A stretch of DNA of 52,510 nucleotides from Magnetococcales bacterium. GTDB lineage: Bacteria > Pseudomonadota > Magnetococcia > Magnetococcales > JADGAQ01. The DNA lies in NCBI GenBank assembly GCA_015231925.1, contig JADGAQ010000008.1, forward strand, positions 1 to 52,510, given 5' to 3'. The position numbers and the translations under genes are program-made. Shown here piece by piece: positions 1 through 52,510 of this stretch (positions are counted from its first letter, which is position 1; each line of letters begins with the position of its first letter). The notes beneath the pieces are model-generated. The model was not told the DNA's origin, searched no databases, and was given only the letters and a program-made list of their open reading frames with translations.

Positions 1-54
1 CAGGGCGCTGCCCTGGACCCGTCGGGGGGGGATAATCCCCCCCGAACCCCCGTA
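1..54 (-). repeat. GC-rich hairpin repeat, inverted copy
   Basis: This is a reverse-orientation copy of the GC-rich repeat family. Its reverse complement matches positions 12195-12247 almost base for base: a GGGGG(A)TTATCCCCC hairpin followed by GGGTCCAGGGCAGCGCCCTG. The copy touches the left edge, so its true extent and any inverted partner to the left cannot be seen. It lies about 50 bp upstream of the first small gene. Confidence 0.75.
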
Positions 55-106
55 TACCTGAACAAATACGGGAAAAGTACCTATTCGAATCGTCAAGGAG
101 ATCGTT

Positions 107-268
107 ATGGCCGTGTTGAACTTCATTCCCCTGGGGCTGCTGGCCTTCGTCGTCTACAAAGCCTTCCGCCAGGGCCGCACCTGGGATTATACCGACCGCT
201 ACTTCCAGGAAAACCGCCATCGCACCGGCCTGAAATTCTGCAACTGGTTCGGCATTCCCAAACCATGA
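107..268 (+). CDS. Small hypothetical membrane-like protein (53 aa)
   Basis: A 53-residue protein of unknown function. The start ATG has a good Shine-Dalgarno site (AAGGAG at 95-100, 6 nt spacing). The N-terminus is a short hydrophobic stretch (about residues 4-16, rich in Leu, Phe and Val) followed by a basic, aromatic tail with RxGRTWDYTDRYF and a C-terminal NWFGIPKP. This looks like a single-span inner-membrane peptide with a cytoplasmic tail. Its stop codon overlaps the start of the M24 peptidase gene in an ATGA arrangement, so the two are translationally coupled. I do not recognise a family. Coding status rests on the RBS and the overlap. Confidence 0.6.
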   Translation: MAVLNFIPLGLLAFVVYKAFRQGRTWDYTDRYFQENRHRTGLKFCNWFGIPKP

Positions 269-1398
269 CCCCCTCCGTCCGTCTGATCTTCGCCGACAGT
301 GAACGTTCGGCGGACATGTTGTATGCCACGGGTCTCTTCGTTCCGGATGCCTTTGTGTTCCTGCGGGAGGAGTCGGGGCGCAGCCACGCGATTCTTTCGG
401 CGCTGGAAGTCGATCGGGCCAGACGGGTGGCCCGGGTCGATCAGGTACACGAATGGAGCGCCTTGCGACGGCGCTTTTTCCCCGACGAAGGAGCGGATGT
501 CGGGGAGGAGCGCATTCTGGCGGCCCTGCTCCACGAGTGGGGCAACCCGCGTGTCGAGGTGCCGGAAGATTTTCCCTTGGGGTTGGCACGAAAACTGGAA
601 GGGCTGCAGTGTGAGGTCGTTCCCGTAGAGGGGGCTTTCTGGCCGCAGCGGGCCATCAAGCGGGATGACGAGGTTGCCGCCGTCGTCGAAGCCTTGCGGA
701 TTACCGGGCAGGGCATTCAGGCGGGCATCGAGCGGATCCGCCAATCCCGCATCGGCGAGGATGGTTTCCTGTGGGTTGACGATCATCACCTGACCAGCGA
801 AGAGGTGCGCGCCGAGATCCACGCCGCCCTGGTTCGCGAGGGGGCCGCTCCGCACCACACCATTGTGGCGGGAGGGGCCCAGGGTGCCGATCCCCACGAG
901 GAGGGGCGGGGTCCGTTGCCGGCCCGTTGGCCCATCATCATCGACTGCTTCCCGCGTTTGGAAAAGAACGGCTACTGGGGGGACATGACGCGCACCGTCT
1001 GCCGGGGAGCGCCTCCCGAACGTCTGACACGGGCCTGGGAGGCGGTGCGGCAAGCGCAGGAGGTTGCTTTCGCGGCCATCCGTGAGGGCATCGACGGGGC
1101 CACGGTGCATGCCGCGGTCGCCAGCCATCTGGAGCAGGCGGGGTTTCCCACCGAAACGGATGCGGCGGGTCGTCAGACCGGTTTTTTCCACGGTACCGGA
1201 CACGGCCTGGGACTGGAGATCCACGAAGCACCCCGCATCAACCGTTTGGGCAAGGCCTTGCAGGCCGGGCAGGTGGTTACCGTGGAGCCGGGTCTCTACT
1301 ATCCCGATATGGGCGGGGTACGTTTGGAGGATGTGGTGCTGGTGACGCCGACGGGGTGCCGTAACCTGACGGAATTTCCCAAATTTCTGGAAATATAA
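265..1398 (+). CDS. M24 family metallopeptidase (Xaa-Pro aminopeptidase/prolidase type)
   Basis: A cytosolic dinuclear-metal aminopeptidase of the creatinase/prolidase fold, expected to remove N-terminal residues before proline or to cut X-Pro dipeptides. The C-terminal catalytic domain carries all five M24 metal ligands: Asp227 (IIIDCFP), Asp240 (GDMTRT), His313 (GTGHGLG), Glu341 (VEPGLYY) and Glu355 (VRLEDVV). The N-terminal 130 residues are the usual non-catalytic creatinase-like domain, shorter than in E. coli PepP. The total of 377 aa is normal for bacterial PepQ/YpdF-like members. It is coupled to the preceding 53-aa gene by ATGA. The exact substrate cannot be read from sequence. Confidence 0.9.
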   Translation: MTPSVRLIFADSERSADMLYATGLFVPDAFVFLREESGRSHAILSALEVDRARRVARVDQVHEWSALRRRFFPDEGADVGEERILAALLHEWGNPRVEVPEDFPLGLARKLEGLQCEVVPVEGAFWPQRAIKRDDEVAAVVEALRITGQGIQAGIERIRQSRIGEDGFLWVDDHHLTSEEVRAEIHAALVREGAAPHHTIVAGGAQGADPHEEGRGPLPARWPIIIDCFPRLEKNGYWGDMTRTVCRGAPPERLTRAWEAVRQAQEVAFAAIREGIDGATVHAAVASHLEQAGFPTETDAAGRQTGFFHGTGHGLGLEIHEAPRINRLGKALQAGQVVTVEPGLYYPDMGGVRLEDVVLVTPTGCRNLTEFPKFLEI

Positions 1399-1406
1399 TG
1401 TCGTTG

Positions 1407-1463
1407 CCTTTTAATGTCTTATATTATAAGTATCAAAAAAAGAAAATGTTCTATTCTTTGAAT
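1407..1463 (+). repeat. AT-rich 55-bp repeat, solo forward copy
   Basis: A diverged forward copy of the AT-rich repeat, starting 8 bp after the M24 stop codon. It retains CCTTTTAAT, AAGTATCAAAAAAAGAAAATGTTCT and CTTTGA. No facing reverse copy is present before the next gene, so this is a solo end. The rest of 1399-1618 is AT-rich and shows no other feature. Confidence 0.75.
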
Positions 1464-1618
1464 TTTTCAGTTATCATCTTTTAGATATTCTGGCGAAATC
1501 TCAAACAGGTTTTGCAATTTATTCATAAGAGAGATGGCGTCTGGTGCAAGCGAAGTGCGAGACGCTATAATGGCCAGCCGCAGATCGGTGTGCCCCACTT
1601 TCGATCAGGATACGGAAG

Positions 1619-3016
1619 ATGTCCAGGCAAGGAGCCCAGGCAAGCATGAGGGAACAACAGCAGCCGCAAAGCAGCAAGTCCGGTGGCAAATCCTCATCCA
1701 ATCGGGAGCAGCAGTTTTTCCTGATTGCCGGCGGGCTCATCATGGGATTGATCGTGGTTGTTGTCATCTTCAACATGATCCAGGATCCCAAGCAGGGCAT
1801 CGTCAAGGAAGAGACCGTCTCCCCCGCCAAGCCCATGGTGAAGGTTCAACAGGGGCATGCCGAGGAGTCCACCGGTCGGGGTGGCGCAGGCGGTTCCTGG
1901 CTGGATGGCAATGCCGTGGCTCCGGTCTTCCAGAATCTGCAGCCTCCCCCTTCGGGTGAGTCGGCCAAGAGTGACCCGGTTGGTTCCCTGGCCCAGAAGA
2001 TGGCCAGCGAGGAACCGCCTCCCGAGGATGAGGATGAACCCCCGGCCAAAGCGGGCGCCAAAGCGGCTGCGGGCAAACCGGGTGGACCCGCCATGGGTCT
2101 GACGGGCGGTGCTCCGGGCGCCAAGCCGGCGGCGGGTGCTGCCCCGGCGTCCAAGGAGCATGCGACCGCGCCGAAAGAGACCAAGGAGTCGGCGCGTCAT
2201 CATCCGGCGACGCCCCAGAAGGAGACGGTGACTCCGCAGCAGCAGCAGCGATTGGCCCAGAAGGAGAAGGAAGCCGCGGCCCAGAAGGAGAAGGAAGCCG
2301 CGGCCCAGCGCCAGGCGGCCCAGAAGGAGAAGGAAGCCGCAGCCCAGCGCCAGGCGGCCCAGAAGGAGAAGGAAGCCGCCGCCCAACAACGCCAGAAAGA
2401 GGCGCTGCAAAAGGAACGCGAGGCGGCAGCCCAGCAACAGCTCAAGGATGATGCCCAACGTGAGGCAGCAGCCCGGCAGCGTCAGAAGGGACCGATCCAG
2501 AAAGAGCCTCCAGCCACCCAGAAGGAACCTTCCCGGGAGAAGAACGTCGGAGCCGGCAAAGAGACCGTCGTTGCCCGGTCTGCCCAGCCCCCTGCCGCCA
2601 AACCGGCTGCGGAGACGCCGAACAAGCCCGCTCAGGGTGCCCCCGCCAAACCGGCGACGGCTCAGACTCAGAACGCATCCGCCAAACCGGCTGCCGCCGA
2701 AGCGCCGGCTCCCGCGGCAGCCAGGGCCGCTCCGGCTCCAGCGGCCGCTCCGCCGCCTTCCACCGGCTACACCGTGCAACTCGGCTCCTTCAACAGCCGG
2801 GAAGGGGCCATGGGCCTGCAGCGGCAGGTAGGCGCCCTGCCGTTCCGGGGGCGGGCCATGCCCGTGTTCCACCAACCCATCACCACCTCGGACAACCAGA
2901 CCCGCTATCGGGTGCGCCTGGGGCCCTTCTCCAGCCGGGAAGAGGCGGAGCAGGCCGCCGTCCTGGTGCGCCAGGCCACGGGGGCCGGGGGGATGGTGAT
3001 CTCTCCGGGTCGATGA
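1619..3016 (+). CDS. SPOR-domain membrane protein with Ala/Gln/Lys-rich linker
   Basis: A probable septal peptidoglycan-binding protein of the FtsN/DedD type. The order is a short cytoplasmic N-terminus, one transmembrane helix (about residues 34-54, FFLIAGG...VVVIFNMI), a long low-complexity periplasmic linker, and a C-terminal SPOR domain (about 384-465) with the typical YTVQLGSF and YRVRLGPFSSREEAE halves. SPOR domains bind denuded glycan strands at division sites. The linker contains tandem AQKEKEAAAQRQ blocks predicted to form a helical or coiled rod. A second in-frame ATG at 1646, with AAGGAG 12 nt upstream, is an alternative start. The ccm operon follows 33 bp downstream, but a functional link is not implied. 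Confidence 0.85.
   Translation: MSRQGAQASMREQQQPQSSKSGGKSSSNREQQFFLIAGGLIMGLIVVVVIFNMIQDPKQGIVKEETVSPAKPMVKVQQGHAEESTGRGGAGGSWLDGNAVAPVFQNLQPPPSGESAKSDPVGSLAQKMASEEPPPEDEDEPPAKAGAKAAAGKPGGPAMGLTGGAPGAKPAAGAAPASKEHATAPKETKESARHHPATPQKETVTPQQQQRLAQKEKEAAAQKEKEAAAQRQAAQKEKEAAAQRQAAQKEKEAAAQQRQKEALQKEREAAAQQQLKDDAQREAAARQRQKGPIQKEPPATQKEPSREKNVGAGKETVVARSAQPPAAKPAAETPNKPAQGAPAKPATAQTQNASAKPAAAEAPAPAAARAAPAPAAAPPPSTGYTVQLGSFNSREGAMGLQRQVGALPFRGRAMPVFHQPITTSDNQTRYRVRLGPFSSREEAEQAAVLVRQATGAGGMVISPGR
2255..2395 (+). repeat. Tandem 24+15-bp repeats inside the SPOR gene
   Basis: The units GCCCAGAAGGAGAAGGAAGC(CGCG), 24 bp, and GCCCAGCGCCAGGCG, 15 bp, alternate in frame, giving a 39-bp period and about 3.5 cycles. 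Copies are nearly identical at DNA level, differing mainly at the last base of the 24-bp unit. This suggests recent expansion or contraction by slippage. All copies stay in frame, so changes would alter linker length without breaking the protein. Confidence 0.85.
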
Positions 3017-3049
3017 GGGCGTGGCCACTCGATTCCTGAGGGAGGCCAC

Positions 3050-3706
3050 ATGGCCCTAGCCGCCCCACTTCAGCTTGAGGACATACACCACCGCTTCGGA
3101 CGGCAGCGGGTGCTGACCGGCGTCGATCTGCGCGTGGAACGGGGGGAGTGCGTCGTCCTCTTCGGGGCCAACGGCTCCGGCAAATCGACCCTGCTCTGCA
3201 TTCTGGCCACGCTGCTGAAAGTCCAGCAGGGGGCCTATCGTCTGGGCAAGCTGGAAGCGCCGGCTCAAGGGGACCGCATTCGCGACAGCCTGATCTTTTT
3301 GGGACATCGCACCCATCTCTACGGCCATTTGACCCCGGTGGAGAATCTGCGCTTCTTCGCCGATCTGCGGGGCGAATCCCCCACCCTGGCGCAGGTGCGC
3401 GCCGCCGTGGAACAGGTGGGGTTGGGGCGTTTCATGGATCGCACCACGGCGCGTTTTTCCGCCGGCATGCGCAAACGGGCCGCCCTGGCCCGGGTTCTGC
3501 TCCTCAAACCCCCTCTGCTGCTGTTGGATGAGCCTTATTCCGCTCTGGACAGCGATGGAGTGAACTGGCTGAACGCTCTTTTGTCTGACTACTTGAAGGA
3601 AGGTGGCATGGTGGTCATGGCCAGCCACGAACCGGAACGGGTCGCCTGTCTCTATCATCGCCCCATGTATCTGCATCTGGGACATTTAAGCGGGTGGCGC
3701 CCATGA
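3050..3706 (+). CDS. ccmA: Haem exporter ATP-binding protein CcmA
   Basis: The ABC ATPase subunit of the CcmABCD complex, which uses ATP to release holo-CcmE from CcmC during System I cytochrome c maturation. The Walker A motif is at 39-47 (GANGSGKST). The signature region reads FSAGMRKRAALARVLL, a CcmA-like variant of LSGGQ, followed by Walker B LLLLDEP and a switch His in MASHEPE. At 218 aa the length is normal for CcmA (about 205-215 aa). It is the first gene of a tightly packed ccm operon, and its stop overlaps the ccmB start. Confidence 0.95.
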   Translation: MALAAPLQLEDIHHRFGRQRVLTGVDLRVERGECVVLFGANGSGKSTLLCILATLLKVQQGAYRLGKLEAPAQGDRIRDSLIFLGHRTHLYGHLTPVENLRFFADLRGESPTLAQVRAAVEQVGLGRFMDRTTARFSAGMRKRAALARVLLLKPPLLLLDEPYSALDSDGVNWLNALLSDYLKEGGMVVMASHEPERVACLYHRPMYLHLGHLSGWRP

Positions 3707-4371
3707 TGCTGCGCGCCGCCTATCGCATCGCCTGGAAGGACGTGATGGGGGATTTCCGCCGTCGCTCCACCCTGTCGGCCATGCTCTTCTTCGCCATCTC
3801 CGTGCTGGTGGTCTTTCAGGCCGCTTTCAATCCGGACCGTCGCGAGGCCATGCAGTTGCTTCCCGGATTATTATGGGTAACAATTCTCTTTACCAGTCTG
3901 GTCGGCCTGGGACGGGTCTTCCAGGCGGAAGAAGAGGATGGCGCTTTCGAAGGCTTGATGCTCGCTCCCCTGGGGCGGGGTGTCATCTTTCTGGGCAAGT
4001 GGTTGGGCAATCTGGTGTTGACGGTGGCGGTGGAGGTGCTACTGTTGCCGTTGATGCTGATTCTGTTCAACGTGGATGGTTGGAGCAGCCTGCCGGCGGT
4101 ATTCGGCGTACTGTTGCTGGGCACCCTGGGTTTGACCGGTCTCGGGGTTTTGCTGGCCGCGTTGACTCAGGCGGCCCGTTCCCGGGAGACGCTGTTGGCT
4201 CTCCTGCTGTTGCCGCTGGTGGTGCCGCTGCTCATCGCGGGGGTTCAGGCCACGGCGGCGCTGCTCTCCGGCCAGGGTGAACTGACGGCCTGGGTGCGGT
4301 TGATGGTGGTATTCGACATGATCTATCTGGCGTTGGCGCCCTGGGCGTTCGGTTGGCTGGTGGAGGAGTAG
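3703..4371 (+). CDS. ccmB: Haem exporter permease CcmB
   Basis: The integral membrane subunit of the CcmAB ABC complex. It is about 222 aa with six hydrophobic segments. The N-terminal cytoplasmic WKDVMGDFRRRS region and the FQAEEEDGAFEGLMLAPL motif are characteristic of CcmB. The ATG at 3703 overlaps the ccmA stop (ATGA) and is preferred; a GTG at 3694 would add three residues. It is the second gene of the ccm operon. Confidence 0.93.
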   Translation: MMLRAAYRIAWKDVMGDFRRRSTLSAMLFFAISVLVVFQAAFNPDRREAMQLLPGLLWVTILFTSLVGLGRVFQAEEEDGAFEGLMLAPLGRGVIFLGKWLGNLVLTVAVEVLLLPLMLILFNVDGWSSLPAVFGVLLLGTLGLTGLGVLLAALTQAARSRETLLALLLLPLVVPLLIAGVQATAALLSGQGELTAWVRLMVVFDMIYLALAPWAFGWLVEE

Positions 4372-4378
4372 AACGGGC

Positions 4379-5074
4379 ATGGATCGATTGGCGCGGTTTC
4401 AACGCTGGACGGGGTGGTTGACCCTGCTGCTGCTGGGAGTGGCGCTCACTCTGGTGGTCAACGCGCCCGCCGATTTTCAGCAGAGCAATTCGGTGCGCAT
4501 TCTGTTCGTACATGTCCCCTCGGCCAAGATGTCCCTGTTGATGTACGTGGCCGTGACGGTATGCAGCATCTGGGTACTGGTGCGCCGCAGCGAAACGGCG
4601 GACATCCTGGCGGCGGCAGCGGCTCCGGTGGGCGCGGCCTTCGCGGCGGTCACTCTGGCCACCGGCTCCATCTGGGGCAAACCGATGTGGGGCACCTGGT
4701 GGGCCTGGGATGCCCGTCTGACCTCCATGCTGGTGCTGTTGATCATCTATGTCGGGCTCATGGCTTTGCGCAGCGCCCTCGACGATCCCCAGAAAAGCGC
4801 CCGCGCCACGGCGGTCATGGCCATCGTGGGGGCGGTGGATCTGCCGATCATCCATTTCTCCGTGACCTGGTGGCGCACACTGCATCAACCGCCTTCCATC
4901 GCCGGACCCGGAGCGGGCAAAATCCATATTGCCGGACCGCTGCTCACCCCCCTGATCGCCATGGCCATCGCCTTCATCGCCCTGGGGGCCTATATGTGGT
5001 TTGTCAACGCCCGTTTGATCAGGGCCAGCCGTCGCCTGGAACAACTCGATACGGAGCATGAGGAGCATGGCTGA
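4379..5074 (+). CDS. ccmC: Haem transporter/handling protein CcmC
   Basis: A polytopic member of the haem-handling protein family that presents haem to CcmE in the periplasm. The tryptophan-rich WWD motif is at about 104-114 (WGTWWAWDARL). The two conserved axial histidines are probably His45 (FVHVPSAKMS) and His169 (RTLHQPPS). Six transmembrane helices are evident. The length of 231 aa is close to that of E. coli CcmC (245 aa). The 3' end overlaps ccmD by 8 bp. Confidence 0.95.
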   Translation: MDRLARFQRWTGWLTLLLLGVALTLVVNAPADFQQSNSVRILFVHVPSAKMSLLMYVAVTVCSIWVLVRRSETADILAAAAAPVGAAFAAVTLATGSIWGKPMWGTWWAWDARLTSMLVLLIIYVGLMALRSALDDPQKSARATAVMAIVGAVDLPIIHFSVTWWRTLHQPPSIAGPGAGKIHIAGPLLTPLIAMAIAFIALGAYMWFVNARLIRASRRLEQLDTEHEEHG

Positions 5075-5219
5075 TTACAGTACTTACGTTCAGGCCGTTT
5101 ACGGCATTGCCCTGCTGGTTTACGGTGGCTTGATCCTCACCTGGCAGCAGCGCCTGCGCCGGGTGGAAGGGGAGTTGGCCTTGCGGGAAAAGGAGGGTCA
5201 ACGTGGCGGTGCAGGGTAA
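5067..5219 (+). CDS. ccmD: Haem exporter small subunit CcmD
   Basis: A 50-residue single-span membrane protein (MADYSTYVQAVYGIALLVYG...) with a basic cytoplasmic tail LRRVEGELALREKEGQ. Size, topology, the aromatic Tyr-rich N-terminus and the position between ccmC and ccmE identify it as CcmD, which stabilises CcmA-CcmC-CcmE and is needed for release of haem-loaded CcmE. The start has AGGAGC just upstream. It overlaps ccmC by 8 bp and ccmE by 17 bp, so translation of the three genes is coupled. Confidence 0.88.
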   Translation: MADYSTYVQAVYGIALLVYGGLILTWQQRLRRVEGELALREKEGQRGGAG

Positions 5220-5658
5220 CAAACGTCTCTTGCTCATCCTGACACTGGTGATCGTGGGGGGGGCTCTGCTGACCCTGGTCTTCACCTCGTTCACCGACTC
5301 CCTGGTCTATTTCCTCACGCCGTCCGAGGTCAAGGAGAAGGCCGCCACCTTGACCGGTCGCAAGATCCGCATCGGCGGCATGGTGCAGGAGGGTTCTCTG
5401 GAGAAGGTTCCCGACACCCTCAAGATTCGTTTCCTGGTGACCGACGGCGCCAACCGGATTCCGGTTCATTACGAGGGCATGTTGCCGGATCTCTTCCGGG
5501 AAGGGCAGGGGGTGGTGGTGGAAGGCGTCTGGCAGCCGGAAGCGCCCTTCGCCGCCTCGACCATTCTGGCCAAACACAGCGAAGACTACGTTCCGGTGGA
5601 GATGAGCAAAGAGGGCGTGGCCAAGGCCAAGGAGTCGATCCTGAAGTCCTTGCAATAA
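5203..5658 (+). CDS. ccmE: Cytochrome c-type biogenesis haem chaperone CcmE
   Basis: A periplasmic, membrane-anchored OB-fold haem chaperone. It has an N-terminal anchor (about residues 8-27) and a soluble beta-barrel with RIGGMVQEGS. The haem-attachment site LAKHSEDYVP places the covalent His at 125 and the axial Tyr at 129. The start is GTG with AGGAGG 6 nt upstream, inside ccmD. At 151 aa it is near the family norm. CcmE receives haem from CcmC and passes it to CcmF/CcmH. Confidence 0.95.
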   Translation: MAVQGNKRLLLILTLVIVGGALLTLVFTSFTDSLVYFLTPSEVKEKAATLTGRKIRIGGMVQEGSLEKVPDTLKIRFLVTDGANRIPVHYEGMLPDLFREGQGVVVEGVWQPEAPFAASTILAKHSEDYVPVEMSKEGVAKAKESILKSLQ

Positions 5659-5666
5659 CGTATCCT

Positions 5667-5694
5667 GCCGACCGGGTTTTCGGCTTCCTTTTTT
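5667..5694 (+). terminator. Possible weak terminator/attenuator between ccmE and ccmF
   Basis: A short stem GCCGA...TCGGC with an 8-nt loop is followed by TTCCTTTTTT. It lies in the 64-bp space between ccmE and ccmF. It could reduce read-through into ccmF. The stem is only 5 bp, so the call is tentative. Confidence 0.35.
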
Positions 5695-5722
5695 CGGACG
5701 GTGTATCCCGGAGGGTTGTCCC

Positions 5723-7675
5723 ATGTGGATTGAAATCGGCCACTTTGCGGCCCTGACGGCCCTTCTTGCGGCTCTGGTGCAATGGGTCGCGCCCATTGCC
5801 GGCCTTCGTCTGCAGCGTCCCGCCTGGATACGGGTGGGGCGGCAGGCGGCCTTTGCCGGTTTGCTCTTGTTGAGTCTGGCCAGTTTCGCCCTGATCAAGT
5901 CGTTTCTCGATCACGACTTTTCCGTGGCCTATGTGGCCAATCACGCCTCCCTCAAGCTGCCCATCTTCTATCTGGCCACCGCCATGTGGGGGGGGCATGA
6001 GGGTTCCCTGCTGCTGTGGGCCTGGTTTCTCTCCCTCTTCATCGCCATCGCCGCCTGGCGCCACTGGCAGACCCATCCCGATTCCATGCCCTGGGTACTC
6101 TCCATTCTGGGGGCGTTGCTGAGTGGATTCCTCCTGCTGGTCCTCTTCCTCTCCAGCCCCTTCGAGCGCATGATTCCACCGCCTGCGGACGGGCGGGATC
6201 TGAATCCCCTGTTGCAGGATCCGGGCATGGTGTTTCATCCGCCCTTCCTGTACATGGGCTATGTCGGTTTCGCCATTCCCTATGCCTTCGCCATGGCGGC
6301 GCTGATCACCGGTCGGGCGGGGGAGGAGTGGATTCTGGCCACCCGACGCTGGACCCTCTTCTCCTGGGCCATGTTGACCACCGGCATCATCTTCGGCGGT
6401 TACTGGGCCTATTATGAATTGGGCTGGGGTGGCTACTGGGCCTGGGATCCGGTGGAAAACGCCTCCTTCATGCCCTGGCTGACGGCTACCGCCTATCTCC
6501 ACTCCGTCATGGTTCAGGAACGGCGGGAGATGTTCAAAACCTGGAACCTCTTCCTGATCATCGCCACCTTCGCCCTGTCGTTGTTGGGTACCTTCCTGGT
6601 GCGGTCGGGGGTGCTTTCGTCGGTGCATGCCTTTGCCACCGATCCGGGTCGCGGTATTTACATCCTCGTTTTCATGGCGGTGGTGCTGGTCTTTTCTTTC
6701 GGCCTGCTGGTGCAGCGCTCCGACCAGTTGCGGACTCCCACCACGCTGGAGAGTTTGCTGTGCCGGGAGAGTGCGTTTTTGTTCAACAACCTCTTCTTCG
6801 TCGTGGCGGCGTTGACGGTGTTGCTGGGCACCCTCTTTCCTCTGGCGGTGGAGACGCTGACCGCTTCCAAGGTGACGGTGGGGGCCCCTTATTACAACAA
6901 GGTCTTCGTGCCCATCATGCTGGGCATGCTGCTGCTCATGGGGGTGGGGCCCATGCTGGCCTGGCGACGGGCGGCGGGTGGCCAGTGGAAACGCACCTTC
7001 CTTGTGCCCGGTGTGTTGGGATCGATTGCCATGGCGGGAGCCTGGGCGGCGGGGGTGCATCATCCTTACGGGCTGCTGGCGGTGCTGTTGATCTTTTTCG
7101 TGGGGGCTACCCATGTGCTGGAAGTCTGGCGTGGCGCCATGGTGCGGTCCAGACAGAGCGGGGATGGTCCCGGTACCGCCCTGTTGCGCATGATCAACCG
7201 CAACCGGCGTCGCTACGGGGGTTTTGTGGTACATTTGGGCATCTTGGTAATGGTTTCGGGATTTATCGGCTCGGGACTGTTCCAGGAGGAACGGGATCTG
7301 GTGGCCAAACCGGGGGATCGATTCCGCATCGGGGGCTGGGAGTTGAGTTTCGAGTCGATCCAGGAGACCTCCAAGCGCAACTGGACGGCCATGGAAGCGA
7401 CGATTCGGGCCAGAAAGGGTGGGCAGGAGGTGGTTTTGCTGCCCCAGAAGCGGATATACAACGAACACTCCCAACCGACCACGGAAGCGGCCATTCATTC
7501 GGTGTGGAACGAGGATTTGTATGTGGTGTTGGGGGATGCGGTCGGAGAAGGCTTTGGCATACGGTTGTACCGCAATCCGCTGGTGGGGTGGATCTGGTGG
7601 GGGGCGGGGATTGTGATGTTGGGGGTGATACTGGCGTTGATGCAGGGCAGGGGATTGCCACGGAGGAAGGAATAA
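5723..7675 (+). CDS. ccmF: Haem lyase subunit CcmF
   Basis: A large polytopic membrane protein (650 aa) that, with CcmH, attaches haem to apocytochromes c. The family motifs WGGHEGSLLLWAW (about residue 89) and the WWD-type WGGYWAWDPVENASF (about residue 240) are intact, as are conserved periplasmic histidines in FHPPFLYMGY and SVHAFATDP. About 15 hydrophobic segments are visible, with a periplasmic beta-rich domain near the C-terminus. An RBS (CCGGAGG) precedes the ATG. The gene is followed by a repeat-rich 490-bp gap before ccmG. Confidence 0.96.
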   Translation: MWIEIGHFAALTALLAALVQWVAPIAGLRLQRPAWIRVGRQAAFAGLLLLSLASFALIKSFLDHDFSVAYVANHASLKLPIFYLATAMWGGHEGSLLLWAWFLSLFIAIAAWRHWQTHPDSMPWVLSILGALLSGFLLLVLFLSSPFERMIPPPADGRDLNPLLQDPGMVFHPPFLYMGYVGFAIPYAFAMAALITGRAGEEWILATRRWTLFSWAMLTTGIIFGGYWAYYELGWGGYWAWDPVENASFMPWLTATAYLHSVMVQERREMFKTWNLFLIIATFALSLLGTFLVRSGVLSSVHAFATDPGRGIYILVFMAVVLVFSFGLLVQRSDQLRTPTTLESLLCRESAFLFNNLFFVVAALTVLLGTLFPLAVETLTASKVTVGAPYYNKVFVPIMLGMLLLMGVGPMLAWRRAAGGQWKRTFLVPGVLGSIAMAGAWAAGVHHPYGLLAVLLIFFVGATHVLEVWRGAMVRSRQSGDGPGTALLRMINRNRRRYGGFVVHLGILVMVSGFIGSGLFQEERDLVAKPGDRFRIGGWELSFESIQETSKRNWTAMEATIRARKGGQEVVLLPQKRIYNEHSQPTTEAAIHSVWNEDLYVVLGDAVGEGFGIRLYRNPLVGWIWWGAGIVMLGVILALMQGRGLPRRKE

Positions 7676-7735
7676 CGGGGGTCCGGGGGGGATTATCCCC
7701 CCCGGCGGGGTTTGGGGCGGAGCCCCAAGGTGTTG
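7675..7735 (+). repeat. GC-rich hairpin repeat, forward copy
   Basis: A full forward copy directly abutting the ccmF stop codon. It has ACGGGGGTCC, the hairpin GGGGGGATTATCCCCCC, then GGCGGGGTTTGGGGCGGAGCCCC and AAGGTGTTG. Two stem-loops are possible (GGGGGG/CCCCCC and GGGGC/GCCCC). It could act as a transcript-end structure for ccmABCDEF. Confidence 0.8.
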
Positions 7736-7749
7736 CCGTGGTGGTTTTA

Positions 7750-7802
7750 TTCGTGCGTTGTCTTTTCCTGGAATGCCATTCCAGGAAAAGACAACGCACG
7801 AA
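7750..7802. repeat. Perfect 26-bp inverted repeat (hairpin 1)
   Basis: The two 26-nt arms TTCGTGCGTTGTCTTTTCCT... are perfectly complementary around a single central C. The right arm runs into AAAAAATAA. As RNA this would be a near-continuous duplex. It is the first of three unrelated perfect palindromes in this gap. Confidence 0.9.
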
Positions 7803-7894
7803 AAAATAACGGCAGTATCTTGGCGCACTCTCCCCAACTCTGCCGAGACGGATATATTTCTCCGTATCCCCCTTTCTCCTTCTCCGGGCAATTC

Positions 7895-7942
7895 GGCCTC
7901 TTGAGTAGCCAATCAAACAGACGATTGGCTACTCAAGAGGCC
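7895..7942. repeat. Perfect 20-bp inverted repeat (hairpin 2)
   Basis: The arm GGCCTCTTGAGTAGCCAATC and its exact reverse complement are separated by an 8-nt loop (AAACAGAC). The sequence is unrelated to the flanking hairpins, so the three are not copies of one element. Confidence 0.9.
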
Positions 7943-7960
7943 AATGGCGGGCTCGCTTTG

Positions 7961-7997
7961 GGCCATTTTACCGGGATGAGGCCCCGGTAAAATGGCC
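7961..7997. repeat. Perfect 15-bp inverted repeat (hairpin 3)
   Basis: The arms GGCCATTTTACCGGG and CCCGGTAAAATGGCC flank a 7-nt loop. Outside them, GCTCGC (from 7951) and GCGAGC (near 8008) can extend the fold imperfectly. Confidence 0.9.
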
Positions 7998-8025
7998 TTG
8001 AGCGGGGCGAGCCGAAAGGAAAGAG

Positions 8026-8080
8026 GAAGGGTCAAAGGAAGGGTCAAAGGAAGGGTCAAAGGAGGAGTCAAAGGAAAAGT
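8026..8080 (+). repeat. 12-bp tandem repeat (GAAGGGTCAAAG)n
   Basis: There are three exact 12-bp units, one variant (GAGGAGTCAAAG) and a partial fifth. The array runs into the stem CTGAGGGGG...CCCCCTCAG just downstream. It completes the non-coding 7676-8169 gap between ccmF and ccmG. No promoter for ccmG could be assigned with confidence. Confidence 0.85.
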
Positions 8081-8169
8081 CCTGAGGGGGCAGCGGAGCT
8101 CCCCCTCAGACTCCCCCAACCCTTTTTACTCATTAGAAGATTAAAAGAAACAACAGGATATCCAATACC

Positions 8170-8706
8170 ATGTGGAAAAGTCTGCTTTTGGGGTCCATCG
8201 TCGCCATCCTTTTCCTCTTCGCCCTTGGATTGCGCAACGACCCCCGTTTCATTCCCTCCCCCCTGGAAAACCGTCCCGCACCCCACTTCATCGCCCCCAC
8301 CCTCGACGGCAAAAACCAAGTCCGTTTCCCCCAGGACTTCCCCAACAAATGGGTTCTGGTCAATTTCTGGGGTAGCTGGTGCGGCGGTTGCGCCATGGAA
8401 CATCCCTACCTGATGCTCCTGGCCAAAAAAACCCAAACCACTCCCGACTTCGCCATGGTCGGCGTCGATTTCAAGGATACCCTGGAAAACGCCAACCTCT
8501 TCCTGCGTCAATACGGCAATCCCGGTTATCCTCAAGCCTTCGATCCCAACCAACGCATCGCCATCGACTGGGGCGTCTACGGCGCCCCCGAATCCTATCT
8601 GGTCGACCCCTCCGGTCGCATTGTCCTGAAAGTCACCGGCATGCTCCAGGAAGGCTGGTTCGAAAAAGAGGTCCTCCCCCGCATTCAGGCAGGGAAAAAA
8701 CCATGA
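8170..8706 (+). CDS. ccmG: Thiol:disulfide interchange protein CcmG/DsbE
   Basis: A periplasmic, membrane-tethered thioredoxin-like protein that reduces apocytochrome CXXCH cysteines or CcmH before haem ligation. It has an N-terminal anchor (about residues 4-20) and then a TlpA/ResA-like fold with WVLVNFWGSWCGGC (redox Cys71 and Cys74). The usual cis-Pro loop is GAPESYLVDP. The motif WCGGC differs from the more common WCPTC/WCPxC of DsbE by lacking the proline. The 178-aa length fits the family. The stop overlaps the ccmH start (ATGA). Confidence 0.92.
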   Translation: MWKSLLLGSIVAILFLFALGLRNDPRFIPSPLENRPAPHFIAPTLDGKNQVRFPQDFPNKWVLVNFWGSWCGGCAMEHPYLMLLAKKTQTTPDFAMVGVDFKDTLENANLFLRQYGNPGYPQAFDPNQRIAIDWGVYGAPESYLVDPSGRIVLKVTGMLQEGWFEKEVLPRIQAGKKP

Positions 8707-9164
8707 CTCCCATCCGTTTTCTCCTTCTGACGCTCCTCTGCATCGGCACCGCCACCGCCGCCGACCAGCAGGAAGATGCCCTGGAAGCCCAGGTGCGCGA
8801 TATCGCCAAAAACCTGCGCTGCGCTGTCTGCCAGAACCAGCCGGTCTACGAGTCCAACTCCGACCTGGCCAAGGACATGCTCAAGCTGATCCGCGACAAA
8901 CTCGCCGCCGGGGAGTCCCCGGCGGCGGTGAAACAATACTTCCATGATCGCTACGGCGACTACATCTACCTGGAACCCCCCGCTGCAGGCCGAAACTGGA
9001 TCATCTGGATCGCTCCCTTCGCCGGCCTTCTCCTGGGTGCCGTGGCGCTGTGGCGGGCCATGCGGCGCTGGCAGGCGAAACCGGCGGGAACCCCAACGAC
9101 CACTCCCACTGCGGACGCAGCCAAAAAGCGCATCCAACAGGAGTTGGACAAGGTGGATGTGTGA
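8703..9164 (+). CDS. ccmH: Cytochrome c-type biogenesis protein CcmH
   Basis: A membrane-anchored periplasmic thioredoxin-interacting protein of the haem lyase complex. It has a signal peptide (residues 1-20), a three-helix domain with the redox pair Cys40/Cys43 in LRCAVCQNQ, the YGDYIYLEPP motif, and one transmembrane helix (WIIWIAPFAGLLLGAVALW). At 153 aa it is a stand-alone CcmH of the short (CcmL) type, without the TPR-containing CcmI fusion. No ccmI gene is found in the window. The start at 8703 overlaps the ccmG stop. Confidence 0.94.
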   Translation: MTPIRFLLLTLLCIGTATAADQQEDALEAQVRDIAKNLRCAVCQNQPVYESNSDLAKDMLKLIRDKLAAGESPAAVKQYFHDRYGDYIYLEPPAAGRNWIIWIAPFAGLLLGAVALWRAMRRWQAKPAGTPTTTPTADAAKKRIQQELDKVDV

Positions 9165-9180
9165 GGAGGTTTGACTATAA

Positions 9181-9230
9181 CCTTTTAATATTTTGTCTTT
9201 TAAAGTATCAAAAAAAGGAAATGTTTTGAC
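9181..9230 (+). repeat. AT-rich 55-bp repeat, forward copy (left bracket of ATPase cassette)
   Basis: A forward copy starting 16 bp after the ccmH stop, with CCTTTTAATATTTTGTC, AAGTATCAAAAAAAGGAAATG and TTTGAC. It has lost about 7 bp of the TTCTGTCC block. The facing reverse copy is at 11183-11237, so the two copies enclose the ATPase/DUF4276 genes. Confidence 0.85.
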
Positions 9231-9305
9231 TTTTTCTTTTCTAGAATAGGGTGGCGTGAGTAGACCTGAGAAGATATTGTGTTGGTCTGATGGTGGAGTG
9301 AATAA

Positions 9306-10448
9306 GTGAAATTGGGAAGACCAAAACTAAGTGAAGTTAACTTGGCTGGATTCAAGTCAATCGGTCCAAGTGGTCAGACCATAAAATTGGGTGATATAAC
9401 AATATTGCTTGGGGCTAATGGGGCTGGGAAAAGTAACTTGGTATCCTTTTTTTATCTGATTAACTTTATAACAAATAAAGCATTGCAAAAATTCATCGGG
9501 CAACAGGGTGGGGCCGATTCCATTCTTTATTATGGGGCAAAGGTTACGGAGAAGATTGACTTCACCCTCTCATTCGACCAAAAAGAAGGTGGCGAACATC
9601 AATCCTTTCGATACCAGGTTGCATTGGGTCACAGTCTGCCGGACAGGCTCTTTTTGGCGGATGAAAGGGTGATTTATCCTAGTTCAGAAAGCGTTGAAGA
9701 ATATAGTATCGGATCGGGAAGTCAGGAATCAGGGCTTGCGGACCATGAAGAGCCGGCAGTAAGGTACGTTCATACTATTCTTTCACAAATGCGCACCTAC
9801 CAGTTTCATGATACCTCCGATACGGCAAAAATAAAAGCCAGTGGTTACTTGGGGGATTGTCGTTACCTGAGAAGCAATGCAGGAAATCTGGCAGCTTTTC
9901 TTCGAATGATGAAATGCTCTGAAAAATATAAAATATATTATGATCGTATTATGCGGCATATTCAGAAAATTATGCCTCAATTCGGTGGCTTTGAATTGGC
10001 GGAATGTTCCAAAGAGGAAGATGCCGGATATGGGATGTTGAATTGGCATGAGATAAATCGTGCCTCCGAAGCTCTTTTCGGACCACATCAAATTTCGGAT
10101 GGCTCATTACGTTTTATGGCCTTGGCGACATTATTGTTGCAGCCGCCGCAATTGATTCCGAAGGTGATTGTGCTGGATGAACCGGAATTGGGGCTGCATC
10201 CGGCCGCTTTGAGGGAATTGGCAGCCATGATCCGCATGGCCGCCGCCCATTGTCAGGTGATCGTCGCCACGCAATCGACCCGGTTGGTGGATGAATTCCA
10301 GGCGGAAGAAATTGTGGTCGTGGAACGGGATCTGTCCAACCGGTGCAGTGTGTTTAAACGTTTAAACACGGCGGCCTTGTCGGATTGGTTGGCTCGATAC
10401 AGTCTTTCGGAGTTATGGGAGAAAAATGTTCTTGGAGGGCTTCCGTGA
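9306..10448 (+). CDS. AAA-family (SMC/RecF-like) ATPase, putative defence protein
   Basis: A predicted cytosolic ABC/SMC-like ATPase of 380 aa in the AAA_21/COG4637 style. Walker A is at 36-43 (GANGAGKS) after a typical VNLAGFKSIG N-terminus. The signature-like ISDGSLRFMAL is at about 263 and Walker B with D-loop VIVLDEPELGLHP at about 286-298. A switch-like VIVATQSTRLVDEF follows. No nuclease domain is fused. The next gene (DUF4276) overlaps it by 4 bp, so the pair is one translational unit. Base composition is visibly more AT-rich than neighbouring genes, suggesting acquisition. ATPase plus small partner recalls two-gene anti-phage systems such as PARIS or Septu. That role is inference. Confidence 0.85.
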   Translation: MKLGRPKLSEVNLAGFKSIGPSGQTIKLGDITILLGANGAGKSNLVSFFYLINFITNKALQKFIGQQGGADSILYYGAKVTEKIDFTLSFDQKEGGEHQSFRYQVALGHSLPDRLFLADERVIYPSSESVEEYSIGSGSQESGLADHEEPAVRYVHTILSQMRTYQFHDTSDTAKIKASGYLGDCRYLRSNAGNLAAFLRMMKCSEKYKIYYDRIMRHIQKIMPQFGGFELAECSKEEDAGYGMLNWHEINRASEALFGPHQISDGSLRFMALATLLLQPPQLIPKVIVLDEPELGLHPAALRELAAMIRMAAAHCQVIVATQSTRLVDEFQAEEIVVVERDLSNRCSVFKRLNTAALSDWLARYSLSELWEKNVLGGLP

Positions 10449-11164
10449 ATTTCATTCGCCTCCATGTCACCGGGGAGGGACAAACGGAACAGGCTTTTGT
10501 AAAAGATTTATTGGCAGACTATCTCAGCCAATTCCATGTTTTCACGGATGCCCGATGTGTCTTGACAAGCAAAGATAATAAAGCTGCTAGAGAATATCGA
10601 GGGGGATTGATCAACTATCAAAAGGCTAGGCAGGATATTGTCAGCTGGATGAAAGAAGATAACCATCCGGAATGCCGTTTTACCACCATGTTCGATTTGT
10701 ATGCCCTGCCGGATGATTTCCCAGGCTATCAAGATGCCCAGCGACAAACAAATCCTTATGTCAAAACTCGTATTCTTGAAGAAGCCATGGCGAAGGATAT
10801 CAACGATTGGCGATTCATTCCTTATCTGCAATTGCATGAATTTGAAGCATTTATTTTTGCCGATCCAAAAAAACTGAACTGGGAATATCTGGAACATGAT
10901 GAACCTATTGCCAAATTGGTGGCAATAGCCCTTTCCCAGGATCCGGAACTGATCAACGAAGGCCCGGAGACGGCACCATCCAAGCGGATTTTGACCCACA
11001 TACCAGAATACGATAAAGTTGTTGGGGGCGGTATGACTGTTCAGAAAATTGGTTTAGAAACCCTGCGTGTTAAATGTCCTCACTTTGATGCGTGGGTGCG
11101 TAGTCTGGAGTCTTTAACCAATGCAACAAATAAAAATCTTAACGAAACCCTATGGCGCTTCTGA
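10445..11164 (+). CDS. DUF4276 family protein, putative TOPRIM-like effector of the ATPase
   Basis: 239 aa, starting at GTG 10445 inside the ATPase stop (GTGA overlap). DUF4276 features are visible: N-terminal HVTGEGQTEQAF (Glu11, Glu15), TTMFDLYALPDDFPG (80-94, Asp84), YLQLHEFEAFIFADP (127-141), APSKRI (177-182) and KCPHFDAWV (210-218). The EGxTE start and later acidic patches resemble TOPRIM nucleases (OLD, DUF4435/AriB), but that is an inference from motif pattern, not a demonstrated activity. In many genomes DUF4276 genes neighbour ATPases of this kind. A longer start at 10385 would overlap the ATPase by 64 bp and lacks the family N-terminus. Confidence 0.82.
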   Translation: MNFIRLHVTGEGQTEQAFVKDLLADYLSQFHVFTDARCVLTSKDNKAAREYRGGLINYQKARQDIVSWMKEDNHPECRFTTMFDLYALPDDFPGYQDAQRQTNPYVKTRILEEAMAKDINDWRFIPYLQLHEFEAFIFADPKKLNWEYLEHDEPIAKLVAIALSQDPELINEGPETAPSKRILTHIPEYDKVVGGGMTVQKIGLETLRVKCPHFDAWVRSLESLTNATNKNLNETLWRF

Positions 11165-11182
11165 TATGAAGAAATGCATCAA

Positions 11183-11237
11183 CGTCAAAGGATAGAACAT
11201 TTCCTTTTTTTGATACTTTAAAGGCAAAATATTAAAC
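11183..11237 (-). repeat. AT-rich 55-bp repeat, reverse copy (right bracket of ATPase cassette)
   Basis: Reads GTCAAAGGATAGAACATTTC, then TTTTTTTGATACTTTAAAGGCAAAATATTAAA. It starts 18 bp after the DUF4276 stop. Its outer end overlaps the convergent prmC gene: the prmC TAA stop (11232-11234) lies inside the repeat. Confidence 0.88.
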
Positions 11238-12107
11238 GTCAGAACCCGGAACCATTCCCCGCACCACCCGATCTCTTTGTCCGTAGTCCTTTAACACCGT
11301 TACCTCCTTGAAACCGGCTTCCTCAAACAGTCGGGAGACTCTCTCTCCCTGTTTCCAGCCGATCTCCACAGCCAGCAGGCCACCCGGTTTCAAGTGGGGC
11401 CGGGTTTGGGGAATCAGCTCCCGATAGATCATCAATCCGTCTTCCCCACCCCAGAGAGCTTCCTGGGGTTCCCAGCGATAGACTTCCGGCGCGAGGTCGC
11501 GCCATTCCGTGGCGTCGATGTAGGGGGGATTGGAGACGATCACGTCAAAGGTTTCGTCAGGCGTGAGAGGGGTGAGCAGGGAGCCGGAACGGAGGTCACA
11601 ACGGGAGCTGAGTTTCAGGGTTTCGGCGTTGGTTTGGGCGCAGGCGATGGCGGTTGCGGAGATATCGGTGGCCACGCCTTGGCTGTTGGGGAAGTCGTGC
11701 AACAGGGAGAGCAGAATGGCTCCGCTGCCGATGCCCACGTCCAGGAAACGCCACGCTTTCTGGCGGTCCTCGCAGTGGTTGCGCACCGTTTCGACGAGGC
11801 ATTCGGTGTCGGGACGGGGGATGAGGACGCCGGGGGTGATGTGGAGATCCAGGCTCCAGAAGCCTTTGTTTTGCAGGATGTAGGCCACGGGTTCGCGTTC
11901 GCCACGACGTTTGATCAGGGTGCGATAGTTGGCCAGTTCGTCGGGGGTCAGGGGGCGATCGGGATCGAGGAAGAGCCGCAGACGGTCGATCCGCAGGGCG
12001 TGGGCCAGAAGGAGTTCGGCGTCGAGGCGGGGGGAGTCGCAGCCGCGTTCCGAGAGCCAGGTGTGGCTCCAGGTGAGAAGGGTGCGAACGGTCCAGGTGG
12101 TAGGCAT
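11232..12107 (-). CDS. prmC: Release factor glutamine methyltransferase PrmC
   Basis: A SAM-dependent N5-glutamine methyltransferase that modifies the GGQ motif of release factors RF1/RF2. It has an N-terminal helical recognition domain and then a Rossmann fold with FLDVGIGSGAI (SAM binding) and the diagnostic NPPY motif (VIVSNPPYIDA). At 291 aa it matches the family (about 277-290 aa). The last two residues and stop come from the AT-rich repeat, and another repeat copy begins 6 bp upstream of its start, so the gene is an island between two repeat-bracketed segments. Confidence 0.95.
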   Translation of the reverse strand: MPTTWTVRTLLTWSHTWLSERGCDSPRLDAELLLAHALRIDRLRLFLDPDRPLTPDELANYRTLIKRRGEREPVAYILQNKGFWSLDLHITPGVLIPRPDTECLVETVRNHCEDRQKAWRFLDVGIGSGAILLSLLHDFPNSQGVATDISATAIACAQTNAETLKLSSRCDLRSGSLLTPLTPDETFDVIVSNPPYIDATEWRDLAPEVYRWEPQEALWGGEDGLMIYRELIPQTRPHLKPGGLLAVEIGWKQGERVSRLFEEAGFKEVTVLKDYGQRDRVVRGMVPGSDV

Positions 12108-12113
12108 GGAAGT

Positions 12114-12169
12114 CCTTTTAATATTTTTCCTTTAAAGTATCAAAAAAAGAAAATGTTCTGTCTGTTGAC
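12114..12169 (+). repeat. AT-rich 55-bp repeat, forward copy of a pair
   Basis: CCTTTTAATATTTTTCC, TTTAAAGTATCAAAAAAAGA and AAATGTTCTGTCTGTTGAC. It faces the reverse copy at 12414-12467. It lies only 6 bp upstream of the prmC start (minus strand), so the prmC RBS and part of its promoter must lie within or beyond the repeat. Confidence 0.88.
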
Positions 12170-12194
12170 TTTTTATTCTGTAACTTTTCAGATA

Positions 12195-12326
12195 TACGGG
12201 GGTTCGGGGGGGATTATCCCCCCGACGGGTCCAGGGCAGCGCCCTGGGACTCTTCCGTTTGCTGTTGACTTCCGACCCCCTGGGGTCCAGGGGGCACCCC
12301 TGGGACTTTTCCTTTCGCCGTTGACC
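12195..12326 (+). repeat. GC-rich repeats nested inside an AT-rich pair
   Basis: Positions 12195-12247 are a full GC-rich unit (ACGGGGGTTC, a GGGGGATTATCCCCC hairpin, GGGTCCAGGGCAGCGCCCTG), essentially identical to the inverse of positions 1-54. A second, diverged unit follows (CCCCCTGGGGTCCAGGGGGCACC). Each unit ends with a related GGGACT(C/T)TTCC...GTTGAC tail. Positions 12327-12413 are AT-rich and show nothing else. Confidence 0.8.
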
Positions 12327-12413
12327 TGATCTTGTTGCACTGTGCAGGGGTCTGAATGGTTACTTTATTCTTTTCTATAAATATTTTATTTAATAAATAA
12401 CAAATACAGAAAA

Positions 12414-12467
12414 GTCAAAGAATAGAACATTTTCTTTTTTTGATACTTAAAAGATAAAATATTAAAA
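12414..12467 (-). repeat. AT-rich 55-bp repeat, reverse copy of a pair
   Basis: GTCAAAGAATAGAACATTTT, then CTTTTTTTGATACTTAAAAGATAAAATATTAAA. It is the partner of 12114-12169, with 244 bp between the inner ends. Confidence 0.88.
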
Positions 12468-12484
12468 ATCAATATCCCCTGAAA

Positions 12485-12515
12485 ACAAAAAAGGGGAGCT
12501 TGCGCTCCCCCTTTC
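12485..12515 (-). terminator. Intrinsic terminator of the M23 peptidase gene
   Basis: On the minus strand, GGGGGAGC-GCAA-GCTCCCC is followed by TTTTTTGTTTTC, about 20 bp past the stop codon. This is a strong GC stem with a U-tract. Confidence 0.88.
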
Positions 12516-12535
12516 AAGTCGACACACTTTCCCGA

Positions 12536-14494
12536 CTACTTCCGGTGTGTATTGGCCGCCATGAAGGTCTTGGCGGAATTATCCAACAGAACCAGCAACG
12601 GCTCGCTACGGGCCTTGAAATCGGCAATGAACTTGGGCGCCACACCCTTGGCCGTCGGCAACTGCGCCGACAACGGATTGACCTGCTGCCCGTTGATGTG
12701 AACTTCGTAATGCAGATGAGGACCGGTGGCCGTGCCCGTCATGCCCACATAACCGATGACTTTACCCTGACGCACATAAGACCCGACATCCACATTGCTG
12801 GCCACCCGGCTCAGATGGGCATAAGCCGTGGAATAGGTGTCGTTATGGCGCACCATGATCAAATTGCCGTAACCCCCCTTGGGACCGACATACACCACGG
12901 TTCCGTTACCGGCTGCCCGTACCGGGGTTCCGGTGGGAGCGGCATAGTCCACACCCTTGTGGGCGCGGTTGAAGCCGAAGACCGGGTGCAGGCGGCTGTT
13001 GGAAAAATAGGAGGAGATGCGGGTGAAGTCCACCGGTGCGCGGATGAACATCTTGCGCACGTTGTCGCCATTGGCGTTGAAATATCCGGAACGTCCTTCG
13101 GGATCGGTATAGCGCACCGACTTGAGGACATTGCCCTGATTGATGAACTCGGCGGCCAGGATCTCTCCGGTACGCACCATCTTGCCTTCGGAGAAGAGTT
13201 CTTCGTAAACCACGGTGAAGCGGTCGCCGGCATGGATATCCCGGGCGAAGTCGACATCGTATTCGAACATCTCGGCCAGCTTGACGGTGAGCTGCTGGGA
13301 GAGACCCGATTTGCGGGCGGCGGTGAAGAGGGAATCGTTGATGATGCCGGAAATAGCGTTGACCTTGATGTCGAAACTCTTCATCTCGACGCGGGGTACA
13401 TAGTTGCCGGAGGTGTTGCGGGTGACCCAGAGAACCTTGTCATCCCCGATGGGGTAGGAGAGTCCGGCCAGATCCCCCTTGCGGTCGAAGGCCAGCCGCA
13501 TGATGTTGCCGACTTTGAGCTGCTCGGCCAGATCGAAGACCGGCTTGGCGGCTTTGCCCACTTCGACGGCCACGGTGGAGGGCACCTGACGACGGGCCAG
13601 CACGCGGGTCAGATAATCGCCGGAGAGAACCTTCTCTTCGATGACATGGGCCGACTTGTCGAAGTATTTCCGGGCCTGGGGGGAGATGGTGGACTTTTCG
13701 CTCTTTTCGGCGACGACGCGCTCCGGGGTCTTGCTCTCGGAAGCGGGCAAAGCCACGGGGGCCAGGGCGATGCGCTCGAAGGGGGTGGCCACGAAACCGG
13801 CCACGAAGCGGGGATCCTTGCTGGATTGGGCGATGAGCTGCAGGGTCTTGTTCTCGGCGACCGGAGCCACCAGTGCGACCAGGTTGTCGCTCTTGTCGAA
13901 GGCCAGCTTCAGGGTCAAACCGGGGGTCAGCTTCTTGGCCAGGTCGAAAACCTCCTTGGAGGCTTTTTCCGTGGCGAGGATGCGACGGGTGGGAACATTG
14001 TGACGCTTGAGCAGGGTATGAAGGGTGTCACCTTTGCGAACCGTCTCGGTGGCTTCCCGAACCGGCAGAATATCGGAGAAGAAGGAAGAGGCGCGCTCTT
14101 CACCCCCGTCGGCTTTTTTGGCGGCAGCGGGGGTTTCGCTCCTGGCGGAGCGGGGAGCGGGCACGGGAGTGGGCACGCCGTCGGCGTCGTCCTTGTTCTG
14201 GGCGGAACGAATGGGGGATGTCTCTTTTTTGACGCCGGACTGCGTCAAATCCGCGTCATCGGTGTCGTCATCCTGACTGACCGTGCGGGAGTGTTTGAGC
14301 TGCATGGCGGGGATTCGGGGCAAGGGGGGCGGCGAGGGGATACGCAGCTCCGCCTTGTTGCTGCCGGGTTCCGGGGTGGCGGTGTTGGCGGCCGTTCCCT
14401 GCTGCGTCAGCAGCAGCAGAACCGAGAGACCACCCAACGACCAGAGACCTTTTTGTTTCCGCTGTGCGCTTGATGCCACGCTGCTACCCTCCAT
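12536..14494 (-). CDS. M23 family zinc metallopeptidase (LytM-type murein endopeptidase)
   Basis: A probable periplasmic, membrane-anchored D,D-endopeptidase that cuts peptidoglycan cross-links. There is an N-terminal anchor (LGGLSVLLLLTQQG), a low-complexity Pro/Ala/Lys segment, two LysM/OapA-like modules beginning KGDTLHTLLKRHNVP and SGDYLTRVLARRQVP, and a C-terminal M23 domain. The zinc ligands are HKGVD (His512, Asp516) and HLH (His593, His595). The architecture resembles E. coli MepM/YebA. ATG 14494 is preferred; a GTG at 14506 would add four residues. It has its own terminator. Confidence 0.9.
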   Translation of the reverse strand: MEGSSVASSAQRKQKGLWSLGGLSVLLLLTQQGTAANTATPEPGSNKAELRIPSPPPLPRIPAMQLKHSRTVSQDDDTDDADLTQSGVKKETSPIRSAQNKDDADGVPTPVPAPRSARSETPAAAKKADGGEERASSFFSDILPVREATETVRKGDTLHTLLKRHNVPTRRILATEKASKEVFDLAKKLTPGLTLKLAFDKSDNLVALVAPVAENKTLQLIAQSSKDPRFVAGFVATPFERIALAPVALPASESKTPERVVAEKSEKSTISPQARKYFDKSAHVIEEKVLSGDYLTRVLARRQVPSTVAVEVGKAAKPVFDLAEQLKVGNIMRLAFDRKGDLAGLSYPIGDDKVLWVTRNTSGNYVPRVEMKSFDIKVNAISGIINDSLFTAARKSGLSQQLTVKLAEMFEYDVDFARDIHAGDRFTVVYEELFSEGKMVRTGEILAAEFINQGNVLKSVRYTDPEGRSGYFNANGDNVRKMFIRAPVDFTRISSYFSNSRLHPVFGFNRAHKGVDYAAPTGTPVRAAGNGTVVYVGPKGGYGNLIMVRHNDTYSTAYAHLSRVASNVDVGSYVRQGKVIGYVGMTGTATGPHLHYEVHINGQQVNPLSAQLPTAKGVAPKFIADFKARSEPLLVLLDNSAKTFMAANTHRK

Positions 14495-14881
14495 GCCTGT
14501 TTGCACGTCCGTGTGCTGGTATCTGCTTGCTGCTCGGAAAACAGGATGCTTTCCTCACTTCTTATCGTTGAAGTGATGGACTCCTCCATATTGGTTCAGG
14601 GGCCAAGCAATTCGCGGACCGTTTTCCCTGGCCGTTCAGATTGTGTCGTTTTCCCCACATCTTGGCCAATCCGCCGATTATAGGGAAAAATTTTTATTAC
14701 GCCAGGAAAAGATGCCGCTCTGCGGAAGAAAAGACCGAAGGGGGTCTCCGAGGCTTGGTGAAGATAGAGTAACATATTGTTTTCTCAACGTTATTCTTTA
14801 CCGTTCATTGAATGGGATATAACAATTGATGCAGGCTTGCCGGGCAAAATTGATATGGGGATGAGAAAATATTATGGCCAC
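14495..14881. other. Non-coding spacer between M23 gene and trmFO
   Basis: About 390 bp with no convincing ORF, repeat family member or RNA gene. It must hold the promoter of the minus-strand M23 gene and the end of the trmFO transcript, but no clear sigma-70 promoter or intrinsic terminator was recognised. The trmFO-proximal part (14770-14880) is AT-rich. Confidence 0.6.
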
Positions 14882-16201
14882 CTATTGCCGATTCAGGGCG
14901 GTAAGCCAGGAAGAAAAGTCCTCTCGGGCTCGGGCTACCATGACCGTTTTGCGTTGCGCACGGGGTGTCTCCTCGGGCAGTGGCGTGAAAAGTCCGAAGT
15001 TGCAGTTCATGGGTTGCAACGGTCCCAGGGAGCCGACGGTGATGTGGTGCAGCAGGGCGCCCACGGCGGTGGTGGCCGGCGGGGGGAGGGTTTCGCGGTC
15101 CTGATACAGATCGGCCAGGAAACGCCCGGCCAGGGCGCCCATGGCGGTCGATTCCACGTACCCCTCGACGCCGGTGATCTGTCCGGCGAACAGAATGCGG
15201 GGATCCTTGCGCCAGCGCAGAACGCCGTCCAGCTCCTTGGGGCTCTCCAGGAAGGTGTTGCGGTGTACCGAGCCGAGGCGGGGAAATTCAGCCTGTTCCA
15301 GACCGGGAATGGTACGGAAGAGACGTTGCTGTTCCGGCCAGAGCAGACGGGTCTGAAAACCCACCATGTTCCACAGGCTGCCCTGATGGTTGTCCTGCCG
15401 CAGTTGCACCACGGCGTAGGGACGTCGCCCGTCCTCGAAGGGATTCTGCAACCCCACCGGCTTCATGGGACCGAAACGCAGGGTCTGCGGACCCCGGTCG
15501 GCCATGATTTCGATGGGCAGGCAGCCTTCGAAGAAAGGAATTTTCTCGAACTCCCGCAACGGGGCCCGCTTGGCGTTTTTCAACTCTTCGACGAAGACGC
15601 GGTACTGATCAGGACTCAAGGGACAGTTGATATAATCCGCCCCTTCGCCCTTGTCGTGACGGGACTGTTTCCAGACTTTGGAAAAGTCGATGGATTCGGT
15701 GGTGACGATGGGAGCGATGGCATCATAAAAAGAGAGGCGGTTGCGTCCCATGGCCGTTTCCAGCCAGGCGGCGAGGGTATCGGCAGTCAGCGGGCCGGTG
15801 GCCAGCACGACCCAGCCCTCCTCGGGCGGGGCGAACAACTCTTCGCGACGCAGGGTGATCAGGGGATGCTGCTCCAGCCGTTCGGTGACGAAGGCGGCGA
15901 AGGCCTCCCGATCCACCGCCAGGGCGCTGCCCGCCGGCACGCGATGGTGATCGGCGGCGGCCATGATCAGACTGCCCAGACCGCGCAACTCCTCGTGCAG
16001 CAGCCCCACGGCGCTGCGTTCCGCATCATCGGAACGCAGGGAGTTGGAGCAGACCAGTTCGGCGCAACGGTCGCTCTGATGCGCCGGCGATGAACTCACG
16101 GGGCGTCTTTCCACCAGAGTGACCGCGATGCCCCGTTGCGCCAGTTGCCAGGCGGCTTCGCTGCCGGCCAGGCCGGCTCCGACCACGGTGACGGCGTTCA
16201 T
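14882..16201 (-). CDS. trmFO: Methylenetetrahydrofolate-tRNA (uracil-54-C5) methyltransferase TrmFO
   Basis: A FAD-dependent enzyme that makes ribothymidine at tRNA position 54 using methylene-tetrahydrofolate. N-terminal dinucleotide fold [21 protein letters not shown], then [23 protein letters not shown] and a C-terminal [16 protein letters not shown] region, all diagnostic of the TrmFO/GidA family. The catalytic Cys of ICSNS-like motifs is in ELVCSNS. At 439 aa it matches the family. The ATG at 16201 overlaps the stop of the upstream helicase gene (ATGA), so the two form an operon. A longer reading frame running through the helicase region in this frame is not coding. Confidence 0.95.
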
Positions 16202-18222
16202 CGGCGGTTCCAGGGATTTTTGGGCAGGAAGGCGGGTACGCCGGGGCGCACCCCCCGAAAGACCTGGGTGTTGACCAGACTCTGGTCGGCGATCTCCTCC
16301 CGAGGGATCTCCCGCAGGAAACGGGAGGGATTGGTGGGCATGGAGCCGGTGCCGAGCTGTCGCCAGCGGGCGTGGGTCAACACCAGCCGCTCCCGGGCCC
16401 GGGTCATGCCGACATAGGCCAGACGCCGCTCCTCTTCCAGATTGCCTTCGTCGATGGAGCGTTGATGGGGCAACAGCCCCTCTTCCAGCCCGGCCAGGAA
16501 GACCACCGGAAATTCCAGCCCTTTGGCGGCGTGCAGCGTGGAGATCACCACCCGGTCGATGCCGCTGCGATCGTCCTGATGCATGTCGGCCACCAGGGCG
16601 GCCTCTTCCAGGAATTCGACGATATTCTCCCGGCGGGCCAGCTCGTTGGCCAGTTCGTTGAGGTTTTCGAAACGCTCCTGTTTCTTCTCCTCGCCTTCCA
16701 GGTACTTCAGATAGCCCGACTGCATCAACACCATGTCGAGAACCTGATTCGGCGGCATTTGGGAATCGAGGGCGGCGCGTCCGTTTTCCAGCACGGCCAC
16801 CAGCTCTTCCAGCCCCTTGCGGGCCGGTCCCTTGATGGCGGCGAGGCAATCGGGCGTGGCGGCCGCTTCCAGCAGGGAGCATTGGTGTTCGTTGGCCCAC
16901 TCCCGCAACTTGAGCAGGGCCACGTTGCCCACGCCGCGACGGGGCACGTTGACGATGCGTTCGAAGGCCAGGTCGTCCCGGCTGGTCACCAGCAGACGCA
17001 GATAGGCCACCGCATCGCGGATTTCGGCCCGATCCATGAACCGCATGCCCCCCACGATCTGATAGGGCACCATCTCCTTGTTGAACGCCTCTTCCAGGGC
17101 ACGGGTCTGGCGGCTGGTGCGCACCAGAATGGCGAAATCGCGGTGGGAGCGCCCCTCCTTGCGCATGGCCTGGCCGATTTCCCGGGCGATGTAACGCGCT
17201 TCGCCGTTGCTGTCTTCGGCGGCGTAGAGGGTGATCTTGGCCCCCTCCTGACCTTCGGTCCACAGCGTCTTGCCCATGCGGCCGGAGTTGTGGGTGATCA
17301 ACTGCCCGGCCACCTTCAGAATGCGGCTGGTGGAGCGATAGTTCTGTTCCAGTCGCACCACCCGCGCCTGGGGAAAATCTTCCTGGAAATTGAGCATGTT
17401 GTCGATACGCGCCCCGCGCCAACTGTAGATGACCTGATCGTCGTCCCCCACCACGCACAGATTGCCGTGTTTGGCGGCCAGAGCCCGCAGCCAGCGGTAT
17501 TGCACGGCGTTGGTATCCTGGTATTCGTCCACCAGCACGAAGTGGAAGGCCTCCTGGAACCGCTGCAGAATCTCCGGTTGCTGTTGCCACAGCAGCAGGC
17601 AGTTGAGCAGCAGGTCGCTGAAATCCATGGCGTTGAGCCGCAGCAACTCTTTCTGATAACGCTGAAACAGATCGACGATGCCGGCGAACTCCCGACTGGT
17701 GCGGAACATGTCGGCGTGGAGCTGGTCGGGGGTGATGGCGTCGTCCTTCCAGCGGGAGAGTCCGGCGGCGAGCTTGCCCGGCGTCCAGTAGACGTGGCTG
17801 AAGCCCGCCTCCTCCATGATGCGTTTGAGCAGCCGCTCCTGGTCCGAGGTGTCCAGAATGCTGAAAGGGGCCTGATAACCCAGCAGATGGCTGTGCTGAC
17901 GCAGCATGCGGGCGCCCATGCCGTGAAAGGTGCCGATCCACATGGCGTGCAGATTGATTTCCGGAAGGGTGCGTTCCACCCGCTCGCGCATTTCGCGGGC
18001 GGCTTTGTTGGTGAAGGTCACCGCCAGAATCTGATCGGGCCGGGCCATGCCGGAGACCAGCAGATAGGCCAGACGATGGGTCAGCACCCGGGTTTTGCCC
18101 GAACCGGCTCCCGCCAGCACCATCAAAGGCCCTTTCCCGGCGCCCACCGCTTCCTTCTGGGCCGGGTTCAGGGAGTCCAGCAACGCTTCCGCTTGCAACA
18201 TGAGATCACGCTCCCGACGCAT
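16198..18222 (-). CDS. ATP-dependent DNA helicase, UvrD/Rep/PcrA type (SF1)
   Basis: A 3'-5' superfamily 1A helicase acting in repair and fork restart. Motifs in order: Q-motif LNPAQKEAV, Walker [17 protein letters not shown], motif Ia [10 protein letters not shown], motif [10 protein letters not shown], motif [18 protein letters not shown], motif [14 protein letters not shown], motif [16 protein letters not shown], motif [19 protein letters not shown]. At 674 aa it is the size of E. coli Rep and lacks the longer UvrD C-terminal tail, so Rep or PcrA naming is equally possible. An ATG at 18201 with GGGAG 9 nt upstream (MLQAEALL...) is a strong alternative start. Confidence 0.94.
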
Positions 18223-18331
18223 TCGGACCTAAAGAACCGAACCATTCCGTCCGATAGATCCTTACAGAGGGAGGATAGTAAGCGCCCAGCCCTCCCGCCA
18301 CAAGGACCACCGCTTTCCGGGGGAAGGTTGC

Positions 18332-18637
18332 ATGAATATCCACGATGTCCCGAGCCGTCTCGCACCCGCCACGAATCCGAACCCCACCCGCTCCGGTCGG
18401 GTGACGGCGGCTTCCGCGCCCAACACCTTCGACAAGGTGCTGCGACAGGCTGTGGCCGAACTTGCGGCGCCGCGCATCGCCCCGGAAGAGTTCGACATGC
18501 ACCTCTTCGGCCTGTTCATGCAGTCCGTTTACGGTGACGAGCAGAAGACCCCCTCGCCCCGGAGCCTGCTGGTCGATCCGGATCAGGAGAAGACCACGAC
18601 GGAAAAGAGCCGTCCAGCCACCGATATCGTGGTGTAG
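18332..18637 (+). CDS. Hypothetical protein (101 aa)
   Basis: A short protein of unknown function. It has a good RBS (GGGGAAGG, 5 nt before ATG). The first 30 residues are Pro/Thr/Asn-rich and likely disordered. A helical core follows with FDKVLRQAVAELAAPR and EEFDMHLFGLFMQSVYGDE, and the C-terminal tail is charged. The pattern of a disordered start plus a short amphipathic core vaguely recalls rod-binding FlgJ N-termini, but similarity is too weak to name it. It stands 3 bp before the SDR gene and is divergent from the helicase gene. The 18223-18331 space must hold promoters for both directions. Confidence 0.6.
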   Translation: MNIHDVPSRLAPATNPNPTRSGRVTAASAPNTFDKVLRQAVAELAAPRIAPEEFDMHLFGLFMQSVYGDEQKTPSPRSLLVDPDQEKTTTEKSRPATDIVV

Positions 18638-18640
18638 CTC

Positions 18641-19474
18641 ATGGGGCCACCCGCGATTCTCATCACCGGCTGTTCCAGCGGCATCGGGCGATGTGTGGCC
18701 CGGGGTCTCAAGGAACGCGGCTGGCGGGTTTTCGCCACCGCCCGTCGCGAGGAGGATCTGCAGGCTCTGCGCGAGGAGGGACTTGAAGCCCTCTATCTGG
18801 AGTTGAACGATTCGGCCTCCATCGCCGCCGTGGTGCACGAGGTGATGACACGTACCGGCGGGCAACTCGACGCCCTGTTCAACAACGCGGCCTATGCCCA
18901 ACCCGGTGCGGTGGAGGACCTGCCCCGTCAGGCGTTGCGGGAGCAGTTCGAAACCAACCTCTTCGGCGGCCACGAGTTGATCTGCCGTATCCTTCCCTTC
19001 ATGCGCGCCGCCGGAAAAGGACGCATCCTGCAGAACAGCTCCGTGCTGGGTTTCGTGGCTCTGCCCCTGCGCGGGGCTTATGTGGCCAGCAAATTCGCCC
19101 TCGAAGGTCTGAGCGACACCTTGCGTCTGGAACTCGCCGGTACGGGTATCCGGGTGATTCTCATCGAACCCGGTCCCATCGTCTCCCGCATCAAGGAGAA
19201 CGCCCTGCTGGCCATGCAACGCCATATCGACCCGGAGAAGAGCGTGCATCGCGAGCGTTATGCCCGGCGTCTGGCCTCCCTGGAAGAGAAGGATGTGGTC
19301 TCCCGCTTCACCCTGCCGCCGCAGGCCGTTCTGGCCAAGGTTGTCGAGGCGCTGGAAAGCCCGCACCCACGAGCCCGCTATCGCGTCACCGTTCCCACCC
19401 GCCTCATGGCTTTAGCCAAACGGTTGTTGCCCACCTCCCTGCTGGATCGTCTGCTGCAACGCGGCCTCTGGTGA
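18641..19474 (+). CDS. Short-chain dehydrogenase/reductase (classical SDR)
   Basis: A soluble NAD(P)-dependent oxidoreductase of 277 aa. The cofactor motif is TGCSSGIG (residues 9-16), followed by NNAAYA, the catalytic Ser in NSSVLGFVALP and the YxxxK pair in AYVASKFALEG. Arg residues after the second beta strand (ATARREED) suggest NADP(H) preference. The substrate cannot be predicted. It is 3 bp after the 101-aa gene and 60 bp before an ArsS-like radical SAM gene, so a shared transcript is likely. Confidence 0.9.
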   Translation: MGPPAILITGCSSGIGRCVARGLKERGWRVFATARREEDLQALREEGLEALYLELNDSASIAAVVHEVMTRTGGQLDALFNNAAYAQPGAVEDLPRQALREQFETNLFGGHELICRILPFMRAAGKGRILQNSSVLGFVALPLRGAYVASKFALEGLSDTLRLELAGTGIRVILIEPGPIVSRIKENALLAMQRHIDPEKSVHRERYARRLASLEEKDVVSRFTLPPQAVLAKVVEALESPHPRARYRVTVPTRLMALAKRLLPTSLLDRLLQRGLW

Positions 19475-19534
19475 TCCCCCTTGCGATGTACACCTTCCGG
19501 GGTGTATCTGAAAGCAGGAGCGTGGGTCGTCCGA

Positions 19535-20506
19535 ATGAGGGGGATTTCTTTCTTGAACACCTTTTTGAGCCATGTAGACCGTCATACCGGCCAGCCGGGG
19601 CTTTTCTGCCGGGATTTGGAGCTGCTTCAGGTCAATCTGGGGCTGCGCTGCAACCTGGAGTGTCACCATTGCCATGTGGCGGCCTCGCCGCGTCGCAAGG
19701 AGGCGATGTCCCGGGAGGTCATGGATCAGGTGCTGGCCTTGAGCGAAACCAGCGGCTGCCGCAAAGTGGATATCACCGGCGGGGCCCCGGAATTGCACCC
19801 GCATTTCCGGGAGTTCGTCACCGCCTTGCATGATCGGGGGCTTGAGATTCAGGTACGCACCAATCTGGTGGTCCACCTGGAAGCCGGCATGGAGTGGGTG
19901 GCCCCGCTGCTGCGGGATCTCAAGGTGCAACTGGTGGGTTCCATGCCCTGTTACCTGGAAACCAACGTGACGGCGCAACGCGGTCCCGGAGTTTACCAGG
20001 GCTCCATCATGGCCATGCGCCGTCTCAACGAACTGGGTTACGGTCGCTCCGCCGATTTGCGGCTCGATCTGGTCTACAATCCCGGCGGTCCCTTTCTGCC
20101 CCCGATGCAATGCCGCCTGGAAGCCGACTACCGTCGCGAGCTGCATACCCGTTTCGGCCTCGACTTCACCTCGTTGCTGACCATCGCCAACATGCCCATC
20201 GGGCGTTTCCGGGCCGATTTGCGCCAGCAGGGCCGGGAAGACCAGTACCGCGCCCTGCTGCAGGACGCCTTCAACCCCGCCACTCTGGAGGGGTTGATGT
20301 GTCGTCATCAGGTGAGCATCGCCTGGGACGGCACCCTCTACGACTGCGACTTCAATCTGGCCCTGGGCCTGCCCCTCGCCACCGCCAACCGGCTGGAAGA
20401 GTGTCGGCCCGAGGTGTTGGCGCAACGCCCCATCGTTACCGGCGACCACTGTTTCGGCTGCACCGCGGGCAGTGGTTCCTCCTGCCGGGGGGCGTTGGTG
20501 GCCTGA
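19535..20506 (+). CDS. arsS: Radical SAM protein, ArsS-like (arsenosugar biosynthesis type)
   Basis: A 4Fe-4S/SAM enzyme. Cysteines 39, 43 and 46 (CNLECHHC) ligate the cluster, preceded by ELLQVNLGLR and followed by the ITGGAPELHPHF strand. The C-terminal block, MCRHQVSIAWDGTLYDCDFN and DHCFGCTAGSGSSCRG, matches ArsS, where extra cysteines may bind an auxiliary cluster. ArsS joins dimethylarsinate to the SAM adenosyl group. This version has Cys, not selenocysteine, at the GSSC site. The ATG at 19535 is favoured; an in-frame TTG at 19481 would extend it by 18 residues. No arsM methyltransferase is in the window, so the arsenic role is family-based. Confidence 0.85.
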   Translation: MRGISFLNTFLSHVDRHTGQPGLFCRDLELLQVNLGLRCNLECHHCHVAASPRRKEAMSREVMDQVLALSETSGCRKVDITGGAPELHPHFREFVTALHDRGLEIQVRTNLVVHLEAGMEWVAPLLRDLKVQLVGSMPCYLETNVTAQRGPGVYQGSIMAMRRLNELGYGRSADLRLDLVYNPGGPFLPPMQCRLEADYRRELHTRFGLDFTSLLTIANMPIGRFRADLRQQGREDQYRALLQDAFNPATLEGLMCRHQVSIAWDGTLYDCDFNLALGLPLATANRLEECRPEVLAQRPIVTGDHCFGCTAGSGSSCRGALVA

Positions 20507-20509
20507 ACC

Positions 20510-21931
20510 GTGGAAACCCTCTCTCCCGATCTGTGTGTGATAGGTGGTGGTTCCGGCGGATTGTCCGTCGCGGCGGGGGCGGCTCAAATGGGCGCGCGCA
20601 CCGTTCTGCTGGAGCGACATCTCATGGGGGGGGAGTGCCTCAACAGCGGCTGCGTGCCTTCCAAGGCGCTGCTGGCGGCGGCTCACGAGGTTCATATGGC
20701 CCGCAAAGCCATGGCGCTCGGCGTGGAGGTGGCCTCTTTCCGGGTCGATATGAACCGGGTTTGGCAACGGGTTCAGGAGACCATCGCCGCCATTGCGCCC
20801 CATGATTCCCAGGAACGTTTCGAGTCCCTCGGGGTGCGGGTCATTCGGCAGGAGGGGCGTTTTACCGCCCCCGACGAGGTGGCGGCGGGCGATGTGCGCA
20901 TTCGCGCCCGGCGTTTCGTGGTGGCTACCGGCAGTCGTCCCGCGGTGCCGCCCATCGCCGGTTTGAAGGAAGCGCCCTTTTTCACCAATGAAAATCTCTT
21001 CACCAACCGGTTGTTTCTGCCCCATCTGCTGGTGTTGGGAGGTGGTCCCATCGGATTGGAGATGGCCCAGGCCTATCGCCGTCTGGGATCGGAAGTCACT
21101 GTGGTGGAGCGGGCGCGTCTGCTGCCCCGGGCCGACGCCGAGGCGGCGGAGGTGGTGCGCCAGGCTTTGGAAAACGAAGGGGTGCGCTTCCTTCAGGGCG
21201 TGGAGGTGAACGCCGTCTCGGGAGAACCCGGCGCCATCACGCTGCATCTGCGGCAGGATGGCCGGGAGAGGATTTTGCAGGGTTCCCACCTTCTGGTGGC
21301 GGTGGGGCGCAAGCCCAATCTGGAAGCGTTGGAACTGGCCGCGGCGGGCATTGTCCATACCCCCTCGGGCATCACCGTGGATGGGGGCATGCGCACCTCC
21401 AACCGACGGGTTTACGCCATCGGGGATGTGTGCGGCGGGCCTTTGTTCACCCATGCCGCCGGGTATCAGGCGGGTATCGTCATTCGTCATGCCTTGTTTC
21501 GCCTGCCCGCCCGGGTGGATTATACGGCGTTGCCCCAGGTGACCTACACCGATCCGGAGTTGGCCCAGGTGGGGCTTTCGGAAGAGCAGGCCCGGGAGCG
21601 GGGCCTGGTCGTTCGGGTGCTGCGCAAGCCCTTTGCGGAGAACGATCGCGCCCGCGCCGAAGGGACGCCTGCCGGTTTCGTCAAAGTGGTTGTGGAAAAA
21701 CGCGGTCGCGTTCTGGGGGCCACCCTGGTGGGTGACAAGGCGGGGGAGTTATTGCAGCCCTGGATATTGGCCCTACACAAGAAGCTGAAAATCGCCGATC
21801 TGGCCACCCTGATTGCGCCCTATCCCACGTTGGGTGAGATCAACAAGGGGGTGGCGGGCGGATTCTTCACGCAAACCCTCTATTCGTCCCGCACCCGCAA
21901 ACTGGTTGCCTTTCTTTCTCGTTTCGGATGA
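20510..21931 (+). CDS. FAD-dependent pyridine nucleotide-disulfide oxidoreductase (mercuric reductase-like)
   Basis: 473 aa of the lipoamide dehydrogenase/MerA fold. FAD site GGGSGGLSVAAGAA (12-25); redox-active pair Cys43/Cys48 in GECLNSGCVPSK; NAD(P) site GGGPIGLEMAQAYRRLGSEV; second FAD motif YAIGDVCGG; and a C-terminal dimerisation domain. The catalytic HxxxxE of this family (HPTLSE in Lpd/MerA) reads APYPTLGE here: the His next to Pro is replaced by Tyr. No N-terminal HMA domain or C-terminal vicinal Cys pair for Hg(II) is present. The start is GTG, 3 bp after arsS. Such oxidoreductases often neighbour arsS. Confidence 0.88.
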   Translation: METLSPDLCVIGGGSGGLSVAAGAAQMGARTVLLERHLMGGECLNSGCVPSKALLAAAHEVHMARKAMALGVEVASFRVDMNRVWQRVQETIAAIAPHDSQERFESLGVRVIRQEGRFTAPDEVAAGDVRIRARRFVVATGSRPAVPPIAGLKEAPFFTNENLFTNRLFLPHLLVLGGGPIGLEMAQAYRRLGSEVTVVERARLLPRADAEAAEVVRQALENEGVRFLQGVEVNAVSGEPGAITLHLRQDGRERILQGSHLLVAVGRKPNLEALELAAAGIVHTPSGITVDGGMRTSNRRVYAIGDVCGGPLFTHAAGYQAGIVIRHALFRLPARVDYTALPQVTYTDPELAQVGLSEEQARERGLVVRVLRKPFAENDRARAEGTPAGFVKVVVEKRGRVLGATLVGDKAGELLQPWILALHKKLKIADLATLIAPYPTLGEINKGVAGGFFTQTLYSSRTRKLVAFLSRFG

Positions 21932-22010
21932 GGAAGCGGGGTACCCGCCCGGATTGGTTTGTGGTAAAAGAGGGGCGGGCGTTTCCCGGCAGCACGGGTG
22001 GAATTTTTTT

Positions 22011-22184
22011 CCTTTCAATATTTTATCTTTTAAATATCAAAAAAAGGAAATGTTCTATCCTTTGACTTTTCTGTTTTTCGTATAGGTTATTAAATTTTTA
22101 TTAAAAATATTTACAATATAAAAAGATAAAGTCAAAAGACAGAACATTTCCTTTTTTTGATACTTAAAAGATAAATATTGAAAG
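22011..22184. repeat. Paired inverted AT-rich repeats (MITE-like), 64-bp core
   Basis: The left arm 22011-22066 (CCTTTCAATATTTTATC ... TTTGAC) faces the right arm 22131-22184 (GTCAAAAGACAGAACATTTC ... AATATTGAAAG). The arms are about 90% complementary over about 54 bp. The core is AT-rich without an ORF. It is flanked by the oxidoreductase end and the transketolase start 51 bp further on. The outer end continues into GTCAAAA, so the same hexamer GTCAAA occurs at both ends of the right arm. Confidence 0.9.
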
Positions 22185-22235
22185 TCAAAATAATTAAGAA
22201 TATTTTCCCGCCGCACTTTGTCCTGGAGTTCGTTC

Positions 22236-24209
22236 ATGGATCAAGACCGTTTGGACAGACTTTGCATCACCACCCTTCGTATGCTGGCAGCGGATGCCGT
22301 CGAAGAGGCCAAGTCGGGACACCCCGGCCTGCCCCTGGGGGCCGCGCCCATGGCCTACGTCCTCTGGTCGCGATTTCTGCGCCACAATCCCGGCAATCCC
22401 TCCTGGATCGATCGGGACCGCTTCATCCTCTCGGCGGGCCACGGTTCGGCCCTCCTTTACGCCTTGCTGCACCTTTTCGGCTACGGCCTGCCTCTGGAGG
22501 AGGTACGCCGCTTCCGCCAATGGCAAAGCCGCACCCCCGGCCATCCCGAATACGGTCACACCGTCGGCGTCGAAGCCACCACCGGTCCGTTGGGACAGGG
22601 CTTCGCCATGGGCGTGGGCATGGCCCTGGCGGAACGCCATCTGGCGCAATGCTACAACCAGCCGGAGTTTTTCCCGGTGGTCAACCACTTCACCTACGCC
22701 ATCTGCTCCGACGGCGACCTGATGGAGGGCATCTCCTCGGAAGCGGCTTCCCTGGCGGGACAGCTCTGTCTGGGCAAACTGATCTATCTTTACGATAACA
22801 ACGGCATCTGCATCGAAGGTTCCACCAACCTGACCTTCAGCGAAGACGTGGCCCGTCGTTTCGAAGCGTATGAGTGGCATGTGCAGCAGGTGGAGGACGG
22901 CGAGGATCTGGAAGCCATCGCTGCCGCCATCGAAGCAGCCCAGGAAGAGGAGGAGCGCCCCTCCCTGATCATGGTGCGCACCCGTATCGGTCACGGCAGC
23001 CCGTTGGCCGGAACGGCGGAAGTCCACGGCGCTCCCCTGGGAACGGCGGGACTGGCGGCCACACGGCAGTTTTACAACTGGCCGGAAGAGCGCTTTCATG
23101 TACCGGAAGAGGTGCGGGAGGCCTTCCGGGAGATGGTGCGTCGCGGGGTGGAGCAGGAGGAGGAGTGGCAGGCGCGGGTGGAGGCTTGTCGCACCCGTTA
23201 TCCCGACGAGATGAGCTGTATGGAATCCCGTTTGCGGGGTGAATTGCCCACCAAGTGGGACACTGGTTTGCGGGCCCTGACCTGGAGCGACAAGGGCATT
23301 GCCACCCGGGCCGCGTCGGGCCAGGTGATCAACGCCATTGCGCCCCATTTGCCGGCCATGATCGGCGGGTCGGCGGATCTGGCGCCGTCCAACAACACCT
23401 GGATCAACTCTTCCGAAGCGCGCAACATCCATTTCGGGGTGCGGGAGCATGCCATGGGGGCCATGGCCAACGGCATGGCGCTGCATGGTGGTCTGTTGCC
23501 CTTCGTGGGCACTTTCCTGGTCTTTTCGGATTACATGCGCGGGGCCATTCGCTTGTCGGCTTTGATGAAGACCCCGGTGGTTTATGTGTTGACCCACGAT
23601 TCGATTGCCGTTGGGGAGGATGGTCCCACCCATCAGCCGGTGGAGCATGTGGCCAGCCTGCGGGCCATTCCGGGATTGACGGTGATGCGTCCCGCCGACG
23701 GGCCGGAGACGGCGGCCTGCTGGCGTCAGGCGGTGACGGGTGGCTCGCCGGTGGCCTTGATTCTGACCCGTCAGAAGCTGCCTTTGTTGCCTCACGGGGC
23801 GGATGTGGATGCCCAGGTGGCGCGGGGCGCTTATATCGTGGAAGAGGGCGAGGGCGAGCCGGAAGCGATTTTGATCGCCACGGGCAGCGAGGTTGGGCTT
23901 GCGCTGGAGGCGCGTCGGGTATTGGCCAAAGAGGGGCGGCGGGTTCGGGTGGTTTCCATGCCGTCGTGGGAGTTGTTCGCGGCCCAGGGGGCGGACTATC
24001 GGGAGCGGGTACTGCCTGCGGCGGTCAAGGCGCGGGTGGTGGTGGAAGCGGGCACCTCTTTCGGCTGGCACCGTTGGGCTGGGGATGCGGGCCGGATGAT
24101 CACCGTGGATCGGTTCGGGGCTTCCGCGCCCGGTGAGAAGGTCTTGGAAGAGTATGGCTTTTCCGTAGCCAATGTCGTGTCCGTGACCCGAGAAGTCCTG
24201 GATAAATAA
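22236..24209 (+). CDS. tkt: Transketolase
   Basis: A thiamine-diphosphate enzyme transferring two-carbon units in the pentose phosphate pathway. N-terminal [18 protein letters not shown], substrate His in [30 protein letters not shown], and the ThDP/Mg motif [17 protein letters not shown]...[11 protein letters not shown]. The pyrimidine domain carries [12 protein letters not shown] and [19 protein letters not shown]. At 657 aa it is typical. ATG 22236 with GGAG 9 nt upstream is chosen over the upstream TTG at 22218. The gene is isolated between two MITE-like pairs. Confidence 0.96.
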
Positions 24210-24224
24210 CCCAAAAGGGTTTTG

Positions 24225-24388
24225 CCTTTCAATATTTTCCTTTAAGTATCAAAAAAAGGAAATGTTCTGTCCTTTGACGTGCTTTTAATTATTAGTATAC
24301 ATAGTATAACTAATAATAGATTAACAAATCTAACGTCAAAGGACAGAACATTTCCTATTTTTGATACTTAAAGAAATATATTGAAAGG
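24225..24388. repeat. Paired inverted AT-rich repeats (MITE-like), 56-bp core
   Basis: The left arm 24225-24278 begins 15 bp after the tkt stop; the right arm is 24335-24388. The core is AT-rich with a smaller ATTATTAGTA/TACTAATAAT palindromic tendency. The right end ATTGAAAGG supplies the AAGG ribosome-binding sequence of the next gene (ATG 24400). Confidence 0.9.
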
Positions 24389-24399
24389 ATGTGATTCTC

Positions 24400-24756
24400 A
24401 TGGCAACGAATACTCAACGAGTGGTTTACTCTACCGAGCTTGGCAAAATGTGTCCGGAATGCGGCAAACCGGCAACAAACTGTATTTGCCGCAAAAAGGG
24501 TCCTGTTCTCCCGTCTGACGGGGTGGTGCGGGTGCAGCGGGAGACCAAGGGCCGGGGTGGAAAAGAGGTGACGGTGATCAAAGGCGTTGCCGGAGACCCC
24601 CTGTTTCTGGCACAACTGGGCAAGGAACTCAAAACCCTGTGCGGCTCGGGCGGCACCGTGAAGGACGGCGTGATCGAGGTGCAGGGGGACCATGTCGAAC
24701 GGGTGATGGAACATCTGCAAAAGCGGGGCATGCGGGTCAAACGGGCGGGGGGATAA
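24400..24756 (+). CDS. yciH: Translation initiation factor SUI1/eIF1-like protein YciH
   Basis: A 118-residue eIF1-fold protein that in bacteria may influence start-site fidelity under stress. An N-terminal zinc-ribbon-like CPECGKPATNCIC is followed by VVRVQRETKGRGGKEVTVI and the GSGGTVKDGVIEVQGDH core, all characteristic of SUI1. An in-frame GTG at 24391 is possible, but ATG 24400 matches family length. The RBS (AAGG, 11 nt upstream) lies in the end of the AT-rich repeat. Confidence 0.93.
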   Translation: MATNTQRVVYSTELGKMCPECGKPATNCICRKKGPVLPSDGVVRVQRETKGRGGKEVTVIKGVAGDPLFLAQLGKELKTLCGSGGTVKDGVIEVQGDHVERVMEHLQKRGMRVKRAGG

Positions 24757-24833
24757 ACCCGGCTGCTTGACCGGACCATCCCCCATCTTCCGAGGATGTT
24801 GCCAACAAGCAGCCAACTCGTCGGACAGGAACC

Positions 24834-25379
24834 ATGACCGACCCGGATTCCGAAAACAACCTCCTGATTCACCGGGCGCGTCATGGCGACCGTCAGGCCT
24901 TCGGGAGTCTGCTGGAACGTCATTACCATCAGATCTACCGACTGGCCTATCGATGCTGCGGTATTCGCGAAGACGCGGAAGAGATTGCCCAGGAGGTTTG
25001 CCTCAAACTGGTGCGCTCCTTGGGGGAGTTTCGCGGTGAGGCCGCCTTTTCCACCTGGTTGCACGGTTTGACCCTGAATGCCGCCCGGGATTATCTGCGT
25101 TCCCGACGTACCCGCTGGGAACGGGAAGACGACGGGTTGGAACTGGATGCGCTGCCCGGTACGACCCTCGACCCCGAACGCCATCTTCTCTCCCGGTTGA
25201 TTCTGCGCTGCATCGCCCTGCTGCCGGAAACCTTGCGCTCGGCGGTGCTGTTGGTTCACTCCGAGGGACTCAATCATCGTCAGGCGGGACAAGCCTTGGG
25301 CTGCGCCGAAGGAACCGTCTCCTGGCGTCTGTCGGAGGCGCGCAAACGCCTCTCCCTCTGTCTGGATCAAGGAGGTTGA
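24834..25379 (+). CDS. ECF-type RNA polymerase sigma factor
   Basis: 181 aa. Region 2 is at about 10-85 (LLIHRARHGDRQAFGSL...YRCCGIREDAEEIAQEVCLKL...TWLHGLTLNAARDYLRSR), and region 4 at about 120-175 with ALLPETLRSAVLLVHSEGLNHRQAGQALGCAEGTVSWRLSEARKRL. The RBS is ACAGGAACC. It is directly followed, 5 bp after its stop, by a membrane-anchored VWA protein, which is likely its regulatory partner. Autoregulation is probable, but no promoter was identified. The 77-bp upstream space holds a GGCTGCTTG...CAAGCAGCC inverted repeat (24762-24815 region). Confidence 0.92.
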   Translation: MTDPDSENNLLIHRARHGDRQAFGSLLERHYHQIYRLAYRCCGIREDAEEIAQEVCLKLVRSLGEFRGEAAFSTWLHGLTLNAARDYLRSRRTRWEREDDGLELDALPGTTLDPERHLLSRLILRCIALLPETLRSAVLLVHSEGLNHRQAGQALGCAEGTVSWRLSEARKRLSLCLDQGG

Positions 25380-25384
25380 CGCCC

Positions 25385-27610
25385 ATGAGCCCCCGTGATC
25401 TTCATGACGACGACCTGAACAAGGCCTTCCAGGAGACTCCGGTGCCCCCCGCCGGGGAAGAGGCCCGTCGCAAAGCCATCGAAACGGCCCTTTCGGCTTT
25501 TTCAGCCCAACCTCAAAATATTTTCCAAGGATTCCCGCCGCCGCCTCGTCTCAATCCCGTGAGAGCATGGATTCGACACCTCATGGGAGATTGGACAATG
25601 ACCACCTGGCAAAATTGGAAAAACATCACGGCGTTGCTGGTGACGGCGGCCTGCGTAACGCTGCTGATCGTCCAGCCGGACATGAAACAGAGCCTGCAAA
25701 CCGGCCGGATGCCGACGACTTCGCTCGAAGGCGCTCCTCCGGCGACGGTTCCCCTCCCGTTAGGGAATGTCCAAGACGGATTGACCGCCACACCGCAACA
25801 ACCGGCGAAAGCACTTTCCCCTTCCCCGGCGCCCGCTCCACAGGGGGATCGCGCCATCAATCAGTCCCAGGACAGGGAGAAGGCCAACCGGCTTGCCCAA
25901 CGTGAAGCGGTGCCGGGGCCGGAAGCGAAACGCGCACCCAAACCGGAACCCAGGCCGGAGCCCAAACCGGAGCCCAAACTGTCCAAGCCGGAGCCAATGC
26001 CATCCAAACCGATGATGTTCAATCTGGAATCGGCGATATTGAAGCATATGGCCGAATCGGCTCCGACCGACGCATCGATGGCAAGGACGACGGGTTCGGA
26101 CAAAAAGACCGAAGCCCAGGCCATGCCGACGGTGTCGGGCTTGGCCAAAATCGCGCCTGCGCCTTTGGTGGTCGAGGAAAACCGGGATCGCTTTCGTGCC
26201 TTTGACGACAATCCGATGCAGGTCACCCGGGAGCATCCGGTTTCCACTTTTTCCGTGGATGTGGATACCGCTTCCTATGCCTTTGTGCGCCGGCTGATCA
26301 ACAGCGGACAAAAACCCGCGCCGGATGCGGTGCGGGTGGAGGAGATGATCAACTATTTCGATTACGACTATCCGTTGCCAAAGGAGCGCACGGAGCCGTT
26401 TGCCACCTCGGTAAACCTTTATCCCTCGCCGTGGAATCCCGAGACGCGCCTGATGCAGATCGGCATCCGGGGCTATGAGCTGTCCAGGGAGAAGCGTCCC
26501 CAGGCCAATCTGGTCTTCCTGGTGGATGTTTCCGGCTCCATGAATGCACCGGACCGGCTGCCGCTGGTCAAGCAGTCCCTGGCCATGTTGGTGAACCATC
26601 TGGAAGCGGAAGACCTGATCTCCCTGGCGGTGTATGCCGGGAAATCCGGCACGGTGCTGGAGCCGACGCCGGTCAAGGAACGGAGCAAAATTCTCGCGGC
26701 GCTGGAGCAGTTGCAGGCGGGTGGATCGACGGCGGGTGGAGAGGGCATCCGTCTGGCTTATGAGCTGGCGCAGAAGAACTTCAAATCCGAGGCGGTGAAC
26801 CGGGTGATTTTGGCCACGGACGGGGATTTCAACGTCGGCATCACCGATCCCGAGGCGCTCAAAGGCTTTGTGGCGGAAAAACGTAAGACCGGAGTCTTCC
26901 TGTCGATTTTGGGAGTTGGTCGGGGCAATTATCACGACCGGTTGATGCAGGATCTGGCGCAGAACGGCAATGGCGTGGCCAATTACGTCGATACCTTGAA
27001 CGAGGCCCGCAAACTGTTGGTTGAGGAGGCTTCCGCCAACCTCTTTCCCATTGCCAAGGATGTCAAAATCCAGGTGGAGTTCAACCCGGCGCGGGTGGCG
27101 CAGTATCGCCTGATCGGATATGAAACCCGCGCCCTGAAGCGGGAAGACTTCAACAACGACAAAGTGGATGCCGGTGACATCGGTTCCGGACACCGGGTGA
27201 CGGCGCTTTATGAGATTGTCCCGGTGGGCAGCCGTGGAACGATGATCGACCCGTTGCGTTATGGGGCGGAAGCCAAGGCGGAAGAGCAGGCGGTTGTGGA
27301 TCCGAAGGCGGAGTACGCCTTTCTCAAGATCCGTTACAAACTGCCCAAGGAGGAGACCAGCAAGCTGATAACCCGTCCCGTGACCGAACGTGATGCGGTG
27401 GCGCGGTTACAGGATGCTTCTTCCGAGGCCCGGTTCGCCACGGCGGTGGCGGCGTTCGGTCAGAAGCTGCGGGGTGGGAAGTATCTGGGAGATTTCGATT
27501 ACAAGGCAATCATCGATCTGGCCAACGAGGCCAAAGGCAAGGATGAGTTCGGCTATCGTGCGGAGTTCGTGGGGATGGTGCGTCTGATGCAGGCGATGGA
27601 CAAACCCTGA
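25385..27610 (+). CDS. Membrane-anchored von Willebrand factor type A protein (YfbK-like), possible anti-sigma
   Basis: 741 aa. Order: a cytoplasmic N-terminal segment (about 1-78); one transmembrane helix (NWKNITALLVTAACVTLLIV, about 79-98); a Pro/Lys/Glu-rich linker with repeated KPEP units; the VWF N-terminal domain (FSVDVDTASYAFVRR); a VWA domain with intact MIDAS DVSGSMN (Asp381), a Thr in GGSTAGGEG and Asp in ATDGDFNVG; then a DUF3520-like C-terminal domain. The VWA part would lie in the periplasm. ATG 25385 has GGAGG 9 nt upstream; a TTG at 25376 is too close to that RBS. Position behind an ECF sigma gene and the N-terminal cytoplasmic segment suggest an anti-sigma role; this is inferred. 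Confidence 0.88.
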   Translation: MSPRDLHDDDLNKAFQETPVPPAGEEARRKAIETALSAFSAQPQNIFQGFPPPPRLNPVRAWIRHLMGDWTMTTWQNWKNITALLVTAACVTLLIVQPDMKQSLQTGRMPTTSLEGAPPATVPLPLGNVQDGLTATPQQPAKALSPSPAPAPQGDRAINQSQDREKANRLAQREAVPGPEAKRAPKPEPRPEPKPEPKLSKPEPMPSKPMMFNLESAILKHMAESAPTDASMARTTGSDKKTEAQAMPTVSGLAKIAPAPLVVEENRDRFRAFDDNPMQVTREHPVSTFSVDVDTASYAFVRRLINSGQKPAPDAVRVEEMINYFDYDYPLPKERTEPFATSVNLYPSPWNPETRLMQIGIRGYELSREKRPQANLVFLVDVSGSMNAPDRLPLVKQSLAMLVNHLEAEDLISLAVYAGKSGTVLEPTPVKERSKILAALEQLQAGGSTAGGEGIRLAYELAQKNFKSEAVNRVILATDGDFNVGITDPEALKGFVAEKRKTGVFLSILGVGRGNYHDRLMQDLAQNGNGVANYVDTLNEARKLLVEEASANLFPIAKDVKIQVEFNPARVAQYRLIGYETRALKREDFNNDKVDAGDIGSGHRVTALYEIVPVGSRGTMIDPLRYGAEAKAEEQAVVDPKAEYAFLKIRYKLPKEETSKLITRPVTERDAVARLQDASSEARFATAVAAFGQKLRGGKYLGDFDYKAIIDLANEAKGKDEFGYRAEFVGMVRLMQAMDKP

Positions 27611-27623
27611 AGTGACCGGGAAG

Positions 27624-27649
27624 GCCGGGGAGGATTGCTCCTCCCCGGC
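27624..27649. terminator. Hairpin between convergent genes
   Basis: GCCGGGGAGGA-TTGC-TCCTCCCCGGC, a perfect 11-bp stem, sits between the VWA gene (+) and the DUF2283 gene (-). No U-tract follows in either direction. It may still act as a bidirectional transcript-end structure. Confidence 0.55.
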
Positions 27650-27663
27650 GGGATCAGATGGGG

Positions 27664-27861
27664 TTACCCGACCACGGCATATTCCACGGCACGGGGGTTG
27701 TCCATGCGCGTGCTGGCTTGCAGAATCTCCATCCCCACCAGATTTCCTGCCTGGTCATAGTCCAGAATGACACCGGGTTTTGCTTCATCACTTTCTTCGA
27801 TGTGGTGATCATTGAAGAGGATGCGCATGACATCCACCTCCGGGTCATAGGTGACTTTCAT
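27664..27861 (-). CDS. DUF2283 family protein, putative antitoxin
   Basis: 65 aa, acidic and beta-rich, with the DUF2283 hallmarks MKVTYDPEVDVMRILFND, GVILDYDQAGNLVGMEIL and a C-terminal AVEYAVVG. ATG 27861 has GGAG about 7 nt upstream and overlaps the DUF4258 stop as ATGA. It is paired with a DUF4258 gene, a combination commonly seen in toxin-antitoxin-like loci. DUF2283 is generally assumed to be the antitoxin there. No DNA-binding domain is visible. Confidence 0.82.
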   Translation of the reverse strand: MKVTYDPEVDVMRILFNDHHIEESDEAKPGVILDYDQAGNLVGMEILQASTRMDNPRAVEYAVVG

Positions 27862-28118
27862 GGTGTTCTCCAATATTTGTTGATTTTGCTGGTACGATAA
27901 ACAGTGACAACCACTTCAGGATCTGTCATCGGATTGATGATCACTCTGACCAGAAATACACCTTTATCTTCAAAATCAACAATCGATTGATAAGCAACCA
28001 AGCCTGCTCTTTCCGGAACGATTTGCTGCGGTTCAGACAGAATGGCCTCGACAACATCTTTGTTGATGCTACGTTGGGCCATCTCCTCCAAGGCGTGTTG
28101 AGAAAATCGGTGGTGCAA
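27858..28118 (-). CDS. DUF4258 family protein, putative toxin
   Basis: 86 aa. HHRFSQHALEEMAQRSINKDVVEAIL at the N-terminus and a DKGVFLVRVIINPM...VVVTVYRTSKINKYW C-terminus are typical of DUF4258, a small RelE/BECR-like basic fold. The start appears to be TTG (28118); the only in-frame ATG would remove part of the conserved N-terminus, so translation may be weak or the 5' end altered. It is the first gene of the pair and is coupled to DUF2283. RNase activity is a family-level hypothesis. Confidence 0.75.
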   Translation of the reverse strand: MHHRFSQHALEEMAQRSINKDVVEAILSEPQQIVPERAGLVAYQSIVDFEDKGVFLVRVIINPMTDPEVVVTVYRTSKINKYWRTP

Positions 28119-28134
28119 TAGAATTTGCTTTCTG

Positions 28135-28266
28135 GGCCTTGATCATCGTTTTGGCCAATGGGTCGTCGCGTCTGCCTTCTTGACGGGCATCTGATTGGAA
28201 AAACGCATCAATTTCCGGATCTGTCCCAACTTCCCGACCGGTTTGGCCCAAACGATGATCAAGGCC
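28135..28266. repeat. 24-bp inverted repeat flanking an 84-bp segment
   Basis: The left arm 28135-28158 (GGCCTTGATCATCGTTTTGG...) and right arm 28243-28266 are reverse complements with one mismatch. The segment between carries no supported gene. It lies upstream of the DUF4258 gene and may be an operator-like or transposon-remnant structure. Confidence 0.7.
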
Positions 28267-28271
28267 GGAAA

Positions 28272-28327
28272 GTCAAAGGACAGAACATTTCCTTTTTTTA
28301 CTTTTTAAAGGATAATATATTGAAAGG
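28272..28327 (-). repeat. AT-rich 55-bp repeat, solo reverse copy
   Basis: GTCAAAGGACAGAACATTTC, then a shortened CTTTTTTTACTTTTTAAAGG (the GATA of TTTTGATACTT is lost) and ATATTGAAAGG. No forward partner was found between 27610 and here. It lies 14 bp past the trpA stop codon. Confidence 0.85.
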
Positions 28328-28341
28328 CAACGGAATCATAC

Positions 28342-29139
28342 TCAACTCCGCAGGCCCCTGAAGAACTCTCCCACCGCCTCCGCCCCTTTCCGATCGTGAA
28401 TATCGATGGCGGCGGAACCCACCACGGCGATTTCGGCAATACCGGCCAGGGCGGCGACATCCTCCGGCCCCTTGACCCCGAACCCCACCGCCAGCGGTAC
28501 CGAAGTCACCCGGCGGCAGCGCTGCAAAAACCCTCCCAGGCTGCGCCCGAAATCGGTCTCCTGCCCCGTGACCCCTTTGCGGGCCACGCAGTAGGCAAAG
28601 CCGCTGGCCGGTTTCCCCAACTCCTCCAGACGGGCATCGGTGGTCATGGGGGTGAAAAGCTGGATCCAGTCCATCTTTCGGGTGGTGGCCGCCGCCATGG
28701 CCTCGGTGGCCTCCTCCAGCGGCAGGTCGGGAATGATCAAACCCTGCAATCCCGCCGCCGCCGTCTCCTCCATGAACCGATCCACCCCGCGGGCGAAAAG
28801 GATGTTGCAATAGGTCATGCCTAAAAAGGGAATCGCAAAATCCCGGACGATCTCCTTCATGAAACGCAAACCGTCGCTCACCTTGAAACCCCGCTCCAAC
28901 GCTTCCTGATTGGCCCGGGCAATGACCGGACCATCGGCCATGGGTTCGGAAAAGGGAATTTGCAGCTCCATGATATCGACTCCCGCCGCCACCATGGCGG
29001 CGATGACGCGCCGGTTCTCCTCCAGAGAGGGATAACCCAGAACCAGATGGGACATGAGCAGCACCGGTTGCGCCGTACCGGCTTCACGACGCTTGTTCAG
29101 TGCGGCGCGCAGGGTTGCTTCCAGAGGAGAGGCGGTCAT
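28342..29139 (-). CDS. trpA: Tryptophan synthase alpha chain
   Basis: A TIM-barrel subunit that cleaves indole-3-glycerol phosphate to indole and glyceraldehyde 3-phosphate. The catalytic Glu58 (IMELQIPFSEP) and Asp69 (MADGPVIARAN) are present, as are the phosphate loops GFGVKGPEDV and VVGSAAI. The active-site segment reads LQIPFSEP rather than the usual LG(I/V)PFSDP, and the N-terminal LLMSHLVLGYPSLEENRR is unusual, so this is a diverged TrpA. It lies 3 bp downstream of trpB. At 265 aa the length is normal. Confidence 0.93.
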   Translation of the reverse strand: MTASPLEATLRAALNKRREAGTAQPVLLMSHLVLGYPSLEENRRVIAAMVAAGVDIMELQIPFSEPMADGPVIARANQEALERGFKVSDGLRFMKEIVRDFAIPFLGMTYCNILFARGVDRFMEETAAAGLQGLIIPDLPLEEATEAMAAATTRKMDWIQLFTPMTTDARLEELGKPASGFAYCVARKGVTGQETDFGRSLGGFLQRCRRVTSVPLAVGFGVKGPEDVAALAGIAEIAVVGSAAIDIHDRKGAEAVGEFFRGLRS

Positions 29140-29142
29140 GAC

Positions 29143-30378
29143 TCAGGACTCCTTGTCGAGGGCGGCGTACTGGGCGGCTTTTTCCTGGATGAAGGCCCGC
29201 CAGGGTCGATCCTCCAGGGCGTCGGCGATGGTGAAGATGTCCTTGTCGCCCCGTCCGGAAAGATTGACGATCACCAATCCACCGGCAGGCAAACCGGGCA
29301 TCTCCCGGAAGGCGGCGGCCAGGGCGTGGCTCGACTCCAGCGCGGGAATGATACCCTCCCGCCGCATCAGCCGTTGCAGGGCTTCAACCACTTCGCTGTC
29401 GGTGGCGGCTTCGAACCGGATGCGACCGTTCTCCTTCAGATGGGCCAGAATGGGGGAAACCCCCACATAATCGAGCCCGGCGGCCACGGAGTGGGTCTCC
29501 CGCATCTGGCCGTCCTCGTCCTGCAGAAAATAGGTGCGATAGCCCTGAGCGGTGCCGATACGGCCTTCGGTGGATGCCAGCCGGGCGGCGTGCAGCCCGC
29601 TCTCCAATCCCTTGCCACCCGCTTCGACGCCGATCAGCTCCACCGTGTCGTTGAGAAAGCCCTGAAAGATGCCCAGGGCGTTGGAACCGCCACCCACGCA
29701 GGCATAGACCCGATCGGGCAGACGTCCCTCCTGACGCAGAATCTGCTCCCGGGCCTCCCGACCGATGACGGACTGAAACCAGGAGACCATCTCCGGAAAG
29801 GGATGGCAGCCGCAGGCGGTGCCCAGCACGTAATGGGTATCCTCCATGCTGCCAACCCAGTCGCGCATGGCCTCGTTGATGGCGTCCTTGAGGGTCTGGG
29901 AGCCGGAGGTGACGGAAACCACCCGGGCGCCGAGCCGCTCCATCCAGAAGACGTTGGGCCGTTGCCGGGCCACATCCTTGGCGCCCATGTAGATGACGCA
30001 CTCCAAACCCAGCCGCGCCGCCATGGTGGCGGTGGCCATGCCGTGCTGCCCGGCGCCGGTTTCGGCGATGACCCGCCGTTTGCCCATGCGCTTGACCAGC
30101 AAGCCCTGTCCCATGACATTATTGGCCTTGTGAGCCCCGGTCTGGTTGAGATCCTCCCGCTTGATGTAGAGACGCCGCCCGAAATCCCGGGAAAGGTTCT
30201 CCGCGAAGGTCAGGGGCGTGGGGCGACCGGCGTAGTTTTCCATCAGGTGCAGATAGTCGGCCCAGAATTGGGGATCTTCCTTGGCCTCCCGGAAGGCAAC
30301 CGCCAGTTGCCGGATGGTTTCATGCAGAATTTCCGGGATGAAGGCCCCGCCGAAGGGACCGAAATAGCCAGCTTTCAT
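29143..30378 (-). CDS. trpB: Tryptophan synthase beta chain
   Basis: A PLP enzyme joining indole and serine to make tryptophan. The PLP Lys84 is in NQTGAHKANN, the ETGAGQHGMATATMAA loop carries the catalytic Glu, the PLP phosphate loop is CVGGGSNALG, and the C-terminus is LSGRGDKDIFT. One motif differs from most TrpB: GTACGCHPFPEM instead of G(T/S)xxGPHP(Y/F)P. At 411 aa it is typical. The first residues MKAGYFGPFGGAFIPE match the family start. trpF and other trp genes are not in the window. Confidence 0.95.
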   Translation of the reverse strand: MKAGYFGPFGGAFIPEILHETIRQLAVAFREAKEDPQFWADYLHLMENYAGRPTPLTFAENLSRDFGRRLYIKREDLNQTGAHKANNVMGQGLLVKRMGKRRVIAETGAGQHGMATATMAARLGLECVIYMGAKDVARQRPNVFWMERLGARVVSVTSGSQTLKDAINEAMRDWVGSMEDTHYVLGTACGCHPFPEMVSWFQSVIGREAREQILRQEGRLPDRVYACVGGGSNALGIFQGFLNDTVELIGVEAGGKGLESGLHAARLASTEGRIGTAQGYRTYFLQDEDGQMRETHSVAAGLDYVGVSPILAHLKENGRIRFEAATDSEVVEALQRLMRREGIIPALESSHALAAAFREMPGLPAGGLVIVNLSGRGDKDIFTIADALEDRPWRAFIQEKAAQYAALDKES

Positions 30379-30565
30379 GGAACGCTCTTTCGATGGTGGG
30401 AAGGGGAGCCACGTCGGCAGTTTAACCGGCTACACCGTTTCGGACCAGAGCTGGCGCATTTTCGGCAAGTATTAGGTGGCGCACGACGAGAGCAAGAGAT
30501 ATCATCTATAAAAAAATGGGCACAATGGTGGCTGGTCCACCCGATACTGGAGAGGAGGAACGATC

Positions 30566-30958
30566 ATGACTGGGAAAATGACCGCATTCCTGCTGGCGGT
30601 AGGTCTGAGTGTGTCGGTGGTTTCGGGGGTTGCGGCCACGGAGGAGGAACTGCCCTCCACCAAGGTCAGTTTCAGGGAAGATGTCATGCCCATCCTGCAG
30701 ATGCGTTGCCTGGAATGCCATCGTACCGGTGGACCGGGGGAAGTCTACTCCGGATTGAACATGGAGACCTTCGAAGGGTTGATGCGGGGCACCCGCTTCG
30801 GACCGGTGGTGGTGCCGGGCCAGGCCATGGTGAGCAATCTGAACGTGATGGTGGAAGGCAAGGCGGGTATTCGCATGCCGCACAATCGCAAACGGCTGAC
30901 CAAATGCGAGACCAAAATCCTCCGGGATTGGGTCAACCAGGGGGCCAAGAACAATTAG
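30566..30958 (+). CDS. Small secreted c-type cytochrome (monohaem)
   Basis: 130 aa with a Sec signal peptide (about residues 1-23), then FREDVMPILQMRCLECHRTG holding one haem-binding CxxCH (Cys48, Cys51, His52). A likely distal Met lies in GIRMPHN, and the C-terminal ILRDWVNQGAKNN helix is typical of class I mono-haem and planctomycete-type cytochrome domains. RBS GGAGG precedes ATG. A substrate of the ccm system encoded upstream. Redox partner is unknown. Confidence 0.85.
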   Translation: MTGKMTAFLLAVGLSVSVVSGVAATEEELPSTKVSFREDVMPILQMRCLECHRTGGPGEVYSGLNMETFEGLMRGTRFGPVVVPGQAMVSNLNVMVEGKAGIRMPHNRKRLTKCETKILRDWVNQGAKNN

Positions 30959-30979
30959 TGCAACGTGATTTTCCGGATT

Positions 30980-31003
30980 CCAGGGCGGTGTTCGCCGCCC
31001 TGG
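30980..31003 (+). terminator. Hairpin after the cytochrome gene
   Basis: CCAGGGCG-GTGTTCGC-CGCCCTGG forms an 8-bp perfect stem 21 bp after the cytochrome stop and 33 bp before galU. No U-tract follows, so termination would be partial at most. Confidence 0.35.
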
Positions 31004-31036
31004 TGAACCTCTCTCCTGTGCCATGAATTGACCACC

Positions 31037-31933
31037 ATGATGAAGGTACGCAAGGCTGTATTCCCGGTTGCGGGGTTGGGAACACGTTTTCTGCCGGCCA
31101 CCAAGGCAGTGCCCAAGGAGATGCTGGCGGTGGTGGACAAACCGCTCATCCAGTATGCGGTGGAAGAGGCCCGCGAGGCGGGTATCGAGCAGTTCATCTT
31201 CGTGACGGGTCGGGACAAGGGCGCCATGGAGAGCCATTTCGACTACGTCCCCGAGCTGGAACAGAATCTCAAAAGCCGGGACAAGGAGGCGCTGCTCAAG
31301 GCGGTGCGGGATGTGGTGCCCGACTCCGGCACCATGGTCTATACCCGCCAGAACCTGCCCCACGGTCTGGGGCACGCGGTCTGGTGCGCCCGGGAGCTGG
31401 TGGGACGGGAACCCTTCGCGGTCATCCTTCCGGACGATCTGGTCCATGCCGAGGTTCCGGTTCTGAAGCAGATGGTGGAGCAGTTCGAGCAGTACGAGGC
31501 CTCCATCGTGGCGGTGCGCGAGGTGGCCCGGGGCGATACGGACAAGTACGGCATTCTGGATGTGGAAGGCGGTCCGAGTCAGGATACGGTGGTGCGGGTA
31601 CGCGGGCTGGTGGAAAAACCGTCGCCGGAAAACGCCCCCTCCACCCTGGCCATCATCGGACGCTACATCCTGATGCCGGAGATCTTCCCCCTTCTGGGGC
31701 AGCACCGGGAAGGGGCCGGAGGCGAGGTGCAGCTCACCGACGCCATGGCCCAGCTTCTGGTCAAACAGTCCCTCTACGGCTACCGTTTCGAGGGAACCCG
31801 CTTCGATTGCGGCAGCAAGACCGGTTTTCAGATGGCCAATCTCTATTACGCTCTGGAACGTTCCGAAATGCGTTCCACCCTGCTGCCGTTCATGCAGGAA
31901 CAGCTTGCCAAATGGCATTCTCCCCAGAATTGA
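31037..31933 (+). CDS. galU: UTP-glucose-1-phosphate uridylyltransferase
   Basis: Makes UDP-glucose from UTP and glucose 1-phosphate. The nucleotide-binding motif AVFPVAGLGTRFLPATKAVPKEML and KPLIQYAVEEA are at the N-terminus, followed by QNLPHGLGHAVWCAREL, VILPDDLV, KYGILDVEGG, GRYILMPEIF and GYRFEGTRFDCGSKTGF. At about 298 aa it is typical. ATG 31037 or the adjacent ATG 31040 could start the protein. It begins the galU-ugd-pgm-pyrD-ispH run. Confidence 0.95.
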   Translation: MMKVRKAVFPVAGLGTRFLPATKAVPKEMLAVVDKPLIQYAVEEAREAGIEQFIFVTGRDKGAMESHFDYVPELEQNLKSRDKEALLKAVRDVVPDSGTMVYTRQNLPHGLGHAVWCARELVGREPFAVILPDDLVHAEVPVLKQMVEQFEQYEASIVAVREVARGDTDKYGILDVEGGPSQDTVVRVRGLVEKPSPENAPSTLAIIGRYILMPEIFPLLGQHREGAGGEVQLTDAMAQLLVKQSLYGYRFEGTRFDCGSKTGFQMANLYYALERSEMRSTLLPFMQEQLAKWHSPQN

Positions 31934-31952
31934 CTAACCAAGGATGGTCAAA

Positions 31953-33269
31953 ATGCGTATAACCATGATTGGCACCGGATACGTTGGTCTGGTATCGGGG
32001 GCCTGTTTTTCGGAATTCGGTGTGGATGTAACCTGCACGGACACCGATGCGGGCAAGATCGAGCGGCTGAACCGGGGAGAGATTCCCATTTACGAACCGG
32101 GTTTGGACCGGCTGGTGGTGCGCAACCATCAGGCGGGGCGGCTGCATTTTTCCACCGACACCGGCACGGCGGTGGCCCAGTCGGATGTGGTCTTCATCGC
32201 GGTGGGCACGCCGGAACGCAAGGAGGACGGCGCGGCGGACCTGAGCTACGTTTTCGACGCGGCCCGCACCATTGCGCGGCACATGCAGGGTTTCACGGTG
32301 GTGGTGACCAAATCGACGGTGCCGGTGGGTACCGGGGCCCAGGTGGCCCAGTTGATCCGGGAAGAGAATCCGGACGCCGACTTCGCCATGGCCTCCAACC
32401 CGGAATTTCTGCGGGAAGGTTCGGCCATCGAGGATTTCATGCGACCCAACCGGGTGGTCATCGGGGTCGATTCCGAACGGCCGGTGGAGCTGTTGCGGGA
32501 GTTGTACCGTCCCCTCTACCTGATCGAAACCCCGATTCTGTGGACCAACATTCCCTCCTCGGAGCTGATCAAATACGCCGCCAACGCCTTTCTGGCCACC
32601 AAAATCACCTTCATCAACCAGATGGCCAATCTGTGCGAGAAGGTGGGAGCCGATGTCCACAAGGTGGCCAAGGGCATGGGGCTTGACCAGCGCATCGGCA
32701 GCAAGTTCCTGCACCCCGGTCCGGGTTACGGCGGCTCCTGTTTCCCCAAGGACACCCTGGCGCTGATGCGCACGGCGGCGCAATACGGCGAGCCGGCCAC
32801 GGTCGTGGAGGCGGTGGTTGCGGCCAACCAGCGGCAGAAGGAACGCATGGTGACCAAAATCAAGGAGGCTTTTCGGGCTCCCTTGCAGGGGGCGGTGATC
32901 GGCGTGCTGGGGCTGACCTTCAAACCCAATACCGACGATATGCGCGACGCCCCCTCCCTGACCATTCTGCCCGGACTGGTGGCGGAAGGGGCCAAGGTGA
33001 AAGCCTTCGATCCCGAAGGCATGCATGAGGCCAGGCAGTTCCTGCCGGATATCACCTACGTGGAGAACGTCTATGCCGCCTGCGAGGGCGCGGACGCCCT
33101 GCTGATCCTGACGGAGTGGAATCAGTTCCGCAATCTGAACCTGAATCGCATCAAGCAGATCATGCGGCCCCGGGAGCATGGGGAGTACCTGCTGTGCGAT
33201 TTCCGCAACATCTACGAGCCCGACACCATGCGCCGGGCCGGCTTCCAATACGTGTGCGTGGGGCGCTGA
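31953..33269 (+). CDS. ugd: UDP-glucose 6-dehydrogenase
   Basis: Oxidises UDP-glucose to UDP-glucuronate with NAD. N-terminal Rossmann motif ITMIGTGYVGLVSGACFSEFG, the catalytic Cys263 in GPGYGGSCFPKD, Lys in SELIKYAANAFLATKI, and GLTFKPNTDDMRDAPS in the C-terminal domain. ATG 31953 has AAGGA 8 nt upstream; ATG 31944 adds three residues. 438 aa. Together with galU it supplies UDP-glucuronate for extracellular polysaccharide or lipopolysaccharide. Confidence 0.96.
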   Translation: MRITMIGTGYVGLVSGACFSEFGVDVTCTDTDAGKIERLNRGEIPIYEPGLDRLVVRNHQAGRLHFSTDTGTAVAQSDVVFIAVGTPERKEDGAADLSYVFDAARTIARHMQGFTVVVTKSTVPVGTGAQVAQLIREENPDADFAMASNPEFLREGSAIEDFMRPNRVVIGVDSERPVELLRELYRPLYLIETPILWTNIPSSELIKYAANAFLATKITFINQMANLCEKVGADVHKVAKGMGLDQRIGSKFLHPGPGYGGSCFPKDTLALMRTAAQYGEPATVVEAVVAANQRQKERMVTKIKEAFRAPLQGAVIGVLGLTFKPNTDDMRDAPSLTILPGLVAEGAKVKAFDPEGMHEARQFLPDITYVENVYAACEGADALLILTEWNQFRNLNLNRIKQIMRPREHGEYLLCDFRNIYEPDTMRRAGFQYVCVGR

Positions 33270-33273
33270 GACC

Positions 33274-34674
33274 ATGAAGGCCAATCCGCTCATTTTTCGG
33301 GAATACGATATTCGCGGCGTGGTGGGCAAAGACCTGACGGAAGAGCTGGTCCTGGAGCTGGGGCGGGTGTTCGTGCATCACGCTTTGGGCAAACTGGGCG
33401 TTGCGGATCGTCCGTTGCGTCTGGCTCTGGGTCGGGATGGGCGGGTGTCGTCGCCCTCGCTGGCGGCGGCCATGGCGGAGGGCCTGCGCCGGGCCGGGGC
33501 GGAGGTGGTCGATGTGGGTCTGGTTCCCACGCCGGGGCTCTATTACGCCATCCACCATTTCGCCGCGGACGGCGGTCTGATGCTGACCGGCAGCCACAAT
33601 CCCCCGGATTACAACGGCATCAAGATGACTCTGGACGGGCATCCGGTCTACGGGGCGGAGATCACACGCCTGCGGGATCTGCTCGCCGAGGGGGTGCAGC
33701 AGGATCGTTCCGGCGGCTCGGTGCGGCGGGAAGAGGTGTTGGAAAGCTATTTGCAGCGGCTGACGCGGGATTTTCGTCCGGGCCGTGCCTTGAAGGTCAT
33801 CCTGGACTGCGGCAACGGGGCTACGGGCGTGGTGGCCCCGGCTTTGTTGAAACGGTTGCCGGGGGTGGAAGGCGAGGTTCTCTTCGCCGAAGTCGACGGC
33901 ACTTTTCCCAATCACCACCCCGATCCGACGGTAGCGGAAAATCTGCACGATCTGAAAGCGCGCATGAAGGAGACGGGAGCGGAGCTGGGCATCGCGTTCG
34001 ACGGGGACGGGGATCGCATCGGCGCGGTGGATGCCGAAGGGCGTATCATCTGGGGGGATCGCATGCTGGTGCTGTTCGCCCGTGATCTGCTGACCCGGCA
34101 GCCGGGGGCCACGGTTCTGGGGGATGTGAAGTGTTCCCAGGTGCTTTTCGACGCCGTGGCGGCGGCCGGGGGCAAGCCCCTGATGTGGAAGACGGGCCAC
34201 TCCCTGATCAAGGCCAAGATGAAGGAGACCAAAGCGCCGCTGGGTGGGGAGATGAGCGGGCACCTCTTTTTCGCGGATCGCTATCTGGGTTACGACGACG
34301 CCCTTTACGCCGCCGTGCGCCTGATGGAGCTGGCGGTCGCCGCGCCGGAGCCGTTACCGCAGCGTTTGAACGACCTGCCGCCGGTCTGCTCCACCCCGGA
34401 GATGCGCCTCTTCTGTGAGGACGAACGCAAGTTCGGGGTCATGGAGCGGGTGCTGCAGCGGCAGAAGGCCTCCGGGCAAGAGTTTTCCGACGTGGACGGG
34501 GTGCGGGTGAAGCTGCCGGGCGGCTGGTGGCTGTTGCGGGTGTCCAACACCCAGCCGGCGCTGGTGGCCCGTGCGGAAGCGGTCAGCCGGGAGCGGCTGG
34601 ATGAGATCGTGGCCCTGGTTTCGGCGCAGTTGGCCGAGGAAGGGGTTGCCTTCCCCGCCTGGGAGCCCGCATGA
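33274..34674 (+). CDS. Phosphomannomutase/phosphoglucomutase (AlgC type)
   Basis: Interconverts hexose 1- and 6-phosphates. Four-domain alpha-D-phosphohexomutase: N-terminal FREYDIRGVVGKDL, phosphoserine Ser107 in GLMLTGSHNPPDYNG, Mg loop AFDGDGDRIGAVD, sugar-recognition loop GGEMSGHLFF (GEMSG favours mannose/glucose substrates) and C-terminal phosphate loop RVSNTQPALVARAEA, where the usual Glu of SNTEP is Gln. 466 aa. It starts 4 bp after ugd and overlaps pyrD by ATGA. Confidence 0.93.
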   Translation: MKANPLIFREYDIRGVVGKDLTEELVLELGRVFVHHALGKLGVADRPLRLALGRDGRVSSPSLAAAMAEGLRRAGAEVVDVGLVPTPGLYYAIHHFAADGGLMLTGSHNPPDYNGIKMTLDGHPVYGAEITRLRDLLAEGVQQDRSGGSVRREEVLESYLQRLTRDFRPGRALKVILDCGNGATGVVAPALLKRLPGVEGEVLFAEVDGTFPNHHPDPTVAENLHDLKARMKETGAELGIAFDGDGDRIGAVDAEGRIIWGDRMLVLFARDLLTRQPGATVLGDVKCSQVLFDAVAAAGGKPLMWKTGHSLIKAKMKETKAPLGGEMSGHLFFADRYLGYDDALYAAVRLMELAVAAPEPLPQRLNDLPPVCSTPEMRLFCEDERKFGVMERVLQRQKASGQEFSDVDGVRVKLPGGWWLLRVSNTQPALVARAEAVSRERLDEIVALVSAQLAEEGVAFPAWEPA

Positions 34675-35642
34675 AACCGAAGAAGGAGCTGTTGACGGCG
34701 GCGGAGATGTCGGTGAACCTGGCGGGCATTCCGCTGGCCACACCGGTGGTGCTGCTTTCCGGCTGTGTCGCTTTCGGAGAGGATCTGTTTCACATCAAGG
34801 GGTTTCCCTGGTCGGCGGTGGGGGCCATCTGTCTGAAGGGCACCACCCTGGAGCCTCGGGCGGGTAATGCGCCCCATCGGGTGGCGGAAACGCCTTCCGG
34901 GCTGCTCAACGCCATCGGCTTGCAAAATCCGGGGGCGCGGGCGGTGGTCGAGACCATTCTGCCGCGTCTGACCGGGAGGCTCGCGCCCTGGCCGGTGCAG
35001 CTCATCGCCAACATCGCCGGATCCACGGTGGAAGAGTACGGCGAGGTGGCCCGCATCTTCGACGACAGCCCCGTGGCGGGTATCGAGATCAACATCTCCT
35101 GTCCCAACGTCAAGAAGGGCGGCGCGGCTTTCGGCGCCGATCCGGAGGTGGCGGCGCGGGTGGTGGCGGAGGTGCGCAAGGCCACTTCCAAACCGCTGTT
35201 CACCAAGCTCTCCCCCAACGTGACCGACATTCGCCTGATGGCGCGGGTGGCCATGGAGGCCGGCAGCGACGGACTGTCGGTGATCAACACCCTGATGGGC
35301 ATGGCCATCGATATCCGCAATCGGCAAGCGATTCTGGGCAATGTCCAGGGGGGCTTGTCCGGCCCGGCCATCAAACCGATCGCTTTGTTGAAGGTCTGGC
35401 AGGTCTGGCAGGAGCTGCGGGAGAAAAAGGTGCCGATCATCGGGCAGGGAGGCATCGCTTCGGCCCGGGACGGCATCGAATTTTTTCTGGCGGGGGCCAG
35501 CGCCATCGGATTGGGTACGGCGCTCTTTCGTCAGCCGCTGCTTCCGGGCAAAGTGGTGAGCGGGATGCGTCGCTATCTGGAGGAGGAGGGCGTCTCGCGG
35601 GTGAGCGATTTGACCGGCACTCTGGGAGTGGGGGGGGCATGA
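34671..35642 (+). CDS. pyrD: Dihydroorotate dehydrogenase, class 1B catalytic subunit
   Basis: A FMN TIM-barrel enzyme of pyrimidine synthesis. The class 1 active-site base is Cys144 (INISCPNVKKGG), which separates it from membrane-bound class 2 enzymes. FMN-phosphate motif IGQGGIASARDGIEFFLAGAS and GLQNPGA are present. 323 aa. Class 1B enzymes work with PyrK, an iron-sulfur flavoprotein; no pyrK is next to it, so its electron acceptor may be encoded elsewhere. Coupled to both neighbours by ATGA. Confidence 0.93.
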   Translation: MKPKKELLTAAEMSVNLAGIPLATPVVLLSGCVAFGEDLFHIKGFPWSAVGAICLKGTTLEPRAGNAPHRVAETPSGLLNAIGLQNPGARAVVETILPRLTGRLAPWPVQLIANIAGSTVEEYGEVARIFDDSPVAGIEINISCPNVKKGGAAFGADPEVAARVVAEVRKATSKPLFTKLSPNVTDIRLMARVAMEAGSDGLSVINTLMGMAIDIRNRQAILGNVQGGLSGPAIKPIALLKVWQVWQELREKKVPIIGQGGIASARDGIEFFLAGASAIGLGTALFRQPLLPGKVVSGMRRYLEEEGVSRVSDLTGTLGVGGA

Positions 35643-36580
35643 CACAGTCTTCGCTGCTGCGAGTCGTTCTGGCCCAGCCACGCGGTTTCTGCGCCGGGGT
35701 GGATCGGGCCATCGCCATCGTGGAGAAGGCCCTGGAGACGTTCGGACCGCCCATCTACGTGCGTCACGAAATCGTGCATAATCGCTGGGTGGTGGAGGAT
35801 CTGCGCCGCAAGGGGGCCATTTTCGTTCAGGAGCTGGAGGCGGTGCCCAAGGGGGCGGTGGTGATCTTTTCCGCCCACGGGGTCTCCAAGGCGGTGGAGG
35901 AAGAGGGCCGGGGGCGGGGTCTGAAGGTATTGGATGCCACCTGTCCCCTGGTGGAAAAGGTGCATCGCGAGGCGCAACGCATGGACCGGGAGGGGCGGCA
36001 GGTGATCCTGATCGGCCATCAGCGCCATCCCGAGGTGGAAGGCACCATGGGGCAGTTGCCGGCGGGAAAGATGAAGGTGATCTCCCGAGCGGAAGAGATC
36101 GCGCGGTTGGACATTCAGGAGGATCGCCCCGTCGGTTTCATCACCCAGACCACCTTGTCGGTGGATGAGACGGCGGAGGTGGTGGCCGGCCTGAAAGAGC
36201 GTTTCCCGTCGATTCGGGAGCCGGCCCGGGAGGATATCTGCTACGCCACGCAGAATCGCCAGAACGCGGTCAAGGAGCTGGCGCGCGTCTGTGATTGCGT
36301 TCTGGTTCTGGGGGCGCCCAACAGCAGCAATTCCAACCGGCTGCGCGAGGTGGCCGAGCGCATGGGGGCTCGGGCCTATTTGATCGAGTCGGCCCGTGAC
36401 GTGCAACAGGAGTGGCTGGAAGGGGTTGCGGTTCTGGGAGTGACTGCGGGAGCCTCCGCCCCGGAGATTCTGGTGGATGACTTGCTGGCGTGGTTGGGAG
36501 TTCCCCCGGAGCGGGTGGAGTGTCTCTCCGTCAGCGAGGAGAAGATGTTCTTTCCACTTCCCAAAGGATTGCAGGGTTGA
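35639..36580 (+). CDS. ispH: 4-hydroxy-3-methylbut-2-enyl diphosphate reductase
   Basis: An iron-sulfur enzyme and the last step of the MEP isoprenoid pathway, giving IPP and DMAPP. The three cluster cysteines are Cys18 (PRGFCAGVDRAI), Cys102 (DATCPLVEKVH) and Cys201 (DICYATQNRQ). EIVHNRWVVEDL, SAHGVSKAV and the proton-relay segment GFITQTTLS are conserved. 313 aa. The start overlaps the pyrD stop (ATGA). It is the last gene before a MITE-like pair. Confidence 0.96.
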   Translation: MTQSSLLRVVLAQPRGFCAGVDRAIAIVEKALETFGPPIYVRHEIVHNRWVVEDLRRKGAIFVQELEAVPKGAVVIFSAHGVSKAVEEEGRGRGLKVLDATCPLVEKVHREAQRMDREGRQVILIGHQRHPEVEGTMGQLPAGKMKVISRAEEIARLDIQEDRPVGFITQTTLSVDETAEVVAGLKERFPSIREPAREDICYATQNRQNAVKELARVCDCVLVLGAPNSSNSNRLREVAERMGARAYLIESARDVQQEWLEGVAVLGVTAGASAPEILVDDLLAWLGVPPERVECLSVSEEKMFFPLPKGLQG

Positions 36581-36588
36581 ATCCTTTG

Positions 36589-36881
36589 GCTTTCAATATG
36601 TTATCCTTTAAGTATCAAAAAAAGGAAATGTTCTGTCCGTTGACGTGTCATATCTGTTCAGCCTCCCTTTCCCAGAGGGAGGGGATATTTTATTCAGCTC
36701 CCAACTGGCTGGAACCTGGTTTTGGACGAGGCAATGGGTAGTTTTAACTTTTCTATTATCTTTGAGCCCAAGGCAAAATCCCTCCAGAACAGTCACGAGG
36801 AATTTGCACAAATGACCATTAAAAAGTCAAAAGAATAGAACACTTTCATTTTTTACTTTCTAAAAGACAAAATATTAAAAG
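36589..36881. repeat. Paired inverted AT-rich repeats, 181-bp core
   Basis: The left arm 36589-36644 starts 8 bp past the ispH stop, and the right arm 36826-36881 ends 49 bp before the chemoreceptor start. The right arm is diverged (CACTTTCATTTTTTACTTTC). The core has no supported ORF but includes the hairpin at 36662-36690. Confidence 0.85.
36662..36692 (+). terminator. Possible terminator of the galU-ispH operon
   Basis: CCTCCCT-TTCCCAG-AGGGAGG followed by GGATATTTTATT. A 7-bp perfect stem with a moderate U-rich tail, placed inside the AT-rich repeat pair, 80 bp after ispH. Confidence 0.4.
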
Positions 36882-36929
36882 TCAAAATAGCAGAAGTGTT
36901 GCATCGCCCTCGTACCTCAGGAGTATCCC

Positions 36930-38966
36930 ATGTCTTTGGCCTCCTCTTCCCGGAACATCTCAGCCCTTCTCGGGAACATGCGCATTCGCTGGCGACTGGC
37001 GCTGCTGGTCATTCTCTCCCTGTTGTCCATGGCGATTATCAGCCTGCTTCTGCTGCGCTCGCTTCATACCCAACTGATGGTGGGTCGGGAGGACAAGGTT
37101 CACGATCTGGTGGAATCGACCGCCGGCATTCTGAGCCACTTCCACAAACAGGCCGTTCGGGGTGAGATCAGTGCGGAAGAGGCCAAGAGCCGGGCTTTGG
37201 CGGTCATCCGGGAGTTGCGTTTCGACAAGGACAACTATTTCTGGATCAATGACATGCAGCCCCGCATGGTCATGCATCCCATCAAGCCGGAGCTGGACGG
37301 AAAGGATCTGGGCGACTTCAAGGATCCCGCCGGCAAAAAGTTGTTCATCGCTTTTGTGGAGACCGTGAAGAAACAGGGAGCGGGATTTGTGCCGTATCTC
37401 TGGCCCAAGCCGGGCGCCAAGGATCCCGTGGCCAAGATTTCCTACGTGGCGGGTTTCGAACCGTGGGGCTGGATCATCGGGGCGGGAATCTATATCGACG
37501 ACGTGGAGACCATTTTCTGGCAGGAGGCCCGATATGATCTGATCGACCTGCTGATCGCCATGGTGATTTTGAGTGGTTTGGCCATGGTGATCGGGCGCAG
37601 CATCGTGGTGCCGCTGCAGGAGATCGTCGTCCTGTCGGATCGTCTGGCCGAAGGGGATTTGACCGCGACCCACCTTCATTCCAGCAAAGATGAAATCGGG
37701 CAGTTGGCCGGGGCTTTCGGACGGATGGCGGATGCATTGCGGGGTTTGATTGCCCAGTTGGTCGGCGAATCGATCCATTTGCAGGAGACCGCTACCGGTT
37801 TGAAAGGGGTTTCCCAATCGATCGGCGCCGCATCGGAGCAGTTGAGTCAGCAGAGCCGCACGGTGGCGTCCGCGACCGGGCAACTCAGCACCACCATGCA
37901 GAATATTCGTCAGTCGGCTTCGGGCGCCAACGAAAATATGGAGGTGGTGGTAGCCGCCACGGAGCAGTCCCGGGTCAACATGCAGACCATTTCCGCAGCG
38001 GCGGAGCAGGCCAGCGTCAACTTGAGCACGGTGGCCTCCGCCACGGAGCAGGCGGACAACTCCATGAATCAGGTGCGTGATGCGGCGGAGCGCACGGCGT
38101 CGAATGTCAACACGGTGGCCTCTTCGGTGGAACAGTTGACGGCATCGATTCAGGATGTGCGCACGCGGTGCCAGATGGCCAATGACCAGTCCCAGGCGGC
38201 GCGACAGCGTGCGGAGAGCAACTTCCAGATTGTGGAGCAGATGACGGAATCGACCCAGGAGATTGGTCAGGTGGTCAAGGTGATCAACAGCATCGCCTCC
38301 CAGACCAACATGCTGGCGTTGAACGCGGCCATCGAGGCGGCGGGTGCGGGGGAGGCGGGACGTGGTTTCGCGGTGGTGGCCAACGAGGTCAAGACCCTGG
38401 CCAGTCAAACGGCGGAAGCGACGCAGTTGATCAGCAGCAAGGTGGATGGCATTCGCAAGAATGCACTGCGGGTGACCCATGCGGTTTCCGAGGTGACTCA
38501 GGCCATTGATGCCATCAGCCAGGCCAATGGGGAGATTCTGTTCGCGGTGGATGAGCAGAGTCGGGCGACGGAGGAGATCTCCCGGTCGATGGTGGTGGTT
38601 TCGGAGGAGACGGGCGAGGTGACGCGGCGGGTGGCGGAATCGACCTCGGGCATGAACGAAATTGCCCGCAGCGTCACGGAGATTTCGCAAGGTATCGGGG
38701 AGGTGACGCGAAGTGTGGCGGATGCCTTCATGGGTATCGAGGGGGTGAAGGAGCAGGTGGATCGGGCGGCGTCCGAGACGGACTCCATCGCCCGGTTGGT
38801 GGAGGAAGCGAGCGATACCTCGGAGCATATTTCCGGGGAGGCGAATCAGTTGCGGGATGCAGCGGGGGGATTGGAGAAGAGCGGGCATGAGTTGACGGAG
38901 CGGGCGAGGGGTCTGGCCAAGGTGTCGGAGACGCTGCAGGTGATCATCTCCCGTTTCAAGGTGTAG
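36930..38966 (+). CDS. Methyl-accepting chemotaxis protein with sCache_2 sensor
   Basis: 678 aa transmembrane chemoreceptor. TM1 is at about 22-43 and TM2 at about 203-226; between them a single-Cache domain with [19 protein letters not shown] and [22 protein letters not shown], typical of sCache_2 sensors of small organic acids. A HAMP domain follows ([20 protein letters not shown]), then a long coiled cytoplasmic domain whose hairpin tip [20 protein letters not shown]...[15 protein letters not shown] interacts with CheA/CheW. The RBS GGAG is 7 nt upstream. No che genes are nearby. No CheR-binding pentapeptide is visible at the C-terminus. Confidence 0.94.
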
Positions 38967-38989
38967 GGGAAAAGGTATCTGTTCAGGCA

Positions 38990-39031
38990 TACGGGGGTCC
39001 GGAGGGGATAATCTTTCCGCACCCCGTAGAG
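38990..39031 (+). repeat. GC-rich repeat, degenerate forward copy
   Basis: ACGGGGGTCCGGAGGGGATA followed by ATCTTTCCGCACCCCGTAG. It is a truncated and mutated relative of the GC-rich family and starts 23 bp after the chemoreceptor stop, between convergent genes. Confidence 0.6.
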
Positions 39032-39047
39032 CCGTAACTTTCTTTCC

Positions 39048-42038
39048 CTACCCGACATATCGGGAGATATCCACCTCATCCAACTGCTCCGGCAGGAGAT
39101 AATGCTCCCCGTAACGCCGGTACACTCCCGAAGTCAGAAACAGGTCGAACAAATCGGGATCGATGTGCCGATCCTTCTTGAAGAACGAGAGGATCTTCAC
39201 CGACTCCGATAAGGTCTTGGCCTTCTTGTAAGGCCGGTCCGAAGCCGTCAACGCCTCGAAAATATCGGCAATGGCCATGATGCGCGACGGTACCGAAAGC
39301 CCCTCCAGGGTCAGTTTTCGTGGATAGCCGCTGCCGGTCAACGTTTCGTGATGCGTGCCGGCATACTCCGGAACCCGCCGCAAATGTTTCGGAAACGGCA
39401 TTTGATCCAGCATCACGATGGTTTGAACGATATGCTCGTTGACCTTGTATCGTTCCTCGTCGGTCAAGGTGCCCCGGGCAATGCGCAGGTTGTACAGTTC
39501 GCCGAAATTGTAGAGATTCGGGGGCACGTTGATCTGAAAACCGTACTTCGGATCCAGCGCCACATCCTCTCCACGGGGCAGAAGATGGTGCGGCTTGTCC
39601 GCCAGCAGCGTTTCTTCCACCGGCAACGTCGCTCGCGGCATCCGGTCGTAGCGTTTGAGTTCCTCGTGGGAGAGTCCCAAACGATCGTCGAAATGACGCC
39701 ACCAGGTCTCCCTGGCAATGCGTTCCAATCGTTCCACCTTGCCGGGGTCCATGTATTCGCCACCGATATTGCATTCGGCCACAAAGGCGAAATCTTCCAG
39801 CAATTGCTTTTTGCGTACCTCAAATGCCGCTGTCGCCCGTTCGATCGTCTCTCCGGCAGCGATGGCCTGCAGCCGTCCGATCTCGGCATCCCGCAACAGG
39901 ATCTCGAAGCGGGTGCGAATTTCGTGAATGCGATTGTAGATGGTCTCCAGCTTGGTGGCCTTGTCCACCACATACTCCGGGGTAACCACCTTGCCGCAGT
40001 CGTGCAGCCAGGCCCCGACGCGGAATTCCCGCCATTCGTCCTCGGTGACGAAGCGGAAGGAGGCCAGTGGGCCTTCTGAAACCTTGGTGGCCTCTTCGGC
40101 CAGCATGACCGCCAATTCCGGAACCCGTTCGCAGTGGCCGCCGGTATAGGGGCTTTTGGCGTCAATGGCGCTGGCGATGATCTTGATCAGCGAATCCATG
40201 AGCACTTTCTGGGCTTCGATCAGATTCTGGTTCTCCAGCGCCACGGCGGATTGGGCCGCCAGGGCTTCGACGAAGCCGATCAACTCCTTGGGGAAGGCAA
40301 TCACCTCGCCGCTGACCGGATCGAGGGCGTTGAGCAGTTGCAACAGTCCGATCACCTCCCCTTCGCGCGGCGAAAGGGGCACGGTCAACATGGAGACGGT
40401 ACGAAAGCCGGAAGCCTCGCTGAACCGCTTGGTGCCGGAAAGATCGAACCGGGTCTCCCGATAGACGTCGTCGATGATGACGGTCTGATTGTTCAATGCG
40501 GCATAGACAACGACAAATTTGTCGTTGGCCTGTCCGGTAACGGGATTGAGCAACGGAATCTCGAAAGCGGGCAAGGGCTCTTCGTTGGTGCGCAAGGCGA
40601 AGCTCAGGGTATTCCGTTCCGTTTTGAGAAAGAGGGTGGCGGCGGCGCACTGGGCAATCTCCCGGGCCCCGAAGAGGATGTGGCGCAACAGCACGGTGCG
40701 ATCCTGCTCCCGGGCGAGTTGAATGCCGTTGGCGACCAGGCGGGCCAGTTTTTCTTCGGCGAGTTTCAGTTCCGAGGTGCGCTGTTTGATGGAGTGTTGC
40801 ATGACCACCTGGGCTTCACCGAGGGCGTTGATTTCGTAAAGGAACGACTCCGGCTTGTGGGGTTCGGTGGAGAAGTCGAGCTGTTTGAGGCGTTCGGAGT
40901 TGCTGGCCAGGGATTGCAGCGACTGTACCACCTGCCGGGAACCGAGCAGGGCCAGGGGCAGCAGGACCAGCAAAATGGCCAGGGAGGCGAACAGCACATC
41001 CTGACGGGCTTTGTCGATGGGTTCGGAGAAATCGCTCATGGGCGCCAGGCTGACCACCTGGAAGGCCAAACCACCGATGGGGGGAGAGACATGCCGCGAC
41101 ACCACGAATTTCCGGGTCCGGCTGCCCTCTCCAAGAGAGGTGACCTCGGAGACGCCGGTGGCGCGGGTGGTATGCAGGGATTTCAGGAAGGGATCGTCGA
41201 TCTTCTCCAAAGGGGTCAAAGCGGTTACCGACACGCCGTCGAAGAGTTTACCGGGGCTGTGAAAAGCCAGCACGCGCCCGTCGCCGTCCAGCATGAGAAT
41301 GGCGCCGTTCGGCGTCAGGGAGATTTGGGAGAGAAAGGTATTCAGGGAGAACAGACTGATGTCGGTACCCAGTGCGCCGGTGCGCTCCGCAAGGGGGGCG
41401 GCCACCGTGAGGCCCAGCTCTCCGGTGGAGGAGAAGAGGTAGGGGGGTGTCACCGCGAGTGTGCCGCTACCGAGGGCGGATTTGTACCACACCCGTTCGG
41501 TCGGGGCGTATTTGGCCGGATCCTGCCGTTCCGAAATAAAGCGGCGGTTTTCGTCGTAGAAGCGCCAAGTCTCCTGTCGGCTGGTTTCGTTTTCCCGAAG
41601 AATGGTGCGCATGGCGAAAAAAGCGTTGTGCGGGGCTTTCAGAGCGACTTGGATACGAACATCGCCGCGAATGGCGATGACTTGAAAAAATTCGTCATTT
41701 TCCAGGCCGAAGTAGTGTGAGTAGAGGGTTGGATCGGCTTCCAGGGAGTTGACGAAGGAGGTGAAGAGCGCCTGGGGGTTGATGTGACCGTGATCGACGA
41801 AGTGACTCAGTTCGTCCCGGGTTTGTGTGGTGACGAAGCGGGCGTTGTGGCGCACCATGCCGACGATTTCCCCGACGGCCTGTTGGGCGATGAGGGAGAA
41901 GCGCTCCTGGGCGTTTTCCTCGGACATGTTGGTGAATTTGCCGAAGACGGTGACCAGGAAGATGGATGATAACAAAATTACAAGAGAGGTTGTTGTAACA
42001 ATCACCCAGTTTTGAAAACGCATCTTCATTTTCTTCAT
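39048..42038 (-). CDS. HD-GYP domain protein with Cache and GAF sensors (putative c-di-GMP phosphodiesterase)
   Basis: 996 aa. TM1 at about 12-33; a long periplasmic dCache-like domain to about 345; TM2 at about 346-368; a linker helix; a GAF-like domain (about 440-600); and a C-terminal HD-GYP domain. Metal and catalytic motifs: GGHCERVPEL (about 636), HDCGK (about 681), the EHIVQTIVMLDQMPFP helix, HHETLTGSGYP (about 896) and IADIFEALTASDRPYK. About 135 extra residues lie between the HDxGK helices and the EH helix. ATG 42029 has AGGA 8 nt upstream and is an alternative start. Confidence 0.88.
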   Translation of the reverse strand: MKKMKMRFQNWVIVTTTSLVILLSSIFLVTVFGKFTNMSEENAQERFSLIAQQAVGEIVGMVRHNARFVTTQTRDELSHFVDHGHINPQALFTSFVNSLEADPTLYSHYFGLENDEFFQVIAIRGDVRIQVALKAPHNAFFAMRTILRENETSRQETWRFYDENRRFISERQDPAKYAPTERVWYKSALGSGTLAVTPPYLFSSTGELGLTVAAPLAERTGALGTDISLFSLNTFLSQISLTPNGAILMLDGDGRVLAFHSPGKLFDGVSVTALTPLEKIDDPFLKSLHTTRATGVSEVTSLGEGSRTRKFVVSRHVSPPIGGLAFQVVSLAPMSDFSEPIDKARQDVLFASLAILLVLLPLALLGSRQVVQSLQSLASNSERLKQLDFSTEPHKPESFLYEINALGEAQVVMQHSIKQRTSELKLAEEKLARLVANGIQLAREQDRTVLLRHILFGAREIAQCAAATLFLKTERNTLSFALRTNEEPLPAFEIPLLNPVTGQANDKFVVVYAALNNQTVIIDDVYRETRFDLSGTKRFSEASGFRTVSMLTVPLSPREGEVIGLLQLLNALDPVSGEVIAFPKELIGFVEALAAQSAVALENQNLIEAQKVLMDSLIKIIASAIDAKSPYTGGHCERVPELAVMLAEEATKVSEGPLASFRFVTEDEWREFRVGAWLHDCGKVVTPEYVVDKATKLETIYNRIHEIRTRFEILLRDAEIGRLQAIAAGETIERATAAFEVRKKQLLEDFAFVAECNIGGEYMDPGKVERLERIARETWWRHFDDRLGLSHEELKRYDRMPRATLPVEETLLADKPHHLLPRGEDVALDPKYGFQINVPPNLYNFGELYNLRIARGTLTDEERYKVNEHIVQTIVMLDQMPFPKHLRRVPEYAGTHHETLTGSGYPRKLTLEGLSVPSRIMAIADIFEALTASDRPYKKAKTLSESVKILSFFKKDRHIDPDLFDLFLTSGVYRRYGEHYLLPEQLDEVDISRYVG

Positions 42039-42077
42039 CCTGGTTTTTTCGTCGGCGAGATATAATAAATTATTTTG

Positions 42078-42266
42078 ATTTTCAATATTTTATCTTTTAA
42101 GTATCAAAAAAAGGAAATGTTCTGTCCGTTGACTTTTCCTCAGTCAAAAGAACAAATTGCAAAACGGCGAAGCAATGGGTCTTGATTAGCTAAACGAATA
42201 AAAAAAGAAACGTCAAAGGACAGAACATTTCCTTTTTTTGATACTTAAAAGATAAAATATTGAAAG
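42078..42266. repeat. Paired inverted AT-rich repeats (MITE-like), 78-bp core
   Basis: The left arm 42078-42133 and right arm 42212-42266 are among the best conserved copies (GTCAAAGGACAGAACATTTC ... AATATTGAAAG). They lie between the divergent starts/ends of the HD-GYP gene and smpB. The outer flanks TTTTGA and TCAAAA extend the symmetry by a few bases. Confidence 0.92.
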
Positions 42267-42339
42267 TCAAAAGATCAAAAGCATAACCCGGCAGGACCTC
42301 GGGAGTTTTGCAACTCCTTCCTGCATGATCGGACGGTGT

Positions 42340-42798
42340 TCAATCGGAATCCCGGCTGTCTTTCATCAGTCGCTGTTTCTCCATCTGCCAGTCTCTCTCG
42401 CGGATGGTATCCCGCTTGTCGTGAAGCTTTTTGCCCCGCCCGATGCCGACCTCAATCTTGACCTTGCCGTTTTTCCAGTAGGCTTTGAGGGGAATGAGCG
42501 TCAACCCCTTTTCCCGGGTGACGCCGATGAGACGGCGCAGCTCGTGCCGATGCACCAGGAGCTTGCGGGACCGGACCGGATCATGGTTGAAAATGTTGCC
42601 GTGACTGTAGACGGGAATGTTGGCGTTGAAGAGGAACAGCTCACCCCCTTGCAGGATGCCGTAAGACTCGTTGAGATTGAGCTTTCCGGCGCGGATGGTT
42701 TTCACCTCGGTGCCGGAGAGCATGACGCCGGCTTCGAAGGATTCCAGGATCTCGTAGTTGAAATGGGCTTTTCGATTGGTGGCGATGACGCCGGACAT
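42340..42798 (-). CDS. smpB: SsrA-binding protein SmpB
   Basis: Binds tmRNA and delivers it to stalled ribosomes for trans-translation. 152 aa with VIATNRKAHFNYEILESFEAGVML, SGTEVKTIRAGKLNLNESYG, KGLTLIPLKAYWKNGKVKIEVGIGRGKKLHDKRDTIRERD, all hallmark SmpB blocks, and the functional C-terminal tail DWQMEKQRLMK. No ssrA gene was recognised nearby. It is downstream of the dapA-cytochrome pair, 12 bp after the cytochrome stop, and may be co-transcribed with them. Confidence 0.97.
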   Translation of the reverse strand: MSGVIATNRKAHFNYEILESFEAGVMLSGTEVKTIRAGKLNLNESYGILQGGELFLFNANIPVYSHGNIFNHDPVRSRKLLVHRHELRRLIGVTREKGLTLIPLKAYWKNGKVKIEVGIGRGKKLHDKRDTIRERDWQMEKQRLMKDSRDSD

Positions 42799-42810
42799 GG
42801 GTATTCTCCA

Positions 42811-43608
42811 CTACTGCAAGGTGCGCAGGAAACCGATCAACCCCAGGCGGCGTTTTTCCGCCTTCACCCCGGTAAAGAGCATGCGGGTGCCGGCAACCAT
42901 ACCCGGAGGATCTTCCAGGAAAAGGGAGAGGGAACGTTCGTTCCAAACCAGATCGGAAGGCAGACGACGCATGGCTTCCGAATAACAGAATCCCGGTGAA
43001 CTGGCCACCGCTCGGCCCCACACCCCCCACAAAGGGGGGCCGATGAGGATTTTGCGCTGGGAGGTGAGATCGTGGCAGGCGGTGCATTTGCGGGCCTCCT
43101 CCTGTCCGGCGCTCACCCGCTCGGGATCGATGGCCCGGGTGGGATGGCCTTCGGCGGATTCGCGCAGCCGCAAGGCCAACCGGCTGACCGCCGGGGGTTT
43201 GCCCAAGGTGGAGAGATAGGCGATCACCTGGGGGCGTTCCGCCGGGCCGAGGGAGGCGTTGAAGCTCATATGGGTTCCCGGCACGACTTTGGAAGGCGAA
43301 GTGAGAAAGGCCTCCAGGGTTTCACCGTTCCAGATCAGGCACGCCCGACTTTTGGCCCGCATGCCTTCGGAATAGGAATAGTGGGGTACGGTACCCGCCT
43401 GCCGCTGCCAAACGCCGACCAGAGAGGGACCGGCCAGTCCCTGCCGGGTTTTGCCATCCAGATGGTGACAGGCCCGGCAGGCCTCGGCGAGCAGCTTGCC
43501 CCGCGCGACCTCCGCGGCGGTGCCGGCCAGGGCGGGTTCGGCAAGCCACAGCGCACCCGCCGACAGCAGGAGGTTCCGGAGCAGGCGGTTAGGGAAAAGG
43601 TCAGGCAT
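42811..43608 (-). CDS. Secreted dihaem c-type cytochrome
   Basis: 265 aa with an N-terminal signal peptide ending near ALAGTA (residue 30), then two class I cytochrome domains. The haem sites are CRACH (Cys44/Cys47/His48) and CTACH (Cys175/Cys178/His179). Probable distal Met ligands are Met114 (THMSFN) and one in GTRMLFTGVKA. It resembles fused cytochrome c4/c-552-like domains. Overlaps dapA by 8 bp, an unexpected partner for lysine synthesis. Electron-transfer partner unknown. Confidence 0.88.
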   Translation of the reverse strand: MPDLFPNRLLRNLLLSAGALWLAEPALAGTAAEVARGKLLAEACRACHHLDGKTRQGLAGPSLVGVWQRQAGTVPHYSYSEGMRAKSRACLIWNGETLEAFLTSPSKVVPGTHMSFNASLGPAERPQVIAYLSTLGKPPAVSRLALRLRESAEGHPTRAIDPERVSAGQEEARKCTACHDLTSQRKILIGPPLWGVWGRAVASSPGFCYSEAMRRLPSDLVWNERSLSLFLEDPPGMVAGTRMLFTGVKAEKRRLGLIGFLRTLQ

Positions 43609-44488
43609 GCCCCTCCGGGAGAAGGCCGAGTCGCGCCATGGCCTGACGCAGGGCTTCCCGACGGCCCTCGGAAAGAGGGGTCAGCGGGAGGCGGATCTCG
43701 GGAGTACACAGCCCCCGCAGAACTGCCGCCGCTTTGACGGGAATCGGATTGGTTTCGCAGAACATCAGGGCGTGCAGCGGCAAGAGGGCCTCGTGTTCCT
43801 GTCGGGCGCCGAACAGGTCTCCGGCCTGCCAGCGTTCCCACAGTTTGACCATGCGGTGGGGAGCCACGTTGGAAGTGACCGAGATCACCCCGTGGCCGCC
43901 GATGGCCAGGAAGGGCAGGAAGGTGCCGTCATCGCCGGAAAGCAGGGTGAAGCTGTCCCCGCAGGCGGCGTGCAGGCGCGCGGCCCGTTCCAGATCGGCG
44001 GTGGCCTCCTTGATGCCCACCACCTGGGGCAGATGAACCAGACGCAGCACGGTTTCGGCCTTCATGTCCACGGCGGTGCGTCCCGGCACGTTGTAAAGCA
44101 CCAGCGGCAGGTCCACGGAGCGGGCGATGGTTTCGTAGTGGGCCACCAGACCATCGGGGGTGGGTTTGTTGTAATAAGGGGTGATCAACAGGGCCCCGTT
44201 GGCGCCCACGCTTTTGGCGTAGCGTGTCAACTCCACCGATTCCCGCGTACAATTCGATCCGGTTCCGGCCAGCACCGGTACGCGACCCCCGACCAGCTCC
44301 ACCACCCGGCGAATGACTTCGCGGTGTTCGTCGTGGCTCAAGGTGGCCGATTCGCCGGTGGTGCCGCAGGGTACCAGGCCGTGTATGCCGTTGGCGATTT
44401 GAAATTCCACCAGGCCGGCCAAAGCGACCTGGTCGATCTCGCCATCCCGGAAGGGGGTGATCAGTGCGGTGAAGACGCCTTTGAACAT
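43601..44488 (-). CDS. dapA: 4-hydroxy-tetrahydrodipicolinate synthase
   Basis: Condenses pyruvate with aspartate semialdehyde, the first step of the lysine/diaminopimelate branch. The Schiff-base Lys160 is in VVGIKEAT, catalytic Tyr132 in LYNVPGRT, and Thr43/Thr44 in CGTTGESATL; the NCTRESVELTRYA helix is typical. 295 aa. ATG 44488 with AAGGAA 6 nt upstream is chosen because it gives the canonical MFKGVFTALITPF start; longer upstream frame is rejected. Confidence 0.96.
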   Translation of the reverse strand: MFKGVFTALITPFRDGEIDQVALAGLVEFQIANGIHGLVPCGTTGESATLSHDEHREVIRRVVELVGGRVPVLAGTGSNCTRESVELTRYAKSVGANGALLITPYYNKPTPDGLVAHYETIARSVDLPLVLYNVPGRTAVDMKAETVLRLVHLPQVVGIKEATADLERAARLHAACGDSFTLLSGDDGTFLPFLAIGGHGVISVTSNVAPHRMVKLWERWQAGDLFGARQEHEALLPLHALMFCETNPIPVKAAAVLRGLCTPEIRLPLTPLSEGRREALRQAMARLGLLPEGHA

Positions 44489-44661
44489 GGCTTGTTCCTT
44501 CATGACGGGTGCAATGGACGCAACGAGCCCTTGATCAAGCAAGCTAGCGGAATCACTGCCACATCTCAACCCGTTTTGAGCGTTGCGGGTGGGATTAACG
44601 CCCGGCATCGATTTTCCCCGGAAAAGGGGTTACTCTCGTGACCAGCTGTGGTATCTTTTGA

Positions 44662-44890
44662 CTTTCAATATGTTATCTTTTAAGTATCAAAAAAAGAAAA
44701 TGTTCTATCTTTTGACGTTGATTTTAAAAAAGTATTTTAATTAGATGATGATAATTAAAATTAATTCGTCCCGAATCTTGCAAACCTGAATATTGGTCGG
44801 CCTGGATCGTCCAAGTAGAAATAAAAGATGAAAAGTCAAAGGACAGAACATTTTCTTTTTTTGATTTTTAAAGGATTGAATATTAAAAGG
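44662..44890. repeat. Paired inverted AT-rich repeats, 118-bp core
   Basis: The left arm 44662-44716 and right arm 44835-44890. The core is AT-rich and has no ORF. The right end ATTAAAAGG supplies the AAGG ribosome-binding site of the L,D-transpeptidase gene (ATG 44898, 7 nt spacing). The neighbouring 44489-44661 stretch shows only short stems (CCCCGGAAAAGGGG near 44617). Confidence 0.9.
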
Positions 44891-44897
44891 AAACAGA

Positions 44898-45524
44898 ATG
44901 GAAAGGATGTCAATACCGCAAACCGTGGTGGCCGAAGCCCGGGAAAAGCTGCTGGCGGGTGGCTGGCGGGAAGAGAATCCGGCCCTGGTGGTCTGGGGCC
45001 AGGGACAACGGCTCTTTGCCATGGACCACCGGGGGGTCGTCGCGGTGTGGCCGGTCAGCACCGCCCGGACCGGTTTCGGCAATCGGGAAAACAGCGGCTG
45101 CACCCCGCCCGGCCTGCATCGCATTCACGCCTGTTATGGGGAGGGCCAACCTTTGGGTGCGGTGTTCAAAAGCCGTCAACCCACGGGAGAGGTGGTGCCG
45201 GAGAGCAGGGAAGCGCCAAGAGACCTGATCACCACCCGCATCCTCTGGCTGGAAGGGCTGGAGGAGGGTTGCAACCGGGGCCCGGGCATCGACAGCCGGG
45301 AACGCTACATCTACATCCACGGCACCGACGACGTGGCACGCCTGGGGCAGCCGGTCTCCGCCGGATGCGTGCGCATGCACCCCGAACACATTGCCGCCTT
45401 GTACGAACAGGTGGATACCGCTACCCTGGTCCTGATCCTGTCGGCGGAGAATGCCCAACCTACGAGTCGTAAAGATCTTCGCAATGGACAACCTGTTGAA
45501 AACGTGGACCTTGCGCCTGGCTGA
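44898..45524 (+). CDS. L,D-transpeptidase (YkuD family)
   Basis: 208 aa with the YkuD catalytic signature: IHGTDD and SAGCVRM, the Cys being the nucleophile (about residue 157). Enzymes of this family form 3-3 cross-links in peptidoglycan or attach lipoproteins. No signal peptide is evident at the chosen start, which is unusual for a periplasmic enzyme; the family also has cytosolic-looking members in this size class. ATG 44898 lies 7 nt after AAGG in the repeat. Its 3' end overlaps the next gene by up to 74 bp. Confidence 0.85.
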   Translation: MERMSIPQTVVAEAREKLLAGGWREENPALVVWGQGQRLFAMDHRGVVAVWPVSTARTGFGNRENSGCTPPGLHRIHACYGEGQPLGAVFKSRQPTGEVVPESREAPRDLITTRILWLEGLEEGCNRGPGIDSRERYIYIHGTDDVARLGQPVSAGCVRMHPEHIAALYEQVDTATLVLILSAENAQPTSRKDLRNGQPVENVDLAPG

Positions 45525-46545
45525 TCCGCACATTTCCGGACTTCTGGCGGCGTTGACCATCGGCACCCTGGTCGTGGTGGGACTGGGACCGGCCATCGGC
45601 CCCTTTCTGACCGCGCTGGTGGTGGCCTATCTCCTGGAAGGGCTGATCCGCCCCCTGACACGCATCCGTGTTCCCCGCATCCTGGCGGTATTCGTGGTCT
45701 TCAGCCTGTTCATCCTGCTGTTGCTGCTCTTCTTTCTGGTACTGATGCCGACGTTGGCGCAACAGATTTCCCAGTTGATCGATGAAGTGCCCCGCATCAA
45801 TCGCACCCTGCAGGAGATTCTGGTGCGCTTTTCGGCCTATGCGGCAGGATTGGTCAATCCGGCCATGGTGGAAAATCTCCTGTTGCGCCTGGTGGAGGCC
45901 TCCCAGAATCTGCTGGCCAGTACCGTCACCTACCTGCTGCACGGTTTGCCGGGACTGTTTTCCATTTTGATCTATCTCTTTCTGGTGCCTTTTCTGGTCT
46001 TCTTCTTCCTCAAGGACAAGGAGGCGATGCTGGTGGCGGTGCAGCGTTTTCTGCCCCGAAACCGCACGCTGCTCATCCGGGTCATGCGGGATGTGGATGC
46101 CGGAACCGGCGGCTATATTCGCGGCAAGGTCTGGGAAACCCTTTTGCTGGGGCTGGTGACCTACATCGTCTTCGCCTTGATGAACTTCCAGTATGCCATG
46201 CTGCTGGCCATTCTCACCGGACTCTCCGCCCTGATCCCCTTTCTGGGGGTGATGGTGGTGATCATCCCGGTGGCGGTGCTGGGGGTGGTGCAGTGGGGCC
46301 TGACCTTCGAGGCGGTCAAGCCGCTGATCGCCTACAGCATCCTGCAACTGGTGGACGGCAATATCGTGGCCCCCCTGATCCTGGGCGAGGCGGTGAAGAT
46401 CCATCCCGTGACCATTATCCTGGCGGTGCTGGTTTTCGGTTATCTGGCGGGCCTGCTGGGGGTCTTTTTCGCGGTGCCCCTGGCCATCCTGGTGAGAAGC
46501 GTCTTCGAGGTGCTGCGCAACCCGGATCCCCGGACCGGTCCATGA
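45451..46545 (+). CDS. AI-2E/PerM family membrane transporter
   Basis: 364 aa with about eight transmembrane helices in the AI-2E exporter family pattern: paired N-terminal helices, a central soluble loop with QQISQLIDEVPRIN, a FLKDKEAM loop, and a C-terminal core GLSALIPFLGVMVVIIP, DGNIVAPLILGEAVKIHPVTI. Proposed roles include ion/H+ exchange and export of autoinducer-2; neither can be told from sequence. ATG 45484 is a shorter alternative that would remove most of the overlap with the upstream gene. It overlaps the next gene (ATGA). Confidence 0.88.
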   Translation: MPNLRVVKIFAMDNLLKTWTLRLADPHISGLLAALTIGTLVVVGLGPAIGPFLTALVVAYLLEGLIRPLTRIRVPRILAVFVVFSLFILLLLLFFLVLMPTLAQQISQLIDEVPRINRTLQEILVRFSAYAAGLVNPAMVENLLLRLVEASQNLLASTVTYLLHGLPGLFSILIYLFLVPFLVFFFLKDKEAMLVAVQRFLPRNRTLLIRVMRDVDAGTGGYIRGKVWETLLLGLVTYIVFALMNFQYAMLLAILTGLSALIPFLGVMVVIIPVAVLGVVQWGLTFEAVKPLIAYSILQLVDGNIVAPLILGEAVKIHPVTIILAVLVFGYLAGLLGVFFAVPLAILVRSVFEVLRNPDPRTGP

Positions 46546-47792
46546 CCCGCCGGGAACACGCCATCGGCCTTCTGCAAGCCTTTTTCCGCCAGCCGGGACC
46601 ACTTGACCTCTCCCTGGCGGCCTACTTTCGCGCCCATCCCGAACTGGGAGTGCGGGATCGCCGCGTGGTGCGCACCCTCTGCTACGCCGTGGTGCGTCAC
46701 CGCTGCCTCCTGGAAGAGGAGGGGGGCGTGGAACCCGCCGGGCAACTGGCGGCCCTGGTTGGTCTGCAAGGTGGGGAACCCGACGGCGCGCCCGGTGAGG
46801 AGGAGGCCTGTCTGGCCGACCTGCAACGCCGGGCCTCGACCTTGCCGACGCCCTGGCAACGCCACAGCCTGCCCTCCTGGCTTTGGCAGCGGCTGGCCGG
46901 AGACCGGGACGAGGCACAGGCCGAAGCCCTGGCGACCTTTCTCAACGGTACGGCTCCCCTCGATCTGCGTCCCAGCAGGCGACGCCACACCCGCCAAACC
47001 TGGCTGGAGCGGTGGCAGGAGGCCGGGTTCGACTGCCGGGCCACCCCCTGGTCCCCGTGGGGTTTGCGTTTTCCCCAGCCGGTCTCGCTGGAAGGGCATG
47101 CGCTCTTCGCGGAGGGGGCTTGCGAAGTCCAGGACGAAGGCAGTCAACTGATCGTGCCCCTGCTGAATCCCCAATCCGGTCAGCTCCTGGTCGATCTCTG
47201 CGCCGGAGCGGGGGGCAAAAGCCTGCAGATGGCCGATCTCCTCGACAACCGGGGCGAGGTGATCGCCTGCGATACCGCCCTCAACCGGTTGCAACGCCTG
47301 CCTCCCAGGGCCAGGAAATCGGGTCTTTCGATTATTCACCTCTTGCCTCTGCGCCACGAACGCGATAAAAAATTACTGAAACTTGCGCAAAAAGCGGATG
47401 GGGTATTGGTGGATGCCCCCTGCTCGGCCTCCGGCACCTGGCGACGCCATCCCGATCTCAAATGGCGGGCGGATCCGGGGGAGATGGCGGTGTTTCCCCT
47501 GCGCCAGGGAGCGCTTCTGGCGGCGGGGGCTCAGTTGGTCCGACCCGGAGGTCGTCTGGTCTACGCCACCTGCTCGGTGTTTGCAGAGGAAAACGAAAAG
47601 GTGGTATCCTCCTTTCTTGCCGATTATCCGGAATTTTCTCTGGTTTCCGTAACGAAGACACTGGCTGGCTTCGGGATTGTGTCGTTGCCGAATGGGGAAC
47701 CCTTCCTTCGGATGGTTCCTCATGTTACCAATACGGATGGATTTTTTGCTGCACTTCTGATGCGTGCTTCAACAAGGAATCGCAATCGATGA
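46542..47792 (+). CDS. rRNA (cytosine-5) methyltransferase, RsmB/NSUN type
   Basis: 416 aa SAM-dependent RNA m5C methyltransferase, probably acting on 16S rRNA C967 like RsmB. An N-terminal NusB-like helical region ([26 protein letters not shown]) precedes the Rossmann domain with [26 protein letters not shown], the two catalytic cysteines in [18 protein letters not shown] and [14 protein letters not shown]. The NusB part is diverged and the SAM-loop spacing normal. Coupled by ATGA to the permease upstream and to purH downstream. Confidence 0.9.
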
Positions 47793-49396
47793 ACACCATC
47801 AAACGCGCTCTGGTCAGCGTTTCCGACAAGACCGGCCTGCCAAAATTCTGTCAGGGACTCGCCTCCCTGGATGTCAAGATCGTCTCGACCGGTGGTACTG
47901 CGGAGCTGTTGAAAAAACACGGCATTCCCGTCATGCAGATTTCGGAGCTGACCGGTTTTCCCGAAATGCTCGACGGACGGGTGAAGACGCTGCATCCCAA
48001 AGTACACGGGGGCATCCTGAGCGTGCGGGACAATCCCAAACATCAGGTTCACATGAAGATCCACGGCATTCGCCCCATCGATATGGTGGTGGTGAATCTC
48101 TATCCCTTCGAGAAGACCGTGGCCGATCCCCAGTGCGTATTGGAACTGGCCATCGAGAACATCGATATCGGCGGTCCCTCCATGTTGCGCTCCGCCGCCA
48201 AGAACTACCGCTTCGTCTCCGCCGTGACCGATCCGGAGGATTACGATCGTATTCTGGAAGAGATGCGGCTGAACTGCGGTGCCATGTCCGAAAGCACCAA
48301 CGCCTACCTGGCGCGCAAAGCCTTCACCCGCACGGCGGCCTACGACGCGGCCATCAGCAACTGGCTCTGCTCCCTGGACGAAAACGGTACCCCGGATCTC
48401 TTTCCCAGCAGCGTCACGCTGCAGTTTCGCAAATCCCAGGAGATGCGTTACGGGGAGAATCCCCATCAGCGCGCCGCGTTCTATGTGCAACCCAAAGCCT
48501 CGGGCTCGGTGGTGGCCGGGGCCAAACAGCTGCAGGGCAAAGAGCTCTCCTTCAACAACATCAACGACGCCAACGGCGCTCTGGAGCTGGTCAAGGAGTT
48601 CTCGGAAGCCGCGGTGGTGATCGTCAAACACACCAATCCCTGCGGTGTGGCCCAGAACCCGGACATCCTGGAAGCCTATCGTCGCGCCAGGGCGGCGGAT
48701 CCGGTTTCGGCTTTCGGCGGTATCATCGCCTGCAATCGGGAGATCACCGGTGCGGTGGCCCGGGAGATTTCCAGCACCTTCGTGGAGGCGGTCATCGCCC
48801 CGGGTTTCGATGCGGAAGCCTTGGAAGTCCTGGGCGCCAAGAAGAATCTGCGCCTCTTGCAGCTTTCGGGAACGGTGGGACCGGACGAAGCGGTGCCTCC
48901 GGGTCTGGAGGGATTCGATTTCAAACGGGTGGCGGGGGGACTGCTGATTCAGGAGGCGGATCGCCATGTGCTGGACCCCGCCTCCCTGCGGCTGGTCACC
49001 CGCCGGGAACCGACACCGGAAGAGTTGCAGGATCTCCTGTTCGCCTGGAAGGTGACCAAGCACGTCAAATCGAACGCCATCGTCTACGCCAGGGAGTGTT
49101 GTACCGTGGGGGTGGGCGCCGGTCAGATGAGCCGGGTGGATGCCTCGCGCATTGCGGTTTGGAAGGCCCAGGAAATCGCCCGGGAAGCCGGTCGCACGGA
49201 CAACCCCGTTCTTGGTTCGGTTCTTGCATCGGATGCATTCTTTCCCTTCCGGGATGGGGTGGACGCCGCCGCCGAAGCGGGGGCCAAAGCCATCATCCAA
49301 CCCGGCGGATCGGTGCGGGACGAGGAAGTCATTCTCGCCGCCGACAGCCATGGCATGGCCATGGTGTTTACCGGAGTGCGTCACTTCCGGCACTGA
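47789..49396 (+). CDS. purH: Bifunctional AICAR formyltransferase/IMP cyclohydrolase
   Basis: Catalyses the last two steps of de novo IMP synthesis. The IMP cyclohydrolase domain (about 1-195) has [36 protein letters not shown] and [18 protein letters not shown]. The transformylase domain carries [41 protein letters not shown] and [35 protein letters not shown]. 535 aa. ATG 47789 has AAGGAA 9 nt upstream and overlaps the rRNA methyltransferase stop (ATGA). Confidence 0.97.
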
Positions 49397-49419
49397 CTGT
49401 TCATGCAAAGGTGGCCTCA

Positions 49420-50040
49420 ATGAAACGCATCACCATCGCTTCTCTGCTGGTGTTCCTGTTGGCTCCCGTCATGGGGGTGCAGGGAGACGAAGCCGGTTAT
49501 CGCACCTGGGAAAAGGGCCTCAAGTCCCGGTCCGACCTCTCCACCCGGGCGGCCAAAGGAGAAGCCTATCCCCAGATCGAACGGGGCTACTGCTATATAA
49601 CCGGCAAGGGGGGCTGCATCCGGCAGTTGGCCAGTGGTACGGATCTCTGGATGAAAGCCCTGCGTCAAGGGGAACACTGGATCATCAATGACCTGATCCT
49701 TTCCCTGGCGGAAGAGAGCCCCAGCGGAAAAAAGGATCCGGGGATTCCCTGGATGCGCGACTGGAAACCCCTGTGCGAAGCGGCCGGCTATGCCAAGGAA
49801 CATCAGCTCGAAAGCCTCATGGGCGGAACGCAGAAAAGCTATGCCGCCTTGTGCTTCCTGGCAGGCAAGTTTGTGGAACGGGATGAAGAGTACGGTGTGC
49901 AGTTGCTGGAGATGGCCCACACCGACAACGGCCTGACCGATGCCGGTGAGATCCTCGCCGATATCTTTGCCAAGGGTCGCTACGGTATCGCGGTCAATCG
50001 GGCGCGGTCGGCTTCCTACCGGCAGACGCCTTCTCACTGA
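49420..50040 (+). CDS. Secreted protein of unknown function (206 aa)
   Basis: A signal peptide (MKRITIASLLVFLLAPVMGVQG) is followed by a mature domain of about 180 residues that is rich in Gly, Trp, Tyr and Cys. Short helical pairs with GYCYITGKGGCIRQL, AAGYAKEHQLESLMG and YGVQLLEMAHTDNGLTDAGEILADIFAKGRYG are consistent with degenerate Sel1/TPR-like repeats. The four or so cysteines could make disulfides in the periplasm. It sits 23 bp after purH and ends at a strong terminator, so it is probably the last gene of that operon. Function not recognised. Confidence 0.75.
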   Translation: MKRITIASLLVFLLAPVMGVQGDEAGYRTWEKGLKSRSDLSTRAAKGEAYPQIERGYCYITGKGGCIRQLASGTDLWMKALRQGEHWIINDLILSLAEESPSGKKDPGIPWMRDWKPLCEAAGYAKEHQLESLMGGTQKSYAALCFLAGKFVERDEEYGVQLLEMAHTDNGLTDAGEILADIFAKGRYGIAVNRARSASYRQTPSH

Positions 50041-50069
50041 TCCCTCCGTCTGTCCCCACGTTTCAGCCC

Positions 50070-50104
50070 AGGCGCTCCGTTTACGGGGCGCCTTTGCTTT
50101 TTTC
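50070..50104 (+). terminator. Intrinsic terminator
   Basis: AGGCGCTCC-GTTTAC-GGGGCGCCT with TTTGCTTTTTTCT. A 9-bp GC-rich stem (one G-T pair) and a U-tract, 30 bp after the secreted protein's stop. Confidence 0.88.
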
Positions 50105-50213
50105 TCTGCCTCCATCCGGGAACTTTCCTTCTCACGCTGTCTCTAACCGCCAATGTACCCCGAAAGGTTGGAAAATTTTGGCTATCCACGTTTCCCGTAA
50201 AAGGAGGGAGTGA

Positions 50214-50414
50214 ATGAAAGCAAATGTTGGAAATCTGGATCGTGGCCTCCGCATCTTGATTGGGGTTGTTATTCTGCCCCAGGCGTTCATCGGTTTGCAG
50301 ACTCCTTGGGCCTGGTTGGGTCTTATCCCGCTGTTGACAGGATTCATCCGCTTTTGTCCCATCTATCCCCTGGTTGGCCTCAATACCTGCTCCACCGAAG
50401 ACACCAGCCGCTGA
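50214..50414 (+). CDS. DUF2892 family inner membrane protein
   Basis: 66 aa with KANVGNLDRGLRILIGVVIL and TGFIRFCPIYPLVGLNTC, the DUF2892 (YgaP-C-like) pattern of a two-helix membrane hairpin. The RCCP-like FCPIY and NTC cysteines recall DUF2892 proteins tied to rhodanese or sulfur chemistry, but no rhodanese is fused. AGGAGG lies about 8 nt upstream of ATG. It stands alone between two terminators. Confidence 0.85.
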   Translation: MKANVGNLDRGLRILIGVVILPQAFIGLQTPWAWLGLIPLLTGFIRFCPIYPLVGLNTCSTEDTSR

Positions 50415-50453
50415 GGGTTTTCTCGTATCGATACACAGGCCTCGACGTGCGGA

Positions 50454-50494
50454 GGGGGTTGGGAGGAGTCGCTCCTTCCAACCCCCTTTTCTTT
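50454..50494 (+). terminator. Intrinsic terminator
   Basis: GGGGGTTGGGAGGAG-TCG-CTCCTTCCAACCCCC (one mismatch, 15-bp stem) followed by TTTTCTTT. It ends the DUF2892 transcript. Confidence 0.9.
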
Positions 50495-50599
50495 GCCACG
50501 CCGGTTTCGCAAAATATCCCGGAGATGCCTGGATCCTGGATTCTTGAGCGGAATTTAGCCATGCTGGTATCGCGGGGAAACGCTTCGACATCAGGGCCT

Positions 50600-50740
50600 G
50601 TTAACCATCACCCTCTTTTGGCCCCTGGCGGCGTTGCAATCCGGTTCGGAATGCTCATGCCGGAGAACTGCACTCCGCTTCCTCACCGTCTTGCGCCTTG
50701 CCAGGAACCAAAATCTGGCGATTGTTAACACGCTCTAACG
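50600..50740. other. Non-coding spacer before purD with possible element remnant
   Basis: Bounded by GGCCTGTTAAC (about 50597-50607) and GTTAACACGCTCT (about 50724-50736), which are short imperfect inverted ends around GC-rich DNA without a gene. It could be a remnant of a transposon or simply chance. The purD RBS (AAAAGG, 50746-50751) is just beyond. No promoter was assigned. Confidence 0.25.
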
Positions 50741-50757
50741 GGCGAAAAGGATGTGAC

Positions 50758-52065
50758 ATGGGCATGAAGATTTTGCTGGTGGGAAGTGGCGGGCGTGAAC
50801 ACGCCCTGGCCTGGAAGATTGCCCGTTCTCCCCTGGTGGAGCGTCTGTGGTGTGCCCCGGGCAACGCCGGCATGGCTCGGGAGGGCAAATGTGTCTCCAT
50901 TCAGGCGGATGATGTGGATGCCCTGGTGCGTTTCGCCAGGGAGAAGCAGATCGATCTGGTGGTGGTGGGGCCGGAAGTATCCCTGGTGCTGGGCCTGGTG
51001 GATGCCCTGAATGCGGTCGGCATCGCCGCCTTCGGTCCGAGTCGGGCGGCGGCGGAGATCGAGGGCTCCAAGGTCTTCATGAAACAGGTGTTGAACAAGG
51101 CGGGCATTCTGACGGCGGGTCACGGGGTATTCACCGACATTCAGGCGGCCCGGGCCTATGTGCAGGGGCAGGGAGCGCCCATCGTGATCAAGGCATCGGG
51201 TCTGGCGGCGGGCAAGGGGGTGACGGTTTGCCACTCCCTGCCGATGGCCATGGAGACCCTGAACCGCATCATGGTGCAGCGGGAGTTGGGCAGCGCCGGC
51301 GAAACCGTGGTGGTCGAGGAGTATCTGGAAGGGGAGGAGGCCTCTTTCCTCGTTCTGGTGGATGGCAAGAACGTCATTCCCCTGGCCGGTTGCCAGGACC
51401 ATAAAGCACTGGGAGAGGGGGACACCGGTCCCAACACCGGCGGCATGGGGGCCTACTCCCCGGCGCCGGTGTTGAGTCAGCGCCTGACCCAGCGGGTTCT
51501 CGATCAGATCATCGAACCCACGGTGGCCACCCTGGCCGCCATGGGGCGTCCCTATCGCGGGGTGCTGTATGCGGGACTGATGATCGACGGATCGCGGATT
51601 CAGGTGTTGGAGTACAACGCCCGCTTCGGAGATCCGGAGACCCAGCCTCTCATGATGCGGATGAAGTCCGATCTGGTGCCGCTGATGATGGCGGCTTCCG
51701 GCGGTTCGCTGGCGGATTGCGCCATCGAGTGGGATCCGCGCACGGCGTTGTGCGTGGTGATGGCCTCCGGGGGGTATCCCATGTCGTATCGCAAGGGGTT
51801 GCCGATTTCCGGTTTGGATACGGTGGCCAATCTGGAGGATGTGCAGGTTTTTCATGCCGGCACCGCCCAGAAGGGTCAGACGCTGGTTACCGACGGCGGG
51901 CGGGTGCTGGGGGTGACGGCCCTGGGCGAAAACGCCACGGCGGCGCGGCAACGGGCTTACGAGGCGGTACGTCTCATTCGTTGGGAAGAGGCCTATTACC
52001 GGCGGGATATCGGTTATCGGGCGGTGGCGCGGGAAGCGGAAGAGGAGTATCCGGACCAGGCCTGA
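50758..52065 (+). CDS. purD: Phosphoribosylamine-glycine ligase
   Basis: An ATP-grasp enzyme of purine synthesis joining phosphoribosylamine and glycine. N-terminal ILLVGSGGREHALAWKIARS, GPEVSLVLGLVDAL, FGPSRAAAEIEGSKVFMK, APIVIKASGLAAGKGV, VVVEEYLEGEEASFLVLVDG, DHKALGEGDTGPNTGGMGAYSPAP and the metal-ligating VLEYNARFGDPETQ are all intact. 435 aa. ATG 50758 has AAGG 8 nt upstream; ATG 50764 is also possible. Purine partner purH is 1.4 kb upstream but separated by two terminators. Confidence 0.97.
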   Translation: MGMKILLVGSGGREHALAWKIARSPLVERLWCAPGNAGMAREGKCVSIQADDVDALVRFAREKQIDLVVVGPEVSLVLGLVDALNAVGIAAFGPSRAAAEIEGSKVFMKQVLNKAGILTAGHGVFTDIQAARAYVQGQGAPIVIKASGLAAGKGVTVCHSLPMAMETLNRIMVQRELGSAGETVVVEEYLEGEEASFLVLVDGKNVIPLAGCQDHKALGEGDTGPNTGGMGAYSPAPVLSQRLTQRVLDQIIEPTVATLAAMGRPYRGVLYAGLMIDGSRIQVLEYNARFGDPETQPLMMRMKSDLVPLMMAASGGSLADCAIEWDPRTALCVVMASGGYPMSYRKGLPISGLDTVANLEDVQVFHAGTAQKGQTLVTDGGRVLGVTALGENATAARQRAYEAVRLIRWEEAYYRRDIGYRAVAREAEEEYPDQA

Positions 52066-52074
52066 GAAATCAAT

Positions 52075-52510
52075 ACGGGGGTCCGGGGGATCCCCCCCGG
52101 CGGGGTTCGGGGCAGCGCCCCGAGGTGTTGACGTTGACGTAGCGGGTCGAAGCCCTGAAGAAAAGCGCACCAACCCGATCTCCCGCACGATCTTGGTAAA
52201 TGCTTCGACCCGCCGGAGGGGGCAAGGGGAGGGCCTCATCCTCCCCATCCTTTTTGGACGTGCCCATTCCGCCTTGGTTCGGGTTTGCTTCGAGAGTCAT
52301 TCTTTTGTTCGAATGGCCCCGGCTTCGTCTTGTTGGTGCGTTCAAGGATGGGGAGGATGAGACCCTCCCCTTGCCCCCTCCGGGCGGGTCGAAGAGGTAA
52401 CAGGGTTTGGCAGCAGTTCGGAGTTGGTCATTTCACTTTAAAGCTTCGACCCGCCAAGGCCACGTCAACACCTCGGGGCGCTGCCCCGAACCCCGCCGGG
52501 GGGGATAATC
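52075..52510. repeat. Triply nested inverted-repeat region after purD
   Basis: The outer arms are 52092-52133 and 52463-52504, a perfect 42-bp inverted pair of the GC-rich family (GGCGGGGTTCGGGGCAGCGC core, ending TGTTGACG). The middle arms are GCGGGTCGAAGC (52142-52153) and GCTTCGACCCGC (52443-52454). The inner arms are 52203-52252 and 52344-52394, about 50 bp with one mismatch and one insertion, loop about 90 bp. The motif GCGGGTCGAAG thus occurs four times in alternating orientation. No ORF with an RBS is supported. The right copy is cut off by the window edge. Confidence 0.88.

Follow-up and report, generated by a model that had tools for sequence, protein, structure and literature searches.

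A palindrome behind purD belongs to a large family of hairpin-rich repeats, probable remnants of small mobile DNA elements, in a Magnetococcales genome

The palindrome located behind purD is real and far beyond chance, and it is one member of a large family of non-coding, self-complementary repeats of roughly 450 bases that are scattered behind genes. The family probably consists of remnants of small mobile DNA elements, in which the hairpins were kept matched by copying events and not by selection on RNA. The window analyzed is a whole contig of 52,510 bases (C8) from a source genome of 4.51 Mb, 358 contigs, and 97.4% completeness, and its right edge is the contig end, located at the center of hairpin H1'. 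We recognized no earlier description of this repeat family in the open-access literature.

The palindrome starts 7 bp after the purD stop codon, and its features are given in Table 1. A first-pass annotation of this DNA had reported three concentric tiers of inverted repeats, with one sequence in four alternating copies, extending to the right edge of the window. The inverted-repeat pairs were all recovered, as were the four copies of GCGGGTCGAAG in alternating orientation, and the edge that the structure reaches corresponds to the end of the contig. The outer pair is exact, as had been stated, with a length of 45 bp instead of 42 bp, whereas the inner pair, previously given as about 50 bp, comprises 40 bp, namely, 21 and 18 bp flanking one mismatch. 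The 12-bp middle pair (52142-52153 with 52443-52454) is also present, but these 12-mers pair locally too (52142-52153 with 52202-52213 and 52383-52394 with 52444-52455). Two local H3 hairpins describe the middle tier better than a concentric layer does, because across copies each H3 self-pairs, even in those with different H3 types in their two arms. By comparison, the longest inverted repeat in 200 Markov-1 copies of 450 bp was 9.7 bp on average and 16 bp at most, and it ranged from 14 to 18 bp in five Markov-1 windows of 52.5 kb. Folding of the palindrome alone resulted in -171 kcal/mol for DNA (z = -17.5) and -314 kcal/mol for RNA (z = -19.3), and in both cases none of 100 shuffled sequences folded as well.

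Table 1. Coordinates of the purD palindrome and of related elements in the window
Feature	Coordinates	Strand	Description
purD	50758..52065	+	TIGR00877, 538 bits; gene call
Whole element	52073..52510	.	Two inverted arms flanking a variable center; right end truncated by the contig end
Left end motif ATACGGGGGTCC and hairpin H1	52073..52098	+	H1 shortened in the purD copy
Outer arm, left	52090..52134	+	45 bp, exact
Hairpin H2, TCGGGGCAGCGCCCCGA	52107..52123	+
Hairpin H3, left arm	52142..52213	+	Type a; 12-bp stem, 48-nt loop
Inner arm, left	52213..52252	+	40 bp, one mismatch with its partner; contains hairpin H4 (52226-52246)
Variable center	52253..52343	.
Inner arm, right	52344..52383	-	Contains hairpin H4' (52350-52370)
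Hairpin H3', right arm	52383..52455	-	Type a; 12-bp stem, 49-nt loop
Outer arm, right	52462..52506	-	45 bp, exact; contains H2'; contig stops within H1'
Second element of the H1-H2 kind	7672..8120	.	H1-H2 block at the left and alternative outer module CCTGAGGGGGCAGCGGAGCTCCCCCTCAG at the right, along with other hairpins
T2 copy, 184 bp	12180..12363	+	Exact 8-bp repeat TTTATTCT on both flanks; inside an AT-rich palindrome
T2-type end	1..55	-	Left contig end

Read inward, an arm consists of H1, H2, a linker, H3, and H4, followed by the variable center and the mirror arm; all four hairpins are GC-rich. H1 is CCGGGGGGGATTATCCCCCCCGG in most copies, the linker between H2 and H3 is rich in GTTGACG, H3 is a stem of about 12 bp that encloses about 48 nt, and H4 is either GGGGAGG...CCTCCCC or a version made of G and C only. 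Arms of type a combine H3 GGGTCGAAG with H4 GGGGAGG, and those of type b combine H3 GGTCCGCNGC with H4 GGGGGG; intermediate arms also exist, such as those with H3 GGTCCGAAGC and a type a H4. Among 33 paired copies, 11 contained two a arms, 12 contained two b arms, and 10 were mixed, compared to 16.8 mixed copies expected (P = 0.02). Since H3 self-pairs within each arm, mixed copies included, and since arm types can be mixed, the palindrome is composed of two inverted, partly exchangeable arms and not of three concentric tiers. The outer flank motif CCATCTTGGGATGTTGAG was considered as a further general tier and rejected, with only 9 sites at up to 3 mismatches. In copies C193 (locus L063) and C235 (locus L037), short tandem runs of GTTGACGTGCGCC, GTTGACGTGTTCC, and GTCCGTTCCT were observed in linkers and centers, and the linker run of C193 is mirrored across both arms.

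With 40 of the 384 candidates scored, a BLAST search of the source genome with 445 bp of the purD element retrieved at least 123 matches; the best full-length matches were 74 to 81% identical, and many places were matched on both strands. The H2 hairpin was present at 126 sites (control, 1) and the 18-bp end motif in 406 copies at up to 2 mismatches (control, 0), the latter including the ends of a smaller sister element, termed T2. As some ends belong to T2 and some arms are solitary, the number of large elements is bounded only roughly, at about 60 from half of the H2 sites and about 200 from half of the ends. The loci were drawn from matches to the purD element, and elements with other cores are consequently under-counted; the outer flanks comprised 100 distinct sequences, some of which are T2 ends and a few of which look like chance matches. 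The copies read are short, carry inverted ends, and are non-coding as judged from ORF lists and gene calls only. The large element also forms high-copy, intergenic pairs of inverted palindromic units, as do REPINs and BIMEs, the latter being the name of the Escherichia coli mosaics.

This genome-wide search bears on how the purD copy arose. Arms recur in pairs, with 33 two-arm copies retrieved by script, and the possibility that they exist elsewhere only as single, unpaired copies can be dismissed, although single arms occur too. Repeated fold-back duplication at the purD locus, as initially proposed, is unsupported: because the entire structure is found again at numerous unrelated loci, the purD copy need not have arisen at purD. 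The same recurrence makes mis-assembly, named as a possible refutation in the first-pass annotation, unlikely. The idea of an artefact of the metagenome bin draws on the palindrome reaching the contig end and on the 12 of 100 perfect end motifs listed that start no more than 60 bp from the beginning of a contig, compared to about 0.5 expected from 358 contigs. However, numerous copies are embedded within contigs, flanked by unique sequence on either side, and are at least 20% different from one another, and a related arm is present in another MAG (locus L158), so that we give this explanation hardly any credence. The excess of end motifs at contig starts, along with the contig stopping in H1', indicates instead that the repeat breaks the assembly, which helps to explain the assembly breaks in the source genome.

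The copies are located just behind stop codons and rarely between divergent genes. The orientation of flanking genes was determined for 42 rows, which include one element twice as well as some single arms: 16 were convergent, 20 were tandem, 1 was divergent, and 5 were open. The difference between 16 convergent and 1 divergent rows corresponds to P = 0.0003, and the window's own 40 neighboring gene pairs comprise 3 convergent, 3 divergent, and 34 tandem pairs. In all 17 tandem rows scored, the element was closer to the preceding stop than to the next start; the remaining 3 of the 20 were dropped due to approximate coordinates or a far gene. Gene calling was seeded with purD, purH, and the gene preceding them, and in an orientation control with 10 flanking proteins of five elements, Pfam matches were obtained in the called frame for 9. 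We also inspected purD in relatives, for which 13 loci on the plus strand were available (own locus excluded, loci matched on the minus strand left out), 11 of them with a usable stop. A start that we take from its motif to be purE-like follows close behind purD in 10 of these 11 loci and is absent in one, and none of the 11 contains a GGGG-n(2-8)-CCCC hairpin in the 420 bases after purD.

Stem covariation was analyzed over 17 H3/H4 pairs. Arms were selected at 9 or more of 12 paired bases in H3, which resulted in 90 unique arms, and in 88 once register duplicates were removed; the best stems were of 10 to 12 at 122 of the 125 H4 anchors and of 7 to 8 at the other 3, compared to mostly 6 to 8 in 625 shuffled segments. 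In the 88 arms, 96.4% of the cells were paired, versus 84.9% after shuffling; 33 unpaired cells lie at one pair, where the H4 of type b was imperfectly aligned. There were 162 double-changed cells, versus 62 ± 8 in shuffles and 0 to 25 in slid controls, and much of this covariation reflects the shared contrast between a and b or common descent, with fewer independent events than cells. Neither the count of pairs showing at least one double change nor that of pair types exceeded the shuffles (413 and 397 of 500, respectively), which is expected because two families share the columns.

The changes that occur in the stems are largely two-sided. Among 1,080 H3 cells, departures from pairing were G.T in 9, A.C in 13, and other combinations in 16, and there was no preference of G.U over A.C (9 versus 13, P = 0.52). 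At the closing pair of H2, where both letters were free in the search, we found C-G at 73, T-A at 16, C.A at 1, and T.G at none of 90 sites. One H3 position takes A-T, T-A, and C-G, with the partner matching each time, and double transversions of this kind cannot pass through a wobble pair. Template switching has been reported to create and mend stems (PMC8794818), and for two-sided stem changes with few wobble intermediates it fits better than stepwise RNA compensation. Replication forks may switch template at imperfect hairpins, and one stem strand would then be rewritten from the other, so that both sides change in a single step while the loops drift. We rejected concerted evolution of the two arms of a whole element: the linkers were slightly more alike within than between elements (P = 0.018, 31 pairs), whereas loops (P = 0.34) and H4 (P = 0.78) were not (33 pairs each).

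An alternative explanation is that the element is a functional RNA, either a bidirectional terminator or a 3'-end mRNA stabilizer, with stems kept by selection at the transcript level. Its location behind stop codons, its near-absence between divergent genes, the 17 of 17 scored tandem rows closer to the stop, and the z score of -19.3 for the RNA fold of the purD copy all agree with such a role, and the REPs of other genomes are reported to be placed likewise (PMC3733652). In addition, H4 of the purD copy is followed by ATCCTTTTTG and was scored as terminator-like. On reading, however, the T run is mostly absent from the other copies, and terminator-like matches in the stretch were at chance level (2 found versus 3.0 expected). 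The H3 departures without G.U preference and the lack of T.G at the H2 closing pair also disagree with transcript-level selection, no Rfam family matched the window at the gathering score, and promoter avoidance also explains the placement. We therefore regard a functional RNA as unlikely, although readthrough RNA may well fold into a very stable 3' hairpin that is tolerated and that may end or protect the transcript, a role that would be passive or mildly useful.

Evidence on mobility comes from T2, which is 119 to 130 or 184 to 187 bp long and has ATACGGGGGTYCGGGGGGGATTATCCCCCC in common with the large element. Among the 10 T2 rows with both ends, an exact 8-bp duplication was present in 4, a match of 6/8 in 1, and matches of 5 or fewer in 5. 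ISDge4 (ISBst12 group, IS66 family) is reported to have the termini GTGACTACTCAGCA / GTAACTGCTCAGCA and an 8-bp repeat (PMC12898284), and IS66 ends are stated to start with GTAA and to carry 8-bp repeats (PMC11946415). The T2 termini, GTATCTGTTCAGA / GTAACTATTCAGA, resemble those of ISDge4, the nearest published terminus found (PMC12898284), and 8-bp duplications occur in both; T2 hence displays the GTAA-type termini and the 8-bp duplication of an IS66/ISBst12-type MITE. T2 inserts were found in the center of large-element copy C108, with an exact 8-bp duplication, and inside the H3 stem of copy C113, with a 6/8 duplication. These inserts demonstrate nesting by transposition for neighboring copies, and the initial suggestion that one inverted element was inserted within another holds at the level of the genome, by means of the T2 inserts in these two copies and in an AT-rich palindrome. 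The contig also starts within a T2-type end, and both of its ends hence fall in hairpin repeats.

For the large element, mobility is inferred. Its outward consensus, about CTTTTCAGTMATA, is in register with the T2 terminus, and these ends suggest that a common mobilization system may serve T2 and the large element. No target-site duplication (8 bp, up to 1 mismatch) was detected in 27 large-element end pairs, a few of which span a T2 insert, versus a shuffled mean of 1.7; duplications are therefore seen in 4 of 10 rows for T2 and not for the large element. An IS630 partner had been suggested by the TA at both ends and was rejected, since no IS630 transposase was found in the genome and TA is not strict. 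Among the 100 listed of 406 ends, no end-motif pairs 1 to 4 kb apart were noted.

Taken together, we lean towards the interpretation that the purD palindrome is a high-copy, non-autonomous, compound MITE- or BIME-like palindrome that was spread in trans by an IS66/ISBst12-type transposase, has its stems kept by template switching, and is sited behind stop codons. A transposase of this type, acting in trans, may spread the large element, which is suggested because T2 has the common end block, ISBst12-like termini, and 8-bp duplications. Following their spread, copies would decay, take T2 insertions, and swap arms. Like MITEs, the large element is short and non-coding, with inverted ends and many copies, but it differs from them by its lack of a duplication, and by long, structured arms of exchangeable type, and no Y1 or IS630 partner gene was found for it.

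A broader proposal, which we consider doubtful, is that template switching drives the evolution of a whole class of DNA elements built as hairpin chains. In such a class, stems would be rewritten in one replication step, giving rise to new stem families (a, b, and intermediates such as GGTCCGAAGC) without RNA selection, arms would be shuffled as cassettes, and the H1/H2 core would have spread across Magnetococcales, Clostridiales, and Synergistaceae. The repeat family itself would be a natural, many-copy experiment on whether paired changes in hairpins come from selection on structure or from a mutation that copies one side to the other. It offers matched H2 states (73 and 16 sites) with almost no intermediates between them and 88 arms that sample several H3 stem families. 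It also calls for caution, in that covariation in such repeats does not by itself constitute evidence for a functional RNA.

Two further explanations concern the origin and multiplication of the palindromes. One is a REPIN- or BIME-type element moved by a Y1 (RAYT) transposase, which would agree with the inverted pairs of palindromic units, their high copy number, their placement behind genes, and the compensatory stem changes, all of which are reported for BIMEs, REPs, or REPINs (PMC3116915, PMC3733652). Nevertheless, a search for the Y1 transposase (PF01797, E ≤ 0.001) retrieved none in the source genome, which at 97.4% completeness may have missed such a gene, while 5 of 14 control genomes were positive. 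Furthermore, the large element has four hairpins in each arm and a length of about 450 bp, as opposed to the two units about 71 bp apart described for REPINs (PMC3116915). We consider this origin very unlikely. The large element fits no named family in full: no RAYT transposase was found, as a REPIN would require, and no duplication, as a MITE would require.

The other explanation is mutational build-up, in which fold-back copying and the loss of hairpin surveillance create and multiply palindromes without transposition of the large element. SbcCD cleaves hairpins, and SbcD (TIGR00619) was below the cut-off in the source genome (40.8 versus 77.65 bits). All 7 genomes of the same order with at least 9 H2-core sites were without SbcD above the cut-off, whereas none of the 22 SbcD-positive genomes reached 9 sites (P = 0.009, uncorrected for kinship and incomplete MAGs). 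The element at 7672-8120 also harbors near-perfect hairpins of 20 to 30 bp for which no family resemblance was noted. In contrast, the sampled load of inverted repeats did not differ between 14 SbcD-positive and 16 SbcD-negative genomes (P = 0.97, 0.54, and 0.66); in this sample of 30 genomes, the rate printed over 80 kb for the source genome rests on 60 kb, one of four stretches being N, and the other 29 genomes contributed 44.5 to 80 kb. Core copy number and the direct sample thus disagreed on SbcCD loss as a cause of palindrome load, and we claim no such link. Moreover, many same-ended copies at unrelated loci demand a dispersal step, and build-up without transposition of the large element appears improbable.

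Relatives of the element were searched for in other genomes. The purD-element query matched 21 of 47 other genomes of the same order at E ≤ 0.001 and none of 13 genomes from other orders of the phylum. Among the matches listed, those in the same order mostly correspond to the H1-H2 block; the core was matched only in the Magnetococcales MAG G008, one contig of which contains an arm like that of the purD element. The H2 core pattern was present in 16 of 61 genomes, and its abundance varied largely, from 117 in the source genome, 111 in G020, 94 in G028, 63 in G025, and 58 in G018 to between 1 and 11 in eleven others. At the relatives' loci read, the H1-H2 block is found on its own close to genes or on both sides of other palindromic cores. 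In G032, a gene with a purH-like end at locus L058 is directly followed by a nested palindromic element whose core is a different one (about 1185-1560).

A 31-position H1/H2 pattern matched 96 stretches among 84,980 named genomes, and the 80 that were listed belong to 12 MAGs, of which 5 are Magnetococcales, 2 are Clostridiales, and 5 are Synergistaceae. The exact core pattern had no match in the named genomes, which possibly do not include the source genome. The GC-rich double-hairpin blocks of other genomes have the H1/H2 core pattern in common with the large element and differ from it in their flanks and cores, and the Clostridiales loci read place the block inside another inverted repeat. 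At five loci of Clostridiales MAGs (L080, L091, L130, L137, and L144), the double-hairpin core forms units of roughly 130 bp with an end inverted repeat like ATGACTATTC...GGATAGTCAT, and these units look like another MITE.

Other repeats are also present in the window. The element at 7672-8120 is full of near-perfect hairpins of 20 to 30 bp, including one at 7746-7806 in which 30 bp enclose a loop of 1 nt. An unrelated AT-rich palindrome at 42080-42253 (within 42050-42290) has exact arms of 48 bp and the end motif AAAAAAGGAAATGTTCTGTCC, and this repeat gave at least 93 matches in the source genome (40 of 300 candidates scored), many of them on both strands. Further AT-rich end motifs lie near positions 1436, 12143/12440, 22040/22157, 24252/24361, 28278, 36618, and 44690/44861. 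At 9185-11225, two genes lie between AT-rich repeat ends (9211 and 11190); their best scores in PADLOC are with HEC-01A (402 bits) and HEC-01B (254 bits), and they match Pfam AAA_21 and DUF4276. Judging by these profile scores, the HEC-01A/HEC-01B-like genes form a candidate anti-phage pair enclosed by repeat ends.
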